From Patescibacteria group bacterium (GTDB lineage Bacteria; Patescibacteriota; Microgenomatia; UBA1406; GWC2-37-13): DNA of 64,000 nucleotides. The notes under the pieces were generated by a model. It searched no databases. It was not told where the DNA came from and saw only the letters and a list, made by a program, of their open reading frames with translations. The stretch is taken from NCBI GenBank assembly GCA_026004415.1, contig BPJC01000001.1, positions 186,001-250,000 of the forward strand. Reading direction: 5' to 3'. The translations under genes were made by a program, and so were the position numbers. Position 1 is the stretch's first letter; each line of letters begins with the position of its first letter. This document shows, one piece after another, positions 1-64,000 of this stretch.

Positions 1-1
1 A

Positions 2-213
2 TCTAATTTAAGATTTAGGGAAGTTAATTTTGATAATGGCAAACGATTTCTTTATGTAGATAACATTGCTGATGACTGGTCTTGGGATAGCTTTTACTTT
101 GGAGTCCAGAACAATACTGTTGTCTTTGTTTTTCTTTATAAAAAAATCAGATTCCTGCATCTGAATTAGAGAAAATTATTTCAAGTCTTGAGGCAAAAAA
201 AAACTATAGTTAA
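2..213 (+). pseudogene. 3' end of an unknown gene, interrupted by a frameshift in an A7 run
   Basis: The window opens inside a reading frame (SNLRFREVNFDNGKRF... then VVFVFLYKK) that stops at 167-169. If one A is added to the A7 run at 140-146, the reading continues as NQIPASELEKIISSLEAKK and ends at the TAA at 211-213, directly against the stop of convergent prfB. The second half reads like a normal charged helical C-terminus, so I treat this as one gene with a single indel, either real or a sequencing error. I do not recognise the family; only about 70 residues are visible. Confidence 0.5.
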
Positions 214-1230
214 TTATTTATTTTTTTTATTCCAGATTAGATATTCTTTAATGAAGTTGTCAAGATTTCCGTCTAAAACTTTGGCGGCATCTTTTTCTTC
301 ATAATTAGTTCTTAGGTCTTTTACGAGCTGGTATGGATGCAGAACATAAGATCTTATCTGAGTTCCCCAACTTGCTGGTGTTTTTGTTTTAAATTTTGAT
401 AATTTTTTTTCTTCTTCCTCTTGTTGTTTTTGCCAGAGTTTGCCCATTAAGATTTCTAAAGCTATTTTTCGGTTTGCGTTTTGATATCTTTCAGTTTGGC
501 AAACTACAACTATGCCTGTTGGTTTGTGTGTCAATCTTACGGCTGTAGAGACCTTGTTTACATTTTGTCCTCCATGTCCTCCGCTTCTGAAAAATTGCCA
601 GTCTAATTCGTCTTCATTTATATTTATGCTTTTTTCTGTAATTATAGGAACTACTTCCACTAGAGCAAAGGATGTATGTCTGTTTTTGTCAGCGTCAAAC
701 GGTGAAATTCTCACTAACCTGTGAGTGCCAGCTTCTCCTTTTAGGTAGCCGAAGGCATATTTGCCTTCTACTTTAAGGGAGACTGTCTGGATGCCAGCCT
801 CTTCTCCAGGTATAAAATTTATTGTGTCATATCTGAATCCTTTTTTGTCAAAAAATCTAGTGTACATTCTAAATAAAATATCTGCCCAGTCCATAGCTTC
901 TGTACCACCTGATCCTGCATGAATTGAAAAAAACGCTGAGTTTTTATCATAAGGTTCATCAAGCAACAGCAATAAATAATATTTGTTTATAATTTCTTCT
1001 GCTTTGTTCAGATCATCTTCTTCTAAAGCAATCTCTGCTGTAATGATATCTTCAAGTTGGTTTTGCAGAGTCGACATCTCTTTCATCTTGTTTTGGGCTG
1101 TAATGTTGTCATTCCAAAAATCAGGCTTTGCAGACTCTTGTTGGAGTAGCTTTATCTTTTTATCAATTTCTTCAGGTTTTACAATTGATTTTATTTCTTT
1201 AAGTTTTTGTTCTAACTCTGTTTTATCCAT
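214..1230 (-). CDS. prfB: Peptide chain release factor 2
   Basis: RF2 recognises UGA and UAA stops on the ribosome and releases the peptide. The 338-residue protein has the RF2 tripeptide SPF (in [15 protein letters not shown]) and the catalytic GGQ loop ([17 protein letters not shown]). It is about 27 residues shorter than E. coli RF2. Its start aligns just after the region that holds the programmed frameshift in many bacteria, and an in-frame TAA lies 15 nt upstream of the ATG, so the usual CTTTGA autoregulatory frameshift is absent here. It lies 25 nt downstream of the LytR_C-containing frame on the same strand and is probably co-transcribed with it. Confidence 0.95.
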
Positions 1231-1255
1231 AAGCAGTGAAGAAATTTATCTTTTT

Positions 1256-2741
1256 TTAATCTAATGTGAGATCTGATCCGATGATTATTACTATATCAGC
1301 ATTGGAGTCGTCGTTTAGTAATTTTAAGGTTGGGTTGGAGACAAGATCTTTTAGGTCTTCTTTTACTGCATTCATCAGGTTCTCAGATTTGTACTGTATC
1401 TCAGTTTGGGTATAATCAAAATTATCTGCATTGCCAGTGATAATCTGTGAATAACCTTTTTCTTCAAGGTAGTTTTGTAGTTTGCCTGCTTGACCTCTTA
1501 CTCCTGATCCGTTTAATATTTTTATGTTTATCTCCTCTTTGTTAATAACTGGTGTTGGCGTTGGTGTCGGTTGAGGTGCTTTAGTTGGCATTGGTGTTGC
1601 TGTAGGCTCTTGTCTTGTTAACAATCTGCTTGGCAAGCTTATATTAAGCTGTCCTGTTTTGCCTTGTATTGTAGAGTAACCATAAATAATTGCAAAAGCC
1701 AACAAAAAAGATACTATAAAGTAGAACACAAATCCTCCTGGTTTAAATTGATTTAACATACTTTTTTCTTCTGTGTTTATTATGCCAGATTTGTATGAAG
1801 ATTCAAGGTTTTTGTTGATTTTTATAGTTGGCGAGTTGGAGTTTATTAGATAAGCAAGATGCGGTAAGAAATCCCAGAATTTTTCATTAGTATGATCATA
1901 ATTTACAAATTTTTTAAGATTGTCTGTATGGTATTCTTCTATTATTTTGTACAGAGGGTTTACCCAGATGCCTAACTCTTTAGTAAGAATGTCTTGTCTG
2001 GTATTGTGAGCTAAATAACCTCCGAGGATAAGCCTGTGAAATTTAAATTCAGTTTCTTTATCTTTTTTTAGTTTTATAATCTGTTCTTTTATATCTTGTT
2101 CATCTTTTGCTGTTATTGTTATTTTTTCTTCTGGTTTAGCTCCTAAATTGTCGTAAAAATAGCTTTCTGCTAGTATCTGCCGCAGTTGTTTCTACCACAG
2201 TATTCATAAACCAGATATGTTCGGTTTTAGTTTTAGACAAAGTGTTGTTAAATAGATGAAAATATAATGCTTGTTCAGGAATAACACCTTCAAGTTTAAA
2301 GTCTAAAATTTGAAATGCTGAATAAATTTGGGCAATGAGTCTTTTATCTACGGTATAGATGATTGCTGTTTTTTTATTATTAAACTCTTGTGTTGAGTAA
2401 GTATAGAGTCTGCTTTCATTCGGAAAAGTTGAGATAACTTTTTGACTTATAAATCCTTTTTCAGCATTTGAGGAAATCTCAGCTGGCAGTTCTGCTCTGA
2501 CAATTTCAATAGGAGGACTGGGTAGTATTAACAAGAATTTGTTCGGTTTTTTTTTGTTGTGAAAAACATTGTTGTAAGATTCTTTTACTGCAGAGGCAAT
2601 AATATCTATATTGATATTGTCTGGTTTGAAGATCTCTGTTTCATATTTTTTATTGAATAGATCTACCTCAAGTTGTCTGAAAATATCTTTTTTATAAGAC
2701 AGTAGTTTAATTGTTTTAGTATTTAGGTATAATAGGTTCAT
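1256..2741 (-). pseudogene. Actin-like (PilM-like) membrane protein with C-terminal LytR_C domain, frameshifted
   Basis: Two frames form one protein. The first (2741 to about 2190) encodes a domain that loosely resembles PilM-type actin-like ATPases (LPAEISSNAEKGFISQKV, YTVDKRLIAQIYSAFQIL). Near 2150-2190 it must shift frame to continue as ILAESYFYDNLGAKPEEK, then a long helical segment, a single membrane helix (FVFYFIVSFLLAFAIIYG), a Pro/Thr-rich linker and a LytR_C domain (INIKILNGSGVRGQAGKL). The second frame has no ATG before the residue just ahead of the membrane helix, but its upstream codons read as good protein. I chose the ATG at 2741 over the one at 2789 because a TATAAT box sits 6 nt before it. 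Function unknown; probably envelope-associated. The PilM relation is tentative; LytR_C is firmer. Confidence 0.6.
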
Positions 2742-2747
2742 AATTAA

Positions 2748-2753
2748 ATTATA
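2748..2753 (-). promoter_or_regulatory. -10 box (TATAAT) of the LytR_C gene
   Basis: On the minus strand TATAAT is followed by 6 nt and then the ATG at 2741. No Shine-Dalgarno motif is present, so the transcript would start at or beside the start codon. Confidence 0.5.
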
Positions 2754-2789
2754 GACTTCAGTTGTGAAAATCTCAAATTTAAGTTTCAT

Positions 2790-2795
2790 TATAAT
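2790..2795 (+). promoter_or_regulatory. -10 box (TATAAT) of dnaG
   Basis: TATAAT lies 9 nt before the dnaG ATG at 2805, leaving room for only a few untranslated bases. It overlaps the start region of the divergent upstream gene. No convincing -35 is visible. Confidence 0.5.
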
Positions 2796-2804
2796 CTAAT
2801 CTAA

Positions 2805-4544
2805 ATGGAAGAAGTTTTACAGCAAATTAAGCAGAAGTTAGATATTGTAGAGTTTATAGGTTCTTATATTGAGCTTAAGAGAGCTGGCAAGAACTTTAAA
2901 GCAAAATGTCCTTTTCATCAAGAACGGACGCCTTCTTTTATGGTTTCGCCTGAGAGACAGATTTGGCATTGTTTCGGAGCTTGTCAGGAAGGAGGAGATG
3001 TAATCTCATTTTATATGAAATGGGAAAATGTTGATTTTATTACAGCTGTCAAGGAGCTTGCTGAAAAACTCGGGATCAGTTTTTCTGGTAATTTTAAGTT
3101 TTCAGCTAAATCTTCTATTAAGCAGGAGATTTTAGAGTTAAATAAACGCATTGCTAATTTTTACAGTTATTTGTTGTTTAATACCAAGGAAGGTAAGATG
3201 GCTTTAGATTATCTCTTGCAGAAAAGAGGTTTGACCGAAGGCATTATCAAAAAGTTCAAGATTGGTTATAGTCCTAATAGCGATCTCTATTGGCAAAAAG
3301 TCTTCAGCAGAGAAAGGATAAACAAACAGTTGCTTTTAAAAACAGGTGTGTTTTATTCACAAGGTTCTGGTCTTAAGGATAGGTTTCAATCAAGGATTGT
3401 ATTTCCTTTGGTTAACATAAGATCTGAGGTAGTTGGTTTTTCAGGTAGAGTTCTGTCAGACAAAGAGGGTATTGCCAAATATATAAACACACCTGAGACT
3501 GAGGTTTATCATAAAAGAGAAAGTTTTTTTGGCATTGATCAGACAAAAGATTATATTAGAGATCAGAATCTTGCTTATATAGTTGAAGGAGAGTTTGATT
3601 TGATCAAACCATACCAGTATGGTTTCAAAAATTTTTTGGCAATAAAAGGTTCTGCATTAACTGAAGAACAGGTAAAGTTGGTTTCTAGGCTTGCAGACAG
3701 ATTAGTTTTGGTTTTTGATAATGATTCTGCAGGTGAAAATGCGGCAAAAAGAACTTTGGATGTAATTAAAGATTTTGAAGTAGAGGTTTATGTTGCAAAG
3801 ATTGATTTTGCCAAAGATCCAGATGAAGCAGTATCTTCAGACCGTGCTAAATTTGCTAAGGTTTTGTCGTCTCCTGTCAATATCTACGAGTTTGTGATCG
3901 AGACTACTAAAAGAAATTTTGATCTGAACTCAGCCTATGGCAGAAACTCTTTTTTACAGGAAGTTGCTTCTGTTTTTAATTTAATGAAGAATCCAGTGAT
4001 TTATGATTTTTATCTTAAGAAGTTGGCAGAAGAATTGTCTATTTCTGAAAACAAACTTCAGTCAGAGTTAAGATATTTAAGCCGTAAAAGAAGATCAATA
4101 GTTTCAGTTTCTCAGCCTAAAAATCAACTTAAAATTGATCATGAAAAAATTTTGTTAGGCATAGTTTTACAGTCTGAAAATATTGGTTCTGTTATAAAAG
4201 AGGTGTTTGAGGTTTTGTCACCAGAAGATTTTAAAACAATAGCTGTTTCTGATATTTTAAAAATCATACAAAAACTGTCTCAAGACAATCAGGAACTGAC
4301 AACTGAAGATGTTTTTGCAAATCTTTCGGTTCAGTTGAAGGATTATGCTGAAACAGCTTATTTATATCTTGATTTTTTACCAAATCAGGAAAGAAGGTTA
4401 AAGAAGGTGTTATACTATATTAAAATCTTGTCTTTGAAGTCGCAGATTAAATCAATTACAGCAACAGAGGATATTGATGAAACTCATTTAAATGATTTAA
4501 TAAAACAATTACGGCAAATAGAACAGAAGTATTTAGCATTTTAA
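2805..4544 (+). CDS. dnaG: DNA primase
   Basis: Makes RNA primers at the replication fork. The 579 residues show the N-terminal CHC2 zinc finger (C35, H38, C56, C60; the last pair is spaced CFGAC, one residue longer than the common CxxC), the primase catalytic core, and the TOPRIM domain with acidic residues in VEGEFD and VFDNDSAGENAAKR. A helical C-terminal part follows, where DnaB-binding domains usually lie. It is first in a two-gene unit with the main sigma factor, the conserved macromolecular-synthesis arrangement, here without rpsU. Confidence 0.95.
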   Translation: MEEVLQQIKQKLDIVEFIGSYIELKRAGKNFKAKCPFHQERTPSFMVSPERQIWHCFGACQEGGDVISFYMKWENVDFITAVKELAEKLGISFSGNFKFSAKSSIKQEILELNKRIANFYSYLLFNTKEGKMALDYLLQKRGLTEGIIKKFKIGYSPNSDLYWQKVFSRERINKQLLLKTGVFYSQGSGLKDRFQSRIVFPLVNIRSEVVGFSGRVLSDKEGIAKYINTPETEVYHKRESFFGIDQTKDYIRDQNLAYIVEGEFDLIKPYQYGFKNFLAIKGSALTEEQVKLVSRLADRLVLVFDNDSAGENAAKRTLDVIKDFEVEVYVAKIDFAKDPDEAVSSDRAKFAKVLSSPVNIYEFVIETTKRNFDLNSAYGRNSFLQEVASVFNLMKNPVIYDFYLKKLAEELSISENKLQSELRYLSRKRRSIVSVSQPKNQLKIDHEKILLGIVLQSENIGSVIKEVFEVLSPEDFKTIAVSDILKIIQKLSQDNQELTTEDVFANLSVQLKDYAETAYLYLDFLPNQERRLKKVLYYIKILSLKSQIKSITATEDIDETHLNDLIKQLRQIEQKYLAF

Positions 4545-4611
4545 TTTTGTTGTTTTATTGGTAAAATAACAACAGAAATATATCTTAAATCGTAAGTTCA
4601 TTATTTTTTGT

Positions 4612-5700
4612 ATGAAAAAAGATATTCCTAAAACATTAGATGATTTGCTTAAGGAAGGCAAAGAAAGTGGTTTTCTTGTTTTAGATGATATTTTATTTAT
4701 TTATCCAGAACCAGAAAATAATATTGAGGCTATAGATGAGTTTTTTGCTAAAGCAATAGAAGAGGGAATTGATATTTATGAGACAGTATCTTCATCAGAA
4801 GATGAGATTGTCTCAAAAACAACAGATAATATTGAAAAAGAGATACAAGAGTTGTTAGAAAGCAAACAAGGGGAGTCTGTTGATCCTATTAAAATGTATC
4901 TGAGAGAGATAGGTAAACATCCTTTATTGAATCATCAACAAGAAATTGAGTTGGCCAAAAGGTATGAGCAGGGTGATCTTTCAGCAAAAGAGATGTTGGT
5001 TAAGTCTAACTTAAGATTGGTGGTTTCAATTGCCAAAAAATATCTTGGTAGGAGATTGTCTTTTTTAGATCTTATTCAGGAAGGTAATAAAGGACTTATT
5101 AAAGCAGTTGAGAAATACGATTGGAGAAGGGGTTTTAAGTTTTCAACTTATGCCACCTGGTGGATTAGACAGGCTATAACTAGAGCGATAGCAGATCATT
5201 CCAGAACAATTAGAATTCCTGTTCATATGGTAGATCAGATTAACAAACTCTATAAAATTAGGAGAAAACTAACTCAACAGTTAGGCAAAGAGCCTTCTAT
5301 AAAAGAATTGGCCAAAGAGATGGATATGGATATTGAGTCTGTTGAGAATTTGTTTAAAATTTCACAGCATCCTAGTTCTTTATCCACGCCTATTGGAGAT
5401 GATAAAAAGACTACTTTGGAAAACTTTATCAGTGATCCAGACAGAGATGACTTATATACCAATGTAACCAGAGAGCTGTTGAAAGACTCTTTGCAGGATG
5501 TTTTGGATACATTATCTCCTAGGGAACGCAAGGTTTTGATTATGAGGTTTGGTTTAGATGGTAGCAAACCCAAAACATTGGAGGATGTAGGCAAAGAGTT
5601 TGCAGTGACTAGAGAAAGAATTCGTCAGATTGAGTCAAAGGCTTTAAGAAAATTAAGACATCCTTCAAGGGCAAAAAAACTTAAAGATTTTTTAGAGTAG
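4612..5700 (+). CDS. rpoD: Primary sigma-70 factor
   Basis: Directs RNA polymerase to housekeeping promoters. The 362-residue protein has an acidic N-terminus, region 1.2 ([16 protein letters not shown]), the region 2 core ([37 protein letters not shown]), region 3, and region 4 with its helix-turn-helix ([20 protein letters not shown]). The 67-nt gap after dnaG contains a 7-bp inverted repeat (4548-4554 with 4568-4574) without a following T-run, so I do not call it a terminator. No Shine-Dalgarno motif precedes the ATG. Confidence 0.96.
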
Positions 5701-5709
5701 TATCAATCT

Positions 5710-6483
5710 TTATTTATAATAGCCTTTTAGGCTGTAAAGTTTTATGGTTAATATATCCTTTAGCGATTCTATAGAGTCTTTCAAAAAATTAACATTGCGT
5801 GTTTCAACATGTTTCCACTCCACTGGAATTTCCTTGATTTTATAGCCCAACTTTGAGGCAATGTATAAAAACTCAAGATCAAATCCAGCAGTTACACTTG
5901 GTCCTTTTACGATTCTTGGTTTTTCAGGGTTAAAAACATGCATTTTAGATAGTATTTTTCTAGCGGATTTGGTTTCAAAAGCCTTAAAGCCGCATTGGGT
6001 GTCTTTAATATCTCCTAATCTTAAAATTAAGTTTCTTAGTAAGATAAAACCTTTTGCCATTAGTTTTCTTATTAAGGGAGCGCCTTTTCTCTCTGAATTG
6101 CGGGAGCCAATAACTATCTGGTAGTTGTTTTCTAAATACTTTTTGAGCTTGTTTAGTTCTTCAATTGGCGTTGCCATATCTATGTCTGTAAAGGCTGTGT
6201 AAGCATAATTGGCAGAAAGTATGCCTGCAGACACTGCCGCGGCTTTGCCTTGATGTTTAATTCTTTTGTATTTTAATATCGGAAATTTTTTTAAGTACGC
6301 TTTTATAATCTCAGGCGAGGAATCTGTTGATCCATCGTCAACAATAATAACTTCCTTAATATAACTAGCTGAGTCTGCAAAGTTCTTAACTTTATCCAAA
6401 ACTCCTTTTTGCAGATTGATCTCTTCGTTATAACATGGAATAACCAAAGACAACTCAATTTTCTTGTTTGTATTTGTCTTCAT
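5710..6483 (-). CDS. Family 2 glycosyltransferase, dolichol-/undecaprenyl-phosphate glucosyltransferase-like
   Basis: The GT-A fold is evident from LSLVIPCYNEEINLQKG, IIVDDGSTDSSPEII and the metal-binding region TDIDMATP, followed by RKLMAKGF and a C-terminal VEWKHVETRNVNF typical of Alg5/DPM1-like enzymes. These transfer a sugar from a nucleotide onto a polyprenyl phosphate at the inner face of the membrane. The 257-residue length has no room for a large membrane domain. It overlaps the upstream GT-C gene by 29 nt, so the pair probably acts together: this enzyme charging the lipid carrier, its partner using it. Donor and acceptor cannot be told from sequence. Confidence 0.85.
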   Translation of the reverse strand: MKTNTNKKIELSLVIPCYNEEINLQKGVLDKVKNFADSASYIKEVIIVDDGSTDSSPEIIKAYLKKFPILKYKRIKHQGKAAAVSAGILSANYAYTAFTDIDMATPIEELNKLKKYLENNYQIVIGSRNSERKGAPLIRKLMAKGFILLRNLILRLGDIKDTQCGFKAFETKSARKILSKMHVFNPEKPRIVKGPSVTAGFDLEFLYIASKLGYKIKEIPVEWKHVETRNVNFLKDSIESLKDILTIKLYSLKGYYK

Positions 6484-7936
6484 TGATGATTTTGAAAACT
6501 TTTATATTATCAATTTTCCAAGTTTTTGCAATGCTTTTGTTTTTGATCACTGCAATTTGCCAGAGATCATTTCCTAATATATTATCACAATCTCGATAGC
6601 AAAACACAAACAATTCTTTTGGTATTTCAGCAGAGTTTTCTTCTAGCGGTGTTTTGCCTTTCAACTCTATAAAATATCTTTGAGTAGCTGTAGATTCAGT
6701 AAAAGGCACACCGATTATTTGGAAAGAATCTGTTTTTATATCATTGAATATTAAATCTGCGTATTTTCTGGCTGTCTGTATCTGGGTTGTTTTAGGTTTG
6801 TAAAAAACAAAGTTATAATTGTTTGCCCAAAGCAGAATTAAAGCGATACAAAAAAGGAAAACAACCTTTTTATCTTTAAACTGGGTAATAAGAAGTGTTA
6901 TTAAAAGATAAAACCCTGCTATTATAGCAAATAAATAATGCGGTAAGCTTTCAAATCTCATTAAAGTAAAGATTAATGCAGTGAGTAATATATTTAAACT
7001 TGAGATTGTGTAAACCATTTGCTTTATTATAATGCCTGCAGTTAAGGCAATGCTGACAATGCCAAGGTTTAATAAATTAGATTTATATGTTGTTAAAGAA
7101 CTTGCAACTAAAGTGTTTGTGAAGTTAAACAGTGCTGATGAATAGTTTAGGTTTGTTGTTTTGTCTTCGTTTAGGAATTGTAATAGCAGTTTTATGTTTA
7201 TAAATTTATGTTTTAACTCAAATAGCATTAGGGGAAGAAACAGGATAATAGCAGGCGCTAAAACTGCAGTAAATTTTTTAAGTTTGTTGTCTGTTTTTAT
7301 TAAAAAAAGTATAAAAAAAACAGCATAGACTGGAAGTATAAATAAAACAGAGTAGTGCAGTTGTAAACTTATTGATAGAAAAAAACTAAATAAAACAAGA
7401 TACCTGATCTGTTCTCTGGTTTTTTTAGTTTGTAATGCTTTGGAAAAGAAAATAGTAGTTAACAGACTAGTATATGGCAATAAATTAGGGTTCCAGGAGA
7501 ACCTTGAAAACTCAATTAGAATAGGAGATAACATAAGAAAACCAAACAGAATAAATCTGACTTCATCTTTGACTAACCCTTTAAAAAAGTAAAGTATCAA
7601 GATAGACAGTACTACACTGTAAAACGCTACAGCTACTCCAAGACCAACAGGGTTAAAGTTAAAAAGCGCTAGAAATGGCGCGATAAAATAATAGTAGAAA
7701 GGCCCTAACCTTATTTGTCCGATTGAGCTTGGCGGTCCTACAAAGGTAAAGTCTTGGAAGGTGATCATTCTTTTAATTATGATTGCGTCTCTTCCTTGAT
7801 CGCCTAAAAATGTTAAGGTTTTGTCAATATTGTAAAGCCTTAAAAAGATTCCTGCAGTGAGTGTCAAATAAAAAAATAAAGTTTGGTAAGAAACCCTATT
7901 TTTTATTCTGGACAGAAATTCAAAAATTTTCATCAT
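6455..7936 (-). CDS. Polytopic GT-C glycosyltransferase (PMT/ArnT-like)
   Basis: This 493-residue membrane protein has about ten hydrophobic segments and a first periplasmic loop with acidic residues (YNIDKTLTFLGDQGRDA), the hallmark of GT-C enzymes that use polyprenyl-phosphate sugars. A soluble C-terminal part follows (IIGVPFTESTATQRYF). It probably glycosylates a surface polymer or protein outside the membrane, supplied by the overlapping downstream GT2. Its start (ATGATG) lies back-to-back with the HlyD-type gene, and the two promoters overlap within 22 nt. Confidence 0.8.
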   Translation of the reverse strand: MMKIFEFLSRIKNRVSYQTLFFYLTLTAGIFLRLYNIDKTLTFLGDQGRDAIIIKRMITFQDFTFVGPPSSIGQIRLGPFYYYFIAPFLALFNFNPVGLGVAVAFYSVVLSILILYFFKGLVKDEVRFILFGFLMLSPILIEFSRFSWNPNLLPYTSLLTTIFFSKALQTKKTREQIRYLVLFSFFLSISLQLHYSVLFILPVYAVFFILFLIKTDNKLKKFTAVLAPAIILFLPLMLFELKHKFINIKLLLQFLNEDKTTNLNYSSALFNFTNTLVASSLTTYKSNLLNLGIVSIALTAGIIIKQMVYTISSLNILLTALIFTLMRFESLPHYLFAIIAGFYLLITLLITQFKDKKVVFLFCIALILLWANNYNFVFYKPKTTQIQTARKYADLIFNDIKTDSFQIIGVPFTESTATQRYFIELKGKTPLEENSAEIPKELFVFCYRDCDNILGNDLWQIAVIKNKSIAKTWKIDNIKVFKIINEDKYKQEN

Positions 7937-7943
7937 TAAATTA

Positions 7944-7949
7944 TATAAT
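7944..7949 (+). promoter_or_regulatory. -10 box (TATAAT) of the export operon, overlapping the divergent promoter
   Basis: TATAAT is 9 nt before the ATG at 7959. On the opposite strand the same AT-rich stretch gives TATTAT (7950-7945) 8 nt before the ATG at 7936. The two -10 regions share bases, so the divergent genes probably compete for polymerase. Confidence 0.5.
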
Positions 7950-7958
7950 AAGTTTATT

Positions 7959-9026
7959 ATGCAGTTTATAAAAATTGTTAGAAAGTATCTGCTTAACTTT
8001 AAAACTTTATTGGTTCTGGTTGTTTTAATTATTGCAGTCTTAGGTTATTTTTTTCTAAAAAATAATTATTTAAAACAAGACTTTGAGACATTAAGCAGGT
8101 ATACAGTTGTTAGAAAAACTTTACAAGAAGAAAAAGTTTTTTCAGGCAATGTTTCAGCTGAAAGGGTTTCATTGGCAAGGTTTGCTTTTTCGGGAACAAT
8201 TGCAAGTATTGCTGTATCTGAAGGAGATAAAGTTGTAAAAGGTCAGGTTTTGGCAAGTCTGGATCGTCAAGAATTAGAGAAGGATCTTAAGAAATATCTT
8301 AATTATTACTTAAAGACTAGATGGGATTTTGATCAAAAAAAGGAGGATTATCAAGATTTTGAGGTTTGGGGTATTCCTGAAAAAGAAAAAAATGAGATTA
8401 AAAGAATTGTTGAAAAAGCCCAGTTTGATTTAGATAACTCTGTGCTTGATGTTGAAATAAAAAATTTAGCGCTACAGAAGTCTGTTCTTAAATCTCCTAT
8501 TGACGGCATTGTGACTCGCATAGATCAGCCTATTGCTGGAGTTTATGTCACTCCAACTCAAGCTGAGTTTGAGATTGTGGATGAAAACAGTTTGATATTT
8601 GAAGTCTTAGTAGAGCAAGATCAGGTAGTGGATCTTGCTTTAAATGAAACTGGTACAGTGATTTTGGATTCTTTTCCAGATAAAGAAATTCCAGCAGAGG
8701 TTTTTTATATCTCGTTTTCTCCTGTAGATACTAGCACAGGAGTTTTATATAAGGTTAAAGCTCGTTTTCTTAAACAAGATTTGTTGCCTTATTTAAGACT
8801 AGGTATGACTGGTGAGTTAAAGATTTTTGGCAAAAGAGCTGACTCTGTTTTGGTTGTTCCAGTTAGTTTTATAGAAACAGAAAAAGATAAAGATTATGTT
8901 TATCTGCTTGCCAATTCCAAGCCAACCAAAGTCGCGGTTCAAACAGGATTAGAGGTTGAAGGAGAGGTTGAGATAAAATCTGGTTTAAAAGAAGGCGATA
9001 TTTTAGTTCTTCCCTCTCTGAAATGA
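7959..9026 (+). CDS. HlyD/MacA-type membrane fusion (periplasmic adaptor) protein
   Basis: An N-terminal membrane helix (LLVLVVLIIAVLGYFFL) anchors a lipoyl/barrel-sandwich domain split by a short coiled coil (VSEGDKVVKGQVLASLDRQ ... LKSPIDGIVTRIDQPIAG) and a beta-barrel/C-terminal domain (LRLGMTGELKIF, GLEVEGEVEIKSGLKEGD). With the next two genes it forms a MacAB-like tripartite exporter; in a cell with one membrane it would work without an outer-membrane channel. Its stop overlaps the start of the ATPase gene (ATGA). Substrate unknown. Confidence 0.9.
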   Translation: MQFIKIVRKYLLNFKTLLVLVVLIIAVLGYFFLKNNYLKQDFETLSRYTVVRKTLQEEKVFSGNVSAERVSLARFAFSGTIASIAVSEGDKVVKGQVLASLDRQELEKDLKKYLNYYLKTRWDFDQKKEDYQDFEVWGIPEKEKNEIKRIVEKAQFDLDNSVLDVEIKNLALQKSVLKSPIDGIVTRIDQPIAGVYVTPTQAEFEIVDENSLIFEVLVEQDQVVDLALNETGTVILDSFPDKEIPAEVFYISFSPVDTSTGVLYKVKARFLKQDLLPYLRLGMTGELKIFGKRADSVLVVPVSFIETEKDKDYVYLLANSKPTKVAVQTGLEVEGEVEIKSGLKEGDILVLPSLK

Positions 9027-9685
9027 TAAAGATAGATAATGTAAGCAAGGTATACACAGCTGGAGAGACTGAGTTTTATGCGTTGAAAGATATTTCAGTT
9101 ACAGTAGAAAAGGGAGAGTATGTCGCTGTTTTGGGTTCTTCTGGTTCTGGAAAATCTACTTTGATGCATATTATGGGGTTGTTAGATAAGCCCAGTAAGG
9201 GGTCTGTTTATTTTGAGAATAGTTTAGTAACTACTCTGTCTGACAATAAGTTGTCCGAGCTTAGGAATAAAAGAATAGGGTTTGTTTTTCAGCAGTTTAA
9301 TCTTATAAATAGATTAACTGTATATGAAAATGTAGTTTTACCTTATTTTTACTCTAAAGAAAGCAAGTTTAATATAAGGCAAAAAGCACTTAAACTTTTA
9401 CAAGATCTTCAGATAAGAGAAAAAGAGCAAAAGTATCCAAATCAACTTTCTGGCGGTCAGCAACAGAGGGTTGCAATAGCCAGAGCTTTAATTATGGAGC
9501 CAGATTATATTCTGGCAGATGAGCCAACAGGCAATCTGGACTCCAAAACCGGCAAGGAGATTGTTTCTATTCTTGAGTCTTTGAATAAAAAGGGCAAAAC
9601 TTTGATAATTGTTACGCATGATAGGTCATTGGCTAATAGAGCCAGGAGAAAAATAGTTTTGCAAGATGGCAGGTTAGTAAGTTAA
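9023..9685 (+). CDS. ABC transporter ATPase, MacB/LolD family
   Basis: Energises the exporter. Visible motifs are Walker A (GSSGSGKST), Q-loop (FQQFNLI), signature (LSGGQQQRVAIARAL), Walker B (YILADEPTGNLD) and H-loop (IIVTHD). The 220 residues match stand-alone ATPases of this family. It overlaps the adaptor gene by 4 nt and is followed 9 nt later by the permease. No Shine-Dalgarno motif is seen, so translational coupling is likely. Confidence 0.95.
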   Translation: MIKIDNVSKVYTAGETEFYALKDISVTVEKGEYVAVLGSSGSGKSTLMHIMGLLDKPSKGSVYFENSLVTTLSDNKLSELRNKRIGFVFQQFNLINRLTVYENVVLPYFYSKESKFNIRQKALKLLQDLQIREKEQKYPNQLSGGQQQRVAIARALIMEPDYILADEPTGNLDSKTGKEIVSILESLNKKGKTLIIVTHDRSLANRARRKIVLQDGRLVS

Positions 9686-9694
9686 TTATTTGTT

Positions 9695-10903
9695 ATGACA
9701 GACAACTACTATATTTTGCTTTTTAAGACAGCTGTCCAATCTATTTTAAGAGCCAAGCTTAGATCATTTTTAACAGTTTTGGGCATAATGATAGGTGTTA
9801 TGTCTGTTGTTTTGTTAATGGCTTTTGGGCTGGGTATTAAAAACTACATATCTGAACAGTTTCAGGAGTTAGGTAGCAATATTTTGTATGTTGTAGTCGG
9901 CAAAATAGATGGCAATTTGGCCTCTGGCAGTAGGTCTTTAGCCAGTAATTTTAGATTTAAACTCAATGATGTTTTAAGTCTTAAGCGACTTCCTGAGGCA
10001 GATATTGTTGTTCCAATTTATCTGCAACCTCGTTTAAAGATCCAGTCTGGTAAAAATAGTTTTTATGGTGATCTGGTTTTGTCTGATGAAGGCCTGCATA
10101 AAGCCTATAATTATCAAGATTTTGTTGGCAAGTTTTTTGACAGTTCCAGTCTCTATAGAAAAGAAAAAGTTGCATATTTAGGTTGGAATACAGCTGTTGA
10201 GTTGTTTGACAATCCTGTTGAAGCAGTAGGAAAAACAGTTGTTGTCTCTGGCGTAAGACTTAGGGTAATTGGTGTAGCCAAAGAAAAAGGAGGCGGTTCT
10301 GCCTCTGATTTTGACAATAATGTTGTGGCTCCTTATACTGCTTTTCCCCAACTTGATCCTGAAAATAATTTTTATTTTATTTATCTTAAAGCAGTATCAG
10401 AAGATAGAGTTAATGTTTTAAAGCAAAGGGTTATACAGGTGTTGTCGAGAAGTTATCAAGAAGATGATTTTTCGGTTATAGAACCAACAGAGATGCTTAA
10501 TGCTGTTTTAAATATTTTTTCATTTATTAATTTAGGTTTAGTGGGTATAGGAGCAATATCATTAGTTGTAGGAGGGGTTGGTGTTATGAATGTAATGTAT
10601 ATGTCAGTTACAGAAAGAATAAAAGAGATTGGTATTCGCAGAGCCATTGGAGCCAAGAAAAATGATATTCTTTTGCAGTTTTTAGTAGAGTCAATTATTC
10701 TGTCATTGTTTGGAGCAGTTATTGGTTTGATCTTGTCTTATATAGTAGTATTGTTAATAAAACCTTATTTTGCCGCAGAGATAGATTTAGCAATTGTTGC
10801 AATTGCTGTTGGCGTCTCTATTGCTATTGGAGTTTTTTTTGGTTCAGCTCCAGCCAGAAGAGCCGCAAACTTAGAGCCTGTATCTGCTATAAGATACGAA
10901 TAA
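9695..10903 (+). CDS. MacB-like ABC transporter permease (FtsX family)
   Basis: The 402 residues show an N-terminal membrane helix (LRSFLTVLGIMIGVMSVVLL), an extracytoplasmic MacB-type domain of about 220 residues, and three C-terminal helices with the family motif TERIKEIGIRRAIGAKKNDI. This mechanotransmission-type permease expels peptides, lipids or toxins rather than passing them through a classical channel. Last gene of the adaptor-ATPase-permease operon; its stop is 2 nt from the convergent mutM stop. Confidence 0.93.
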   Translation: MTDNYYILLFKTAVQSILRAKLRSFLTVLGIMIGVMSVVLLMAFGLGIKNYISEQFQELGSNILYVVVGKIDGNLASGSRSLASNFRFKLNDVLSLKRLPEADIVVPIYLQPRLKIQSGKNSFYGDLVLSDEGLHKAYNYQDFVGKFFDSSSLYRKEKVAYLGWNTAVELFDNPVEAVGKTVVVSGVRLRVIGVAKEKGGGSASDFDNNVVAPYTAFPQLDPENNFYFIYLKAVSEDRVNVLKQRVIQVLSRSYQEDDFSVIEPTEMLNAVLNIFSFINLGLVGIGAISLVVGGVGVMNVMYMSVTERIKEIGIRRAIGAKKNDILLQFLVESIILSLFGAVIGLILSYIVVLLIKPYFAAEIDLAIVAIAVGVSIAIGVFFGSAPARRAANLEPVSAIRYE

Positions 10904-10904
10904 T

Positions 10905-11738
10905 TTATTTTTGACAGTTAGGGCAGAAAAAACTGCTTCTGCCTTTTTGTTTTAGTCTTTTTATTTTGGCTCCGCAGTTGTTAGGGCATAATTGACCTTC
11001 TTTGTTGTAAACTAAAGCATGTTTTTGGTAGTTGCCTTTTTGTCCAAATATGTCTACAAAATTAAGTTTACTCGTTCCTTTATGGTTGATGCCTTCTGCT
11101 AAAACTATTTTCATTGATTGGTAAAGTGCTTTTATGTCTGAAGATTTAAGCTGTTTAGCCTTTTTAAAAGGGTTTATTTTAGCCAAGAACAAAGCATCGT
11201 TGGCATATATATTGCCTATACCTGCAATTTTACTTTGGTCAAGTATAAGGTCTTTGATACTTTGGTTTGAGTTTGATACAAGTTCAAAAAAGTCTTGGTA
11301 GAGAATTTTTAAGGCATCTTGTCCAAGATGAATAAAAAATTGCCAAGATTTAATCGCATCAAGTTTGTCTACTTTAATCCAACCAAATCTTCGTATATCA
11401 TTGAAAAACAGCTTGGTATTGTCTGTAAAGATTATTACTGCTTTGGTGTGTTTATTAGGTAGTTGAATAACAGTACCTGCAAGATTAAATCTTGATTTGT
11501 TAGTATAAAGAAGTTGTCCTGTCATTTTAAGATGCAGAGCAATGGCCTTTTGGTTTGACAGTTGAATTATAAGTCCTTTTCCTAATCTGACAATGTTTTC
11601 AACAGTTTCATTTGCAACACTGACCTTGATTTTGTTGTGAGATAGTTTGTCAAACAACCTAATATCTGCAATTTGTTTGCCGATAATATGACCTTCTAGT
11701 TGTTTTTTTATTGTTTCTACTTCTGGAAGTTCTGGCAT
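10905..11738 (-). CDS. mutM: Formamidopyrimidine-DNA glycosylase
   Basis: Excises oxidised purines such as 8-oxoguanine and cuts the abasic site. I place the start at 11738 rather than 11759 because the enzyme must begin MPELPEVE, with Pro2 the Schiff-base nucleophile and Glu3 the catalytic acid. The H2TH region (DQSKIAGIGNIYANDALF) and a C-terminal zinc finger (CPNNC ... CPNC) are intact. It lies back-to-back with the nth fusion, giving a small base-excision-repair locus. Confidence 0.95.
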   Translation of the reverse strand: MPELPEVETIKKQLEGHIIGKQIADIRLFDKLSHNKIKVSVANETVENIVRLGKGLIIQLSNQKAIALHLKMTGQLLYTNKSRFNLAGTVIQLPNKHTKAVIIFTDNTKLFFNDIRRFGWIKVDKLDAIKSWQFFIHLGQDALKILYQDFFELVSNSNQSIKDLILDQSKIAGIGNIYANDALFLAKINPFKKAKQLKSSDIKALYQSMKIVLAEGINHKGTSKLNFVDIFGQKGNYQKHALVYNKEGQLCPNNCGAKIKRLKQKGRSSFFCPNCQK

Positions 11739-11771
11739 AAATGATATAATTGTAACCAAAATTGTTTAGAT

Positions 11772-12791
11772 ATGAAAACTCTAAGACAAGATTTAGCAGA
11801 TATTTATTTGCACAAGTTGCGGGAGCTTTTTCCTGAGGTTAAACCAAGTTTAAATTATAAAACAGACTTTCAGTTTTTAACTGCTGTTATGCTTTCAGCT
11901 CAGTCAACTGATAAGCAGGTAAATAAAATCACAAAAGATTTTTTTAATAAGTTTCCAACAGCAGAAAGCATTGCAAAAGCTAGTTTGTCAGAGATAAAAC
12001 AGCAGTTGAAGTCACTCGGGCTTTATAATACTAAATCAATTAATTTAAAAAAAACAGCCGAGATTATTTATAAAAAACACAACGGCAAGGTACCTAAAGA
12101 TAGGCAGTTGCTTGAGGCTTTGCCAGGCGTTGGCAGAAAAACTGCAAATGTCGTATTATCTACCTTGTATAATGACAATTCAGGTATTGCTGTTGACACG
12201 CATATTGCTAGATTAGCTAGATTATTAGCTTTAACCAATCACACTAGCAGGCTAAAGATTGAGCAAGATCTGCTTAAATTAATACCCGAAAACCAAAGAT
12301 TTGGTTTTAGTTTAAGGTTAATTTTTTATGGTCGGAAATACTGCAAAGCTAATCATTTTGCTATGCATAATCCTAATCATTATCACTGCCCTCTTACTGT
12401 TGAATTAAGAATTTATCTTCAAAAAAAAAGAATAGCTTTAATAGGCTTTAGTTTTAATAAAGACAAATATGGCAACAAAATAGCCAAAGATTTGATTAGG
12501 TTCGGGTTTAATAACTTATTTTTGGTTAACCCCAAGGGAGGTAGATATGGCAACAGGTTGGTTTATAAAGATATAAAAGATATCTTAATAAATTCAGAAA
12601 TTGATATTTTTCTTTTTGTTGTAAAGCCAGAAATTAGTTTAAGAATAGTCAGATGTCTTAACCAAAAAAAAGTTTCCGGTCATTATTGGTTTCAACCAGG
12701 TTCATTGGCTGATGATCTTGTTGGTTATTTAAATGGTAATAATCTGTCATTTTCAAGTTTTTGCATAATGAGATCAGCCGGCATTTGGTAG
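11772..12791 (+). CDS. nth: Endonuclease III fused to a CoA-binding-like (Rossmann) domain
   Basis: Residues 1-215 are an endonuclease III glycosylase that removes oxidised pyrimidines: LSAQSTDKQVN, helix-hairpin-helix LPGVGRKTA with catalytic Lys123, and VDTHIAR with Asp142. Residues 219-339 form a second domain (KRIALIGFSFNKDKYGNKIA ... FLVNPKG ... YWFQPGS) resembling the CoA_binding_2 (YccU-like) Rossmann family. The iron-sulfur cluster site C-x6-C-x2-C-x5-C is not intact: only Cys191 and Cys206 remain. The fusion is not one I know from model bacteria. The glycosylase call is secure; the role of the second domain is not. Confidence 0.85.
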   Translation: MKTLRQDLADIYLHKLRELFPEVKPSLNYKTDFQFLTAVMLSAQSTDKQVNKITKDFFNKFPTAESIAKASLSEIKQQLKSLGLYNTKSINLKKTAEIIYKKHNGKVPKDRQLLEALPGVGRKTANVVLSTLYNDNSGIAVDTHIARLARLLALTNHTSRLKIEQDLLKLIPENQRFGFSLRLIFYGRKYCKANHFAMHNPNHYHCPLTVELRIYLQKKRIALIGFSFNKDKYGNKIAKDLIRFGFNNLFLVNPKGGRYGNRLVYKDIKDILINSEIDIFLFVVKPEISLRIVRCLNQKKVSGHYWFQPGSLADDLVGYLNGNNLSFSSFCIMRSAGIW

Positions 12792-12792
12792 T

Positions 12793-13458
12793 ATGAGTGT
12801 AGAACAGAATATTTTAAAATCGCCTATTTTTCCTTATTATTTGGAATTCAATCTTTATGATGTCATTATTTATCCAAACTGCTGGAATCAATTTTTGTTT
12901 CCTGACTTAAAAGATAAAAATACTTCTGTAGGACTTGTTTGTTCCAGATTTGCACATAATGATTTGGTATACCTCAAACTAAAATTAGTTGTTGGCATCA
13001 GCAGATTTGCTGATTTGCCTTATCAATATTTAAAACTATTAATCTTTTTATCAAAAGAGGGATTAAGATATATTATGGTAGATAAGGTGGCTTTAGATCC
13101 AGAGAATGCAGATAGATTTTATTATTGTCCTCCTGGAAATGTTGAGAGATATTTTAAAATCTTTAAAAAAAACAGCAAATTTACTTATTATTTAATTGGA
13201 AGCGATCCTAAAATGTTTATTTACCCCAACTATGATGCTATTATAGTAGACTCCTCTTTAGATTTTATTGATTCTGCGCCTGTTAGTGCTCAAATTAATA
13301 GATTAAGTGTAGTACTTGATTCTGGTGTTTATCAGTTGGGTTTTTGTGTTGATTTCAGAAAAATAGATTTTGATTCAATTTCACATCGGACTTCAATGCC
13401 AGAGTTGGCAAATATTGTTTTGCCAGCAATAAATTTTTTTGCAACGCCCCAAAATTAA
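12793..13458 (+). CDS. Conserved-looking protein of unknown function
   Basis: The ATG follows the nth stop after one base, so it is almost certainly co-transcribed with the repair fusion. The 221 residues show no signal peptide or membrane helix and alternate hydrophobic strands with acidic loops (YDAIIVDSSLDFIDSAPV, LEFNLYDVIIYPNCWN). I see no motif that identifies a family. Given the operon, a partner of the CoA-binding half is possible, but this is only an inference from position. Confidence 0.6.
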   Translation: MSVEQNILKSPIFPYYLEFNLYDVIIYPNCWNQFLFPDLKDKNTSVGLVCSRFAHNDLVYLKLKLVVGISRFADLPYQYLKLLIFLSKEGLRYIMVDKVALDPENADRFYYCPPGNVERYFKIFKKNSKFTYYLIGSDPKMFIYPNYDAIIVDSSLDFIDSAPVSAQINRLSVVLDSGVYQLGFCVDFRKIDFDSISHRTSMPELANIVLPAINFFATPQN

Positions 13459-13492
13459 CCGGATAATTTGGTAAAATTAACCTAATTGTTTT

Positions 13493-13564
13493 GGCCGGGT
13501 GGCGAAGAGGTAACGCGGCGGTCTGCAAAACCGCTATGCGCGGGTTCGAATCCCGCTCCGGCCT
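13493..13564 (+). tRNA. tRNA-Cys (anticodon GCA)
   Basis: The cloverleaf closes: acceptor GGCCGGG/TCCGGCC (one G-T pair), anticodon stem GCGGT/ACCGC with loop CTGCAAA, and T arm GCGGG-TTCGAAT-CCCGC. The discriminator is T, as expected for cysteine. CCA is not encoded, so the cca enzyme in this window is needed. Confidence 0.95.
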
Positions 13565-13584
13565 CAATAGTTTCAACTTTTCTT

Positions 13585-13902
13585 ATGACCAAAAAATTTT
13601 TTTTCGCAGAGTTTTTAATATCTTTAGTTTCTTACTTTATTCAGGTGCTTTTAACGCTGAGAATTGTGTTAAAACTTACTGGAGCAGGAGCGTCAGCTCC
13701 TTTTGTCTCATGGGTTTACAATACTACTTATCCTTTGATAAGTCCTTTTGTGGGAGTTTTTCCTTCGCCTCAGGTTGATGTGTTTATTATTGAGTTTTCA
13801 TCTATTTTTGCTTTAGTTGTTTACTCTGTTTCAGCTCAGTTTCTGATAGCTTTATTATCCAGTCTTGAAAAGGTGCTGTCCTCTGAAAATAAAAAACAGT
13901 AA
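13585..13902 (+). CDS. YggT-family small membrane protein
   Basis: The start is the ATG at 13585, just after tRNA-Cys; an apparent extension upstream merely translates the tRNA. The 105 residues contain two hydrophobic segment pairs and the YggT-type sequence TLRIVLKLTGAGASAPFVSWVY with TTYPLISPF. YggT proteins are implicated in division, osmotic tolerance or thylakoid assembly in other groups; the molecular role is unclear. Confidence 0.8.
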   Translation: MTKKFFFAEFLISLVSYFIQVLLTLRIVLKLTGAGASAPFVSWVYNTTYPLISPFVGVFPSPQVDVFIIEFSSIFALVVYSVSAQFLIALLSSLEKVLSSENKKQ

Positions 13903-13929
13903 TTTCAGAAAGTTTTTTAACTTGTTGTT

Positions 13930-14929
13930 ATGAAAACAAGGTATTACCCAATTGATTTTTTAAAAGCAATCTCTATTTTGGTTATAATTGTGCTTCATTA
14001 TTTATCATACTCATTGTCAGACAAGTTTCTTTTTAATCTTTGGAACTGGCTTCATTTTGTGGTAACAGCGTTTGTGTTTGCGGCAGGTTATTTGTTTGCG
14101 GATCAGGTTAATGCAAAGAAATTTTCTAATCCTTTAGGATATTTAAAAAAAAAGGTTGTTAAGGTTGATATTGCCGTATTACTATTTTCTTGTTTTAAGG
14201 TATGCCTTAATATTTCTTGTTCCGTTTTGGTTTTCTGGTATTGGTTTGCAAAAAACATTTAGTTTTTTTATAAACTCAGTTTTGTTGTTAAACGGCGTTG
14301 ATTATGGTTGGTTTGTTCTTTTATTTGTTCAGATTACTTTGTTAAGTTTTTTGATTGGTTTGCTTGTTAATAGAAAAATTTTTCTTTGGTTGCTAATGCT
14401 TATAAGCATTTTAATTAGCATCTGGTTTTATTTATTTAAATTTCCTTATAATTATTACAAATGGGTAATGGCGTTTTCTTGGCTATGGATTTATCTTTTT
14501 GGTTATTTTATTGCTTTATATACAAACAGAGAGTTTAAAAGCCTGAAAGCAAGAGTCTTATATTTGTCTTTGGCGGTCTTTTTCGCAATATTATTTTTTT
14601 CAGTAGGATATACTAGAGGATACTTTGATGTTTTAACCTCAAATAAATATCCCCCAAATATTTATTATTTGGCCTATGGTTTGTCTTGGAGTTTGTTTTT
14701 AATATTCATAGGCAGTTTTTTAACCGTAAGAGTTTTCAAAAAAGTTACTACTTATTTAAGCGCTAAATCTTATGATCTGTTTTTTAGTCATTACTTGGTT
14801 TTAGATTTTTTTATCAGCAATAAAAGTTGGTTAAATTTGGGGCATACAATAAACTTGTTAATGATTCTGAGTTTGAGTCTTTTGGTAATAATTATGCTTC
14901 ATTATAGTTTTTCCAAGTTAAAAAATTAA
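13930..14929 (+). pseudogene. Acyltransferase_3-like membrane protein with a frameshift in an A9 run
   Basis: The first frame begins RYYPIDFLKAISILVIIVLHY, typical of acyltransferase_3 (OafA-like) enzymes: an R/D-F-L-K-A-I start and a helix with His. After GYLKK the A9 tract at 14145-14153 throws it out of frame. With eight A residues it reads GYLKKRLLRLILPYYYFLVLR and continues through about eight more helices to the TAA at 14929. In frame it would be about 332 residues, normal for the family, which moves acyl groups onto surface sugars. Transcriptional slippage at A9 could restore some full-length product. It overlaps the convergent gene by 38 nt. Confidence 0.65.
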
Positions 14930-15269
14930 AAATGAATTTTCCATTTCCTCTTGCTTCTATTGTTTGATTCATAATTTCTTCAATGTTTTCTAAAAAGTAT
15001 CCAGCAAGTTCGTCAAGAGTGGTAAATGTTGTGTTGAGAAGTTTTTGAGCTAAGTTAAGTAGTGTTTCTACTTCTGTATTTTTTTGTGCAATTATATTCT
15101 GGATTGTTGATATTATTATTGTTATTGCCTCATCATTTTGTAATCCTTCTTTTCTTATTTTATCTATTTGGTAATTAACCTGTTGTATTAGATTCATCCA
15201 TAGATCTTCTTCCTCTGGTCGTAGCTCTTTAAGTTTTTGTTTATATTGATAGGTTGGGTCCAGTTCCAT
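14892..15269 (-). CDS. Small helical protein of unknown function
   Basis: The 125 residues are almost entirely predicted helix (KLKELRPEEEDLWMNLIQQV, ITIIISTIQNIIAQKNTEVE), without signal peptide or membrane segment. The gene overlaps the 3' end of the acyltransferase gene tail-to-tail. No family recognised. Confidence 0.55.
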   Translation of the reverse strand: MELDPTYQYKQKLKELRPEEEDLWMNLIQQVNYQIDKIRKEGLQNDEAITIIISTIQNIIAQKNTEVETLLNLAQKLLNTTFTTLDELAGYFLENIEEIMNQTIEARGNGKFIFNFLTWKNYNEA

Positions 15270-15311
15270 TTTTAGCTGATAATTTAATAAAATAAATTAA
15301 AATTGTATCAT

Positions 15312-15746
15312 ATGCCATATGTTTTTATAAAAGATGTTGTTGCAGATATTGGAGTTGAGATTAAGGCAAACTCTTTAACTAATCTATTTTCTGATATAGT
15401 CAGGAGCTTTTATAGCATTTTGGCTCAGAGATCAACAGCTTCTGCTAAGGTCAAGTCATTAAGGGTAAAGATTAAGGCAGGCAGTTTAGAGGAATTAGTT
15501 TTTAAGTTTTTTGATGAGCTTATCTTTATAAAAGACACAAAAGGCCTGATTAGTCAATCTCTGGCTCAGTGTGAGGTTGTTGTTAATAAAAAAGCTAAAG
15601 ACAAGTACTGTTTAGATGTAGAACTTAATTGTATTAAGGCTGAAAACATAGTTTCCCGAGTTGATATAAAAGCAGTGTCTTTGCATAGGTTTTCTGTTAA
15701 ACAAACACAAAACGGTTATAAAGCTGTTATTGTTTTTGATATTTGA
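15312..15746 (+). CDS. Archease
   Basis: Archease promotes guanylylation and turnover of the RNA ligase RtcB. The sequence has the archease N-terminal ADIG motif with its metal-binding Asp (VVADIGVEIKANSLTNLF), the central FFDELIFIKDTKGLI region and the C-terminal KAVSLHRFSVKQTQNGYKA corresponding to the family's vKAvTyHel. I use the ATG at 15312 rather than a TTG three codons earlier. It ends 3 nt before rtcB, which makes the functional pairing secure. Confidence 0.9.
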   Translation: MPYVFIKDVVADIGVEIKANSLTNLFSDIVRSFYSILAQRSTASAKVKSLRVKIKAGSLEELVFKFFDELIFIKDTKGLISQSLAQCEVVVNKKAKDKYCLDVELNCIKAENIVSRVDIKAVSLHRFSVKQTQNGYKAVIVFDI

Positions 15747-15749
15747 TCT

Positions 15750-17156
15750 ATGGAAGTCTTTGGCTTTAAGTTAATAAAACAAGGTCAGGCAGAGTATGTT
15801 TTAACTACTAAAACCAGAAAGATATACTTTTTTGCTACAGAAAATCTGATAAGGCAGATGGATCAGGCTGTTTTTCATCAGGCTATAAATCTTGCTGAGT
15901 CTCAAGGTTTGGTTGGTCCTGTCTGTATTATGCCGGATGCTCATTCTGGTTATGGCGCTCCGATTGGCTCTGTTTTTGCAACAGATGAAGATGGTTTTGT
16001 TTTTCCAGGAGCTATTGGTTTTGATATAAACTGTGGTATGAGGCTTTTGGTTACAAATTTGATGGTTGATGATCTTGCTCCTTATCTTGAAAAATTGGTT
16101 AACAAATTATATGAGATGGTTCCTGTTGGAGTTGGTAAAAAAGGCCTTTTAAAAATTAATAAGCAAGAGTTAAAGTCTTTGGCAGAGTTAGGTGTTTCTT
16201 ATATGATTAATAATTTAGGTTTGGGTTGGTCAAAAGATGTTGAGTCTATTGAAGAAAGAGGCTCAATAAAACCTGCAGATTTCAGTTGTGTCTCTGATAG
16301 AGCTATTCAAAGGGGTTTGACTCAGTTGGCTACATTAGGTTCTGGTAATCATTATCTGGAGATTCAGAAGGTTGAGGAGATCTTTGACAAAAAACTTGCT
16401 TTGCAATACTCTATTTTTGACAGAGGTCAGATAGTGATTATGTTGCATTGTGGGTCTAGGGGGTTTGGGCATCAGATCTGCAGTGATTATCTAGTAGAGT
16501 TTGAGAAGCAAGCTAGAAAACATAAAATAAAGTTTACTGATAGACAGTTGGCTGGTTTGCCTTTAAACTCTGAAACTGGTCAAAATTATATAAAAGCAAT
16601 GTTTTGTGCGGCTAATTTTGCTTTTGTAAACAGACAAGCTATTACTTACCAAATTCGCAGAAGTTTTGAGTCGGTTCTTGGAGGTAAAGCTGAAGATTAT
16701 GATTTGAGATTAGTCTATGATGTTGCTCATAATATTGGTAAGTTTGAAGATCATAAACTGCCTCTATCTAATACTGTAAAAAAAGTGTTTGTACATAGAA
16801 AAGGAGCCACAAGATCTTTTCCTAACCAACCAGTAATTATAGGAGGTTCTATGGAGTCAGGTAGTTATCTTTTGATTGGAACCTCTGATGCTCTTTTGAA
16901 GTCATTTGGTTCTACAGCTCATGGAGCAGGAAGAAAGATGTCCAGAACACAGGCAAAAAAACAGATAGATGGCAGGAACCTTTGGCAAACATTAAAACAA
17001 AGAGGTATTTATATTAAATCAGCTTCATATTCTGGTTTGGCAGAAGAGGCTGGTTTTGCATATAAAGATGTTTCTGAGGTTGTTTCTGCGATTAACCAGG
17101 CCAATCTATCTAAACCAATTGCATATTTTAAACCAATAGGTAATATTAAAGGATAA
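15750..17156 (+). CDS. rtcB: RNA-splicing ligase RtcB
   Basis: Joins RNA ends carrying 2',3'-cyclic phosphate or 3'-phosphate to a 5'-OH, using GTP and Mn2+. The 468 residues contain the metal ligands in GFDINCG (Asp92, Cys95), GSGNHYLE (His201), LHCGSRG (His233) and VAHNIG (His327), and the guanylylated His391 in STAHGAGRKMSR. Flanked by archease (3 nt) and a YkuK-like gene (1 nt), it is the core of a three-gene RNA-processing operon. Confidence 0.96.
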   Translation: MEVFGFKLIKQGQAEYVLTTKTRKIYFFATENLIRQMDQAVFHQAINLAESQGLVGPVCIMPDAHSGYGAPIGSVFATDEDGFVFPGAIGFDINCGMRLLVTNLMVDDLAPYLEKLVNKLYEMVPVGVGKKGLLKINKQELKSLAELGVSYMINNLGLGWSKDVESIEERGSIKPADFSCVSDRAIQRGLTQLATLGSGNHYLEIQKVEEIFDKKLALQYSIFDRGQIVIMLHCGSRGFGHQICSDYLVEFEKQARKHKIKFTDRQLAGLPLNSETGQNYIKAMFCAANFAFVNRQAITYQIRRSFESVLGGKAEDYDLRLVYDVAHNIGKFEDHKLPLSNTVKKVFVHRKGATRSFPNQPVIIGGSMESGSYLLIGTSDALLKSFGSTAHGAGRKMSRTQAKKQIDGRNLWQTLKQRGIYIKSASYSGLAEEAGFAYKDVSEVVSAINQANLSKPIAYFKPIGNIKG

Positions 17157-17157
17157 T

Positions 17158-17634
17158 ATGCTGTATTTTTATAGTCAGAGATTTGGTAAATTAAATCTTG
17201 ATGAAGTTAAGAGTAAAATAATTGAGTTTCTACATCTAGATAAAAAATCAAAGTACTCATTTATAATAGGTTCTGATTCACAAAGAATTGGTAAAGATAA
17301 ATATTTTTTTGTGTCTGCCTTAATTGTTCATAGAGTTGGTTCAGGAGCTATTTATTTTTATCAGAAAAAGATTATCAATCAAAAAATGAGTTTGAAAACA
17401 AGAATTTACAATGAAGCTTTGTTGTCTTTGCAAATGGCTGAAAAATTTTTAGAGATATTTAAGCAAAACGGATTTGATAAATTTGATTTTCAGATCCACC
17501 TTGATATTGGAAATCAAGGTGAGACTAAATCATTGGTTTCTGAAATAACAACTCTTATACAATCAAGTGGCTATAATTTTCAGATAAAACCTAATGCTCC
17601 TGCGGCATCAAAGGTTGCAGACAAACATACTTGA
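17158..17634 (+). CDS. YkuK/DUF458-family RNase H-like protein
   Basis: The 158 residues match the pattern of the DUF458 (YkuK) family: an RNase H-like strand with acidic residues (SFIIGSDSQRIGKDKYFFV), the core HLDIGNQGETKSLVSEITTL and the end APAASKVADKHT. Family members are predicted nucleases, but biochemistry is sparse. Position one base after rtcB suggests work on the same RNA substrates, for example trimming ends before ligation; that is inference. Confidence 0.75.
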   Translation: MLYFYSQRFGKLNLDEVKSKIIEFLHLDKKSKYSFIIGSDSQRIGKDKYFFVSALIVHRVGSGAIYFYQKKIINQKMSLKTRIYNEALLSLQMAEKFLEIFKQNGFDKFDFQIHLDIGNQGETKSLVSEITTLIQSSGYNFQIKPNAPAASKVADKHT

Positions 17635-17642
17635 TTGTTTTA

Positions 17643-18698
17643 TTATTTAATATATTCTTTGTAATTTTTTTCTGTAATTAAGATGCTTTTGTACTCTCCT
17701 TTTACAATTTTTAGAGCCGCTGATCTGACAATGCTTCTTATATTTCTAGCCAAGGATCTGATACCAGGATCAAAACCTAGTGGTCTAACTAACTTTGGCC
17801 AGAGGTTATCGTCTATTTTTATATCTTCTGAAGTTAATCCTACCTCTTTTAACACTTTTGGGAAGATATAGATTTTTGCAATCACTGTTTTTTCTTCATC
17901 AGTGTAAGATGGCATTCTAACAACCTCCATACGGTCAAGCACTGCTGTGCTAATGTTGTTGGTATTATTGGCAGTTGCTATAAACAGCACATTGCTTAAA
18001 TCAAAAGGATAATCTATATAATTGTCTCTAAAATTTGAGTTCTGTTCAGGGTCTAAAAGTTCTAATAAAACGCCCATTACAGCATCTCTGACAGAGTCTG
18101 TAACTCTGTCTAGTTCATCAAGTAAAATCACAGGGTTTTTGGTCTTGGCTTGAGCTAAAAGTTTTATTATTTTTCCTGGTTCAGCCTCAGGCTTGATTTT
18201 AGCCTCACCTCTAAGCTCCAATACCGATGACAACCCTCCAAAAGGTATTCTTAAAAACTTTCTGCCTAAAGCCTCTGCGATTGATTTGGCAAATGTCGTT
18301 TTTCCTGTACCAGCCAGACCGACTAAAAATAAGGTAGGACCAGTATATGGTCCCAGGTTTTTTTCTTTTCTTATGATCTGAATTGAGATAAACTCTAATA
18401 TTTGTCTTTTTAAATCTTTGAGTCCATAGTGGTTTTTCTCCAAAATCTGTTCTGCTTTTTTAATATCGAGATCTGTTTTGTCTTCAGAGAACCATGGGAG
18501 TTGTACAATCCAGTTAATATATTTTTCTGTTAATTCAGTTAAAAACATATTATTGCCATATTTCAAGCTGTCTTTTGCTGTTTTGATCATTTCAAGAGCT
18601 TTGTTTTCCAGTTCTTCTGGTAGGTCTGCTTGCATAACCTTGCTCATTAGGTATAAACTACGATCCAAAGGTGTGTGTCTGTATTTGTTAAGGTCCAT
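17643..18698 (-). CDS. Lon-like AAA+ ATPase lacking substrate-binding and protease domains
   Basis: The 351 residues correspond to Lon's helical linker (LPEELENKALEMIKTA, YINWIVQLPWF) and AAA+ module: Walker A GLAGTGKTT (127-135), the Lon loop GGLSSVLELRGEAK, Walker B VILLDELDRV (Asp194-Glu195), sensor ATANNTNNI and the small domain. The N-terminal LON domain and the C-terminal Ser-Lys peptidase are both absent, and the stop is followed by the neighbouring gene, so this is not a local frameshift. It may act as an unfoldase or chaperone. It lies back-to-back with groES and shares its operator region. Confidence 0.85.
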   Translation of the reverse strand: MDLNKYRHTPLDRSLYLMSKVMQADLPEELENKALEMIKTAKDSLKYGNNMFLTELTEKYINWIVQLPWFSEDKTDLDIKKAEQILEKNHYGLKDLKRQILEFISIQIIRKEKNLGPYTGPTLFLVGLAGTGKTTFAKSIAEALGRKFLRIPFGGLSSVLELRGEAKIKPEAEPGKIIKLLAQAKTKNPVILLDELDRVTDSVRDAVMGVLLELLDPEQNSNFRDNYIDYPFDLSNVLFIATANNTNNISTAVLDRMEVVRMPSYTDEEKTVIAKIYIFPKVLKEVGLTSEDIKIDDNLWPKLVRPLGFDPGIRSLARNIRSIVRSAALKIVKGEYKSILITEKNYKEYIK

Positions 18699-18720
18699 AA
18701 TTAGCAGATTAAATTACTAC

Positions 18721-18765
18721 TTGACAATTAAATTTTTGTTGTTATGATATTAAATATCATAACAA
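18721..18765 (+). promoter_or_regulatory. groES promoter with perfect 13-bp palindromic operator
   Basis: TTGACA (18721-18726) is 16 nt from TATGAT (18743-18748). Over the -10 lies a perfect inverted repeat: left arm TTGTTATGATATT (18739-18751), one central A, right arm AATATCATAACAA (18753-18765). This is an operator geometry but is not CIRCE (TTAGCACTC arms). It is about 40-67 nt from the Lon-like start on the other strand, so one repressor could control both. A second TATAAT occurs at 18813-18818. Confidence 0.7.
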
Positions 18766-18848
18766 ATTATCAAATAAACTTTTAAATTGCTATACTCTTG
18801 ATTGTTTGTTTATATAATAGATTTTATAAGTTTTTTTAAAAAATATCT

Positions 18849-19160
18849 ATGGTAAAAAAAAGTAATGCTTCAAATATAAAACCTTTATTTGATTATGTAT
18901 TAATAAAGCCTGTTCAGGAGGAAGAGATGACTCCATCAGGTATAGTAATTCCAGATACAGCAAAGGAAAAACCTCAGATTGGAGAAGTTATTGCTGTTGG
19001 TCCTGGTAGAATTGGCAAAGATGGTAAGCATATTCCAATGCAGGTTAAGGTTGGGCAAAAAGTTGTTTACAAAAAATGGGGCGGTGATGAAGTTAAGGTG
19101 GGTTCAGATGAATGGTTGTTAGTAAAAGAGGAAGATATTATGGCTGTTGTTGAAAATTAA
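18849..19160 (+). CDS. groES: Co-chaperonin GroES
   Basis: The lid of the GroEL chamber. The 103 residues carry the family pattern IKPLFDYVLIKPVQEEEM, the mobile loop TPSGIVIPDTAKEKPQIG and VGPGRIGKDGK, ending DEWLLVKEEDIMAVV. An extended N-terminus (MVKKSNASN) precedes the domain. No Shine-Dalgarno motif; about 90 nt of leader follow the palindromic promoter. groEL follows after 42 nt. Confidence 0.96.
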   Translation: MVKKSNASNIKPLFDYVLIKPVQEEEMTPSGIVIPDTAKEKPQIGEVIAVGPGRIGKDGKHIPMQVKVGQKVVYKKWGGDEVKVGSDEWLLVKEEDIMAVVEN

Positions 19161-19184
19161 TTGTGGAATATTTCGTTGTTATAA

Positions 19185-20834
<1,650 letters not shown>

Positions 20835-20855
20835 GCTAAAGAGCTGTAATTAGTT

Positions 20856-20889
20856 AAAAAAGCCTGCTTTCATCAAGCAGGCTTTTTTT
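20856..20889 (+). terminator. Rho-independent terminator after groEL
   Basis: GCCTGCTT (20862-20869) pairs with AAGCAGGC (20875-20882) over a 5-nt loop. The stem is preceded by A6 and followed by T7, so it also works as a weaker bidirectional terminator. Confidence 0.92.
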
Positions 20890-20913
20890 ATGGCTTTAAA
20901 CTAATCGTTTTTA

Positions 20914-20919
20914 TATAAT
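20914..20919 (+). promoter_or_regulatory. -10 box (TATAAT) of cca
   Basis: TATAAT is 6 nt before the cca ATG at 20926 and just downstream of the groEL terminator; there is no Shine-Dalgarno motif. Confidence 0.5.
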
Positions 20920-20925
20920 TAGCTT

Positions 20926-22284
20926 ATGATTAAATTACCAGAGTATGTACTAAAGTTTATGCAAAAGTTTTGGGATCTAGGTTATGAGATCTATGTTGTT
21001 GGTGGTGCAGTTAGAGATGCTCTTTTAGGCAAAACTGTAGACAACTATGACTTTACCACAAATGCTTTACCTGAGCAGATATTAAAACTATTTCCAGATG
21101 CAAGCTATCAGAATAACTATGGCACAGTCTTAATTAGTCATACTTTGTCCAGTGATAAAAGGATCTTGTTTGAAGTAACTACTTTTAGAAAGGAATCAAA
21201 ATACGCTGATTTTAGACATCCTGAAGAAGTTGTCTGGGCAGATACATTAAAAGAAGATCTAGAAAGAAGAGACTTTACTATCAATGCTATGGCTTTTGAT
21301 GGCAAAACTATTATTGATTTATTCGGCGGCAGGCAGGATCTGAAGAATAAGATTATTCGCGCAGTTGGAGATCCAGATAAAAGGTTTTCAGAAGATGCTT
21401 TAAGATTGATAAGAGCTGTTAGGTTTGCCAGTCAGCTTGGTTTTATGATTGAGCCTAAAACTGCAGAAAGCATAAAAAAGAATGCAAAACTTATAAAAAA
21501 CATTTCTTGGGAGAGAATAAGAGATGAGTTTCTTAAGATACTGTCATCAGATTATCCTTATGAAGGTGTAATGTTTTTGCACAACCTAAATTTATTGGTT
21601 CAGATTTTGCCAGAGGTTGAGCAGTCTTTTTCAGTTGAGCAAAAGAGCCCTATGAGGCATCATATTTACGATGTTGGTACTCATTTGTTGTTATCGTTAA
21701 AATATTGCCGAAAAAAGGATCCAATTTTAAGGTTTGCTGTGTTGCTTCATGATATAGGCAAACTCAAGACCTATCACAAAGACGAAAAAACTGGTTTAAT
21801 CACTTTTTATAATCATGAAGTTGTAGGTTATATAATGGCAAAGAAAATTGCCAAAAGATTTAGATTGTCAAAAGAACAAACTAAAAAACTAACAACCTTG
21901 GTTAGGTTTCACCAGTTTACAGTTTCTGAAAGGCAATCAGATAAAGCTATAAGAAGATTTATTAGAAATGTAGGAAAAGAGTATTTGGAGGATATGTTTG
22001 AACTGCGGCGAGCCGATAGATTAGGTTCATCTGCAAAGGAAACCTCATGGAGGCTTGAATTGTTTAAACAAAGAGTTAATCAGATGTTGCAAGAACCATT
22101 CACAGTATCTGATTTAAAGATAGATGGTTATGATGTTATGAAGATTTTAGGTATTAGTCCAGGACCTAAGGTTGGCAAGGTTTTGCAATCTGTGTTTGAA
22201 AAGGTTGAAACAAAAGAACTTCCCAATGATAGAGAGAAACTGCTTGACTATCTGAATTCACTAAAGAAAGCTGAGAGTAAATAA
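20926..22284 (+). CDS. cca: CCA tRNA nucleotidyltransferase with HD domain
   Basis: Adds or repairs the 3' CCA of tRNAs; needed here because tRNA-Cys and tRNA-Pro lack an encoded CCA. The N-terminal nucleotidyltransferase head has GGAVRDALLG, ERRDFTINAMAFDG and the neck RFSEDALRLIRAVRFA; an HD domain (LLHDIGKLKTYH) lies in the C-terminal half. The usual metal-binding DxD after GGAVRD appears as NYD in TVDNYDFTT, so the first Asp looks replaced by Asn unless the preceding Asp takes its place. The gene overlaps the convergent hydrolase by 37 nt. Confidence 0.9.
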   Translation: MIKLPEYVLKFMQKFWDLGYEIYVVGGAVRDALLGKTVDNYDFTTNALPEQILKLFPDASYQNNYGTVLISHTLSSDKRILFEVTTFRKESKYADFRHPEEVVWADTLKEDLERRDFTINAMAFDGKTIIDLFGGRQDLKNKIIRAVGDPDKRFSEDALRLIRAVRFASQLGFMIEPKTAESIKKNAKLIKNISWERIRDEFLKILSSDYPYEGVMFLHNLNLLVQILPEVEQSFSVEQKSPMRHHIYDVGTHLLLSLKYCRKKDPILRFAVLLHDIGKLKTYHKDEKTGLITFYNHEVVGYIMAKKIAKRFRLSKEQTKKLTTLVRFHQFTVSERQSDKAIRRFIRNVGKEYLEDMFELRRADRLGSSAKETSWRLELFKQRVNQMLQEPFTVSDLKIDGYDVMKILGISPGPKVGKVLQSVFEKVETKELPNDREKLLDYLNSLKKAESK

Positions 22285-22880
22285 GTTATGTGTTTTGTTG
22301 TAGTGGGTTCTCCATGACCAGGGTAAATGATTATATGTTTGTTCATCTGATTTAGTATTTGCAAGGATTGATAAAGAATTTTTTTATTAGAGTAGTCAAA
22401 ATCCCATCTACCAACAGCGTTATTAAAGACAACATCACCTGAAAATATCATTTTTTCATTTTTAAAGTAATAACTGCAACTGCCAGGCGTATGTCCAGGT
22501 GTGTGTATAGTTTCAAACTTAAAGGAGCTGTTTATCTTAGGTTGTTGTTTAAAGTATGTTATTTTAGGCTTGATAAAGGCTGTTTTATCGCCAAGAAAAA
22601 ACTTTATAGAGTCATTTGCTTTGTTAATTAAAAACTTGTCCTCAATATGACAGAACACCTTTAAATTAAAATTTAGTTGCAGTTCTGTACAAGCTAAAAT
22701 ATGGTCAAAATGTCCGTGTGTTAATAATATTGCTTTTGGGGTTAATTTGTCTTTGAGTATCTGTTCAGTTAGAAAGTCTCCGCTGTCAGCCGGATCAATA
22801 ATAAGAGTTTCGTTTTTTTCATTTATCAAAAAATAGCAGTTTGTTTGTAGTTGCCCTAAAGTAAATCGCTTAATCCTCAT
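22248..22880 (-). CDS. Metallo-beta-lactamase-fold hydrolase (glyoxalase II-like)
   Basis: The metal motif LTHGHFDH (HxHxDH) with later HTPGHTPGS, FSGDVVF and YPGHGEPT places it in the glyoxalase II/YcbL group of hydrolases. The 210-residue length is typical of the short class without the glutathione-binding domain. Substrate unknown. Its ATG overlaps the secF stop by 4 nt, so it is the last gene of the secD-secF unit. Confidence 0.85.
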   Translation of the reverse strand: MRIKRFTLGQLQTNCYFLINEKNETLIIDPADSGDFLTEQILKDKLTPKAILLTHGHFDHILACTELQLNFNLKVFCHIEDKFLINKANDSIKFFLGDKTAFIKPKITYFKQQPKINSSFKFETIHTPGHTPGSCSYYFKNEKMIFSGDVVFNNAVGRWDFDYSNKKILYQSLQILNQMNKHIIIYPGHGEPTTTKHITYLLSAFFSEFR

Positions 22881-23734
22881 CTGTTATTAAATTTTTGTAG
22901 TAATACAAATACAGGCACTGCTATAAAAGGTGAAGAGTAGGTTCCGCTTATAGTTCCAATTAGTAAAGCTGTTATAAAATGTTTTATTGTACTTCCTCCA
23001 AATATAATGAGACTGGTTAAAACGAAGATAATAGTCATAGAGTTATTCAATGATCTAACCATTGTTTCTGTCAAAGCCTTATTGGCAGAGTATTCTAGGT
23101 TTTCATTTGTTTTTAGAGAGTGATATTCTCTGATTTTGTCAAATACAACAATAGTATCATGAACTGAGAATGACAAGGTAGTTAATACTGCTGTTAGAAA
23201 TAATGAATCAAACTCAAATCCAAAGTATTTAGATAAAATTGAGTATACGCCAAACAGAATTATAGAATCATGCAGAGCCGCAATCACAGCAGAGAGAGCA
23301 AACAAAAAACTTTTAAAAGATATTGCAATATAAATTAAAATTACAAGAACAGCCAGTATAGTAGCAATAATCATTTTGTTTTTTAAGTCTTGGCTGAAGC
23401 TTGCTTCAATTATCTCTGATCCTACGATTTCTGCTTGTTTATCTTTTTTAATGAGTTCCTGTGATATTTTTTCAAGTTGTTGTTCAGTTAAATAATTTGT
23501 CTCCAGATTATATTGATCTGCAGTTTTTCGTAGTTTTCTTATTTTAATGTTTTCGGCTGTGAAAACAGCTTTTAGATTGTCTTGATTAAGTTTTGTTTTA
23601 ATATTAAGTTTGGCGCCTCCAGTAAATTCTATGGAGTAGTTGTAACCCCAGTTGAAAATAGCATAGATTCCTGCAACTATAATAATTAAAGAAAAGGCAA
23701 AGTACCAAAATTTGTATTTGATAAAATCAATCAT
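22877..23734 (-). CDS. secF: Protein translocase subunit SecF
   Basis: Works with SecD to pull exported proteins across the membrane using the proton gradient. From the ATG at 23734 (overlapping secD by 8 nt; an ATG at 23776 would lie deep inside secD) it has a first helix, the periplasmic region beginning YSIEFTGGAKLNI and five further helices with HDSIILFGVYS, SVHDTIVVFDKIREY and SLNNSMTIIF. About 285 residues, normal for SecF. Confidence 0.93.
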   Translation of the reverse strand: MIDFIKYKFWYFAFSLIIIVAGIYAIFNWGYNYSIEFTGGAKLNIKTKLNQDNLKAVFTAENIKIRKLRKTADQYNLETNYLTEQQLEKISQELIKKDKQAEIVGSEIIEASFSQDLKNKMIIATILAVLVILIYIAISFKSFLFALSAVIAALHDSIILFGVYSILSKYFGFEFDSLFLTAVLTTLSFSVHDTIVVFDKIREYHSLKTNENLEYSANKALTETMVRSLNNSMTIIFVLTSLIIFGGSTIKHFITALLIGTISGTYSSPFIAVPVFVLLQKFNNR

Positions 23735-25052
23735 ACTTAAAAAGAATTTGCAATATTCGTTTAGTGATAAAGACACCTGTAAACAGACTGATGACTACAC
23801 CAATACCTAATGTCAGAGCAAAGCCTTTAATCAATCCAAACTGTGGCAAGAACTCCCAATTTAGAGGGTTAAATAGCAGTAAAGCTACAGCAAGCGTAGT
23901 AAAGTTGGCATCTTTTATGGTATCTAAAGCTCTACCAAAACCTAAATTAAAAGCAATTTTAGGATCTTTTCCTTTTCTTAGCTCTTCTTTAATTCTTTCA
24001 GATATTAAAATATTAGAGTCTACAGCCATACCTATAGATAGTATAAACCCTGCCAGACCAGATAGAGTAAGCACTACTGGTATTAGTTTAAAGATAGTTA
24101 TGCTAATTATTCCGTATAAAATCAATGAGATTATTGCTACCACTCCAAACCTGCCGTAAATTATCAACATAAATAAAGCCACAGACAAAAGCCCAATACT
24201 GCCTGCAATCATACTCTTTTGAATCTCTTCCTTTCCCAAAGTAGGTGGTATTTTCTGTTGTTTTACGAGTTTCAATGAGACTGGCAGTGCGCCGCTGTTT
24301 ATTTTTAAAGCAAGGTCTTTGGCTGTTTCAAGATTAAAGTTTCCTGAGATAACTGCTGAAGGTCCTGAGATCTTTTGTTGAACAATCGGCATTGATAGCA
24401 GAAACTCATCAATAAAGATAGCCAGTGGTTTGCCTACATTTTTTTCAGTGATTTTCTCAAATTTTTTACTGCCTTCTTCAGTAAAGATTAACTCTACTAT
24501 TGGTTTGCCTGTTTGAGGGTCAAACTGAACCTGCGCTTTTTTAATATCTTTTCCTGTTAGATCTGTTGGATTGGAAAATGTTAATTCAGCACTGCCTGTT
24601 GCTGTTTGAGCGCTTTCTGATGCTGTTTGAGCGCTTGGTGTTGAGATCTGTACTTCTCTAAATGACAGTTGCGCTGTGTTTCCTATGAGTTCAACTGCTC
24701 TTTTAGGGTCTGTAATGCCTGGTAGAGCAGTCTGGATTCTGTAGCTATTTTGCGATTTGACTACAACGACAGATGGTTCAGCAACACCTAAATAATTTAT
24801 TCTTTGTTCTATGATGCTTTTACTGGCTTCTAAGGCTGATTTCTTGTCCTCTTGCGTAATGTTTGAGGTGTCAGCTTCAAATATGAGCTCTGTACCTCCT
24901 TGGAGATCAAGTCCATAAAACATTTTAAATTCTTTGTTTATCTTTTTGCCAAATAAATTAAACGACAAAGTTCTGGGTTTTAAATTAAGCCAGATTAAAA
25001 AGATTATGATAAATGAAACAACAATAAATTTTAGTAATCTCGATATTTTCAT
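23727..25052 (-). CDS. secD: Protein translocase subunit SecD
   Basis: The 441 residues show the N-terminal helix, GLDLQGGTELIFEAD, the P1 head region (RINYLGVAEPSVVV, YRIQTALPGITDPKRAVELI) and the helices with SIGMAVDSNILISERIKEEL. The P1 domain carries a short Ala/Ser/Thr/Gln insert (residues near 140-155) with a near-repeat of SAQTA, a local expansion. Operon order is 25066 gene, secD, secF, MBL hydrolase. Confidence 0.95.
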   Translation of the reverse strand: MKISRLLKFIVVSFIIIFLIWLNLKPRTLSFNLFGKKINKEFKMFYGLDLQGGTELIFEADTSNITQEDKKSALEASKSIIEQRINYLGVAEPSVVVVKSQNSYRIQTALPGITDPKRAVELIGNTAQLSFREVQISTPSAQTASESAQTATGSAELTFSNPTDLTGKDIKKAQVQFDPQTGKPIVELIFTEEGSKKFEKITEKNVGKPLAIFIDEFLLSMPIVQQKISGPSAVISGNFNLETAKDLALKINSGALPVSLKLVKQQKIPPTLGKEEIQKSMIAGSIGLLSVALFMLIIYGRFGVVAIISLILYGIISITIFKLIPVVLTLSGLAGFILSIGMAVDSNILISERIKEELRKGKDPKIAFNLGFGRALDTIKDANFTTLAVALLLFNPLNWEFLPQFGLIKGFALTLGIGVVISLFTGVFITKRILQILFKYD

Positions 25053-25065
25053 AGTATTGAGAATT

Positions 25066-25641
25066 TTATTTCATTAATTTTTCTTCTTTGCCAATAATGA
25101 CAACTTTTGGCTCAGTTAAAAAATTCCATAAAAATGGATCTTTGTTTTTTTTTCTAAACTCAAACTCATCTTTGGTCATAACTGTATAGTTAATTTCTCT
25201 GCCATAATCTTTTTCAATTTCAGAAATAAGTTTTACTATCTCAGGTAAAACTACAGTTCCTACAATAAGCAAATAAACTTCGGTTTTGTTTATCGGTGTT
25301 TTGGTTATGAATTTGTCTGAAAAAACAAGAAAGTTTATTTTGCCCAAGATTGGTTGGTTTTTTAAAATTAGCTTAATTGTTTTGCTGTTTTTAAAAAAAA
25401 TATGTAGAAACTCTTGAAAATACAGCCAGTCTTTATTGGCCCTGAAAAAAGTTCTGTTTGATATTTGTTCTTTAATTACTACCTTTGCAGTTGTTAAGAT
25501 GTCAAGTTCTCTTTTAACTCCATTAATCTCTTCTTTGATTTTCCTGGCGATCTGCCTGAGGTATAAAGCCTTATTGCAGTCTTCAAATAGGATCTGCATT
25601 ATTTTTCTTCTGGTTCTGGATACAATTATTTTTTCCAACAT
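25066..25641 (-). CDS. Winged-helix protein with nucleotidyltransferase-like C-terminal region
   Basis: The first ~75 residues look like a winged helix (RRKIMQILFEDCNKALYLRQIARKI), the rest like a degenerate MNT/nucleotidyltransferase fold (TPINKTEVYLLIVGT, INYTVMTKDEFEFRKKNKDP). The GSxxxGxxxxxSDxD active site of true nucleotidyltransferases is not visible. It may be a transcription regulator. It lies 13 nt upstream of secD on the same strand. Confidence 0.6.
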   Translation of the reverse strand: MLEKIIVSRTRRKIMQILFEDCNKALYLRQIARKIKEEINGVKRELDILTTAKVVIKEQISNRTFFRANKDWLYFQEFLHIFFKNSKTIKLILKNQPILGKINFLVFSDKFITKTPINKTEVYLLIVGTVVLPEIVKLISEIEKDYGREINYTVMTKDEFEFRKKNKDPFLWNFLTEPKVVIIGKEEKLMK

Positions 25642-25642
25642 C

Positions 25643-26806
25643 TTAATACTCTACTTTATTGCCTGTAGGTAAAATTTCTACAAAAATTTTTCCTGTTGGC
25701 AATTTTACCAAATTTCCGTCTGTGTCATAGAACTTGAAGTTATCTGTGGTCTTGTTTTTTCTCCAAGTAATTTCTTGGGCTAATCCATTGTAGAACAACA
25801 AACCATCACCTGTGCCAGTAAGTTTATATAACAAATGATGTTTTTCGTTGCCGGTTCTGGTTTCTTGCGCAAATAAAACTATGATAGTTCTAAAACTTAA
25901 AGGTTTGTTAGTATTAAGGTCTAAATGAGGTTTGCCGCCGTTTTCTCTTGTGTAGTGATTAGTTTCAGGGTTAAAATTCCAGACTACAGAAAAGTCATTG
26001 GCAAATTGATTGTTCCAAAAGCCAAAAGATATTTTTGAAACATCGCCGCTTTCAGTAATATTGTTGTCAAACTCCCAATTTTGAAAGTCTTCGTCCCATC
26101 TGATGCCATCGCTATCTACATCTGTTAGTTTCCTTTTATTGGCCGCATATTGCCACAACTTGTCTGTAGAGGTATAAACAGTGTGTTCAACTGCTCTGTC
26201 TTTTAATCTTTCATAATCTCTCCAGAAATATGGGAAAGGTACAGAGAATTGATTAAGATCATTATAAAGATTCCAGCCAAGGGTAACTATTAGACCTAAA
26301 GCATCGGTTGGTCCTTCAATGTTAGCTCCTCCTACATGAGCGTATAAAGGATAATTGCCGTAACCTTCAAGAATATTTATAAAATAAACTCTGGCTGATC
26401 TTACTGGTCCTACTGGCGAGACTGAATCGCAGTAATAAATAGCCAAAAACCTTGTTATACCTCCTTCAGCTACTGCTTCATATACAATATCCGCAGACTG
26501 TAAACCTGATTGAGGTCTAGCGTCTACATGATTTTCCACCATAATTCCCAGAGGTCGTCTTTTTTCCCATTCTTGCCTTTGCTGTTTTGTGTAGAGTTCT
26601 CCATTAAGAGGACAACTCTCGGTTTTGGGTTCATCAGGTTGTTTCTGGTCAGTTACACCTTCTGTTGGAGGTTTGTAACCTAAAGGATTTGAAAATTTGC
26701 TGTCAGTTCTGGCAAATATAGAGTATGATATTGAGGCTCCTGCAATTATGCTTAATGTTAGGGTAAACAGATATATCAACACTACATAAGGTTTATTTTT
26801 GATCAT
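25643..26806 (-). CDS. DUF3048 (YerB-like) exported protein
   Basis: An N-terminal membrane helix or signal anchor (VLIYLFTLTLSIIAGASISY) is followed by the DUF3048 signature RRPLGIMVENHVDARPQSGL, ADIVYEAVAEGGITRFLAIY and PVGPVRSARVYF, and the C-terminal YerB region. The function of the family is unknown; in Bacillus it is a lipoprotein, but no lipobox cysteine is seen here. It abuts the winged-helix gene by 1 nt and follows a coiled-coil membrane protein. Confidence 0.85.
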   Translation of the reverse strand: MIKNKPYVVLIYLFTLTLSIIAGASISYSIFARTDSKFSNPLGYKPPTEGVTDQKQPDEPKTESCPLNGELYTKQQRQEWEKRRPLGIMVENHVDARPQSGLQSADIVYEAVAEGGITRFLAIYYCDSVSPVGPVRSARVYFINILEGYGNYPLYAHVGGANIEGPTDALGLIVTLGWNLYNDLNQFSVPFPYFWRDYERLKDRAVEHTVYTSTDKLWQYAANKRKLTDVDSDGIRWDEDFQNWEFDNNITESGDVSKISFGFWNNQFANDFSVVWNFNPETNHYTRENGGKPHLDLNTNKPLSFRTIIVLFAQETRTGNEKHHLLYKLTGTGDGLLFYNGLAQEITWRKNKTTDNFKFYDTDGNLVKLPTGKIFVEILPTGNKVEY

Positions 26807-26807
26807 A

Positions 26808-27263
26808 TTAGTTATTTTGTTTAATTGCTAACTCTATTGCCTGTTGTTCTTCAGGCGTTAAATTTTTGTTATTATTTGGGTTTACAATTTTAGGATATAT
26901 TCTATATTGGTCTCCTGTGTAAATAAAGTTCAAAACAACTCCTGTTTTAGTTTCGTCTAAAAGAACAATTACAAAACTTTGATTTTCTTGTCCTTTTGGT
27001 GTGAAGGGATTATACCTTAATATATATCTGTACTTTAAATTTGCCTGGCTTTTAATTAATTGATCTTTAAAGTTCTTGTCTAATTTTGACAGTTCTAGTT
27101 TAGTTTTGTCAAGGTCTTTTATTAAGGATTCTATTGTTGAGATTAGATCTTTGTTGTCTTTGCTTTTAAAAAATCTATTGTAGGCTTTAAATAGTTTGAA
27201 CAAATAAATGCTTGAAACAAAAAGCCAAGTTAATATAATAATGTCTAAGATATAGGTAAACAT
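26808..27263 (-). CDS. Small membrane-anchored coiled-coil protein, unknown function
   Basis: One N-terminal helix (ILDIIILTWLFVSSIYLFKLF), a coiled coil of about 40 residues (LISTIESLIKDLDKTKLELS), then a compact region (YRYILRYNPFTPKGQENQ) containing YNPF and D-G-like turns. This resembles the DUF4446 type of Patescibacteria/Firmicutes, which I suggest with low certainty. A TAAAAT box (27279-27274, minus strand) lies 10 nt before the ATG. Confidence 0.6.
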   Translation of the reverse strand: MFTYILDIIILTWLFVSSIYLFKLFKAYNRFFKSKDNKDLISTIESLIKDLDKTKLELSKLDKNFKDQLIKSQANLKYRYILRYNPFTPKGQENQSFVIVLLDETKTGVVLNFIYTGDQYRIYPKIVNPNNNKNLTPEEQQAIELAIKQNN

Positions 27264-27420
27264 AATTTATGCTATTTTAAGTTTTTATAGCCTAATTGTC
27301 AATTTATATATTCTACTATTTATTCTTTGCTAAAACCTGTGTTTTTTTATAAGAGATTTGGTTAAACAACAGTTTGTAGTTATTCTGGCTGTTTTTTTGT
27401 TTTATTTGTAAAAGTTATGC

Positions 27421-27426
27421 TATAAT
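27421..27426 (+). promoter_or_regulatory. -10 box (TATAAT) of the small membrane protein gene
   Basis: TATAAT is followed by 7 nt and then the ATG at 27434; no Shine-Dalgarno motif. Confidence 0.45.
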
Positions 27427-27433
27427 TTCAGTT

Positions 27434-27598
27434 ATGCCAAAGTATAAAGAATTAAGCGATTCAGAGATTGTTAATTTTTTTAAATCAGATATAACCAAAA
27501 GTTTGTTAACTTCTTTATTGATTTTTATTTTGCACTTTCTAGTCTTCTATTTCTTGACTGTCAAACAATTTGATCTCAGACAGTTTTTTATAAATTGA
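27434..27598 (+). CDS. Small single-pass membrane protein (54 aa)
   Basis: The frame encodes a charged N-terminus (PKYKELSDSEIVNFFKSD) and one hydrophobic segment (LLTSLLIFILHFLVFYFL), ending QFFIN. A near-consensus -10 box 7 nt upstream supports expression. The last 60 nt overlap the 3' end of the convergent phosphodiesterase gene. No family recognised. Confidence 0.5.
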   Translation: MPKYKELSDSEIVNFFKSDITKSLLTSLLIFILHFLVFYFLTVKQFDLRQFFIN

Positions 27599-28123
27599 TC
27601 CATGAGCTGTCAGTTTTGAACTGAAAACATACAATTTGTTTATAGGTATTTGTATTTTTATAGTTGTTTTCTCCAATAGTTTTTTCAGTTGAATGTATTG
27701 TTGTTTAGATGATCTTTTGCTTTTAGCTACTGTGATATGTGGAATAAATTTGTTTTGTGGTATATGCTGTAGGTAGTCTTGAAACTCTTGTTTTAGTTTA
27801 TTGGCAAGCGATATAAGTTTTTGTTCTTTAAAAAAACTTAAATAAATAATTCTTTGTCTATTGGGAAAGATGTTGAGTTTATAGCTTGTAAGATTAAAGC
27901 CAGGTATTTCAAAAACAACTTTTTCTGTTCTTTTGGCAATTGAGTTTATCTTATCTTTATTAACTTCACCTAGAAAGACTAAAGTTAAATGATAATTTTC
28001 AGGTTCTACCCATTTGAATGTTTTATACTTTGTTTTTAGTAAACTTAAGTTTGAGTCAAGTTGTTTTTTGAAATTATGTGGCAAGTCTATACCTATAAAA
28101 ACTCTAACTGTTGATGATGTCAC
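27539..28123 (-). CDS. thpR: RNA 2',3'-cyclic phosphodiesterase (2H family)
   Basis: 2H enzymes open 2',3'-cyclic phosphates on RNA. Both HxTx motifs are present: YHLTLVFLG and PHITVAKSK, with the N-terminal RVFIGIDLP typical of ThpR/LigT. With RtcB elsewhere in the window it could counteract or feed the ligation of cyclic-phosphate ends. It overlaps the nucleotidyltransferase gene by 20 nt. Confidence 0.88.
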   Translation of the reverse strand: MTSSTVRVFIGIDLPHNFKKQLDSNLSLLKTKYKTFKWVEPENYHLTLVFLGEVNKDKINSIAKRTEKVVFEIPGFNLTSYKLNIFPNRQRIIYLSFFKEQKLISLANKLKQEFQDYLQHIPQNKFIPHITVAKSKRSSKQQYIQLKKLLEKTTIKIQIPINKLYVFSSKLTAHGSIYKKLSEIKLFDSQEIED

Positions 28124-28550
28124 TGGTTGAAAATCTAAATTTATAATTAATTATAATCAATTCAGCATTAACTAATTCTGCTTGTTTCCTTTTATTCGGT
28201 AATCTGTGATCATTTTCTGATACAGCAATATAGTTTGGTCTAATTTTTTTTACCATCTGCAAGTATTGATCAAAACCTCTTAAAACAGGTAATTTAATTA
28301 CAAAATCTACATACTTTAAACAATCCAAAAGTTCAGCTCTTTGTTGTTGTTTGTGTACTGGCTTTCTTTTTTTGTTAATTATTGTTTCATCTGGTTCCAA
28401 AGCAATGATTAAAATATCTGCAATTTTTGCCGATTGCCTTATAAAATCAAGATGCCCGTAATGTATGAGATCAAAACAACCTCCTATAAGTGTTTTTGTT
28501 TTGTTTATTTTGTTTAAGGTTAATTGACAGTTATTGTAATCTAATATCAT
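28104..28550 (-). CDS. Cytidylyltransferase-like nucleotidyltransferase
   Basis: The HxGH motif (DLIHYGHLDFIRQ), GGCF and the C-terminal FSTSDII (ISTSxII type) identify the cytidylyltransferase superfamily (glycerol-3-phosphate cytidylyltransferase or the RfaE C-terminal domain). The 148 residues fit a stand-alone catalytic domain. Substrate is unresolved; a sugar- or polyol-phosphate for surface polymers is likely. Confidence 0.8.
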   Translation of the reverse strand: MILDYNNCQLTLNKINKTKTLIGGCFDLIHYGHLDFIRQSAKIADILIIALEPDETIINKKRKPVHKQQQRAELLDCLKYVDFVIKLPVLRGFDQYLQMVKKIRPNYIAVSENDHRLPNKRKQAELVNAELIIINYKFRFSTSDIINS

Positions 28551-28594
28551 CTACAGGTACATCTTAGATTATAAAAAAGTAAAATTATTATACT

Positions 28595-30850
28595 ATGTTT
28601 AAATCTGAAGTATTAGATGAACAACCTAAAGCAATTATAGTTGATTTTGGTCAGTCTGCATTTACTAAATGGTTAAAGAAAGCTCTAAAACAGCAAAATG
28701 TAACTGTTTTTTCTGGCAGGGCAAGGCCAACTTCGTTTTCAAAGTTTGATTATATTTTTATTATTGATCCTAGTTATAGTCAGTTTCAAAACTTATTGCC
28801 TTATTTAGATAAGTGTTTTTTAATTTTCTCTTCAAGGACTCAAGATCTATCTAAGATTTACAGTCAGATAACTAGATTGAAAAAACAGTACAAAACTGCT
28901 TTGATATTGTCGGATCTGGGGTTAGAAAAAATAGTAGACAGAGTCTTATGGTTCTTCTTCTCAGATTCCAATGTTAATTTTTTGCGAATTGGAATTGATA
29001 GTAAAGGCCAGATTAAGCAAAGTTTTAGATTAGATATAGTTAAAGTATTAGTTTATAAATTTTTTAACAGAAGTTTTCTGTTTAAATTCTCTCTTGTAGT
29101 TTTTTCTTTATATAATTTGTTAATTTGGATTAGTCTGTTTTTAAGTTTGTCTTTTTTCTACAAAAGGTTAGATTACTTCTCTGCTCAACAAGCCAAAAAT
29201 TTGCTTAACATTTCAAGTTTTTTTTATAAACCTGTAAGGCCTTTGTATCATTTTTTTTTAATAGGAAGTTACAGCGATAGTTTGTTTAGTTTAGCAGATC
29301 TGTCTTTCTCAAGCTATGAAAAAGCAGTCAGGATTCAGTCTAATTTTAATAAGTTTTTAGAGCTTTTTGTTGGTGAGGATAAAAGCAACTCTGATATTGA
29401 TCAGAGATATAAACTTTATGATACTTTAAAAACTGATCTTGCTGAAATTGATCAAGATTTAAAATTAATAAGATCAAACTTTTGGTTAAGTTTGTCGTTT
29501 TTATCAAAAACAAAAAATAGAGTAGATGAGGTTGTTTCCGCCTTAGATAATTTTTTGCCAATTGTAGAAAGTTTAGATCAGATCTTTCCTAACAGAACTA
29601 AAAAATATTTAATCTTTTTTGCCAATAATATGGAGTTAAGACCAGGCGGTGGTTTTTTGGGTTCTTTTGCTATTGTAGAAACTAAATATTTAGGAGTTAA
29701 AGATTTAAGATTTTACGATGTTTATGACGCCGATGGACAGCTTAAGGAATATGTTCAGCCTCCAAAAGCAATAGAGCAGTATTTAGGTCAACCTTACTGG
29801 TTTTTAAGAGACTCAAATTTTTCACCAGATACTTTAGAAAATTTTGAGTTTGCCAAAAGGTTTTTAGAGCTTGAAATGGGTGAGAAAGATTTTTCAGGTA
29901 TGTTAGTAGTTACAGTCTCTGCTATTCAGAAGGTGCTTTCTGCTTACGGAGATGTTTATCTGCCTTCGTATAATGATAAAATAAACGCCGAAAACTTTTA
30001 TGTAAAGACACAGTATTATGTTCATAAAGACTTTTTCCCGGGTTCAATTAGAAAAAAAGATTTTATAGGGGATCTTTACAAACAGATGATAATTGACTTA
30101 GAGTTTGCAGATAAAGAAAAATTGATAAAAGAGTTGATTTCTGCATTAGATGAAAAATATATAGTGGCTTATTTTCAAGATCCTAGTATCCAAAAAATTT
30201 TTGATAATCTTTTTTGGTCAGGAAGAATGTTTTTACCAAAATGTTTAGTACAGACTAAATCTAACTGCATTCCGGATTTAGTTTTTCCTGTATCTGCTAA
30301 TTTAGGTGTTAATAAAGCCAATTATTATGTCAAAGAGAGTCTTAAGATAACTGTTGATTTTAAAGCTGATGGTCGCATAAAAAAGAAAATAGATTATTTG
30401 CTACACAATACCGCGCTTGAGACTATTTTTTTAGGAGGCAATTACAAAAATTATTTTAGAATTTTTTTGCCTAGAGGAATCAACTCTGAGCTGTTTTATT
30501 TTAATGGCAAACTTGAGCCTGTTGATAAATATGTTTATGCATCAGAGTTTTTGACTAATGATTATGAGGTTGTCAGAAGGTTTTTTACTGTGCCTTTAAA
30601 CTCGAAGGTAGAAATCAGTTTGGAATATTATATTGACAAAAAATTACAAAGAGGTAGGAATTTTTATCAATTAATTGTTCAAAAGCAGATAGGAGCTGGA
30701 AATATGGACTTTGAACTTGAGGTTTTAAAAGATAATGGTATAACTTTAGTTAATCAAAATTTTTATGGAGTTGTAAAAAATAACGCAGTTGTATATAATA
30801 CAAACTTATCAGGAGATAAAATATTCTTAATAGAAGTTGTCAAAGAATAA
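28595..30850 (+). CDS. Large DUF4012-domain envelope protein
   Basis: An N-terminal ~150-residue region is followed by a membrane helix (FSLVVFSLYNLLIWISLFLS), a helical region, and the DUF4012 core (KKYLIFFANNMELRPGGGF, RFYDVYDADGQLKEYV, YWFLRDSNFSPD). The C-terminal part is beta-rich. DUF4012 is common in Patescibacteria and actinobacteria, often beside polysaccharide genes, and is related to LytR-CpsA-Psr proteins. Length 751. It lies 2 nt before L25. Confidence 0.8.
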   Translation: MFKSEVLDEQPKAIIVDFGQSAFTKWLKKALKQQNVTVFSGRARPTSFSKFDYIFIIDPSYSQFQNLLPYLDKCFLIFSSRTQDLSKIYSQITRLKKQYKTALILSDLGLEKIVDRVLWFFFSDSNVNFLRIGIDSKGQIKQSFRLDIVKVLVYKFFNRSFLFKFSLVVFSLYNLLIWISLFLSLSFFYKRLDYFSAQQAKNLLNISSFFYKPVRPLYHFFLIGSYSDSLFSLADLSFSSYEKAVRIQSNFNKFLELFVGEDKSNSDIDQRYKLYDTLKTDLAEIDQDLKLIRSNFWLSLSFLSKTKNRVDEVVSALDNFLPIVESLDQIFPNRTKKYLIFFANNMELRPGGGFLGSFAIVETKYLGVKDLRFYDVYDADGQLKEYVQPPKAIEQYLGQPYWFLRDSNFSPDTLENFEFAKRFLELEMGEKDFSGMLVVTVSAIQKVLSAYGDVYLPSYNDKINAENFYVKTQYYVHKDFFPGSIRKKDFIGDLYKQMIIDLEFADKEKLIKELISALDEKYIVAYFQDPSIQKIFDNLFWSGRMFLPKCLVQTKSNCIPDLVFPVSANLGVNKANYYVKESLKITVDFKADGRIKKKIDYLLHNTALETIFLGGNYKNYFRIFLPRGINSELFYFNGKLEPVDKYVYASEFLTNDYEVVRRFFTVPLNSKVEISLEYYIDKKLQRGRNFYQLIVQKQIGAGNMDFELEVLKDNGITLVNQNFYGVVKNNAVVYNTNLSGDKIFLIEVVKE

Positions 30851-30852
30851 TT

Positions 30853-31530
30853 ATGAAAACAGACAAAAAAATTCAACTTAAAGCAGAAGTTAGAGAAAAA
30901 ACAGGAAAAAGAACCAATAAAAAGCTGAGACGAGAAGGAAAGATCCCAGGCAATATATTTGGTAGAGATTTTAAATCCCAAGCAGTGGCTGTAGATCATG
31001 GTGAGTTTCATAGGGTTTATAAACAGGCTGGTAGAACATCAGTCGTTTATATCAAACTTGATAAAAAAGAACTGCCTGTATTGATAAATCATATTGAGTA
31101 TCATCCTTTAACAACAGATTTTCTACACATTGATTTTAAAAAGATTGATCTTAAACAAAAAGTTTCAGCTGAGGTTAATGTTAAGGTTGTTGGCGAATCT
31201 CCGGCGGTTAAAGAAGGAGCAGAATTGATTTTGCAGTCTCCTACAGTTGAGGTTGAGGCTTTACCAGAGGATATGCCTTCTGAGATTAAGGTTGATATTT
31301 CAAACATAAAAGAAAGTGGTGTTGAGATTAAGGTTTCAGATCTGCCCAAATCTGATAAGTATGAGATTTTAGACGACCCTGACAAAGTTTTGGTTGTTAT
31401 AGCAGAGCACACTGTAGAAGAAGTAGAGACTCCAGCAGAACCTGTAGCTGAAGCTGAAAAAGCTGAACAGGAGGGCAAACCTGAGGCTGAACAAGAACCA
31501 GAAGAAAATAAAGAAGAAGCCAAAAAGTAA
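30853..31530 (+). CDS. rplY: Large ribosomal protein bL25 (Ctc/TL5 type)
   Basis: Binds 5S rRNA. The N-terminal domain (LKAEVREKTGKRTNKKLRRE, GKIPGNIFGR) is followed by the TL5-type C-terminal domain (HIDFKKIDLKQKVSAEV, LPEDMPSEIKVDIS) and a Glu/Ala-rich tail of about 40 residues. Such acidic tails are common in CTC-type L25. Confidence 0.95.
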   Translation: MKTDKKIQLKAEVREKTGKRTNKKLRREGKIPGNIFGRDFKSQAVAVDHGEFHRVYKQAGRTSVVYIKLDKKELPVLINHIEYHPLTTDFLHIDFKKIDLKQKVSAEVNVKVVGESPAVKEGAELILQSPTVEVEALPEDMPSEIKVDISNIKESGVEIKVSDLPKSDKYEILDDPDKVLVVIAEHTVEEVETPAEPVAEAEKAEQEGKPEAEQEPEENKEEAKK

Positions 31531-31600
31531 AAAACACAGTATATGCTTAATGTTTAAGTTGTAAAAAACAAACAGCTTAACAAAAAAATTATCTTCGTGG

Positions 31601-31606
31601 TAAAAT
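31601..31606 (+). promoter_or_regulatory. -10 box (TAAAAT) of nusA
   Basis: TAAAAT is 7 nt before the nusA ATG; no Shine-Dalgarno motif. Confidence 0.45.
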
Positions 31607-31613
31607 ATATTTT

Positions 31614-32633
31614 ATGGTAATAACAAGAAATGAATTTATCTTAGCTATAAACCAAATTGCAAGTGAGCGAGGTATTGCTCCAGAAGATGTTTTTGCTTCT
31701 ATAGAAGAGGCTGTTTTAGTAGCTTATAGAAAAGAGACTGATGATGACAGTGAAGAGATATTCGCAAAAATTGATCCTCAAACAGGAGAGGTTAAGATTT
31801 TAGATAAACAAGGCAATGATATAACTCCTAAAAACTTTGGCAGAATTGCGGCTCAGACAGCAAAACAGGTTATTTTACAAAAAATAAGAACAGTTGAGAA
31901 ATTAAGAACAATCAAAGCCTTTGAAGAGAGAGTTGGCGACATTGTTAAAGCAAGAGTAATAAGAAGAGACAATCGTAATGTTTATATGGATATTGGCAGA
32001 GCAGAAGGATTGCTTCCAGTTGAGGAACAAGTTGATAAAGAAAACTACAAACCTAATTCAGTTTTCACAGTTTTGATTAAGGAGATTAGAGAGGATAAAT
32101 TCGGCAATCAGAGAATTATTTTATCTAGAAGGGATAACAGGCTTTTGGAGCAGTTATTAAGAAGAGAAGTGCCTGAGATTGAGTCTGGAGCAGTTGAGAT
32201 TAAGAAAATAGTTAGAGCTCCTGGTGAAAGAGCAAAGGTTGCTGTATATTCAAAAAGCAAAATAATAGACGCAGTCGGAGCCTGTGTGGGTCAGAAAGGT
32301 GTTAGAGTTCAGACAATCACAAAAGAATTAGGAGAGAATGAAAAGATTGATATCTTAAATTATAGTCAAGATTTAAAAGAAATGATAAGATCAGCTTTAG
32401 CTCCGGCAAAAGTTGAAAAAATTGAGGTTGATGAAAAGAATAAAACAGCTAAAGTATATGTAAATGAAGATCAGGCCGCTTTAGCAATAGGTCAAAAAGG
32501 TGTTAATGTAAACCTAACAGTGAAACTTACAGGTTATGATATTGATATAATTCAGGTAAAATCAGATACTTCTGAAACAGATAATTCTTTTAAAGATACA
32601 CAACAAGCTGAAAAAAAATCAGAGAAGTCATAA
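31614..32633 (+). CDS. nusA: Transcription elongation/antitermination factor NusA
   Basis: Binds RNA polymerase to control pausing and termination. The N-terminal domain (FILAINQIASERGIAPEDVF), S1 domain (GDIVKARVIRRDNRNVYMDI) and two KH domains (DAVGACVGQKGVRVQTITKE; ALAIGQKGVNVNL) are present. There is no C-terminal acidic repeat domain, so the 339 residues are the short form. First gene of nusA-infB. Confidence 0.95.
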   Translation: MVITRNEFILAINQIASERGIAPEDVFASIEEAVLVAYRKETDDDSEEIFAKIDPQTGEVKILDKQGNDITPKNFGRIAAQTAKQVILQKIRTVEKLRTIKAFEERVGDIVKARVIRRDNRNVYMDIGRAEGLLPVEEQVDKENYKPNSVFTVLIKEIREDKFGNQRIILSRRDNRLLEQLLRREVPEIESGAVEIKKIVRAPGERAKVAVYSKSKIIDAVGACVGQKGVRVQTITKELGENEKIDILNYSQDLKEMIRSALAPAKVEKIEVDEKNKTAKVYVNEDQAALAIGQKGVNVNLTVKLTGYDIDIIQVKSDTSETDNSFKDTQQAEKKSEKS

Positions 32634-32647
32634 GTTAAAATAAAAAG

Positions 32648-34093
32648 ATGGCAAAACATCCAAGACCGCCTGTTGTGGTGGTATTAGGACATGTAGATCA
32701 TGGCAAAACAACCTTGCTTGATTATATTAGAAAGTCTCATTTGGCTGAAAAAGAGGCAGGGGCAATAACTCAAAGTATTGGCGCTTATGAGATCACTGTG
32801 GGAAAAACTGATTACTCAGTTGATAAAATAACTTTTATTGATACTCCAGGTCATGAAGTTTTTTCAAACTTAAGAGCAAGAGGCTCTGATATTGCAGATT
32901 TGGCAATATTGGTAATAGACGCAAAAGAGTCTGTAAAACCTCAAACAGTGGAATCAATAGAATTGATTAAAAAAACAAAGCTACCGTTTATAACAGCTTT
33001 AAACAAAATTGACTTGCCTTCAGCTAATGTTGACAGAGTTATTAGAGATCTTGCCAAATTTAACATTATTGCTGAGAAAATGGGTGGAGATGTAATTTGT
33101 CTGCCAATATCTGCCAAAACAGGACAGGGAGTCTCTGATTTGCTTGAAGCAGTTTTGCTTTTGGCAGAGGATAGAAAACTAACCTATGATGATCAGGCTC
33201 CATTTTTAGGATATATAGTAGAAAGCAAAAAAACACCAGCAGGAATAGTTGGCTCAGTGATTGTTAAAGATGGTTTAGTATCAGTGGGTGATACCTTATA
33301 TACCTCAAATCAACAGTTTAAAGTAAGGTCAATGCTTGATGATTTAGGCAGACAGGTTGATACTGCTTATCCCTCAAAGCCTGTTGAGGTTTTAGGTTTT
33401 AATCAACTGCCAAAAGCAGGAGATCCTGTATCAACAGATAAGGATCAAATTAAATCATTTCAAGATCAAACAACGCAGTCGGTTAATAAGTTTAGCCAGT
33501 TTTTATCCAGATCTAAACTGAAAAAGTTAAAGGTTATAGTAAAAGCCGATACTTTAGGGTCTTTAGAGGCTATAGAATCAAAGATATCAGAGAATGATAG
33601 GTTAGAGATAGTAGCTTCAGATGTTGGTGTTATAAACAAAAACGATGTTTTGTTGGCTAAATCTTCAAAAGCCTTAATACTTGGTTTTAATGTGAAAGTT
33701 GAGGAGTCTGCTGAACTTGCGGCTAAAGATCTAAAAATCGGGATTAGAGTTTATGATTTAATCTATGAATTGCTTGATGAGTTAGATGAGGTTGTTTTGT
33801 TTTTAGAACAAAAAGAAGAAGAGGAAAAAGTAAAAGCAGAAGCAAAAGTTTTGGCGCAGTTTGTTAAAGATGGAAGCAGAGTTTTTGGTGCCAAAGTAAC
33901 TAAAGGCAAGTTAAAGCTGGGTATGCAGATTAAAATATACCGCAATGATACTCTTATAGGATCCTCAAAGATCTCCTCATTAAGAATTAGAGCAAAAGAT
34001 GTTGATGAAGTAAAGTCTGGTCAAGAATTTGGTTTCACAGTTTATCCGCAACTTGACATTAAAGTGGGTGATGTGATAAAATATATCCTGTAG
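32648..34093 (+). CDS. infB: Translation initiation factor IF-2 (short form)
   Basis: Brings initiator tRNA to the ribosome. The protein begins almost directly with the G domain: GHVDHGKTT, the G2 region GAITQSIGAYEI (GGITQHIGA in most bacteria), DTPGHEVF, NKID and SAKTG, followed by domains II-IV. The long N-terminal region of classical IF2 is missing; 481 residues. Confidence 0.95.
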   Translation: MAKHPRPPVVVVLGHVDHGKTTLLDYIRKSHLAEKEAGAITQSIGAYEITVGKTDYSVDKITFIDTPGHEVFSNLRARGSDIADLAILVIDAKESVKPQTVESIELIKKTKLPFITALNKIDLPSANVDRVIRDLAKFNIIAEKMGGDVICLPISAKTGQGVSDLLEAVLLLAEDRKLTYDDQAPFLGYIVESKKTPAGIVGSVIVKDGLVSVGDTLYTSNQQFKVRSMLDDLGRQVDTAYPSKPVEVLGFNQLPKAGDPVSTDKDQIKSFQDQTTQSVNKFSQFLSRSKLKKLKVIVKADTLGSLEAIESKISENDRLEIVASDVGVINKNDVLLAKSSKALILGFNVKVEESAELAAKDLKIGIRVYDLIYELLDELDEVVLFLEQKEEEEKVKAEAKVLAQFVKDGSRVFGAKVTKGKLKLGMQIKIYRNDTLIGSSKISSLRIRAKDVDEVKSGQEFGFTVYPQLDIKVGDVIKYIL

Positions 34094-34113
34094 TATAAAT
34101 TATAAAATAAAAG

Positions 34114-35148
34114 ATGCAGATGCCAGGTGGTTTTCAAAATAATAACAATAACAGTTTAGATGAGATAGCGGCTGAATTAGAAAAACTTAAAAGTGGTATT
34201 ATTGCAGTTTCTGATACTCCTTCTTTGGACGATTTAGCTTCTGCTTGTAGTTTGTATCTAGCTTTGATGAAAAAGGGTTTAGATGTTTATCTTTACTCAG
34301 AAAAGAAAATAGACTCTAAAATAATTGGATCTGATAAGTTCAGTCAAAGGTTTGAAGTATCAGGAAATAATCTTGAGATCAGTTTTCCTTACCAAGAGGG
34401 TTCTGTAAATGATGTTAGCGCTAAAATAGAAAATGGCAAATTTGTTATAGTTTTGGTTCCTGCTGAAGGCTCAACTCCGCCAGATCCTAAAGAGGTTAAG
34501 TTTGATAGAGTTGGAGGCTCAGTTGATTTTATAATTACAGTAGGAGTTTCTAATCTAAGAAAACTCGGTTCTATTTATACCGAGAAAAAAGACTTGATTG
34601 ATTCAGCTCAAATTATAAACCTAGACCGTCAGTTTGGCAATAATTATTTTGGGGTTTTAAACTTTGTGGCAACTAGTTTTTCTTCAATCTCTGAGATTGT
34701 GTATCAGTTAATATCAAAACTTAAAGTTGAGTTGGATCAAGATATAGCAACAAATCTTTATATTGGTTTAGTCTCAGCCAGTAATTTTTTCAGATCAATG
34801 AATGTAAAGCCAGAAACTTTTGAGATCGCATCGTATCTTCATAAAGTTGGTGTGAAAAAAGATGTTGCTAATGCTGTTTTAAACCAACTTAATACATCTG
34901 GATCCTCATCTGTTTCTGCTTTTTCAGCCTCAGGTTCAGGTTCCAACACAGGTCCAAGATTAGACAGACTTACTAGTTTTGGTTTTCCAAAAAATTTAGG
35001 TTCTACAGTTGTGACTCAACCAACTCAACCTGTGGTGGCAGAAAATCGTGGTTCTGGAGAAATTAAAACAGACCAAGATAAAAAAACTCAGCCTAAAGCT
35101 CCAGAGGATTGGTTGAAACCAAAGATCTTTACTAGTAAAGATCAATAA
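34114..35148 (+). CDS. DHH-phosphoesterase-like protein (NrnA position) with degenerate active site
   Basis: The gene follows infB where rbfA and nrnA usually lie. Its middle (IINLDRQFGNNYFGVLNFVA, SSISEIVYQLISKLKVELD, ATNLYIGLVSASNFFRSMN) matches the layout of NrnA DHH nucleases (NIDHHxxN, SSTSEIVYEL). The catalytic DHH reads LDRQF, and the N-terminal SLDDLASACSLYLAL keeps only part of DxDAxGS. It is therefore probably a non-catalytic paralogue. The C-terminus is Ser/Gly/Gln-rich and disordered. Confidence 0.65.
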   Translation: MQMPGGFQNNNNNSLDEIAAELEKLKSGIIAVSDTPSLDDLASACSLYLALMKKGLDVYLYSEKKIDSKIIGSDKFSQRFEVSGNNLEISFPYQEGSVNDVSAKIENGKFVIVLVPAEGSTPPDPKEVKFDRVGGSVDFIITVGVSNLRKLGSIYTEKKDLIDSAQIINLDRQFGNNYFGVLNFVATSFSSISEIVYQLISKLKVELDQDIATNLYIGLVSASNFFRSMNVKPETFEIASYLHKVGVKKDVANAVLNQLNTSGSSSVSAFSASGSGSNTGPRLDRLTSFGFPKNLGSTVVTQPTQPVVAENRGSGEIKTDQDKKTQPKAPEDWLKPKIFTSKDQ

Positions 35149-35150
35149 TC

Positions 35151-35777
35151 TTAATTTTGTTTGATTACAGTAAAAGTTTTTTCTATAGTTCTACCGTTTG
35201 CTCCAATAACTTTAATCTTGATTATGTTTTTGTCTTCAAGCAGAGGGTACTTAAGGCTAAACTTGCCTTCAGGGTCTGGTTGTAAATCATTATCGTTTAT
35301 CTTTATTTGCGAGTCTTTTTCTGCTTGACCTTCTATTTGAATGTAATCTTTTTTTACAGTTATATTATTTTGTTTGGGTGAATTAATAATTAGTTTTGGA
35401 GGTTTTAAAAACAAATAAAATTGAAAACCTAAAAATATTATAAATATAGAGCTTAAGATTAACAAACTCAGACTTAGTCTAGTTTTAATTTTGACAAAAG
35501 GATTTTCATTTATTTTTTTCTCTCTAAACTCTAGTTTTTCAAAGCTGTCGTATTCTGCTCTAAAGTAAGCCATGATTTTTTCAGTATCCTCATTTAATGT
35601 TTTTGCATAACTTTTTACAATTCCTTGGGCATAAACTTTAGATGGAAAGATCTTCCAGTTGCCAGACTCAACAGCTTTAAGAAATTTGATCTTGATTAAA
35701 GTTGATTTAGCAATATCTTCAAGACTTAGGTTTTTTTTGAGTCTTGCGTCTTTAAGAATTTTACCTACAGTTATCAT
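35151..35777 (-). CDS. RodZ-like helix-turn-helix membrane protein
   Basis: An N-terminal HTH_25 domain (VGKILKDARLKKNLSLEDIA, IKIKFLKAVESGNWKIFPS, YAQGIVKSYAKTL), a basic linker, one membrane helix (SLSLLILSSIFIIFLGFQFYLF) and an external Ig-like domain (IEGQAEKDSQIKINDNDL). RodZ links MreB to the cell-wall machinery; whether MreB exists here cannot be seen. Its ATG overlaps the efp stop by 4 nt. Confidence 0.85.
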   Translation of the reverse strand: MITVGKILKDARLKKNLSLEDIAKSTLIKIKFLKAVESGNWKIFPSKVYAQGIVKSYAKTLNEDTEKIMAYFRAEYDSFEKLEFREKKINENPFVKIKTRLSLSLLILSSIFIIFLGFQFYLFLKPPKLIINSPKQNNITVKKDYIQIEGQAEKDSQIKINDNDLQPDPEGKFSLKYPLLEDKNIIKIKVIGANGRTIEKTFTVIKQN

Positions 35778-36337
35778 TTTTCTCTTTGAATATACTCCTG
35801 CGTTTCAGGATTTATAATTATTTTGTCGCCTTTGTTTATAAATAAAGGTACCATAATTGTTAAATTGCCGGTTACTACTGCGGGTTTTCTGCCTGCAGAT
35901 ACTCTATTGCCTTTTACTCCAGCTTCTGTTTCTAAAACCTCGACCTTTAATCTGTTTGGAAGTTTAATCTGTAAAATATTATCATCTGAGATATAGCAAA
36001 GATACTCTTTCCCTTCTTGAAGTAATCCTTGAATTTCAGCTATTGTTTGATTTGTTGTTTCATACTGGTTGTAATTGTCGTTGTCTAGAAAATAAAACTT
36101 AGAACCTTCTTGGTACAGAAATGTAAGTTTTTTAATTACTACATCTACAGCCTCTACCTCATCGTCGGTTTTAAAGGTTTTGGTAATTGTATTAAGCGAC
36201 TGTATGTCTTTAAGTTTAATTTTAATCAGAGCGCTTCCTCTGCCTCTGTAATTGAACTCTGTATCTGTAACTTGGTAGGTATTGCCATTAAGTTTTATAA
36301 AATCGCCTTTTTTTAAGTCGCCTGTGTATGCTTTCAT
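35774..36337 (-). CDS. efp: Translation elongation factor P
   Basis: Relieves ribosome stalling at proline runs. All three barrel domains are visible (GDLKKGDFIKLNGNTYQV; FLDNDNYNQYETT; VEVLETEAGVKGNRVSAG). The loop that normally carries the modified Lys in PGKG reads RGRGSALIKIKLK, placing Arg33 at the tip as in the arginine-type EF-P proteins, which elsewhere are rhamnosylated; no modifying enzyme is in this window. A TAAAAT box (36352-36347) lies 9 nt before the ATG. Confidence 0.92.
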   Translation of the reverse strand: MKAYTGDLKKGDFIKLNGNTYQVTDTEFNYRGRGSALIKIKLKDIQSLNTITKTFKTDDEVEAVDVVIKKLTFLYQEGSKFYFLDNDNYNQYETTNQTIAEIQGLLQEGKEYLCYISDDNILQIKLPNRLKVEVLETEAGVKGNRVSAGRKPAVVTGNLTIMVPLFINKGDKIIINPETQEYIQREK

Positions 36338-36643
36338 AATTTGTTAATTTTAACAGATGCCAAGTTATTTTAAAGGGCTGTCTTATGTTTGTAGTAAGTT
36401 TTTATATACTCTGTTATTGATTTTGGCATTTTATTTCTAGTAATATTCTGTTGTCTAAAATTGATTGTTTTGCTTTTATTATCTGACAGAAAGATTCTTT
36501 AGATATCTAATACTTTATTAGTTTTATAGTTTATCTGTTTAAGGTTTTTTTGAGCAAATGGGTTGATCTTGTTTTTTTGTATTTTTTTGGAGTAAATTTT
36601 GCTCTTGACAAATATTAGCAGAGTTGGTATTATTTTGCTAAAT
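36338..36643. promoter_or_regulatory. Divergent efp/hrcA intergenic region with degenerate CIRCE
   Basis: For hrcA the promoter is textbook: TTGACA (36605-36610), 17 nt, TATTAT (36628-36633), and the ATG 10 nt later at 36644. A CIRCE-like element overlaps it: TTAGCA (36615-36620) and TGCTAA (36636-36641), 27 nt overall, with the 9-9-9 spacing of the HrcA operator although the inner halves are degenerate. For efp, TAAAAT lies at 36352-36347. Between about 36353 and 36600 I see nothing definite. Confidence 0.75.
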
Positions 36644-37393
36644 ATGATAGAAATAGATTTAACTCAGAGACAGCTTGATATTTTAAAAAAAATTATTGAG
36701 GAGTATACTAACACAGGTTTGCCTGTGGGATCAGAACTGCTTGAGAAAAAATATAAGATAGGAGCTTCTCCTGCAACTATTCGTAATGAGATGGTGGTAC
36801 TGGCTAAGAAGGGTTATTTAAGCAAGTCTTATTTTTCATCTGGCAGGATACCCACAGCAAAGGCTTATCGTTTGTATATTCAGCATATGATGGAGCCAAG
36901 TGATATTACAACAGCAGAGGCAGTTGGTTTTAAAAATAGTATTTGGGATGATAGAAAAGAGTTTCATAAACTGTTGCAGAACTCTACAAGAGTTTTGGCT
37001 TTAAAGACTAGGTTGCTGTGTATTGCGTTAAGTCAAGAAGGAGATCTTTATTTCTCTGGAGTTGCCAATATCTTAAATTTTCAGGAGTTTTTAGAGGAAG
37101 AAGAAAAGTTGCCTACGATTTTCTCAAAGTTTGAAGATGATGTGTTTTGGACCCATATTATAAAAAGAATTGAAAAACTTCATGAAGACTTAATGATATT
37201 TTTAGGCGAAGAAGATATTCAAGATCCTACCTTTGACAACTTGGCTGGAGTAATGGCAGAGTTTCAGGGAAGATCTATTTCTGGTTATATTGGTGTTGTG
37301 GGAACTAAAAGGATCTATTATGATGAGGTGATTCCTAAGGTTAAGTATATGTCTTCTTTAATATCCGAGATTTTAGTTAACGAAGGTTATTAG
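36644..37393 (+). CDS. hrcA: Heat-inducible transcription repressor HrcA (short)
   Basis: Represses chaperone operons by binding CIRCE. The winged helix (TQRQLDILKKIIEEYTNTG, GASPATIRNEMVVLAKKGYL, SSGRIPTAKAYRLYI) and the C-terminal GAF-like end (GYIGVVGTKRIYYDEVIPKV) are present. At 249 residues it is about 90 shorter than usual, mostly in the central domain. The start is the ATG at 36644: upstream in-frame codons overlie the promoter and operator. Autoregulation is expected. Confidence 0.9.
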   Translation: MIEIDLTQRQLDILKKIIEEYTNTGLPVGSELLEKKYKIGASPATIRNEMVVLAKKGYLSKSYFSSGRIPTAKAYRLYIQHMMEPSDITTAEAVGFKNSIWDDRKEFHKLLQNSTRVLALKTRLLCIALSQEGDLYFSGVANILNFQEFLEEEEKLPTIFSKFEDDVFWTHIIKRIEKLHEDLMIFLGEEDIQDPTFDNLAGVMAEFQGRSISGYIGVVGTKRIYYDEVIPKVKYMSSLISEILVNEGY

Positions 37394-37410
37394 TTTAAGA
37401 TTTCTGTTTT

Positions 37411-37848
37411 ATGCCGGTTGGTAAATCAAAAAAAACTGAGAATGCTGATGATTATAAGCAAAAATATTTGAGAGCTTTGGCTGATTATCAGAATTTGCTC
37501 AAGAGGGTAGAGCAAGAGAAGCAAAGAATTGAACAAGAAGTTGCCTTTAGTTTTTGGCAAAGATTTTTAGATATTTATGAGGATATGTTAAGAGCTGATG
37601 TGTTTGTAAAAGATCAAGGTTTAAAGATGATTTTGGATAAGATGAAGAAGTTTTTGAAGGATTCTGGAGTTTCTGAGGTTGAGTTGGAAGGCAAAAAGTT
37701 CGATCCGGAGTTGGCTGAGGTTGTGGATGTTGTATCGTGTTCAGATGATCAAGAAGACAACACAGTCTCAAAAGTTTACCGAAAAGCCTACAAACTTTTT
37801 GACAAAGTTTTGCAGGTTGGAAAAGTTCAGGTTAAAAAGAAAAGTTAA
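37411..37848 (+). CDS. grpE: Nucleotide exchange factor GrpE
   Basis: Releases ADP from DnaK. Coiled coil (YLRALADYQNLLKRVEQEKQ) and C-terminal beta domain (FDPELAEVVDVV, KVYRKAYKLFDKVLQVGKVQV) are present in 145 residues. 17 nt after hrcA. Confidence 0.93.
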   Translation: MPVGKSKKTENADDYKQKYLRALADYQNLLKRVEQEKQRIEQEVAFSFWQRFLDIYEDMLRADVFVKDQGLKMILDKMKKFLKDSGVSEVELEGKKFDPELAEVVDVVSCSDDQEDNTVSKVYRKAYKLFDKVLQVGKVQVKKKS

Positions 37849-37869
37849 AAGTTTTTATATTTTGAAACT

Positions 37870-39762
37870 ATGGGAAAAATAATTGGTATTGATTTGGGAA
37901 CAACAAACTCAGTTGTTGCAGTTATGGAAGGAGGACAACCTAAAGTTATTCCTTCTCAAGAAGGAAGAAATGTCACTCCTTCAGTTGTTGATCCTATCAA
38001 AAGAATAGTTGGCGATACTGCCAAGAGACAGATGCTTTTGCATCCTGACAAGATAATCTTTTCCATCAAAAGGTTGATGGGTAAGAAGTACAGCGATGAG
38101 TCTGTTCAAAGAGACATAAAATGGTTGCCTTACAAGATTAAAGAAGGCAAAAATGGAAAAGCGGTAGTTGAGGTTGATGGCAAGACTTTTACTCCAGAGG
38201 AGATTTCTGCAATGATTTTGCAAAAACTTAAAGCAGATGCTGAGGCTTATCTAGGTGAAAAGGTTGAACGAGCTGTTATTACAGTTCCTGCTTACTTTGA
38301 TGACTCTCAAAGGCAGGCTACTAAACAGGCTGGTGAGATTGCAGGCTTGAAGGTTGAAAGAATATTAAACGAGCCTACAGCGGCGGCTTTAGCTTATGGT
38401 CTTGACAAAAAGCATTCTCATACTATAGCTGTTTATGATCTAGGCGGTGGAACCTTTGACATTACAATACTTGAGTTAGGAGAAGGTGTTTTTGAGGTTA
38501 AGGCCACTAATGGTGATACTCATTTAGGTGGTGATGACTTTGATAAAGCTATATTAGATTATGTTGCTGAAGAGTTTAAAAAAGAGTATGGCATAGATTT
38601 AAGGCAAGATCCTCAGGCTTTGCAAAGATTGCGTGATGCCTCTGAAAAAGCTAAGATTGAATTGTCAAGTTCTATGGAGACAGAGATTAATCTGCCTTTT
38701 ATTACAGTTAAAGACAATCAACCTTTGCACCTGGTTTACAAACTTACCAGAGCTAAATTAGAGAGTTTAGTAGAAGAACTTATTAAAAAGACATTTGAAC
38801 CTGTAAAAGAGTGTCTTAAAGACGCAAAATTAACTGCAGATAAAATAGACGAGGTAATCTTAGTCGGCGGTATGACTAGGATGCCAAAGATTATCCAAGA
38901 GGTTAAAAACTTTTTTGGCAAAGATCCTCATAGAGGTATTAACCCAGATGAGGTTGTTGCTCTAGGAGCGGCTGTTCAGGCTGGCATTATAACAGGAGAG
39001 GCAAAAGATGTTGTTTTATTAGATGTAACGCCTCTTACTTTAGGTGTTGAAACATTAGGTGGTGTGATGACGCCTCTGATTCCTAGGAATACAACAATTC
39101 CTACCTCAAAATCTGAGGTCTTTACAACAGCCGCTGATAATCAAACTCAGGTAGAGATTCATATTCTGCAGGGAGAGAGGCCAATGGCAAAAGATAATAA
39201 ATCTTTAGGTAGATTTATTTTAGAAGGTATACCACCAGCGCCAAGAGGTGTGCCTCAGATTGAGGTTAGTTTTGATTTAGATGCCAATGGTATCTTGACT
39301 GTAACAGCAAAAGATAAGGCAACTGGCAAAAAACAGTCTATAACAATAAAAGGATCTACTGGTTTGAGTGAAGAAGAAATTGAGAAAATGAAACAAGAAG
39401 CTGAGGCTCATAAACAAGAGGATGAGAGAATGAAGGAATTGATTGAAGAGAAAAACAGGGCTGACTCAATTGTTTATACAGCTGAAAAAATGCTTAAAGA
39501 CAATAAGGATAAATTATCAGATGATGAAAAGAAGAAAATTGAACAACTTATTGCTGAGGTAAGGGAATTAACTGGAAAAGATGATGTTTCTAAAGATGAT
39601 CTACAAGCTAAAACTCAAGCCTTATCAGATTATATCCAAGAAATAGGAGCAAGAATGTATAGTCAAGGTCAGTCAGATAACAAAGGAACTGATGATAAGA
39701 GTAATGACAGTAAAGATAAGAGCTCTGATGACAAACCAGAGGAAGGCGAAGTTGTTGATTAA
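37870..39762 (+). CDS. dnaK: Chaperone DnaK (Hsp70)
   Basis: The 630 residues show the nucleotide-binding domain ([60 protein letters not shown]), linker [12 protein letters not shown], substrate-binding domain and a lid ending in a Ser/Asp/Lys-rich tail. Third gene of the hrcA-grpE-dnaK-dnaJ operon, so under HrcA control. Confidence 0.97.
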
Positions 39763-39767
39763 AACTT

Positions 39768-40637
39768 ATGAAAGATTATTATGAAATATTGGGAGTTTCA
39801 AAGACTGCCAGTGCTGATGAAATAAAAAAAGCCTATCGCAAATTAGCATTGCAGTGGCATCCTGATAAGAACAAATCTCCAGAGGCAGAGAAAAAGTTTA
39901 AGGAGATCAATGAGGCTTATCAGGTTTTGTCTGATCCTGAAAAACGCAAATTATACGATACTTATGGTCATTCAGCTTTTTCAGGATCTGCAGGCACTGG
40001 CAGTGAAGGTTTTGGAAGGCAGAGGAGCTATAGTTATAGGCAAGGCCCTTTTGAATATATCTATACTACTTTTGGTGGTGAAAACCCTTTTGATGTAGAG
40101 TTTGGGGGTTTCACCGATCCGTTTGAGGTGTTTGAAAGTTTTTTTGGAGGAGCTTCGCCTTTTAATAGGAAGAAGAGAGATGTGTATCAGATAAATATAA
40201 CCTTTAAAGAGGCTTTTGAAGGAACAGAAAAAACAGTAGTTATAAAAGGTAAACAAAAAAAGATTAAGATTCCTGCAGGTATTGATGATGGTCAGAGAAT
40301 AAGATACTCTGATTTTGATATTTTAGTTAGAGTTTCGCCAGATAGTAGATTTCAACGCAAAGGTCAGGATCTTTATGTTGTTGAGACAATAGATTATCCT
40401 ACTGCAGTGTTGGGTGGAGAAGCAGAGATTGAGACTTTAGATGGCAAAGTTAAGGTAAAGGTAAAACCAGGTACTCAAGATGGTTCAATGTTAAGATTAA
40501 AAGGCAAAGGTATGCCATATGTTAGGGGTTCTGGTCGTGGAGATTTATATGTAGTATTTAAGATCTCTATCCCCAGCAAAGTATCTTCTAAAGCTAAACA
40601 AATTCTAAAGGAATTGGCAAAGGAACTAAATAATTGA
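39768..40637 (+). CDS. dnaJ: DnaJ-type co-chaperone without zinc finger (CbpA-like)
   Basis: Stimulates DnaK. J domain with HPD ([18 protein letters not shown]), a G/F-rich linker, then directly the C-terminal peptide-binding domains ([37 protein letters not shown]). The four CxxCxGxG repeats of DnaJ are absent, so by architecture this is a class II (CbpA-like) protein even though it sits 5 nt after dnaK. Confidence 0.93.
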
Positions 40638-40687
40638 ATAAATAAACAGTGGTGTTATAATAATTATATTTATAAATTCTTACTTTA

Positions 40688-42061
40688 ATGAAACGATATT
40701 TTATTACAGATATAATAAACAAAGTTGATCAGGAAGTTGAACTTTATGGTTGGGTTAACTCAATTAGGGATCATAAAAAAGTTGTTTTTATAGATTTAAG
40801 AGACAGAAGTGGATTAGTCCAGTTAGTAGGAGATGAGAGTTTGTCTAAACTTTCTGTTGAAGATGTAGTTTATATAAAAGGAAAGGTTAAAAAAAGACCA
40901 CAACATTTGGTTAATCCTAATTTAGAGACTGGAGAGATTGAGGTTGAGGTTGTTTCATTTGAAAAATTATCTTCTGCTGATGTTTTGCCATTTAATATAT
41001 CTGATTTAGGTTATGATCTTGATGAGCAGATCAGACTTAAATATCGTTATCTGGATTTAAGGCGGGACAGAATGAAGAGGAATCTTTTTTACAGGCAGAG
41101 GGTTTTGTCTGAGGTAAGAAAGTTTTTAGCTTCAAGGCAGTTTTGGGAAGTAGATACTCCGATATTAACCAAGTCTACACCAGAAGGAGCTAGAGATTTT
41201 ATAGTGCCGTCAAGGTTAAAAAAAGGCAAGTTTTACGCGCTTCCTCAATCTCCTCAGCAGTACAAACAGCTATTGATGGTTGCTGGAGTTGAAAGATATT
41301 TTCAGATAGCCAGATGTTTTAGAGATGAGGATCCTAGAGCCGATAGGGCTTATGGCGAGTTTACGCAGATTGATATAGAGATGTCTTTTGTAACTCAAGA
41401 GGATATAAGACGGTTAGTAGAACAAATGATTATTGAGATAATAGAAAAAGTTTTTCCAGAGAAAAAGATATTGCAGGTACCATTTCCAATAATTGATTAT
41501 CAAACTGCTATAAAAAAATATAATACAGACAGACCAGATATAAGAGAGAGTAAAGATGAAAATGTTTTGGCTTTTTGTTGGGTAGTAGATTTTCCTGCTT
41601 TTGAATGGAGTGATGAAGAAAAAAGATGGACAGCTGTTCATCATCCTTTTACCTCGCCAAAAAAAGAGGATTTAAAGTATTTAGAACAAGGAGAGTATGA
41701 TAAGGTCAGAGCTGATCAATACGATTTAGCCTTAAATGGGTTTGAGGTTGCTGGAGGTTCAATAAGAATTACTGATCCTAATTTGCAGAGCAAAATTTTT
41801 CAGATTATGGGGCATTCAGAAGCTGATGTGAAAAAAAAGTTTGGACATCTGCTTAAGGCATTCAGTTATGGAGTTCCGCCCCATGGTGGAATTGCTATTG
41901 GTTTTGACAGACTTTTGCAGGTTATTTTAAATGAAAGATCGGTTAGAGAGGTTATTGCTTTCCCTGCTACTTCTGGAGGTGTTACTGCAGTGATGTCTGC
42001 GCCAGATAAAGTCTCGGATGAACAACTTAAGGAGCTCGGTATTGCTGTGATTGAAGAATAA
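40688..42061 (+). CDS. aspS: Aspartyl-tRNA synthetase lacking the GAD insert
   Basis: Charges tRNA-Asp (its tRNA is at 45371). Anticodon-binding OB domain (ELYGWVNSIRDHKKVVFIDL), class II motif 2 (FRDEDPRADRAYGEFTQIDIEM) and motif 3 (GIAIGFDRLLQVI) are intact. In bacterial AspRS a GAD domain of about 130 residues follows YGTDKPDLR; here YNTDRPDIRE runs within about 15 residues to CWVVDFPAFEW, so the GAD domain is missing and the protein has 457 rather than about 590 residues. Confidence 0.95.
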   Translation: MKRYFITDIINKVDQEVELYGWVNSIRDHKKVVFIDLRDRSGLVQLVGDESLSKLSVEDVVYIKGKVKKRPQHLVNPNLETGEIEVEVVSFEKLSSADVLPFNISDLGYDLDEQIRLKYRYLDLRRDRMKRNLFYRQRVLSEVRKFLASRQFWEVDTPILTKSTPEGARDFIVPSRLKKGKFYALPQSPQQYKQLLMVAGVERYFQIARCFRDEDPRADRAYGEFTQIDIEMSFVTQEDIRRLVEQMIIEIIEKVFPEKKILQVPFPIIDYQTAIKKYNTDRPDIRESKDENVLAFCWVVDFPAFEWSDEEKRWTAVHHPFTSPKKEDLKYLEQGEYDKVRADQYDLALNGFEVAGGSIRITDPNLQSKIFQIMGHSEADVKKKFGHLLKAFSYGVPPHGGIAIGFDRLLQVILNERSVREVIAFPATSGGVTAVMSAPDKVSDEQLKELGIAVIEE

Positions 42062-42084
42062 ACTAAATTTAGTATTTTTAATAT

Positions 42085-43020
42085 ATGGCAAGAATTGATC
42101 AAATAGGAGTATTTATTTTGTTAGTTCTTTTGCTTTTGTTTTATCCAGGAGACAATCTAACAGCAAAAAAAATTCATAATAACTTATATACATCTAATTT
42201 TAGTTTGAAACTAGATCAAAAAAAAACTGATGATAAACTTATTAAGATTGACAAAATTTATACAATTGTAGATTATGCGCCAGTATTAGCTTTAACAGCA
42301 AAAGCAGTCTATATTTATACCAAAGACTCAAATATTGTTTTGTATCAGAAAAATCAGGATTTAAAAATATATCCTGCCTCTTTAACTAAAATACTTACAG
42401 CAATAACAGCATTAAAGTTTTATGATCTAGATGATGTAATTAGAGTATCTAGAGATATTACAGAAGGTCGCGTTATGGGTATTGTTTCTGGACAACGCTT
42501 TACAGTTGAAAGTTTGATTTATGGTATTTTGATTCATTCTGCCAATGATGCGGCCTACGCTTTGGCTGATGGAGTAAATTTCCAAGATTTTATTGATCAG
42601 ATGAACAACACAGCTTTAGAGTTGGGTATGCAAAACTCTCATTTTACAAACCCAGCTGGTTTTGATGATCCTAATCACTATACTACTGTTTCGGATTTAG
42701 CAAAAGTTGTTAATTCTTTTTTAAAAGATCCTTTTTTAAAAAAAGTTGTTGGCATAAAAGAGATTACTATTTCAGATGCTGATTTTAAATCCTTTTATAG
42801 ACTTGAAAATGTGAATCAGTTGTTGGGAGATATACCTGGAGTAGCAGGTTTAAAAACTGGGTTTACGCCTAACGCAGGTGAGAACTTAGTTACACTGTAC
42901 AAGCATCCACAGGCTGGTGATATTGTCATAATTTTAGTGGGAAGCTCAGATAGGTTCTTGGAGACTAGGTCAATTATTAACTGGCTAAACTCTAATTTAG
43001 CAGTATCGTTTCTTAATTAA
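42085..43020 (+). CDS. D-alanyl-D-alanine carboxypeptidase (PBP5-like)
   Basis: Trims the terminal D-Ala from peptidoglycan stem peptides outside the membrane. The serine active site SLTK, SAND (SxN) and KTG (GLKTGFT) are present after an N-terminal hydrophobic segment (VFILLVLLLLFYPG). The 311 residues lack the C-terminal amphipathic anchor domain; the N-terminal segment probably anchors it. Implies a peptidoglycan wall. Confidence 0.93.
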   Translation: MARIDQIGVFILLVLLLLFYPGDNLTAKKIHNNLYTSNFSLKLDQKKTDDKLIKIDKIYTIVDYAPVLALTAKAVYIYTKDSNIVLYQKNQDLKIYPASLTKILTAITALKFYDLDDVIRVSRDITEGRVMGIVSGQRFTVESLIYGILIHSANDAAYALADGVNFQDFIDQMNNTALELGMQNSHFTNPAGFDDPNHYTTVSDLAKVVNSFLKDPFLKKVVGIKEITISDADFKSFYRLENVNQLLGDIPGVAGLKTGFTPNAGENLVTLYKHPQAGDIVIILVGSSDRFLETRSIINWLNSNLAVSFLN

Positions 43021-44180
43021 TTAGACTCAATGTATTCAGGTGTTATCGCAGGCACATAAGCTATAAAGTCCTTACCTAAAAAAACATAGTAAGGCAAAAG
43101 ATATTCGCTTTTATCAGGTGCATAAAGATAGCCTAAAAACATTTTGCTAATCTCTATTTTTGTAGTATCTTCACCAGGTTTTAAGGTAATGATAGCTTTT
43201 TTTTCTTTAAGATTTTGCCAGGCTTGGTCTCCTGTGATTAAAGGATATACTCCAATTTCATTGCTAAAGTCTTTATCTTGAATACTGGCTGAGATTATTA
43301 TTGGCCTTGATTCAATTATTGGAGTAGGAGTTGGAGTTGGAGTTTGTTCTGGATCCTGGTTTTGATTATCTGTTTGGTTTGTTGGTTCAGTTGCTGGTAT
43401 TTGTTTGGTTTCTAAAGCAACAATTATGTAATTTGGACTTTTGTCGTAGTCTTCAGTTATAATTGGTATTCCGTTTATATCATTTGGGTAAAGATCAATT
43501 CTGAGACTGTTGGCAGACTGTTTGGTCTCTGTTACTTTAAATTTGCCTGTTTCATCTATTTTCAAATAGGTTAAGTTCATTTTTCCGTTAATTAAGTTGT
43601 CTGTGTATTTGTTGACTTCATTCAGTTTTTCTTTAGCAATTGTCACCAGGTCATTTTCAGTTAAATTAGCAATAGAAAGATTTTGTGCAATCTGAGTTAG
43701 GTAAGAATTTTTCAGTTGGTATTTGAAACTAAAATCTGTTATTTGAATCTCTAATTGTTTTTCTGTTGTTTCAAAGTTGATTAAGGTGTCTTGCCTTGTT
43801 GGTTGTAGTTTTTCTGTATCAAAACCCAATGTTTTTGCCATAAGGTATGATCTTTCAAGATAGGTAAGTACTGGTGTTGTCTTTTCAAATTTTAGAACTT
43901 GAGCGCTATTTGAAGCTGTAATTGGAACTCCTTCTATGGTGTCTAATATAAACTCAATATTTGGTGATATAGTTTGTTCTGTTTCTAGTTTAGGCAGTTT
44001 TATTTTTCCAAATACAGGATTTATTTCTAACTTATTTTTCGTTGTAGTCGGTTGTTTTGTTTGATTTGATAATCTAATCAGTAAATTAAGAGTAAAGATT
44101 AACAGAATAACAAAAATACCTCCTAAAACTATTAGTATGCCATACTTTCTAATAAAGTATGAGATCTCTGTAAGATTCAT
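43017..44180 (-). CDS. Membrane-anchored extracytoplasmic protein, unknown function
   Basis: A short cytoplasmic start, one membrane helix (GILIVLGGIFVILLIFTLNLLI), and about 340 external residues with a Thr/Pro/Gln-rich linker near residues 275-290. The C-terminus (KKAIITLKPGEDTTKIEISK, MFLGYLYAPDKSEYLLPYYV) vaguely recalls peptidase-propeptide/YycH-like domains, but I cannot assign a family. It overlaps dacA-like by 4 nt at its end, and its ATG overlaps the dehydrogenase stop. Confidence 0.65.
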   Translation of the reverse strand: MNLTEISYFIRKYGILIVLGGIFVILLIFTLNLLIRLSNQTKQPTTTKNKLEINPVFGKIKLPKLETEQTISPNIEFILDTIEGVPITASNSAQVLKFEKTTPVLTYLERSYLMAKTLGFDTEKLQPTRQDTLINFETTEKQLEIQITDFSFKYQLKNSYLTQIAQNLSIANLTENDLVTIAKEKLNEVNKYTDNLINGKMNLTYLKIDETGKFKVTETKQSANSLRIDLYPNDINGIPIITEDYDKSPNYIIVALETKQIPATEPTNQTDNQNQDPEQTPTPTPTPIIESRPIIISASIQDKDFSNEIGVYPLITGDQAWQNLKEKKAIITLKPGEDTTKIEISKMFLGYLYAPDKSEYLLPYYVFLGKDFIAYVPAITPEYIESN

Positions 44181-45172
44181 ATTAAGTTAGTAGGCGTCTT
44201 TTTTAAAAAATTATTAATGTTTGATATTGTTGTCATAGTTATTCTGTCTAATGCTTCTTTGGTGTTGAAAGCATTGTGGGGAGTTACTATTATTTTAGGA
44301 TGGTTTATTAGTATATGGTTTATAAGAACCTCTTTGTAATTAAGATTGCTGTTTATTTTTCCTGTTAGTATCTCTACTTCTTCTTGCAAATCATCTTCTT
44401 CTTCAAGTACATCTAGACCAGCCATAGCAATATGGTTATCCTCAATAGCGCAAAGCAAGGCTGATTGATCTATAAGACCGCCACGAGCAGTGTTTATAAT
44501 AATTGATCCTTTTTTACAGAGTTTTAGCGTATCTTTATTCAAAATATGATAAGTTTCTTCAGTTAGCGGAAGATGCAGACTTAATATGTCTGATTTTTGT
44601 AGGACTGTTTTAAGGTCAGCAAATTTAAGGTTGTATTTTTTTTCAAATTCTGGGTATCTGCTTCTGTTGTAAACCAATATTTTCATGCCAAAGCCATCAG
44701 CAATTTTTGCAGTTTCCTTGCCTATTTTTCCAAATCCTAATAATCCTAATGTTTTGTTGTAAAGTTCAAAACCTCTTATCTTTGATCTGTTTAAAGGTTT
44801 TTGCAGTTTTGCCATTTGAATTGATTCATTAAGTTTTTTTGTTATTTCCAGTATTAAAGCAAACGCGTACTCTGCTACAGTTTTGCTTCCATAGTCTGGA
44901 ACATTTGATACTAAAATCTTTTTATCTTTACAGTAATTAAGATCAATATGATCATAACCTGTTGATCTGGTTGTAATGTATTTAAGGTTTGGTAATTTCT
45001 CCAGGTTTTCTTTGTTGAATTTTGAGTAAATAAACCCTGAAATAATCTCTGCTGTTTTATACTTCTCAGCTGTTTGGCTGTCAAAAGGAGATTTTTCCAA
45101 TATCGCTGAAGGATAAGCCTTGGCTATTTTAGATCTTTCCCATTTTTGTACATCAAAAAAAACAATCTTCAT
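44177..45172 (-). CDS. D-isomer-specific 2-hydroxyacid dehydrogenase
   Basis: NAD-dependent reduction of a 2-keto acid to a D-hydroxy acid, such as D-lactate. Rossmann motif GLLGFGKIGKETAK, the catalytic Arg in NTARGGLID, Glu region LDVLEEED and a His in TPHNAFNT are present. The N-terminus (MKIVFFDVQKWERS) resembles D-lactate dehydrogenase. It could regenerate NAD+ in a fermentative cell; substrate not certain. Confidence 0.88.
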   Translation of the reverse strand: MKIVFFDVQKWERSKIAKAYPSAILEKSPFDSQTAEKYKTAEIISGFIYSKFNKENLEKLPNLKYITTRSTGYDHIDLNYCKDKKILVSNVPDYGSKTVAEYAFALILEITKKLNESIQMAKLQKPLNRSKIRGFELYNKTLGLLGFGKIGKETAKIADGFGMKILVYNRSRYPEFEKKYNLKFADLKTVLQKSDILSLHLPLTEETYHILNKDTLKLCKKGSIIINTARGGLIDQSALLCAIEDNHIAMAGLDVLEEEDDLQEEVEILTGKINSNLNYKEVLINHILINHPKIIVTPHNAFNTKEALDRITMTTISNINNFLKKTPTNLI

Positions 45173-45227
45173 AATATTTTATGATATAATGTTTTAATCA
45201 ACAAATCAATCTAATTATCTTGATCAA

Positions 45228-45312
45228 CCAGGGGTGGCAGAGTGGACAATTGCACCAGTCTGTAAAACTGGCGGGTTAATTCCCTACGGAGGTTCGAATC
45301 CTCCCCCCTGGA
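45228..45312 (+). tRNA. tRNA-Tyr (anticodon GTA), CCA encoded
   Basis: Acceptor CCAGGGG/CCCCTGG is perfect. The anticodon loop is CTGTAAA, the variable arm is long (class II), T loop TTCGAAT, discriminator A, followed by an encoded CCA (45313-45315). A TATAAT box at 45185-45190 may drive it. Confidence 0.95.
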
Positions 45313-45370
45313 CCAAGAATTAAGATAGCAAATTACAACTGTTATCTTGTGATAAAATATATTAAAGTTT

Positions 45371-45444
45371 GGGATCGTAGCTCAGCTGGTTAGAGCGCAG
45401 CCCTGTCAAGGCTGAGGTCGCGGGTTCAAGTCCCGTCGGTCCCG
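45371..45444 (+). tRNA. tRNA-Asp (anticodon GTC)
   Basis: Acceptor GGGATCG/CGGTCCC (one T-G pair), anticodon loop CTGTCAA, T arm CGGG-TTCAAGT-CCCG, discriminator G. CCA is not encoded. It follows tRNA-Tyr after 58 nt. Confidence 0.95.
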
Positions 45445-45524
45445 CAGAGATTTTAGGTATTAAAATTATCTTCTTGTTTAATGTTTAATTATTTTTGTGA
45501 TTCTTTATAATAATACAAAGTAAA

Positions 45525-46616
45525 ATGAACTTAAATCTTATGCGAAAATTAGGTTTGTTTTCATTTTTTTTCTTAATTTTCAGTTTTACTGTTTTGGCTG
45601 AAAGCAATAGCAAAGTTTTTAAGGCGAGGGTAGTTAATGTAAAAAACGAATCTGTAAATAAGATAGACAATTTAGAGACTGTAACACAGAACTTGGAGTT
45701 AATTGTTTTAACAGGCCAGTTAAAAGGCAAAACAATTAATGCTTTAAATCAGGGTAGTATTGATTCTAGTCGTATTTATAAGATTGGAGATGAGGTTGTT
45801 GTTTCAGAATTGGTTTTAGATTCTGAAAAAAAACAGTATTTGGTTTTGGATTATGCTAGGCAAAACTCATTGATCTTTATTTTTTTAATATTTGTTCTTG
45901 TGGTTATTCTGATTGCTAGGAGAAAAGGAATGTTTTCATTACTGGGTTTATTGTCTTCGGTTGTGTTTATAATTTATTTTTTTCTGCCTAGTCTTGCCAA
46001 AGGAGAAAATCCTTTTGTTGTTTCTATTTTATCTATTTTATTTATTTTGTGCTTTATTTTTCCTTTATCTCATGGTTTAAACAGAAAAACTTTTATAGCA
46101 GGATTGGCCACATTTTTTTCTTTGTTTATTACAATGATTTTGGCAGAGTATTTTATAATGATTGCAAAAATATCTGGCATGGCCGATGAGTCTGCAATTT
46201 TTTTGCAACTTAGCAATCCAAGTTTGTTTAATATAAAAGGGATTTTTACAGCTTCAGTATTGATTGGTTGTTTAGGAGTTTTAGATGATGTTACTATTTC
46301 TCAGGTTTCAGTAGTTGAAGAGTTGTTTTTGAATACTAAAAAATCTGCTGATGATATTTTCAGATCAGCTATGAAGATCGGTCAAGATCATATAAACATC
46401 TTTGGGTTAATACTTTGTTTTTGGTATATATAAGTTCTTTTTTTGCCTATGTTTATATTGTTTTATAATAACAGTCAGCCTGTGTGGTTTGTTATCAATA
46501 ATGAGTTTTTAGCTGAGGATATAGTAAGAAGTCTTACTGCAAGTATTGGTCTTGTTTTGTCTGTGCCAATAACTACTTTATTATCTGTATTCTTATATTT
46601 TAAGACTCACAGATGA
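45525..46616 (+). pseudogene. YibE/F-family membrane protein with two compensating frameshifts
   Basis: A signal-like segment (LGLFSFFFLIFSFTVLA), a beta-rich external domain (TGQLKGKTINALNQGSID, YKIGDEVVVSEL) and a multi-helix YibE/F domain (CLGVLDDVTISQVSVVEEL, SAMKIGQDHI). The original frame hits TAA at 46431-46433. In the +1 frame the missing piece reads VNTLFLVYISSFF, exactly what the family has after xxDHI. The original frame then resumes with LPMFILFYNNSQPVWF and ends at 46614-46616. So one base is lost near 46400 and one gained in the T7 run near 46437-46443. Function of the family unknown (transport-like). Confidence 0.7.
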
Positions 46617-46656
46617 GTAATTGAGTTGCAAGTAGGTTAATGTTAATATTATTATT

Positions 46657-47180
46657 ATGGACATCAAACATAATTTAATGGTAATTAAGCTGGCTGTAGT
46701 CTCTGTTTTTAAAAAAAAGATTTATATAGCTTTATTTTTTTTATTTGCAATTAGTTTTTTTCTTTTTGTCAGTTTTTTTGCCTGTTGTCTTAACCAAACA
46801 AGATTTGCTGTTACAGTTTAAGATTTTGAGTATTAATGATTATGTATTGTTTGGATTTTTTTCAGCCTTGTCTTCTTTAAGTTTTCTTTTGTTTATTTAT
46901 TCATTGATAAATACAAGCAGTATAAGTAAAAAAGCTGTTTCTGGAGCTGGTATTGGCATTTTTTTCTGGTTTATTTAGTGCAATTTTAGCTGGCACGACC
47001 TGTTCTTATTGTTTGCTGGCAATTTTTGGTTTAGTTGGTTCGGGTTTTTCATTTTTTTTACTAGATCATAGAATAGAGATTTTGCTTTTTGCTTTGATTC
47101 TTCTTTTACTTAGCATATTTTTTATATCTAAAAAAATAATTGATGGTTGTGTTGATTGTAAATTGCAACTAATTCTTTTT
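46657..47180 (+). pseudogene. Polytopic membrane protein of unknown function, frameshifted
   Basis: Three frames join into one hydrophobic protein: IKHNLMVIKLAVVSVFKKK with a helix, then (shift in a T7 run at 46755-46761 or 46773-46779) FLPVVLTKQDLLLQFK with GFFSALSSLSFLLFIYSL, then (shift in T7 at 46959-46965) FFSGLFSAILAGTTCSYCLL with further helices up to KKIIDGCVDC. The natural stop is not evident: the last frame runs on into the exchanger start. The CxxC pair in a membrane helix is notable. No family recognised. Confidence 0.5.
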
Positions 47181-48131
47181 ATGTACATTGATCTACTTAT
47201 ATACATTTTTTTCTTTACTATTATGTGGGTAGGGTCTGGGTTAATAGTAAGTTCTGTGTCAAATTTTGCCAAAAATCTAAACTTTTCTCCTTTTATAGTA
47301 TCTTTTTTTGTTTTAGGTAATTGCTACTTCTTTGCCAGAGATAATTGTAGGTATTAACTCAGTACTGAAAGGAACGCCTGAGATCTTTGTGGGTAATTTG
47401 TTGGGAGGTGTTTTTTATATATTTTTTTTTGTTATTCCATTTCTTGCTTTAGTTGGTGGAGGAGTTAAGTTAAACAGACAGATGACTAAAAAAGCTATTA
47501 TTTTTTCAATTTTTATAATTGTTTTTCCTTTTATTAGTTATTGCAGATAAAGTTGTTCATCCTTATGAAGGTTTATTTGCAATTTTGACATATTGCTCAT
47601 TGTTTATTTTTTACAAATTCAAAAAAAGACTCATTTTTGGTCTTTAAGCATTTGATTTTTCACTCCAAAATAAATTTTGTTTTAGATACTTCTAAGTTTG
47701 TTTTGGGTTTGTTATCGGTATATTTTGCAAGTTCAATAATAGTAGATAAAACTATTTTATTTGCAAATTTAATGTCTGTATCTCCTTTTTTAATATCTTT
47801 ATTTGCAGTTTCTATTGGAACTAACCTTCCTGAACTGTTTATTGCCATAAGAGGTGTTGTTTCAGGACATAAAGAAATAGCTTTAGGCGATTATTTTGGT
47901 TCTGCTTGTGCTAATACTTTAATCTTTGGTATTTTAACTTTGTTTAATATGAAACCCTTTAGCTTGATAAATGGTTTTGAGGTTCTTTTTATCTTAATGC
48001 TTTTGGGGTTTGTTTTGTTTTATTATTTTGCAATGTCAGATAAAAACATAACAAAGAGTGAGGGTTTTTTGCTGTTTTTAGTTTATGTTTCATTTGTTCT
48101 GTTTGAGTTAAGTCTAAGAATTTATGATTAA
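47181..48131 (+). pseudogene. CaCA-family Na+/Ca2+ exchanger-like protein, frameshifted
   Basis: Both alpha repeats of cation/calcium exchangers are recognisable: IATSLPEIIVGINSVLKGTP with VGNLLGG, and SIGTNLPELFIAIRGVVSG with LGDYFGSACANTL. The reading needs shifts near 47317-47320 (before IATSLPE), near 47525-47536 (to VIADKVVHPYEGLF), and in the A7 run at 47621-47627 (to KKDSFLVFKHLIF). Fully in frame it would be about 315 residues with ten helices, normal for the family, exchanging Ca2+ for Na+ or H+. Confidence 0.7.
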
Positions 48132-48564
48132 CTTTTTTCTTTTGTTTTTTTTATTGTTGAATATTTTTTTGTTTTGTTTTTATATTTTTTCTCCAAAAGA
48201 AGATTTTAAATTAACTCCATATTTGTTTCTTTTGGGTATGTTCGTTAAGGTTGATATTCCCTTAATTTCTATATTTTGGATTGTCTCTTCAATTTTTGCT
48301 TTGTATCTGAATAATTTTTTAATTTTTTCAACCTTGTTTTTTGGTTTTTGGAGTATAAGAAGTTTAGGTGAGGTTGTCTACTGGCTTCTACAACAGTTTT
48401 CTCTAGTTAAAAGAAATCCTCCGGAAAGACTGTGTTTTTCATCTTATTTTAAAGGAGAAGCTGTTTGGGTTGTTTATCAGGTTTTTTGGCAGGTGATTTT
48501 AATTTTTGTTTTTTTAGGTTTCTTAATTTGTGTAGCGTTGTTATACAAAAGCTATTTTTCTTGA
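48124..48564 (+). CDS. Small polytopic membrane protein, unknown function
   Basis: The 146 residues contain about five hydrophobic segments (NFFLLFFLLLNIFLFCFYIF, PYLFLLGMFVKVDIPLISIF). No motif recognised. The ATG overlaps the exchanger stop by 8 nt, so it belongs to the same unit, yet unlike its neighbours it is intact. It overlaps the convergent HD-domain gene by 13 nt. Confidence 0.6.
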   Translation: MINFFLLFFLLLNIFLFCFYIFSPKEDFKLTPYLFLLGMFVKVDIPLISIFWIVSSIFALYLNNFLIFSTLFFGFWSIRSLGEVVYWLLQQFSLVKRNPPERLCFSSYFKGEAVWVVYQVFWQVILIFVFLGFLICVALLYKSYFS

Positions 48565-49424
48565 TGTTTGCCAAAGATTTGTTCTTTTAGCGTGATTAGA
48601 TGGTTAAAAAATTCTCCGTCATTCTCTATGTTGCCTAATATCTTTTTAAATCTTTTTCTTAGATTTTTAATGGTTCTTTTAGATCTTCCATTTAATTTTT
48701 TAGCTTTATCTTTTGCTTTGTCAGTGTTGCTATTTATTTTTTCTAAAACCTCATCAAGATCATCTATTTTAAAATCTTGATATTCTCTTTTTTCAGTTAA
48801 TGCGGCTAATTGATCTGCTAATGTAAAGACAGCAATTAGGTTATGAATTCTGTTAATACTGATTCTAGTTGAGGGATTGACTAAAATATCAAAAGGATAT
48901 CCGCCAGGGACAAGATGATGAGTTTGCGCTATTAATGCAAGCAGTCTTGCTATTGCATTTTTGTTGGTTATTTTAGGATTGATAAGTTCGTGAAGTGATA
49001 GTTGTTCTGGTGGTTTGACTTTAGTTATTTCTATAATTGCTTCTGCTCCTGAAGTTGTGTGTTCCTCCATCAGTTTTCTTTGTTCATCATTAAACTTACC
49101 TTTATACATAACGAGTGGACTAATCTCAGGATGAGTTTTACCTATGTCGTGGAAGTTGCCTATAAGATCAAATAATTTTTCTATTATCATTTCAACATAG
49201 GTTGGATCTATTTCAAAGTAATTGGCCACTTCTTCTCTTATTATGTTTCTAATATTTTGAGGCAGTCTTTTATAGATCAAATACGCTAGTTTTCCTACAT
49301 ATGTTGAGTGTTTGCTTGTATGCTCGTCAAACTCAATTTCCGGTAATATGTTTGATAATTCTTCAATAGAAGATCTAATGTTTACAAGGTGTTCTGTTTG
49401 TCTTGTTTCTGGATTTGCAAGCAT
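48552..49424 (-). CDS. HD-GYP-like phosphohydrolase
   Basis: An HD domain with FHDIGKTHPEISPL and, later, THHLVPGGYPFD, a divergent form of the HHExxxGxGYP motif of cyclic-di-GMP phosphodiesterases. A basic helical C-terminus follows (KAKKLNGRSKRTIKNL). It may act on a cyclic dinucleotide, but the diverged GYP motif leaves the substrate open. A TAAAAT box (49439-49434, minus strand) lies 9 nt before the ATG. Confidence 0.75.
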   Translation of the reverse strand: MLANPETRQTEHLVNIRSSIEELSNILPEIEFDEHTSKHSTYVGKLAYLIYKRLPQNIRNIIREEVANYFEIDPTYVEMIIEKLFDLIGNFHDIGKTHPEISPLVMYKGKFNDEQRKLMEEHTTSGAEAIIEITKVKPPEQLSLHELINPKITNKNAIARLLALIAQTHHLVPGGYPFDILVNPSTRISINRIHNLIAVFTLADQLAALTEKREYQDFKIDDLDEVLEKINSNTDKAKDKAKKLNGRSKRTIKNLRKRFKKILGNIENDGEFFNHLITLKEQIFGKHQEK

Positions 49425-49517
49425 AGTTTGTTAATTTTAATTGGATAATACAATAATTCAAATTTCTTTTTAAGTCAATACAAGATTTAAAAAAAAGATT
49501 TAAGTTGGTAAAATATA

Positions 49518-51140
49518 TTATACTTCAAAAGTATCGGGATGTAGTTCAGATGGCTTAGAATGCACGCATGGGGTGCGTGAGGTCGCCGGTTCGAGTCCGG
49601 CCATCCCGACAAAATTGGAGGAGTGCGCTGAATTGGCTAAGGCACCGGTCTCGAGAACCGGCTCCCAGTTTTGGGAATGTGGGTTCGAATCCCCCCCTCT
49701 CCGCCAATTGGTATTCTGGGGGGAATTTAAAAGGGCACGCCAGCCGATTTTCCCTTCAAATTGGAATTTTTTACCTTTTAAAATAAAGTTCGAGCCGATA
49801 TTTTTTAGAAATGTTCGAATTTGAGAATTGTCGCTCTGCGACAATAGAATTTTGGCTTGGTTACTGGCTAAAATCATTTCTTTCATCGGTTCGAGCCAAT
49901 TATTTCCTGCTTGTTCAAAATCTTTAATCTTCTGTTGAATTTCCAGTTTTTCATTAAGAAGTTTCTGTTTTTTAGCTTGATATTCTTCCGGTTCAATGCC
50001 CTTGCCCTCAATGTAAAGATCAAGCAGTCTGTCCATTTTTCTTTCAATTGCCGCTTTTTGTTCTAAGAGATTTTGAACAAGTGATTTTGTTTCTTGCTTG
50101 GCCTGTTCCTTCTCTTTCTCAATTTCTGCCAACATCTTATCTGCCCAATCATCAGGTAAAGAGACTTTTTGAATTATTGCTTTTAGCTGTTCAACAAGTT
50201 TTTCTTCTCGCAAATATCTTTCATCGCATTTTTGCCTTTTCTTGGTGCAACGGTAATAAATGTGTCCCTTTTGAATTTCAGCAGTAATCATGCAACCGCA
50301 ATTTCCGCAACGCATAAGTCCTGAAAAAGCAAAGTTGTGTTTTCTTTTTCGCTTCTTCTTGCCTCTGTTATTCATTACTTGTTGAACAGTATCAAAAAGT
50401 TTCTTGGAAATAATTGGCTCGTGGCTTCCATCATACATTTCGCCATTGAACCTAAAGACACCATAGTAAAATGGATTTTTAAGCATTCGCTGGACACAGG
50501 AAACAGAAAGCACCTTGCCTTTATAGCTTCTTAGTCCAGCGTCTTTTAAAATTATGGCAATTGCTTTCAGGGTATATTCTCCGGTTGCGTATAATTTGAA
50601 CGCTTTTCTAATAAGCGGTGCTTTCTCTGGATCAATATCTATCCCTTTTGTCTTATGGTTATTGAGATATCCAAGAGGGGCAAAGCTGGGCCAAATGCCT
50701 TTTCGTAGTTTTGCTCGGTGCCCTCGTTTAATGTTTTCTGAAAGATTATCTATGTAATATTTGCTTTGCCCAAAGGCAATATTCAACATAAACTTGCCTT
50801 GCGGCGTATTATCAAACCAAAAATTAGGAAATTTTAAATCTTTAAGTTTTCCTGTGTCCAGCAGATAGATAATCCTTCCGCCATCAATGGAATTTCTTGC
50901 TAATCTATCAGGGTGCCAAGCCAAAATTCCTTGGGCTTCGCCCTTTTCAATTCTGTCTAACATTTCGCCGAACACAGTTCGGCCAGGTTCTTTGGCAGTT
51001 TTTGCCTCGCAAAGCGAGGCGACGATTTCAAGTTTTTCTTTGGCGGCAAATTCTTTTAGCTCAGCAAGCTGAGCTTCAATTGATAAAACCTGTCTTTCTT
51101 CGCTGTCTGTTGATTTTCTGGCATAAATGAAATATTTCAT
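49518..51140 (-). CDS. Large serine recombinase (site-specific integrase)
   Basis: Catalyses DNA strand exchange at att sites. Resolvase domain with Ser10 (IYARKSTDSEE) and Arg-rich LAWHPDRLARNSIDG, recombinase domain (GIWPSFAPLGYLNNHKTKG), zinc ribbon (CGNCGCMI ... CTKKRQKC) and a coiled coil (LLEQKAAIERKMDRLLDLYI). The normal C-terminus seen in other copies is NTNWRCLFEKIRTDFAQNR, then stop. Here NTNWR runs across the att core into antisense tRNA-Ser and tRNA-Pro and stops only at 49518, adding about 60 aberrant residues. It has an AAGGTG Shine-Dalgarno-like motif 6 nt before the ATG, rare in this window. Confidence 0.93.
   Translation of the reverse strand: MKYFIYARKSTDSEERQVLSIEAQLAELKEFAAKEKLEIVASLCEAKTAKEPGRTVFGEMLDRIEKGEAQGILAWHPDRLARNSIDGGRIIYLLDTGKLKDLKFPNFWFDNTPQGKFMLNIAFGQSKYYIDNLSENIKRGHRAKLRKGIWPSFAPLGYLNNHKTKGIDIDPEKAPLIRKAFKLYATGEYTLKAIAIILKDAGLRSYKGKVLSVSCVQRMLKNPFYYGVFRFNGEMYDGSHEPIISKKLFDTVQQVMNNRGKKKRKRKHNFAFSGLMRCGNCGCMITAEIQKGHIYYRCTKKRQKCDERYLREEKLVEQLKAIIQKVSLPDDWADKMLAEIEKEKEQAKQETKSLVQNLLEQKAAIERKMDRLLDLYIEGKGIEPEEYQAKKQKLLNEKLEIQQKIKDFEQAGNNWLEPMKEMILASNQAKILLSQSDNSQIRTFLKNIGSNFILKGKKFQFEGKIGWRALLNSPQNTNWRRGGDSNPHSQNWEPVLETGALANSAHSSNFVGMAGLEPATSRTPCVHSKPSELHPDTFEV
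49535..49609 (+). tRNA. tRNA-Pro (anticodon GGG)
   Basis: Acceptor CGGGATG/CATCCCG is perfect. Anticodon stem CACGC/GCGTG holds loop ATGGGGT; T arm GCCGG-TTCGAGT-CCGGC; discriminator A; CCA not encoded. Confidence 0.95.
49617..49703 (+). tRNA. tRNA-Ser (anticodon CGA), island attachment site
   Basis: Class II tRNA with anticodon loop CTCGAGA in stem CCGGT/ACCGG, long variable arm, T loop TTCGAAT, discriminator G and encoded CCA (49704-49706). Two mispairs are visible: A6 with C67 in the acceptor, and T with C in the T stem. The 3' end CCGCCA is also the first part of the recombinase att core, so the island is joined exactly here. Confidence 0.9.
49701..49760 (-). repeat. Left arm of the perfect 60-bp inverted repeat (att core plus recombinase 3' end)
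   Basis: From CCGCCAATTGG to the complement of FEGK codons, this is identical over 60 of 60 bases to the reverse complement of 51215-51274. Homology stops exactly at the core on the outer side: tRNA-Ser here, recombinase tail there. Confidence 0.95.
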
Positions 51141-51214
51141 AGTTTCACCTTAAGAATAGATTTCGAAAAAGCCCGCTTTTGGCCTGCGTGCTTTGCACGC
51201 AAAGGTAAAAAATA

Positions 51215-51274
51215 TTTGAAGGGAAAATCGGCTGGCGTGCCCTTTTAAATTCCCCCCAGAATACCAATTGGCGG
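51215..51274 (+). repeat. Right arm of the 60-bp inverted repeat; recombinase 3' end copy with native tail
   Basis: Read forward it encodes EGKIGWRALLNSPQNTNWR, then continues past the core as CLFEKIRTDFAQNR and TAA (51314-51316). This is the tail the resident recombinase lacks, so it shows the likely original C-terminus. It also provides an inverted core site 1.57 kb from the tRNA copy. Confidence 0.92.
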
Positions 51275-51393
51275 TGCCTGTTCGAAAAAATTCGAACCGA
51301 TTTCGCCCAAAACCGATAAAACTCGCGGGGTGGGCGGCATTCCCCCCAGACCCCCCTTCCGCCCGCCCCGCGGAAGGCGACCTTTTCGGATTG
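51270..51393 (+). repeat. Cassette 1 left terminal inverted repeat
   Basis: A 124-bp sequence matching the reverse complement of 56998-57121 at 122 of 124 positions. It begins at the att core, contains the recombinase tail codons and a GC-rich hairpin region (GGGCGGCATTCCCCCC, CCGCCCGCCCCGCGG) and ends CCTTTTCGGATTG. It is followed by a 51394-51444 end sequence (GCCAAAGAACCTG, ATCGGCTCGAACTTTATTTT) also found at the start of cassette 2. Confidence 0.92.
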
Positions 51394-51485
51394 AAAAACT
51401 GCCAAAGAACCTGAAAAAATATCGGCTCGAACTTTATTTTGGCCAAAAGCGGGCTTTTTCTCATCTCTGACTTGTAAAAATTTGC

Positions 51486-51513
51486 TTGCTTTCATTATAT
51501 TTGTTAGTATAAT
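51486..51513 (+). promoter_or_regulatory. Promoter of cassette 1 XRE operon with small inverted repeat
   Basis: TTGCTT (51486-51491), 16 nt, TATAAT (51508-51513). ATTATA (51494-51499) and TATAAT form a 6-bp inverted repeat over the -10, a plausible operator for the XRE protein encoded next. Confidence 0.5.
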
Positions 51514-51554
51514 AATGAAGGAAGAAAATATCAACAATTTTATGATAGCAAAAT

Positions 51555-51764
51555 ATGGAAAATAATCAAGGCAATAAATTAGGAAAGAAAATCAAGAAGT
51601 TAAGAACTGGTTTTGGTTTGTCTCAAGACGAACTTGCCCGCAAGGCCGATGTGCCTTATACGACTTTAACCAAGATAGAGACAGGGGTTATTAAAAAACC
51701 TTCGGTATATGTGGTGGCAAAAATTGCAAAGGCGTTGAATATTTCAATCGAGGAATTAATATAA
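51555..51764 (+). CDS. XRE-family regulator of cassette 1
   Basis: The 69 residues are a single Cro/C1-type helix-turn-helix (LRTGFGLSQDELARKADVPY, TTLTKIETG) ending KIAKALNISIEELI. It resembles control (C) proteins of restriction systems in size and position: immediately upstream of the methyltransferase, whose ATG follows its stop directly. A close relative opens cassette 2. Confidence 0.88.
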   Translation: MENNQGNKLGKKIKKLRTGFGLSQDELARKADVPYTTLTKIETGVIKKPSVYVVAKIAKALNISIEELI

Positions 51765-53141
51765 ATGAATTTAGTAAATATGAATAATGTAAGCATAAAA
51801 AAAGAAGATATTGAAGAATTAAAATCTGACACGAAAAAGTTATATTCATTCGTAAAGACAGAAAATAATGGCAGGTTGTTTTTTGTATTAAATAAATTAG
51901 GTAAATTACCATATGATTTTGATGATGCTCCACTTTTGTATTTAATAGATCATAAAGATGCAAAGATTAGATATTTAGCTATTAAAAATTTGGCTAAACT
52001 GGGAAAATTTTCGTTATTTCCTGTATTTAAAAAAGTTATTGCTAATGATCCAAGTGCGGATGTAAGAAGAGAGGCAACTTCTGCTATAGGTCGATTACGT
52101 AACTCAAAAGCCATTCCTTTCCTTATTGAATTATTAAAAGATCCCGATCCCGAAGTAGTCATGCAAGCTATTAGGGGGCTTCTTGTTTTTAAGAACAACC
52201 AGTTAGTCGCAAAAGAATTAAAGAAACTAAAAGATCATCCCAACGAAATAATTCAAGATGTTATTAAAAAGGAATTTTTCCCAAAAGCCCCCAAAAAGAA
52301 TTCCTTTAAACATACAGAATTTCCTGACTTTCTTAGAAACAAGGTAGTTCTTGGAGATGTGCAAGAAATAATTAAGTACGTCCCAGACGAGTCAGTTCAT
52401 CTTACCTTTACATCACCGCCTTACTATAATGCTAGAGATTATTCAATCTATCAAAGCTATGAACAATACTTGAAATTTTTGGAAAGAGTTTTTAAGGAAG
52501 TTCATAGAATTACTAAAGAAGGTCGTTTCTTTATTTTAAATACCTCGCCTATTATCATATCTCGTGTTAGCAGACAACATGCTAGTAGACGGTATCCTAT
52601 TCCTTATGATATTCATCCATTACTTGTAAAGATGGGGTGGGAATTTATAGACGATATTGTTTGGGTAAAACCAGAAGCAAGTGTTAAAAATCGCAATGCT
52701 GGATTTTTACAACATCGAAAACCACTTGCTTATAAACCTAATGCAAGAACAGAGATGGTTATGGTATACAGAAAAAAAACAGATAAGCTAATAGATTGGA
52801 ATATAAAACAATACAATCGAAAGACAGTTGAAGAAAGCAAGGTAATTGGAGATTACGAAACTTCAAATGTATGGGAAATCGATCCTGTGTTTGACAAAAC
52901 GCATAGTGCGGTTTTTCCATTGGAACTTTGTAAAAGGGTGATAAAATTTTATTCTTTCAAGGGGGATTTAGTTTTTGATCCTTTTGCTGGTAGTGGTACC
53001 CTAGGGAAGGCTGCTCAAATTCTAGGTAGACATTTTTTCTTAACCGAAATAGATCCAAAGTACTTTGAAAGAATTAAAGAAAATCTTGGTTTTATAGACG
53101 TAACCTATAGCGTTTTTAATAATTCTAAAAAATTACAATAA
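51765..53141 (+). CDS. HEAT-repeat / N4-C or N6-A DNA methyltransferase fusion
   Basis: Residues about 55-165 form HEAT/PBS-lyase-like repeats (DAKIRYLAIKNLAKLG, SADVRREATSAIGRLRNSKA, DPEVVMQAIRGLLVF). Residues about 190-450 are a beta-class methyltransferase with motif IV TSPPYY (216-221), target region in the middle, and the AdoMet motif DPFAGSGT near the C-terminus. SPPY usually means N4-cytosine or sometimes N6-adenine. It modifies host DNA against the next gene's nuclease. The HEAT fusion is unusual and may act in protein or DNA contact. Confidence 0.88.
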   Translation: MNLVNMNNVSIKKEDIEELKSDTKKLYSFVKTENNGRLFFVLNKLGKLPYDFDDAPLLYLIDHKDAKIRYLAIKNLAKLGKFSLFPVFKKVIANDPSADVRREATSAIGRLRNSKAIPFLIELLKDPDPEVVMQAIRGLLVFKNNQLVAKELKKLKDHPNEIIQDVIKKEFFPKAPKKNSFKHTEFPDFLRNKVVLGDVQEIIKYVPDESVHLTFTSPPYYNARDYSIYQSYEQYLKFLERVFKEVHRITKEGRFFILNTSPIIISRVSRQHASRRYPIPYDIHPLLVKMGWEFIDDIVWVKPEASVKNRNAGFLQHRKPLAYKPNARTEMVMVYRKKTDKLIDWNIKQYNRKTVEESKVIGDYETSNVWEIDPVFDKTHSAVFPLELCKRVIKFYSFKGDLVFDPFAGSGTLGKAAQILGRHFFLTEIDPKYFERIKENLGFIDVTYSVFNNSKKLQ

Positions 53142-53142
53142 T

Positions 53143-54057
53143 ATGAGCATTACATTATCATCAGAAGTTACAAAAAACATTATTAAAAAATTATTAAGAG
53201 GTGAAGACTATCGTATTGAAGTCGTTACCCTTATTAATGCTGAATTTCTACAGTATGCGATAGAATTTTTTAAAAAAATAGTTGATGCAAAATTAAAAAA
53301 CGAAAATATCACAGCAGATTGGTATAAGAAAGAATTTTTGAATGAGAACTTGTCATCCGATGAGATAGCTATCAATTCTGGACTTAATAAAAAAACAATT
53401 TCTAATATGTACAATTCAGCCAGAAAAGAAATTGTCATTGAAGCAGCTTTTGAACATTACGAAACTCTATATAATTCAATTCAAAAATTAATTGAGGATG
53501 ATGGTGATTTAAACATAACTCTAACTATAAAGTTGAAAGGAGTAAGTGTTGATTTAAATATAAGCGAGAGCCTTATTGTTATTAATACACTTGCGGTAAA
53601 AAGAGCAGCTTTAAGAGGCGGTTTATGGAGTACAGCTGGCAAAAGAGTAGAAAAGCCATTAATGGAAACTCTTTGTTTGCTATTCGGGGTAGATAGGAGT
53701 AATTACAGAATTAAAAGTAAAAATACTGATAATGATTTAAGTTTTGAAAGAGAAATTGATTTTTATTTGGTCAAAGGAGATGAAGAATATAAATGTGAAG
53801 TCAAACTAATGGGGAAAGGTAACCCGGAAAGTGCAGATGCAGTGATAGCTAGAGATAGTAGGGTTTTTGTGGCGGATAAATTATCGCAAACTAATAAAAA
53901 TCAACTTGATCATTTAGGCGTTGAATGGGTCGAATTAAGGTCTTCAAATGGATATCTACGCTTTGCAACGGTATTAGATAATTTAGAAATACCACACAGA
54001 AATATAACCGGATTTACTGAAGAAGAATTAGAGAATATATTTAAGCAAATTTTTTAG
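53143..54057 (+). CDS. PD-(D/E)XK type II restriction endonuclease, possibly CfrBI-like
   Basis: The catalytic core is visible: EREIDFYLV (Asp206) and YKCEVKLMG (Glu219, Lys221), the PD-(D/E)xK pattern. The preceding RGGLWSTAGKRVEKPLMETL resembles the CfrBI endonuclease family, whose methyltransferase is N4-cytosine specific, matching the partner gene; I have not been able to check this. The N-terminal half includes an HTH-like stretch (SSDEIAINSGLNKKTISNMY). It starts 1 nt after the methyltransferase stop. Confidence 0.75.
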   Translation: MSITLSSEVTKNIIKKLLRGEDYRIEVVTLINAEFLQYAIEFFKKIVDAKLKNENITADWYKKEFLNENLSSDEIAINSGLNKKTISNMYNSARKEIVIEAAFEHYETLYNSIQKLIEDDGDLNITLTIKLKGVSVDLNISESLIVINTLAVKRAALRGGLWSTAGKRVEKPLMETLCLLFGVDRSNYRIKSKNTDNDLSFEREIDFYLVKGDEEYKCEVKLMGKGNPESADAVIARDSRVFVADKLSQTNKNQLDHLGVEWVELRSSNGYLRFATVLDNLEIPHRNITGFTEEELENIFKQIF

Positions 54058-54063
54058 TTAATT

Positions 54064-56907
54064 ATGAAATACAATAGTTTTTCTAAAGGATCAATTTGGC
54101 GAAAGTGGGATTTACAAATTCATGTCCCTGGAGCAAAACACGCTGATCAATACCAGACAGAAGACGGAGTTGATGTATGGGGAAAATTTATTGATTATAT
54201 CAGAAATTCAGATGTCGCTGTTTTTGGTGTAACTGATTACTTTTCTATTGAAAGTTATGAAACATTTCAGAGAAAAATAAAAGATATCCCAGAGTTAAAG
54301 AATAAAACTTTTTTCCCTTGTGTTGAGTTTAGGTTAGATATAAGTGTTAATCAAGATTCAGAACAGCTACAATGCCATCTTATTTTTGATAGTGAATACG
54401 ACATAAATAAAATAAAAAATTTCCTTATTCATCTCCCGTTAAAAAATAAAAAATCTAATGATGCAGTGGCTTATTGTACACATGACGATATTATGGCTTG
54501 TGGTGGCTATGATAGGGTGAGTATAACCAAAGAGAAATTAGAAAAATCTCTTAAAGATTCATTTGGCAATGAGCGCCCATTTTTAATAGCTGGTGTTGCT
54601 AGTGGTATGGGAAGTAATAGAGCCGATGCTAACAGTAATATCAAAAAAGAATTATCGGATATTTTTGATGATTTCTGTGATTTATTCTTTGGACACGAAG
54701 GAAATAGAAAATATTTCTTGAAAAAGGATAGGTATGAAAACAAAGAGAAAATAGCCAAAGCAAAACCTGTAGTCTCCACTTCTGACTGTCATACTTTTGA
54801 TGATTGCGAAAGAAAATTAGGCAAAAAATTTGTAGTTAGAGACCAAAAAGGCAATGATCTTGAAAGATATGGTTTTAGTTGGATAAAAGCAGATACGACT
54901 TTTGAAGGATTAAGGCAAATTATTTTCGAACCAATTGATAGAGTCGCTTTTGGTTATGAGGAGCCAGAACCGAAAAAATCTTATTACATCATTGATAAAG
55001 TACGATTTATTGATAATACCGGGCAAGACAACTTCCTCTCAGATCCTATTGAAATCAATAAAAATTTAACTACTATAATCGGCGGAAAATCGACTGGAAA
55101 ATCATTACTATTGTATTACATAGCCAAAACTATTGACAGAAAAGAAGTAGAAACTAGATTTGCTGATTATTCCATTGCTACTCAATACAACTTTGATGAT
55201 TCTCCAGATTTTAATTTTGAAGTAGTATGGGCGGATGGTGAGAGCACTTATCTTAAAAATGTTGAGGGTGATAATCATTCTGAGGAAAGGAAGATATTAT
55301 ATATACCACAAAATTACCTCAATAAACTTTCCGAGAAAAATGTTAAGAGCCGTGAGACACTAAATAAATTTGTTAAGGATGTCTTATTACAAGACGATGT
55401 AATACGAGAAAATTATGAAAACAATCTAGATAAAATTAAAAGATTGTCAAAATCAATTCCGGCAATTGTTGCTAACATTTTTCAAATTAAACAAGAAATT
55501 GATGAATTAGAAGAAAATATAAAACAACTCGGCAAGGAAAGCGGGATTAAAAAATACATTGCTCAGTTACAAAAGGAAGCTGACCATATAAAAAATAAAT
55601 CTGGACTTTCTGACCAAGAAATTAAAGAGTACGAGACGCTAATAGAAAAAGAAAAAAATACTACAACAAACATTGCTATTTTATTTGAGGATAAAAAGAC
55701 CCTCATTGCTTTTAGACAAAATTTGGTCAAACAATTGGAAGATTTAGAAAGATTGCGCGATGAGCAATCTTCTTATCTCGGCAATGAAGAGATCAAGAAA
55801 GATTTTATAAAAGAGTTTAGTGCAATTGCTCAAATAAAGGAAAATTTACGGATATCTGTTGAAAAAATAATTGCTTCAGTCGATGAAAAAATTAAAATTA
55901 ACAAAAAAGAGCTAGAAGAAATTAAGAAGAATCTAGCACCGTTTATGGCAAAAATTAAGTTGCAAGACGAATTGAGAAAAAAGAACGATGCAATACGAAA
56001 CGAACAAAAGAAACTTGATAAAATTACTCTTGAAAAGAAAAGTCTTGAATCAAAAAAGAACTTTTATGATAAAGAAAAGGGAAATCTTATTAATACATAT
56101 AAGGAAATTTTTAGTATCTACGATACGATAAGAAATGAATTTAAGAAATATGAAAATAAATTTGAAGACATATCTTTGAATGTCTCAGTTGGGTTTAATG
56201 AACAACAATTCAATGAAGAAGTCATAAATAATTTTCTAAATAAGCCGGATATAAAACGCAATACTGATGTGGCGTGGAAAGATGAATACGAATATCAATT
56301 TGATCCAAGTCGTCACTTAAATTTTATTAGCAACCTTCTTAATGGTATTTTTGATGGTAAAATAAGAACAATTAAAGGAAGAGCAGCGAAAGATGCTATC
56401 GTAAAAGTTTTAGAGAATTATTTTGATTTAGATTTTAAAATTGCCTACAAGAACGATCCTTTGGATAAGATGTCACCCGGCAAAAAAGGACTTGTGCTTC
56501 TGCGTATTCTAATTGATTTGAGTAATGAAGAATGGCCTATACTTTTGGATCAACCGGAAGATGACTTAGACAACAGATCTGTTTATGATGATCTTGTTTC
56601 GTTTGTGAAAAACAAGAAAAAGAAACGACAAATAATCATAGTGACACACAATCCCAATTTGGTTGTTGGTGCAGATGCTGAGCAAGTTATTGTTGCGAAT
56701 CAAGAAGGACAAGAAAAAGGAAGAGATAATAAAAAATTTAAATTTGAGTATGTTTCTGGTGCTTTAGAAAATGCTTTTGAATTATCAGAAGTCAAAGAAA
56801 AAGCTATATTATTTAGAAAAGGTATACGTCAGCATGTTTGTGAAATATTGGAGGGTGGAAAAGAAGCCTTTCAGAAGCGTGAACGGAAGTATAGTTTTAA
56901 CTCATAA
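54064..56907 (+). CDS. TrlF-like protein: PHP domain plus SMC-type AAA ATPase
   Basis: Residues 1-290 form a PHP-type metal hydrolase (WDLQIH at 15-20, TSDCHTFDD at 239-247). Then an ABC/SMC head: Walker A GGKSTGKS (340-347), about 350 residues of coiled coil, signature MSPGKKGLVLL and Walker B WPILLDQPEDDLD, with H-loop IIVTHNPN. The order matches TrlF-family ATPases known from defence islands. It follows the endonuclease by 6 nt and probably acts as an additional, DNA-end- or translation-sensing defence effector; target unknown. Confidence 0.82.
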   Translation: MKYNSFSKGSIWRKWDLQIHVPGAKHADQYQTEDGVDVWGKFIDYIRNSDVAVFGVTDYFSIESYETFQRKIKDIPELKNKTFFPCVEFRLDISVNQDSEQLQCHLIFDSEYDINKIKNFLIHLPLKNKKSNDAVAYCTHDDIMACGGYDRVSITKEKLEKSLKDSFGNERPFLIAGVASGMGSNRADANSNIKKELSDIFDDFCDLFFGHEGNRKYFLKKDRYENKEKIAKAKPVVSTSDCHTFDDCERKLGKKFVVRDQKGNDLERYGFSWIKADTTFEGLRQIIFEPIDRVAFGYEEPEPKKSYYIIDKVRFIDNTGQDNFLSDPIEINKNLTTIIGGKSTGKSLLLYYIAKTIDRKEVETRFADYSIATQYNFDDSPDFNFEVVWADGESTYLKNVEGDNHSEERKILYIPQNYLNKLSEKNVKSRETLNKFVKDVLLQDDVIRENYENNLDKIKRLSKSIPAIVANIFQIKQEIDELEENIKQLGKESGIKKYIAQLQKEADHIKNKSGLSDQEIKEYETLIEKEKNTTTNIAILFEDKKTLIAFRQNLVKQLEDLERLRDEQSSYLGNEEIKKDFIKEFSAIAQIKENLRISVEKIIASVDEKIKINKKELEEIKKNLAPFMAKIKLQDELRKKNDAIRNEQKKLDKITLEKKSLESKKNFYDKEKGNLINTYKEIFSIYDTIRNEFKKYENKFEDISLNVSVGFNEQQFNEEVINNFLNKPDIKRNTDVAWKDEYEYQFDPSRHLNFISNLLNGIFDGKIRTIKGRAAKDAIVKVLENYFDLDFKIAYKNDPLDKMSPGKKGLVLLRILIDLSNEEWPILLDQPEDDLDNRSVYDDLVSFVKNKKKKRQIIIVTHNPNLVVGADAEQVIVANQEGQEKGRDNKKFKFEYVSGALENAFELSEVKEKAILFRKGIRQHVCEILEGGKEAFQKRERKYSFNS

Positions 56908-56928
56908 TATTATAATTAGAATATAAAA

Positions 56929-56998
56929 GAATTTGCCGCCAAGCTCGGTAGAGCCGAGCAATCCGCCCTTGGCGGATTAGAAAAACTTGAAATCGTCC
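56929..56998 (+). repeat. Cassette 1 right end: two hairpins, covarying with cassette 2
   Basis: Starts 22 nt after the TrlF stop. GAATTTGCCGCCAA is followed by hairpin 1 (GCTCGG-TAGAG-CCGAGC) and hairpin 2 (AATCCGCC-CTT-GGCGGATT), then AGAAAAACTTGAAATCGTCC. At 60281-60350 the same unit has changed loops and a compensated stem pair. Confidence 0.85.
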
Positions 56999-57121
56999 AA
57001 TCCGAAAAGGTCGCCTTCCGCGGGGCGGGCGGAAGGGGGGTCTGGGGGGAATGCCGCCCGCCCCGCGAGTTTTATCGGTTTTGGACGAAATCGGTTCGAA
57101 TTTTTTCGAACAGGCACCGCC
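56998..57121 (-). repeat. Cassette 1 right terminal inverted repeat
   Basis: Matches the reverse complement of 51270-51393 with two differences. On the minus strand it encodes the recombinase tail CLFEKIRTDFVQNR and stop, preceded by a decayed 3' end (ASLNSNWR). Confidence 0.92.
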
Positions 57122-57182
57122 AGTTTGAATTTAAGGAAGCTGGCTCGCCCTCTGCGAGGGCTCGCCAGCGACCTCTTTTTCT
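57122..57182. repeat. Hairpin spacer between the two cassettes
   Basis: About 60 bp between oppositely facing att cores. It contains an imperfect palindrome, CTGGCTCGCCCTC and GAGGGCTCGCCAG around TGC, with no gene. Confidence 0.6.
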
Positions 57183-57297
57183 AACTGGCGGTGTGTATTT
57201 GAAAAAATCCGAATCGATTTCATTAACGAGCTCAGCGGGCGGAATTCTCCCTGAACCCCTCTTCCGTCCGCCTCGCCCTGAAGCGGAAGCGAAAAGG
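57183..57297 (+). repeat. Cassette 2 left terminal inverted repeat
   Basis: Begins AACTGGCGGTGTGTATTTG and ends GCGGAAGCGAAAAGG. It pairs with the reverse complement of 60349-60466 at roughly 85-90% and differs from the cassette 1 repeats in its inner half, so each cassette has its own matched pair. The recombinase tail here reads CVFEKIRIDF. Confidence 0.85.
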
Positions 57298-57321
57298 CAA
57301 ACCGCCAAAGAACCTGAAAAA

Positions 57322-57541
57322 ATGTCGGCTCGAACTTTATTTTGGCCAGAAACAATAGGTGAGAATATCAAAAAATACCGCAATAAACTTGGTATGAAGC
57401 AAGACGATTTAGTAAGAAAGTCTGGTGTTAAGCACACCACCCTTACAAAAATTGAAGGCGACTTTGTGCAAAAACCAAGCGTTCAAGTTATAGCGAATCG
57501 CTAAAGCGTTGGACGTTTCAATTGAAGAATTGTTAAAATAA
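57322..57541 (+). pseudogene. XRE-family regulator of cassette 2, frameshifted near its end
   Basis: WPETIGENIKKYRNKLGMKQ and DLVRKSGVKHTTLTKIEGDF match the cassette 1 XRE. After KPSVQVIA the sequence lacks two A residues (near 57493-57495) and stops at TAA 57502-57504; in the shifted frame it continues IAKALDVSIEELLK to the TAA at 57539-57541. The ATG at 57322 lies inside the cassette-end repeat, where cassette 1 has ATA. The break removes only the last helix. Confidence 0.75.
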
Positions 57542-57545
57542 ACTT

Positions 57546-58190
57546 ATGAAAAAGAACAAAGTATTTTTTGACATGAGTATGTCGTTCGATGGTTTCATCG
57601 CCCCGGAAGGGATGGATATGGAGCACGCGGATAACCCGGAATATAAGCAGTGGCTCAACAAGTGGATGGCGCTACAAAACTGGGTGTTCGAACAAAAGTT
57701 TTTTCGCGAGAATCTCAAACTCGGTGAAGACGGCAAAACAGGCGAAGAAAATCGTCTCGTTGAAGAAACATTCAACCGCACAGGCGTAAGCATCATGGGG
57801 TATAACATGTTCCAAGGCGGTGAAAAGTTCTGGCCGGAAGAAGCGCCATTCCACACGCCTGTGTTTGTTTTGACGCACACAGTTCGCAAGCCGTGGGAGC
57901 GTCCGGGCGGCACTACATTTTACTTCGTCAACGACGGCATAGAGAGCGCGCTTGAACAGGCAAAAAAGGCGGCAGGCGACAGAGACATACGGATAGCCGG
58001 CGGCGCCAATGTTGTTCAGCAGTACTTAAACGCTGGACTGATAGATGAATTCACCATTCACTACTCTCCGGTGTTTTTCGGAGGTGGTATACCTTTGTTT
58101 TTGAATATCAGAGACGACATACGATTTAAGATAACTAATACCATTATTTCAGATTTAACAACACACGTTACGTACGAAATTGAGAAATAG
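57546..58190 (+). CDS. RibD_C/dihydrofolate-reductase-like family protein
   Basis: The DHFR-like fold is seen in VFFDMSMSFDGFIAPEGMDM, a glycine-rich GVSIMGYNMFQGGEKFWPEE and RIAGGANVVQQYLNAGLIDEF with HYSPVFFGGGIPLF. These NADPH-dependent reductases are common in actinobacteria and Firmicutes; substrates are mostly unknown. Base composition is clearly richer in G+C than the chromosome, pointing to recent transfer. It starts 4 nt after the XRE stop. Confidence 0.85.
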   Translation: MKKNKVFFDMSMSFDGFIAPEGMDMEHADNPEYKQWLNKWMALQNWVFEQKFFRENLKLGEDGKTGEENRLVEETFNRTGVSIMGYNMFQGGEKFWPEEAPFHTPVFVLTHTVRKPWERPGGTTFYFVNDGIESALEQAKKAAGDRDIRIAGGANVVQQYLNAGLIDEFTIHYSPVFFGGGIPLFLNIRDDIRFKITNTIISDLTTHVTYEIEK

Positions 58191-58262
58191 GAACTTAAAT
58201 GACACCTATCTCAGTTCCGCATGAACATTAATACGAACTGTGGCAATTTTTAACAAAAAAAG

Positions 58263-58268
58263 TATAAT
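58263..58268 (+). promoter_or_regulatory. -10 box (TATAAT) of the second RibD-like gene
   Basis: TATAAT is 6 nt before the ATG at 58275, again without a Shine-Dalgarno motif. Confidence 0.45.
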
Positions 58269-58274
58269 ACATAT

Positions 58275-58847
58275 ATGAGAAAAATAATTGCGACGGAATT
58301 TTACACCATTGATGGCCTCATGTCTGACCCAGATGATAAAATGGATTGGGTTAGTGAAAACTTAACCCCAGACATGGGCAAAGCTATAGATGAAGTATAC
58401 AAAAGAATTGACACGCTCTTTCTGGGCGCGACTACGTATAAAATCATGGCGGCATATTGGCCGACCGCCGACACCAATCCTAACGCATTTGAGGGAGACG
58501 CCGAGTTTGCATCAGTTATTAATAATCTCAAAAAAATTGTGTTTGCCAAGACCGCACTTGAACCAGAATAGGCAAATACGGAATTTCGACCAAGTATCGA
58601 TGCGGATGAGATAAGAAAAATGAAGAATAATCCGGGTAAAGATATGCTCATTGCGGGGAGTGCGTCGATCGTACAGCAATTCACCAATTTAAGTTTAGTC
58701 GACGAATATCATTTACTGGTTCATCCAGTCATTCTTGGCAAAGGAAAGCCCCTATTTCAAAATATCACTAATAAACATCCGCTAAAACTCCTCGAAACAA
58801 GAATCTTTGAGAACGGTGATGTGCTACTACACTATCAAATACGGTAA
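58275..58847 (+). pseudogene. Second RibD_C/DHFR-like gene with an in-frame TAG
   Basis: One continuous frame encodes IIATEFYTIDGLMSDPDDKM ... VFAKTALEPE, then TAG at 58569-58571, then ANTEFRPSIDADEIRKMKNN ... MLIAGSASIVQQFTNLSLVD and VHPVILGKGKPLFQN to the TAA at 58847. Relatives commonly have Trp at this place (xEWxNT), so a single TGG to TAG change explains it. The rest is undamaged, implying a recent nonsense mutation or suppression. Confidence 0.8.
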
Positions 58848-58874
58848 AGTTGTTATGCTGCCAAAGAAAATCAA

Positions 58875-59267
58875 ATGAAAAATCTAAACTATACAAACCA
58901 GAAACAAATACTCGAGGTGATAAAGCAGTGGGAAGAGGCGGTATGCTCTGGAGATATAAAAGGCATACTCGCCAATCATACAAAGGACATTATAATGTTT
59001 GATGTGCCGGAACCACTGCAATCGAAAGGGCTTGCGGCGTACAAAAAGACGTGGGATTTGTTCTACCGGTACGGTGCACCAAGTAAAGACATTTTTATTA
59101 TTGAAGATCTAAAAATTACCGCTGGAAATGATGTAGCATTTGCGACCGGCTTGTTGCGCATTGGTGGTTCAAAGAAGCCGATATGCCGTTTGACGCTGGG
59201 ATTAAAGAAAATACGGGGAAAATGGCTCATTGCCCATGAACATAACTCCGCGCCGCATAAACTATGA
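58875..59267 (+). CDS. SnoaL-like (NTF2 fold) protein
   Basis: The 130 residues follow the SnoaL/DUF4440 pattern: QILEVIKQWEEAVCSGDIKG, HTKDIIMFDVPEPLQSKGL, LFYRYGAPSKDIF and the end GKWLIAHEHNSAP. The family includes isomerases, lyases and many ligand-binding proteins of unknown substrate. Composition resembles the neighbouring reductase genes. Confidence 0.82.
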   Translation: MKNLNYTNQKQILEVIKQWEEAVCSGDIKGILANHTKDIIMFDVPEPLQSKGLAAYKKTWDLFYRYGAPSKDIFIIEDLKITAGNDVAFATGLLRIGGSKKPICRLTLGLKKIRGKWLIAHEHNSAPHKL

Positions 59268-59285
59268 TCTAATTAAATTAGAAAT

Positions 59286-59435
59286 ATGAAAAATACCATT
59301 ACAACGTGTCTTGGGTTTATAGACAACGCAGAAGAAGCCGTCAAAATGTACGTTGATCTATTTAGTTCTGTTTTTGGAAATTCAACAATACTACAAAAAA
59401 CGTACTTCAAAGAGCTTGCGAAAGACTCTGATGAT
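59286..59435 (+). pseudogene. Truncated PhnB/VOC (glyoxalase-like) gene
   Basis: TTCLGFIDNAEEAVKMYVDL is the N-terminus of the PhnB/3-demethylubiquinone-methyltransferase-like group of VOC proteins. After about 50 residues (KELAKDSDDL) the gene runs into a cassette-end repeat and is lost; normal length is about 150. Confidence 0.75.
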
Positions 59436-59560
59436 TTGCCGCCAAAGAAAAACTTAAAATCGTCCCCCAGTAGTAGAACGCTTCGCGTTCACTACGGGGC
59501 GGGCTTTTCGCTTCCGCTTCAGGGCGAGGTGGGCGGGAAAAGAGGATTTGCAAAGAAGCC
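59433..59560 (+). repeat. Remnant cassette end inside cassette 2
   Basis: TTTGCCGCC joins directly to AAAGAAAAACTTAAAATCGTCC: the same end unit as at 56929 and 60281 but with both hairpins precisely missing. A hairpin (CCCAGTAG...CTACGGGG with GAACGC-TTC-GCGTTC) and GC-rich repeat sequence follow (CGCTTCCGCTTCAGGGCGAG). So cassette 2 is composite. From here to 59703 I see no gene. Confidence 0.75.
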
Positions 59561-59703
59561 AGGTGTGAGATATAATATAAAAATAACAAGATTTAAGGTA
59601 GGGCTATGAAAATAATGTCCGTTATCATAAAAGCAAATTGTGAAAATTATCATCGTTTCTATTTAGGATTTATTAAAATAAATTTTGAAGAGAAAATTCT
59701 GTT

Positions 59704-60279
59704 ATGCAAAATTTAGAACAATCAAAGAAAGATGCTCTTAGCATATTACGGCAACAACTTGAAAGTGCTGGGATTGATGTTTCTGAATGGGGAAAAGGGC
59801 AAGCAAAAACATTAGCGCATCTCCAAAAGGAAATTGAGAGCGGTGAAACCGTTTTGGTAAAAGGCGAACAAGGGGAACTTTTAAGAAGGGTTTTAGTCTG
59901 CGGCGCCGATATTTTCTATATTTCACCCGACGGTAAAAAATATCGTTTGAAAGAATATAAGCAGGTTTTCAAAGATGGTCGTGAGAGAAGAAGAAATTTG
60001 GGACAAGCAGTATCAGAAAAAATGAAGCCGGGTGAAGATCCAGAAAATGCAATGATTCGTGGGGTAAGAGAAGAGCTCGGCATAGAAGGAGAAATATCTT
60101 TAGTAGAAACAGGTGTCGAGGAACAATTACTTTCTTCTCCTAGTTACCCCGGTTTACAATCCCAATATATTCGTCATATCTTTGAAATAACTTTGAACGA
60201 TCAACAGTTTAAACCAGAGGGATATTTAGAAGAACAAGACGATAAGATCACCTATTTTGTTTGGGAAGAAACCAAATAA
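59704..60279 (+). CDS. NUDIX-like protein
   Basis: Residues about 95-190 look like a NUDIX hydrolase: RNLGQAVSEKMKPGEDPENA followed by MIRGVREELGIEGE. The box REUxEExGU is modified to RGVREELGI, so the first Glu is Gly and catalysis is uncertain. The N-terminal ~90 residues (ALSILRQQLESAGIDVSEWG) are a separate small domain. It ends 1 nt before the cassette end repeat. Confidence 0.75.
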   Translation: MQNLEQSKKDALSILRQQLESAGIDVSEWGKGQAKTLAHLQKEIESGETVLVKGEQGELLRRVLVCGADIFYISPDGKKYRLKEYKQVFKDGRERRRNLGQAVSEKMKPGEDPENAMIRGVREELGIEGEISLVETGVEEQLLSSPSYPGLQSQYIRHIFEITLNDQQFKPEGYLEEQDDKITYFVWEETK

Positions 60280-60280
60280 G

Positions 60281-60350
60281 GAATTTGCCGCCAAGCTCGG
60301 CAAAGCCGAGCAATCCGACAAAGTCGGATTAGAAAAACTTGAAATCGTCC
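60281..60350 (+). repeat. Cassette 2 right end: two hairpins
   Basis: GAATTTGCCGCCAA, hairpin 1 (GCTCGG-CAAAG-CCGAGC), hairpin 2 (AATCCGAC-AAA-GTCGGATT), then AGAAAAACTTGAAATCGTCC. Compared with 56929-56998 only loops and one compensated pair differ. Confidence 0.85.
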
Positions 60351-60466
60351 TTTTCGCTTCCGCTTCAGGGCGAGGCGGGCGGAAGAGGGGTTCGGGGGGA
60401 ATTCCGCCCGCCGAGCCAATTATTTAGAAAATCGGTTAGGATTTTTTCAAATACACACCGCCAGTT
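60349..60466 (-). repeat. Cassette 2 right terminal inverted repeat
   Basis: The reverse complement matches 57183-57297. On the minus strand it carries the recombinase tail CVFEKILTDF after the core. Confidence 0.85.
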
Positions 60467-60564
60467 GGTATTTTGGGGGATTTTTAAAAGATACGCAAGC
60501 TGATTTTTCTCTTCAAAATAAAATCTTCTACCTTTTAAAATAAATTTCGAGCCGATATTTTTTA
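60458..60564 (-). pseudogene. 3' remnant of a second serine recombinase; right end of the island
   Basis: The minus strand encodes NIGSKFILKGRRFYFEEKNQ then LAYLLKIPQNTNWRCVF, clearly homologous to the resident recombinase (NIGSNFILKGKKFQFEGK ... NSPQNTNWR). The rest of the gene is gone: upstream lies the unrelated end of the next gene. This gives the direct-repeat partner of 49701-49807. Confidence 0.88.
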
Positions 60565-60573
60565 ATTTTGGAG

Positions 60574-61731
60574 TTATCTAAATATTGAGATAATTGAAGA
60601 TACTACTGATACTACTATTATCACTATTGGTTGTAGTATTGATACTACTGTTTTAACTGTTTTGGCAGTAATATCTGTTGCAATAATTTGAGCTTGTTTA
60701 ACATATTCATTGATTGTTTTGTTTTCTGTTTTGTTATTGCTGTTTCGGTTAGTTTTTAACTCATTTTTTGTTTTCTGACTTTTGTTAGTTGTCTTTTTTA
60801 TTGTGATAGTTGCCAGGTCTTTATTAGTTTCTTGGATATCTTTATTATTATTGATGATGTCTGATGTTTGTTCTATTATGGGTTTAGTATTGTTTTGTAT
60901 TTGGTTTGTATTTTTTATTGTGCTTGGTTTAGGATTGATTATAATTGGGTTTGATTCGTCAGATAAGGCACAGTCATTGCCTCCAATGATTGTAAATTTG
61001 TATGTGTTGGTTTTTGATGTTGGGAAGAAAATAAATTCTCTGGCTGTTTTTGTTCCTGCGTTGCTGATAATTACTTCTTTGTCAAATTGATCCAAGTATT
61101 TAATAACAAAGTAATTAGATTGTTCATCTGCAGTTTTCCATTTTAGTTTAATGTATTCATTGTTTACCCAATTTGCTGATTCTAATATTGGTGGTTTTGG
61201 TTTTGTTTCTGTGCAGGTGTTATATTGATTGCTGTTTTCAGATGTTATTTGTAGTTGTAAGTTTAAGTTTGTTTTTGCTTTTTGGCATTCATTACCTGTT
61301 TGTTGATCTAATGAGATTAGAAATCTAAATTTTTCTGTTTGATTTCCAGATATTTCTTTTGATCTGATTATTTTTGTGTTTTTGAAATTTACTAAAGATC
61401 CTCCCCAGATAATTTGGTTTAGTCCTTTTTGGGATAGTTGGGAAATAATTATTTGAAGTTTTTCGTCAAGTTTACACTTAGAGGCATCGATTGCATTATT
61501 AAAACTTGAAAACAAAACAACAATAGGTAGTTTGCCTTTGTTTTCAATCTCTAGATAATCTGTTTCCCATTTGCCTGGGTACCAGTTTGTTGAGTTTGAG
61601 AACAAAGAGAGATTATTATTGCTACAGTCGTTGTCAGAACAGACAAGTTTGTTGTCTTTTGCTAAAACTTTTGGAATAAATAAGGCGTAAATTAAAATCG
61701 TTGTAAGACAAAAAATTCTTATTAGCTTCAT
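60574..61731 (-). CDS. Secreted or surface protein, TasA/camelysin-like N-terminus
   Basis: A signal peptide (IRIFCLTTILIYALFIPKVLA) is followed by a beta-rich region (NWYPGKWETDYLEIENKGKL) recalling camelysin/TasA, a fibronectin-like part (ILESANWVNNEYIKLKWKTA), an Asn/Lys/Thr-rich disordered stretch and a C-terminal membrane helix (VSILQPIVIIVVSVVSSIIS). So it is probably anchored at its C-terminus and exposed. The family call is tentative. Its stop lies 9 nt from the island end. Confidence 0.6.
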   Translation of the reverse strand: MKLIRIFCLTTILIYALFIPKVLAKDNKLVCSDNDCSNNNLSLFSNSTNWYPGKWETDYLEIENKGKLPIVVLFSSFNNAIDASKCKLDEKLQIIISQLSQKGLNQIIWGGSLVNFKNTKIIRSKEISGNQTEKFRFLISLDQQTGNECQKAKTNLNLQLQITSENSNQYNTCTETKPKPPILESANWVNNEYIKLKWKTADEQSNYFVIKYLDQFDKEVIISNAGTKTAREFIFFPTSKTNTYKFTIIGGNDCALSDESNPIIINPKPSTIKNTNQIQNNTKPIIEQTSDIINNNKDIQETNKDLATITIKKTTNKSQKTKNELKTNRNSNNKTENKTINEYVKQAQIIATDITAKTVKTVVSILQPIVIIVVSVVSSIISIFR

Positions 61732-61792
61732 TGTGATTAAAATTTGATATTATTGTTAAATACTATTTTAATTTAGATTTTATAAATAATCT

Positions 61793-64000
61793 ATGTATAA
61801 ACCTAATAAGCAACAACAAGAAGCTATAGAGTATACTGGCGGACCTTTGTTAATAATTGCAGGTCCTGGTACTGGTAAAACCTTTGTTATTACTGAAAAA
61901 ATAAAGTATCTTATAAATAATTTAGGTGTTAATCCTGAGTCTGTTTTAGCGTTGACATTTACTGAAAAAGCCGCAAGAGAAATGGAAGATAGAGTAGATC
62001 AAAGTCTGCCTTATGGTTATTTTCAGATGAGTATCTCAACCTTTCATTCATTTGCTGATAAAGTTTTAAAAGACGAGGCTTATAATATTGGTCTTCCTAT
62101 GGATTATAAACTTATTACTGATCCTGAAGCTATTATCTTCTTTAGAAAGCATTTGTTTGAGTTTCCTTTAGAGTATTTTAGACCATTAGGTAATCCTTCT
62201 AAGTTTATATCAGCTATCATAAAGTATTTTTCCAGATTAAAAGATGAGAATATAACTGCAGATGACTATATCAATTGGGTAAAAAATAAATCTGATTGGC
62301 AGACAGATGAAGAGTTTAAAAAACATAAAGAGTTGTCAAGCACTTATAAAATTTATCAGCAATTAAAGATTGATAATGGTTTTATGGATTTTTCAGATCT
62401 TTTGTTATATTTATTAGAACTTTTTAAAACTCGTAAAAATATTTTGAACAAATATAAATCTTTGTATAGGTATATACTTATTGACGAGTTTCAAGATACA
62501 AATTTAATTCAGTATGAGTTAATCAAGTTGCTGGCTCCAAACTCTGATAAGCCAAACTTAACTGTTGTCGGCGATGATTCTCAGGCAATATATAAGTTTA
62601 GGGGAGCGTCTGTTTCTAATATTTTGAGTTTTAAACAAGATTATCCTGATTGCAAAATGATTACTCTTATAGAAAACTATAGGTCTGATCAATCAATATT
62701 GAACTTGTCTTATGATCTTATTCAAAATAACAATCCAGACACTTTAGAGTATAGATTAAAGATTAGTAAAAAACTTACTGCAAATCAGAGTTTTTCTGGT
62801 AGTCAGATAGATCTGTTTGTTTTTGATAATGAACAACTTGAAGCAGAGAAGGTTGTTGAAAAAATTGAGTCATTAGTTAAACAGCATAAATTAAAGTATA
62901 GCGATTTTGCTATTTTAGCTAGGGCTAATAATCAGTTGGAGCCGTTTATAAGAGTTTTGGTGTCTAAAGGAATTCCTTATCAGTTGTCTGGTTCTTTAAA
63001 GTTATTTAGAAGACCTGAGATAAAAGAGCTGATTGCGTATCTGAACTTTATTAGCAATCCTTCTGATTCTGTTTCGTTGTATAGAGTGTTGCGGATGTCG
63101 GTATTTGATATAGATCCTATTGATTTGAAGTTATTGTTAGATTTTAGCAAAAAGATAAATTATTCTTTTTATGTAGCTTTAAAACTTTATTTATCTTATT
63201 TTGTATCTGAAATTCAATCTGAGTTTAATAAAGAAAGTTATAAAAAATATTTGCCTAAAATTAGAGAACAGAGCATTAGGCAATTAGTCAAAGCAGTTAA
63301 GATTTTTGATAAGCATCTTCAGGCTCCTGAGACTGAGAATGCAGGTTTTTTGCTTTATGACTTTCTTGAAAAAACTGGGTATCTTAAAACTTTAAATAGA
63401 GTTAAATCTGAATATGATGAAGAAAAACTTTTAAATGTCTCAAGGTTTTTTTCTTATTTAAAAGAGTTAGAGACAAAGAACAAGGAGTTAACAGTGCTTC
63501 AGGCAGTTGAGTATGTTAATATGTGTTTGCAGATGGGAGATTCTCCTTCGGCTGTTCAGGATAATTTTCTCATTGAGAATAACGCTGTAAATTTAATGAC
63601 TGTCCACTCGGCTAAAGGGTTGGAGTTTAATACTGTTTTTGTTGTTTCTTTAGTTAAAGAAAGATTCCCGTCTCGCAATCAGTCTGATCCCATTGAGGTT
63701 CCTATAGAACTTATTAAAGAGATTTTGCCAGAGGGTGATTTTCATATTCAAGAGGAGAGAAGATTGTTTTATGTTGCTTTGACAAGGGCAAAAGAGAGAT
63801 TGTTTTTGACAGCGGCAAAGTACTACGCTGAAGGTAAAAGATTGAAAAAGTTATCACCCTTTTTATATGAAATATTTGATGAGGAGTTTATAAATCGTAG
63901 GTATTCTCAATCTGAATCAACTGATTCTCAGTTGTTTTTGTTTAGTTTTAACTCTGAATCTGGCAAAGATTCTCAGTTTTCTTCTATTTTAAACAAAAAA
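61793..64000 (+). CDS. UvrD/PcrA-type superfamily 1 DNA helicase (3' end beyond the window)
   Basis: An open frame from the ATG at 61793 to the window end (736 codons). Motifs: Q-motif PNKQQQEAIEYTGGPL, Walker A AGPGTGKT, LTFTEKAAREM, Walker B YILIDEFQDTN, VVGDDSQAIYKFRGA, LIENYRS, MTVHSAKGLEFNTVFV and the final VALTRAKERL. It unwinds DNA in repair or replication restart. A TATAAA box (61781-61786) lies 6 nt before the start. Confidence 0.93.
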   Translation, partial: MYKPNKQQQEAIEYTGGPLLIIAGPGTGKTFVITEKIKYLINNLGVNPESVLALTFTEKAAREMEDRVDQSLPYGYFQMSISTFHSFADKVLKDEAYNIGLPMDYKLITDPEAIIFFRKHLFEFPLEYFRPLGNPSKFISAIIKYFSRLKDENITADDYINWVKNKSDWQTDEEFKKHKELSSTYKIYQQLKIDNGFMDFSDLLLYLLELFKTRKNILNKYKSLYRYILIDEFQDTNLIQYELIKLLAPNSDKPNLTVVGDDSQAIYKFRGASVSNILSFKQDYPDCKMITLIENYRSDQSILNLSYDLIQNNNPDTLEYRLKISKKLTANQSFSGSQIDLFVFDNEQLEAEKVVEKIESLVKQHKLKYSDFAILARANNQLEPFIRVLVSKGIPYQLSGSLKLFRRPEIKELIAYLNFISNPSDSVSLYRVLRMSVFDIDPIDLKLLLDFSKKINYSFYVALKLYLSYFVSEIQSEFNKESYKKYLPKIREQSIRQLVKAVKIFDKHLQAPETENAGFLLYDFLEKTGYLKTLNRVKSEYDEEKLLNVSRFFSYLKELETKNKELTVLQAVEYVNMCLQMGDSPSAVQDNFLIENNAVNLMTVHSAKGLEFNTVFVVSLVKERFPSRNQSDPIEVPIELIKEILPEGDFHIQEERRLFYVALTRAKERLFLTAAKYYAEGKRLKKLSPFLYEIFDEEFINRRYSQSESTDSQLFLFSFNSESGKDSQFSSILNKK

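Follow-up and report, generated by a model that had tools for sequence, protein, structure and literature searches.

The gene at positions 11772–12791 on the forward strand of the window, that is, the whole 64,000-nucleotide stretch of DNA analyzed here, encodes a 339-residue protein in which an endonuclease III (Nth)-type DNA glycosylase is followed by a CoA_binding_2 Rossmann domain. From sequence comparisons, we propose that this protein is a cluster-free glycosylase/AP lyase with a Cys/His metal loop and an acquired CoA-binding regulator domain. We give this combined reading a probability of roughly 50%.

Pfam searches place both domains well above their cut-offs and in one frame, as the first-pass annotation had anticipated. 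The Nth catalytic core spans residues 1–190 (11772–12341) and contains an HhH-GPD domain (PF00730) at residues 38–172 (E = 7e-24; 84.6 bits against a cut-off of 26.2). The best solved relatives of the N-terminal part are the Nth structures 1p59, 1orn, and 2abk, which match residues 13–207 with an E value of 1e-41. In Nth enzymes, a lysine attacks the sugar with the assistance of an aspartate, and the cluster loop helps to bind DNA. Both catalytic residues are kept at the positions expected for Nth, as previously noted: K123 (codon 12138–12140) in the HhH sequence LPGVGRK123TAN and D142 (codon 12195–12197) in VD142TH, each conserved in the aligned protein of a sister genome. The nth model TIGR01083 is narrowly missed (205.1 versus a curated score of 211.7), and the part aligned to it, residues 13–194, ends at an altered cluster loop comprising residues 191–206 (12342–12389). 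An inter-domain joint of residues 207–218 (12390–12425), with a poly-A tract at about 12417–12425, leads into the CoA_binding_2 domain, which covers residues 219–339 (12426–12788). Pfam assigns residues 219–329 to PF13380 (E = 3e-13; 50.5 bits against 22.8), which confirms the suspected nature of the C-terminal part. Its best PDB sequence match is 1y81, and it also matches PH1109 (2d59, 2d5a). An alignment of six CoA_binding_2 proteins that includes the fused domain contains 20 invariant columns, such as those in the GxS, KYG, KGG, QPG, and CxM motifs. AlphaFold models built from an input of only two sequences, those of the window and the sister genome, had mean pLDDT values of 50 for the fusion and 45 for the CoA domain, too low for the models to be used.

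The protein resembles endonuclease III (TIGR01083; 1p59, 1orn, 2abk) in its HhH-GPD core and catalytic lysine and aspartate, but differs in the missing C-x6-C-x2-C-x5-C motif, in its score below the curated value, and in the extra C-terminal domain. The absence of the four-cysteine motif weakens the label of a classical Nth, but not the Nth ancestry of the protein. Similarly, the C-terminal domain shares its family and the motifs KYG, NP, WFQPG, and CIM with free-standing PF13380 proteins (1y81, PH1109); the relatives that we found either stand alone or belong to acyl-CoA synthetase-like proteins, whereas here the domain is joined to a DNA glycosylase.

A fusion of the same length (339 residues; 81% identity), with the same neighboring genes, is present in a congeneric metagenome-assembled genome (MAG), Patescibacteria group bacterium KatS3mg091 (G001; BPJD01000004.1, locus L080). 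This second copy bears on the concern, raised in the first-pass annotation, that an assembly error had joined two separate genes. The poly-A run at the joint would fit an assembly or sequencing error, but the run, CTTCAAAAAAAAAG in the window, reads CTTCAAAAGAAAAG in the sister genome, where it is interrupted by G with length and frame unchanged. An independent MAG with the same fusion, length, and frame rules out a homopolymer or assembly artefact with near certainty. Between the two genomes, dN/dS is 0.15 over the whole gene (Nth core, 0.155; CoA part, 0.13), and most substitutions are at third codon positions (99, against 35 at first and 34 at second positions). This third-position bias, together with the low dN/dS in both parts, indicates that the two domains are read in one frame under similar purifying selection.

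The survey of Patescibacteria that had been suggested for this fusion yielded this second case and confined it to one genus. The fusion occurs in 2 of 83 genomes examined in the order, namely those of the window and its sister, and none was found elsewhere in the class in a sample of 373 genomes. When 287 genomes of the phylum were searched with a profile of the CoA subtype, the matches listed with short open frames included no further fusion; a scan of genome contigs for exact peptide patterns matched the sister genome alone.

The loop that normally holds the [4Fe-4S] cluster is the fastest-changing stretch of the fused pair (56% identity versus 81% overall). As reported earlier, only two of the four cluster cysteines are left, C191 and C206. 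The loop is rich in histidines (H195, H199, H203, and H205), a feature that the first-pass annotation missed, and the sister genome keeps C191, H195, H203, H205, and C206, whereas roughly half of the loop positions differ. For comparison, we extracted about 100 Nth homologues from the class. None of the 25 Nths sampled from the family to which the window belongs has the four-cysteine motif, and 21 of them share the motif C-x4-H-x-H-x2-C instead (e.g., CPARKHDHKNCPL), here termed CHHC. These four residues are invariant in the 21 proteins although pairwise identities range from 45 to 79%, with a median of 59%. Of the remaining four, two carry neither motif, and the other two are the fused proteins, in which a longer loop reads C-x3-H-x7-H-x-H-C. 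Outside the family, a compact C-x3-C-x-H-x2-C form occurs in two families (f18 and f31), sampled members of three others (f2, f19, and f41) contain no ligand motif, and most other families keep C-x6-C-x2-C-x5-C. Class-wide, Nth loops were recorded in four states: four cysteines, C-x4-H-x-H-x2-C, C-x3-C-x-H-x2-C, or none (L003–L030, L063–L140). As a separate observation, MutY-like open reading frames adjoining nth (L005, L009, L011, L014, L017, and others) show no recognizable cluster-cysteine motif in the parts inspected.

A phylogeny of 75 Nths places the fused pair with the CHHC proteins of two genomes, G032 and G029 (support 97/92). The C-x3-C-x-H-x2-C sequences make up one group in it, and loss to no ligands happened several times. 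With the fused pair nested among CHHC proteins and its unfused relatives also devoid of the cluster motif, the loss, which is family-wide, is most likely older than the fusion. The same observations reject the idea that the fusion cut off the fourth cysteine and so caused the loss. The first-pass annotation was right that the canonical site is truly missing, but the link that it implied between the lost cluster and the fusion is not supported; nor is the change a simple loss, since within the family a conserved Cys/His motif stands in for the four cysteines. The most economical reading of these alignments is that the motif forms a replacement metal site. In MUTYH, the [4Fe-4S] cluster is connected to the catalytic aspartate via an arginine and an asparagine (PMC12000561), and attempts to mutate the cluster cysteines of a Deinococcus Nth gave a single purifiable mutant, which was unstable (PMC9268735). 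A naturally cluster-less Nth must stabilize its loop in another way, and the Cys/His motif is the obvious candidate.

An inability of the organism to make iron–sulfur clusters was considered as the cause of the loss and rejected. The genome of the window contains a SUF cluster with SufU-, SufS-, SufB-, and SufC-type genes, a further SUFBD protein, and an Rrf2-type regulator; the genes other than SUFBD were named by reading their sequences. Four-cysteine Nths are found both with and without these genes (34 genomes of the class sample with SUFBD and 14 without). SUFBD is present in 15 of the 16 sampled genomes with a CHHC Nth, and missing SUF genes therefore do not explain the loss of the cluster in the family. 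The same count leaves room for a reading in which the Cys/His loop still holds an iron–sulfur cluster, for example with Cys2His2 ligation, so that the site would be changed rather than given to another metal. Rieske proteins hold an iron–sulfur cluster in just this manner, and we retained the reading because such ligation exists in other proteins. However, C-x4-H-x-H-x2-C is compact and unlike the spacing in Rieske proteins, and of the nine genomes with the related C-x3-C-x-H-x2-C form, eight lack SUFBD. We consider a retained cluster very unlikely, and a structural metal ion in the loop is the reading carried forward here.

The CoA domain probably came from the gene neighborhood of nth. In this family, nth is usually part of a repair island, in which RadC, MutY, and nth precede DinB, LexA-like, MscS, fusA, and ribosomal-protein genes (some names were checked by Pfam, the rest assigned by reading and similarity clustering). 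In one genome, G014, a free-standing CoA_binding_2 gene directly follows nth, and the two overlap by 8 nt (ATGGATAA), which contain the ATG start of the CoA gene and the TAA stop of nth. The four best free-standing matches of the 287-genome profile were read in their genomic context. Genes of the same subtype adjoin DinB and LexA-like genes in two further genomes, G010 and G081, and in G010 also an SRAP gene; their position corresponds to the island that holds MutY–nth in other genera. A search with the full protein found no Nth match in G010 or G081, and the HhH-GPD matches of these genomes are located elsewhere. Free-standing CoA_binding_2 genes next to DinB and LexA-like genes were recorded at L172:1669–5191, where SRAP is also present, and L173:3097–5240. 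The location of CoA_binding_2 genes beside DinB and LexA-like genes suggests a repair-associated subtype.

The overlap in G014, the island context in G010 and G081, and the shared invariant residues make it probable that a CoA partner from the repair island became part of Nth through loss of the stop codon between neighbors. A tree of the short CoA domains gave no resolution and put the fused domain on a long branch; its topology was set aside as proof of origin, and descent from a G014-type neighbor is thus likely, not proven. No CoA gene adjoins nth in G032 and G029, the genomes with the closest Nth relatives, and the fusion gene today adjoins fpg.

In the mechanism that we propose, the fusion product would be a bifunctional Nth-type glycosylase/AP lyase for oxidized pyrimidines, a predicted activity, and would work without a canonical [4Fe-4S] cluster. 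Two cysteines and two or three histidines would organize the loop, and what they most likely hold is a single structural metal ion, for example Zn2+. The C-terminal Rossmann domain would once have been a protein in its own right, encoded in the same repair gene cluster by what was probably an overlapping neighbor until loss of the intervening stop left one gene. The ligand of the tethered domain is most likely CoA, acyl-CoA, or a similar nucleotide, and the domain would tune or place the glycosylase in cis. The CoA or nucleotide signal suggested in the first-pass annotation may act on repair. A more far-reaching version, which we hold to be rather doubtful, is that the family, despite its capacity for iron–sulfur assembly, swapped the [4Fe-4S] cluster of Nth for a redox-inert Cys2His2 metal site and paired Nth with a CoA sensor, which became built-in in one genus, thereby coupling base-excision repair to the CoA/acyl-CoA state.

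Two other accounts of the fused domain do without a regulatory ligand. The domain might be a structural prop or spacer that steadies the shortened cluster loop or mediates dimerization, its ligand being irrelevant to repair. Only about 12 residues separate the altered loop from the CoA domain, and the long branch of the latter in its tree would agree with such a role; yet the pocket-type motifs of the free-standing subtype are all kept (GxS, KYG, NPKGG, QPG, and CxM), this domain and the Nth core are under equally strong selection, and unfused relatives manage without it, which makes a prop unlikely. It is similarly improbable that two independent activities came to lie on one chain through chance loss of a stop codon and persisted because the result was harmless. 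Such an event would suit a fusion limited to two genomes of one genus, and a single mutation could join the overlapping pair in G014, but both genomes retain the joint, with 81% identity over the whole protein, and the CoA subtype accompanies repair genes in three other genomes, hinting at a shared function. An acquired ligand-binding domain that acts on the glycosylase is the interpretation that we prefer.

Several known glycosylases offer partial parallels. The zinc snap of Tag and the zinc linchpin of MUTYH are structural Cys/His metal sites (reviewed in PMC9266487) and resemble the present motif in their residues and in a structural role, which is putative here; they lie elsewhere in the protein, whereas this motif sits at the [4Fe-4S] loop and its metal is putative. 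MutY with its NUDIX-type domain (PMC9266487) likewise joins an HhH glycosylase to an acquired, once free-standing C-terminal domain, but that domain recognizes 8-oxoguanine, while the one added here belongs to a CoA-binding family. Among open-licence papers, we found none on an Nth–CoA fusion, an absence that argues only weakly for novelty, nor any that clearly describes Nths without the cluster in Patescibacteria. What the [4Fe-4S] cluster does in Nth and MutY is still disputed, with structure, DNA charge transport, and allostery to the catalytic aspartate as the proposed roles. A clade in which a Cys/His motif is invariant, alongside sister clades with four cysteines or no ligands, provides natural enzymes with which the function of the cluster can be tested. 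If the CoA partner does regulate Nth, it would directly link central metabolism and base-excision repair.

Among the neighbors of the fusion gene, the divergent gene at 10905–11759 on the reverse strand encodes an Fpg/MutM DNA glycosylase (PF01149, PF06831, PF06827) with its own zinc-finger match and is given as context only. The open reading frame that begins one base downstream of the fusion (12793–13458, forward strand), which the first-pass annotation had tentatively counted as part of the same system, is placed outside it. It has no Pfam or NCBIfam match and, in a search of 37 genomes, homologues only within the genus. It is intact in the genome of the window, its sister copy (L080:7018–7701) is broken into two frames, and over the alignable part dN is 0.171 and dS 0.27 (dN/dS about 0.63); homologue search, frame, and dN/dS all fail to support membership. 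Further along, the open reading frame listed at 13486–13902 from a TTG at 13486 runs through a tRNA-Cys gene (13493–13565, anticodon GCA), and its true start is likely further downstream. Finally, outside the window, the same genome contains a second glycosylase fusion (G000:C1, L171:1061–1948), a 295-residue protein that combines PF01035, the O6-methylguanine methyltransferase DNA-binding domain, here with PCYKV in place of the usual PCHRV, with an HhH-GPD domain (PF00730).

What the first reader, a model, noticed from the sequence alone, without database searches (positions are those of the whole stretch)
49701..51274. Invertible serine recombinase whose C-terminus would switch on inversion
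The recombinase gene lies between two perfect 60-bp inverted repeats, each made of its own 3' coding end plus an att core. In the present orientation its reading frame crosses the core into antisense tRNA-Ser and tRNA-Pro and gains about 60 nonsense residues. The other repeat continues into CLFEKIRTDFAQNR and a stop, the tail seen in every other copy in the island. Inverting the 1.5-kb segment would restore the natural tail and turn the gene away from the tRNA. An integrase that edits its own C-terminus by inversion could be a self-limiting or phase-variable switch.
Basis: partly seen in the sequence, partly recalled or inferred. Interest (0 to 1): 0.9.

Follow-up and report, generated by a model that had tools for sequence, protein, structure and literature searches.

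The report
Integrase loses its tail upon integration
A widespread family of small mobile elements, mostly in tiny-genome bacteria, carries its own DNA landing site inside the 3' end of its integrase gene, so landing in a tRNA gene swaps off the enzyme's C-terminus, while an inverted spare half-site beside the gene keeps the missing tail close by.

Summary
A perfect 61-bp inverted repeat flanks the recombinase gene, whose frame now runs into antisense tRNA, while its other tail (CLFEKIRTDFAQNR) lies across the second repeat. It is not a local oddity: of 127 non-redundant homologues with both flanks readable, 115 have such a repeat (0 of 127 in each of two controls) and 106 point into a tRNA gene. 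The enzyme is a large serine integrase. tRNA T-loop (attB) and P' half-site (attP) differ mostly by the 5-bp spacing typical of such enzymes, and an empty site in the window's genome shows exact integration of a relative. So attP lies inside the integrase gene and integration replaces the C-terminal tail; the second repeat plus tail-coding arm is a spare, inverted attP. The reading frame is kept open across the core. Free back-and-forth inversion is not supported: a tRNA lies at the gene's 3' side in 138 of 165, at its 5' side in 4 of 152, and cargo orientation is fixed. Footprints (an int-less relic, rare 5'-side junctions, arrays where a later integration gave an older integrase its tail) show the other routes exist. 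Best reading: a bacterial, serine-type 'suicidal' integrase with a spare inverted attP.

The parts
49617..49706 (+). tRNA-Ser(cga), target gene; its 3' end is the B half of the present attL. By analogy with the empty site, CCA (49704-49706) is supplied by the element arm
   Evidence: empty-site comparison of a related element at tRNA-Ser(tga)
49701..49761 (-). 3' arm (P half-site) = last codons of int, joined to tRNA; one half of the 61-bp inverted repeat
49707..51140 (-). large serine integrase gene, 478 codons up to the tRNA junction; the present frame continues to 49518
   Evidence: Resolvase, Recombinase, Zn_ribbon_recom
51214..51274 (+). 5' arm: inverted copy of the int 3' end upstream of the int start
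51275..51319 (+). tail-coding part of the P' half-site: CLFEKIRTDFAQNR and stop; with the 5' arm it forms a spare attP
51260..51393 (+). P' arm at the start of the cargo unit (134-nt inverted repeat with 56998-57131, 96%)
51394..51440 (+). two adjacent inverted copies of int coding blocks (50984-51003 and 49780-49806), found in many relatives
51441..51460 (+). 20-bp inverted copy of 51165-51184; would be a direct repeat after inversion and matches the junction of the int-less relic in locus L057
51555..56907 (+). cargo: HTH regulator, HEAT-N4/N6 methylase, CfrBI-type endonuclease, TrlF-family ATPase
56998..57131 (-). second P' arm, right end of this cargo unit
57183..60466 (+). second cassette with its own P' arms (57183-57297 and about 60349-60466): RibD_C, SnoaL-like and NUDIX genes; taken as older
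60458..60564 (-). remnant of another integrase 3' end (83% to 49701-49807), right edge of the island

Best explanation
The segment is the integrase unit of a small integrative element of a large family, mostly from Patescibacteria. The element has two units: P-int-P (integrase flanked by inverted copies of its own 3' end) and P'-cargo-P'. Each P|P' junction is an attP. The attP at the int 3' end lies inside the gene: P codes the last residues before the core and P' codes the C-terminal tail. Recombination with the 3' end of a tRNA gene joins P to the tRNA and carries P' to the far end, so the integrated enzyme loses its tail and reads antisense tRNA. The inverted spare attP beside the int start stays intact. 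Shown by sequence: anatomy, conservation across the family, exact integration of a related element at one empty site, tail swap, near-fixed orientation, and a tail handed to an older int by a later integration. Inferred: that tail loss silences or changes the integrase and so locks the element in, and that the rare tail-intact state is unstable. How the arms stay alike is unexplained.
For: Inverted repeat in 115 of 127, controls 0 of 127 twice; median arm 99 bp, median identity 97.7%. tRNA antisense at the int 3' side in 106 of 127, 16 amino-acid kinds. Predicted tail crossing the core fits h-x-x-h-R-T-x-F in 91 of 115 by a strict pattern. In 60 elements mapped without any choice by motif, R-T stands in the int frame in 54, in the two other frames in 1 and 3; a stop within 10 codons after the core occurs in 3 of 60 in the int frame, in 25 and 31 in the others. 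The frame is open up to the core in 64 of 65. T-loop GTTC 20 nt from the discriminator base in 58 of 59 tRNAs; the like motif in P' at 25 nt in 36 of 59 (distance 24 counted 10 times) and at 20 nt in none; 3-5 shared core bases in 53 of 59; the 5-bp shift is the attB/attP rule of PMC3783163 (passages). Empty site: the window genome has tRNA-Ser(tga)...CTCTCCG|CTGACC where G009 has ...CTCTCCG|CCAATTAG and, at the far end...GGCACCG|CTGACC. In arrays L206 and L138 an inner int ends in exactly the tail predicted for the outer element; L144 is a third interior case.
Against: No activity data. R-T of the tail coincides with the attP DNA motif (reverse complement of GTTCG), so its conservation is not independent proof of protein selection. 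The codon-substitution test is inconclusive: dN/dS 0.40 against 1.04 and 1.61 used tails chosen by a pattern, and in 40 unchosen tails of one phase class it gave 0.50 in the int frame, 0.50 and 1.27 in the others. 12 of 127 lack the repeat, among them the three most distant homologues, L088, L089 and L093. 21 of 127 have no tRNA called at the 3' side. No free circular form: no match above 60% identity in the plasmid or phage collections. The exact empty site is of an int-less relative, one locus. The AlphaFold2 tail helix has modest confidence (pLDDT 61-72, 3 of 45 rows carry a tail).
Confidence: 0.68

Rival explanations
1. Active invertible switch: the integrase or RecA flips the int unit between attL and the spare attP, switching its own tail on and off.
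For: Arms kept alike within elements (31 of 115 identical) while they differ between elements; int-less relic L057 = tRNA|5' arm|20-bp repeat|HTH, expected from deletion between repeats that are direct only after inversion; rare 5'-side tRNA junctions L129, L165, L083 and, weakly, L248.
Against: 138 of 165 against 4 of 152; cargo side fixed in 53 of 62 with none reversed; canonical rules do not allow attL x attP (abstract of PMC3783163); the 5'-side junctions could also come from integration through the second attP, and L057 could be an independent int-less element.
Confidence: 0.15
2. Spare attP for stacking and cassette exchange: inverted arms serve cargo exchange and arrays, and the tail swap is a neutral by-product.
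For: Arrays of alternating P and P' units in the window, L144 and L206, and an inner int with the outer element's tail in L138; different cassettes joined at the same core next to otherwise near-identical DNA in the window and G009; int DNA of 93% identity with arms of 56% (L097, L203); codon-substitution test inconclusive.
Against: Frame kept open past the core and R-T in frame; a neutral tail does not explain the orientation bias between two near-identical attP copies.
Confidence: 0.3
3. Directionality switch: the natural-tail enzyme integrates, the tail-swapped enzyme can excise (a built-in substitute for a directionality factor).
For: The tail is swapped exactly upon integration; I did not search for a directionality factor.
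Against: Present tails are arbitrary in length and sequence, from 0 residues (L096) to dozens, so only loss is common to them.
Confidence: 0.1
4. Assembly artefact or chance repeat.
For: Several fetched contigs end in or near these arms.
Against: 115 of 127 against 0 of 127; present in a record titled as an isolate genome (Schleiferia thermophila, L096).
Confidence: 0.01

Closest known systems
Large serine integrases (A118/LI, phiC31, Bxb1)
   Same: Domains, best structural matches by E-value (TM-scores only 0.2-0.3, multi-domain model), 5-bp shift between attB and attP, exact conservative integration
   Different: attP lies inside the int gene and codes its C-terminus; two inverted attP copies per element; targets tRNA 3' ends of many kinds
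Archaeal 'suicidal' integrases (SSV1, pTN3, pT26-2; review PMC8371274, passages read)
   Same: attP inside the integrase gene, integration at a tRNA gene changes the gene, rescue by a later related element proposed there and suggested here by arrays
   Different: Those are tyrosine recombinases, said there to be found exclusively in archaea, and the gene is split in two; here a serine enzyme of bacteria loses only a short tail and keeps an inverted spare half-site
Hin-type invertible segments (recalled, no call)
   Same: Recombinase gene lies between inverted recombination sites
   Different: Hin flips a promoter and its own frame does not cross a site; here orientation is almost fixed
CTXphi and integron cassettes (recalled, no call)
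   Same: Inverted att copies (CTXphi); small gene cassettes in arrays (integrons)
   Different: Tyrosine recombinases acting on folded single strands; a serine enzyme would cut both strands

Membership tests
Large serine integrase | Resolvase, Recombinase and zinc-ribbon domains | tested here: met
   structural hits to LSR complexes
Large serine integrase | zinc-domain motif 5 bp farther from the crossover in attP than in attB | tested here: met
   58 of 59 tRNAs at 20 nt; P' at 25 nt in 36 of 59, 24 nt counted 10 times, 20 nt in none; rule from PMC3783163 (passages)
Large serine integrase | conservative, reciprocal integration at a very short core | tested here: met
   empty site against filled site, (one locus, int-less relative)
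Large serine integrase | only attP x attB recombine without a directionality factor | not testable with these tools
   needs biochemistry
Suicidal integrase (archaeal type) | attP inside the integrase gene, gene altered on integration | tested here: met
Suicidal integrase (archaeal type) | tyrosine recombinase split into int(N) and int(C) | tested here: not met
   serine recombinase domains; only the C-terminal tail is exchanged
Hin-type invertible switch | both orientations occur | tested here: inconclusive
   138 of 165 against 4 of 152; no reads available
Integron cassette array | IntI tyrosine integrase and attC sites | tested here: not met
   the integrase is a serine enzyme; attC sites were not searched for

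The most novel reading that the evidence does not exclude
A bacterial, serine-type suicidal integrase with a built-in resurrection device: integration cuts off its own tail and so locks the element, and the inverted spare attP, kept nearly identical to the 3' arm, lets a rare flip or a later integration hand the tail back and set element and cassette free.
Probability: 0.28. Interest if true: 0.92.

Novelty: new variant of a known kind. Interest (0 to 1): 0.82.

Why it matters
It would bring self-inactivating integration, described in a 2021 review as exclusive to archaeal tyrosine recombinases, to bacterial serine integrases, with a sequence logic that suggests how one enzyme family reaches many tRNA genes (P' mimics the universal T-loop at +5 bp). 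It gives a testable view of how small, gene-poor bacteria move cargo genes, and a close copy sits in a cultivated bacterium. Integrases whose product is locked by design also interest genome engineers.

Tried and rejected
Palindromic core (CCAATTGG) as the cause of inversion: dropped, because the palindrome is not kept in other elements. Single-strand folding of the arms into attP as in CTXphi: considered, unlikely for an enzyme that cuts both strands; not tested. Gene conversion or selection as the cause of alike arms: not resolved; the site count (2896 of 2989 mirrored) uses only pairs with arms at least 90% alike without gaps and counts reciprocal neighbours twice. Codon test of the tail: first run on tails chosen by a pattern that demands R, which is circular; repeated without choice, where substitution ratios no longer separate the int frame from one shifted frame, while frame openness and in-frame R-T do. 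Because of this I lowered the best explanation from 0.72 to 0.68 and the novel case from 0.30 to 0.28. HTH as a constant part: rejected, a homologue of the two window HTH proteins stands near the middle site in only 22 of 110. Free circular form in plasmid and phage records: no match above 60% identity; viral contigs gave 5 distant homologues, 28-39%. Papers: 9 searches (two gave no paper) listed none that by title or start of abstract describes this architecture; the library lacks most subscription papers and preprints, so this is no proof of absence. One search crashed after its first line and was redone.

Full report
What is in the window. The two 61-nt arms 49701-49761 and 51214-51274 are perfect inverted repeats around a serine recombinase gene read on the minus strand. 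The enzyme has the Resolvase, Recombinase and zinc-ribbon domains. Its frame crosses the left arm into antisense tRNA-Ser and tRNA-Pro, giving 540 residues. The right arm runs on the plus strand into CLFEKIRTDFAQNR and a stop. To the right follow a restriction-modification cassette flanked by 134-nt inverted arms (51260-51393 and 56998-57131, 96%) and a second cassette with its own inverted arms, ending in a remnant of another integrase 3' end.

Same architecture elsewhere. A same-genus genome, G009, holds an independent element at another tRNA-Ser with the same plan and an integrase 81% identical over 472 residues. I then gathered loci with homologous integrases from family, order and class and from a GTDB-wide scan, where the best 80 of 186 relatives were kept (stretches; not every place listed was fetched). 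From 205 hits in 195 loci 194 integrases remained after removal of duplicates; 146 of 194 have the repeat at all, flanks permitting. Of the 194, 127 have both flanks readable: 115 have the int 3' end repeated in inverted orientation upstream (arms 44-159 bp, median 99 bp, median identity 97.7%; 80 of 115 at 95% or more, 31 of 115 at 100%), 106 have a tRNA gene antisense at the 3' side. Controls: the same search in direct orientation and with a mid-gene segment gave 0 of 127 each. Among the 96 with both repeat and tRNA the tRNAs are Ser 17, Gln 13, Leu 13, Glu 9, Pro 7, Lys 7, Val 5, Ala 5, Ile 4, Trp 4, Gly 4, Arg 3, Cys 2, Tyr, Asn and Phe 1 each. The 12 without the repeat include the three most distant homologues (33-37%). 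The 21 without a called tRNA at the 3' side include array-internal copies and junctions that ARAGORN does not call a tRNA; I did not sort them all.

Two units per element. Beyond the upstream arm lies P', then cargo, then an inverted copy of P'. The second P' copy was found in 66 of 110 elements with at least 1.5 kb beyond the middle site (stretches often end earlier); unit size 0.7-6.3 kb, P' arm identity median 98.9%. In most of nine small units looked at, one main gene fills the unit. Inverted copies of two int coding blocks (about codons 46-53 and 445-454) lie at the start of P' in many elements and vary together with the element's own int. Their role is unknown.

Attachment sites. Reading toward the discriminator base, the T-loop motif GTTC stands 20 nt away in 58 of 59 mapped tRNAs. 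The like motif in P' stands 25 nt away in 36 of 59 (24 nt was counted 10 times; the rest show no match to the pattern there) and never 20 nt away; three to five core bases are shared in 53 of 59. Known serine integrases show this: the zinc-domain motif of attB lies 5 bp closer to the centre than in attP (PMC3783163, passages read). So the tRNA is a B-type half-site and P' a P-type half-site; the junction beside the int start is an intact attP.

Empty site. In the window's own genome tRNA-Ser(tga) is unoccupied: CTCTCCG|CTGACC. In G009 the same tRNA carries an int-less element: CTCTCCG|CCAATTAG at one end and GGCACCG|CTGACC at the other; the far flank is 99.6% alike over 1,861 bp, and the 58 bp of tRNA that G009's contig still holds are identical. 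This is an exact reciprocal attP x attB product, and the element supplies the CCA end of the tRNA. The arm joined to this tRNA is of the 5' type, and the sequence passes from it through the 20-bp repeat straight to the HTH gene. That is what deletion between the two 20-bp copies would leave after an inversion; an independent int-less element is the alternative.

The tail. Joining int to P' of its own middle site, as in a circle or after inversion, gives a tail fitting h-x-x-h-R-T-x-F in 91 of 115 by a strict pattern. R-T is the reverse complement of the GTTCG motif of attP, so it cannot by itself prove selection on protein. In 60 elements mapped without choice by motif, R-T is in the int frame in 54, in the shifted frames in 1 and 3; two phase classes (42 and 16 of 60) shift motif and frame together: where CGAAC is present it is in frame in 45 of 49. 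A stop within ten codons past the core occurs in 3 of 60 in the int frame, in 25 and 31 in the others. The frame is open up to the core in 64 of 65 although the distance from the GSN motif varies between 30 and 79 codons in 59 measured. Codon-substitution ratios are inconclusive: 0.40 against 1.04 and 1.61 in tails chosen by pattern, but 0.50, 0.50 and 1.27 in 40 unchosen tails. I read this as a frame kept open into the tail, hence probably a used tail, not as proof. AlphaFold2 on L129, which has the tail in place, puts it in a C-terminal helix with modest confidence; the model's best matches in the PDB are serine integrase complexes, at low TM-scores.

Orientation. A tRNA lies at the 3' side in 138 of 165 testable integrases and at the 5' side in 4 of 152: L129 (natural tail in place, arms of two types, probably a chimera), L165 (tRNA at both sides), L083, and L248, whose arm is only weakly alike to others. 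In L083 and L248 the contig ends at the int 3' end, so the tail is unseen. The block copies mark one side of the cargo unit; in 62 elements with both P' arms they lie on the int side only in 53, on the far side only in 0, on both in 2, on neither in 7. Frequent flipping would have mixed this. As the two attP copies of a circle are nearly the same, the bias suggests that the tail-intact integrated state does not last; this is inference.

Rescue by a later integration. In L206 the inner int ends in CAFENIRTDFQNL and in L138 (a 34% homologue) in SLFEKIRTEFAGGGSRAEETQPPPAAAPF, each exactly the tail predicted for the outer element next to the tRNA. In L144 an interior int has its tail from the neighbouring cassette. 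A second integration at the same tRNA thus appears to give the first integrase a tail again.

Arms. Within elements the arms are about 97% alike, while the arms of nearest neighbours are 55-80% alike (medians by bin, 134 elements; within above between in 126 of 134). Some mechanism keeps or makes them alike. Inversion at the core alone would not do so; I leave it open.

Known systems. The closest idea is the archaeal suicidal integrase, with attP in its own gene, said to occur only in archaea and to be rescued by incoming relatives (PMC8371274, passages read). Here the enzyme is a bacterial serine integrase, the loss is a short tail, and a spare inverted half-site exists. Nine searches of the paper library listed no description of this plan, judged by titles and abstract starts.

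Noticed in passing
49617-49706: The 3' end of tRNA-Ser(cga) reads CCCCCCCTCTCCGCCA, like that of tRNA-Ser(tga), while G009 has CCCACCTCCTCCGCCA for the same gene; read by eye, the acceptor and T stems in the window then carry mismatches, as if the 3' end was exchanged by recombination in the T-loop.
   Followed up: partly
L096:8001-9443: An integrase 95% identical in protein sits in the record of Schleiferia thermophila DSM 21410 (Bacteroidota), with ordinary-looking chromosomal genes around it, named by eye: looks like transfer across phyla.
   Followed up: partly
54064-56907: TrlF-family AAA-like ATPase (NCBIfam NF045780, above cut-off) beside a CfrBI-type restriction-modification pair as cargo.
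   Followed up: no
51394-51460: Three adjacent 20-27 bp inverted copies of int coding and upstream sequence; the two coding blocks vary together with the own int in many elements; no function known.
   Followed up: partly
57121-57183: A short stretch between two cores looks like a miniature P-P unit without int; G009 has a different neighbour cassette joined at the same core.
   Followed up: partly
L129:2753-4228: Chimeric integrase: 88% identical to one aligned relative (the 16th row of A1, from a tRNA-Trp locus), but its 3' end and tail are like the tRNA-Ser type.
   Followed up: partly
56926-56998: The right end of the cargo unit holds a stretch like int codons 30-43 interrupted by a palindrome, as if part of an old integrase copy lay there (sequence reading).
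   Followed up: no
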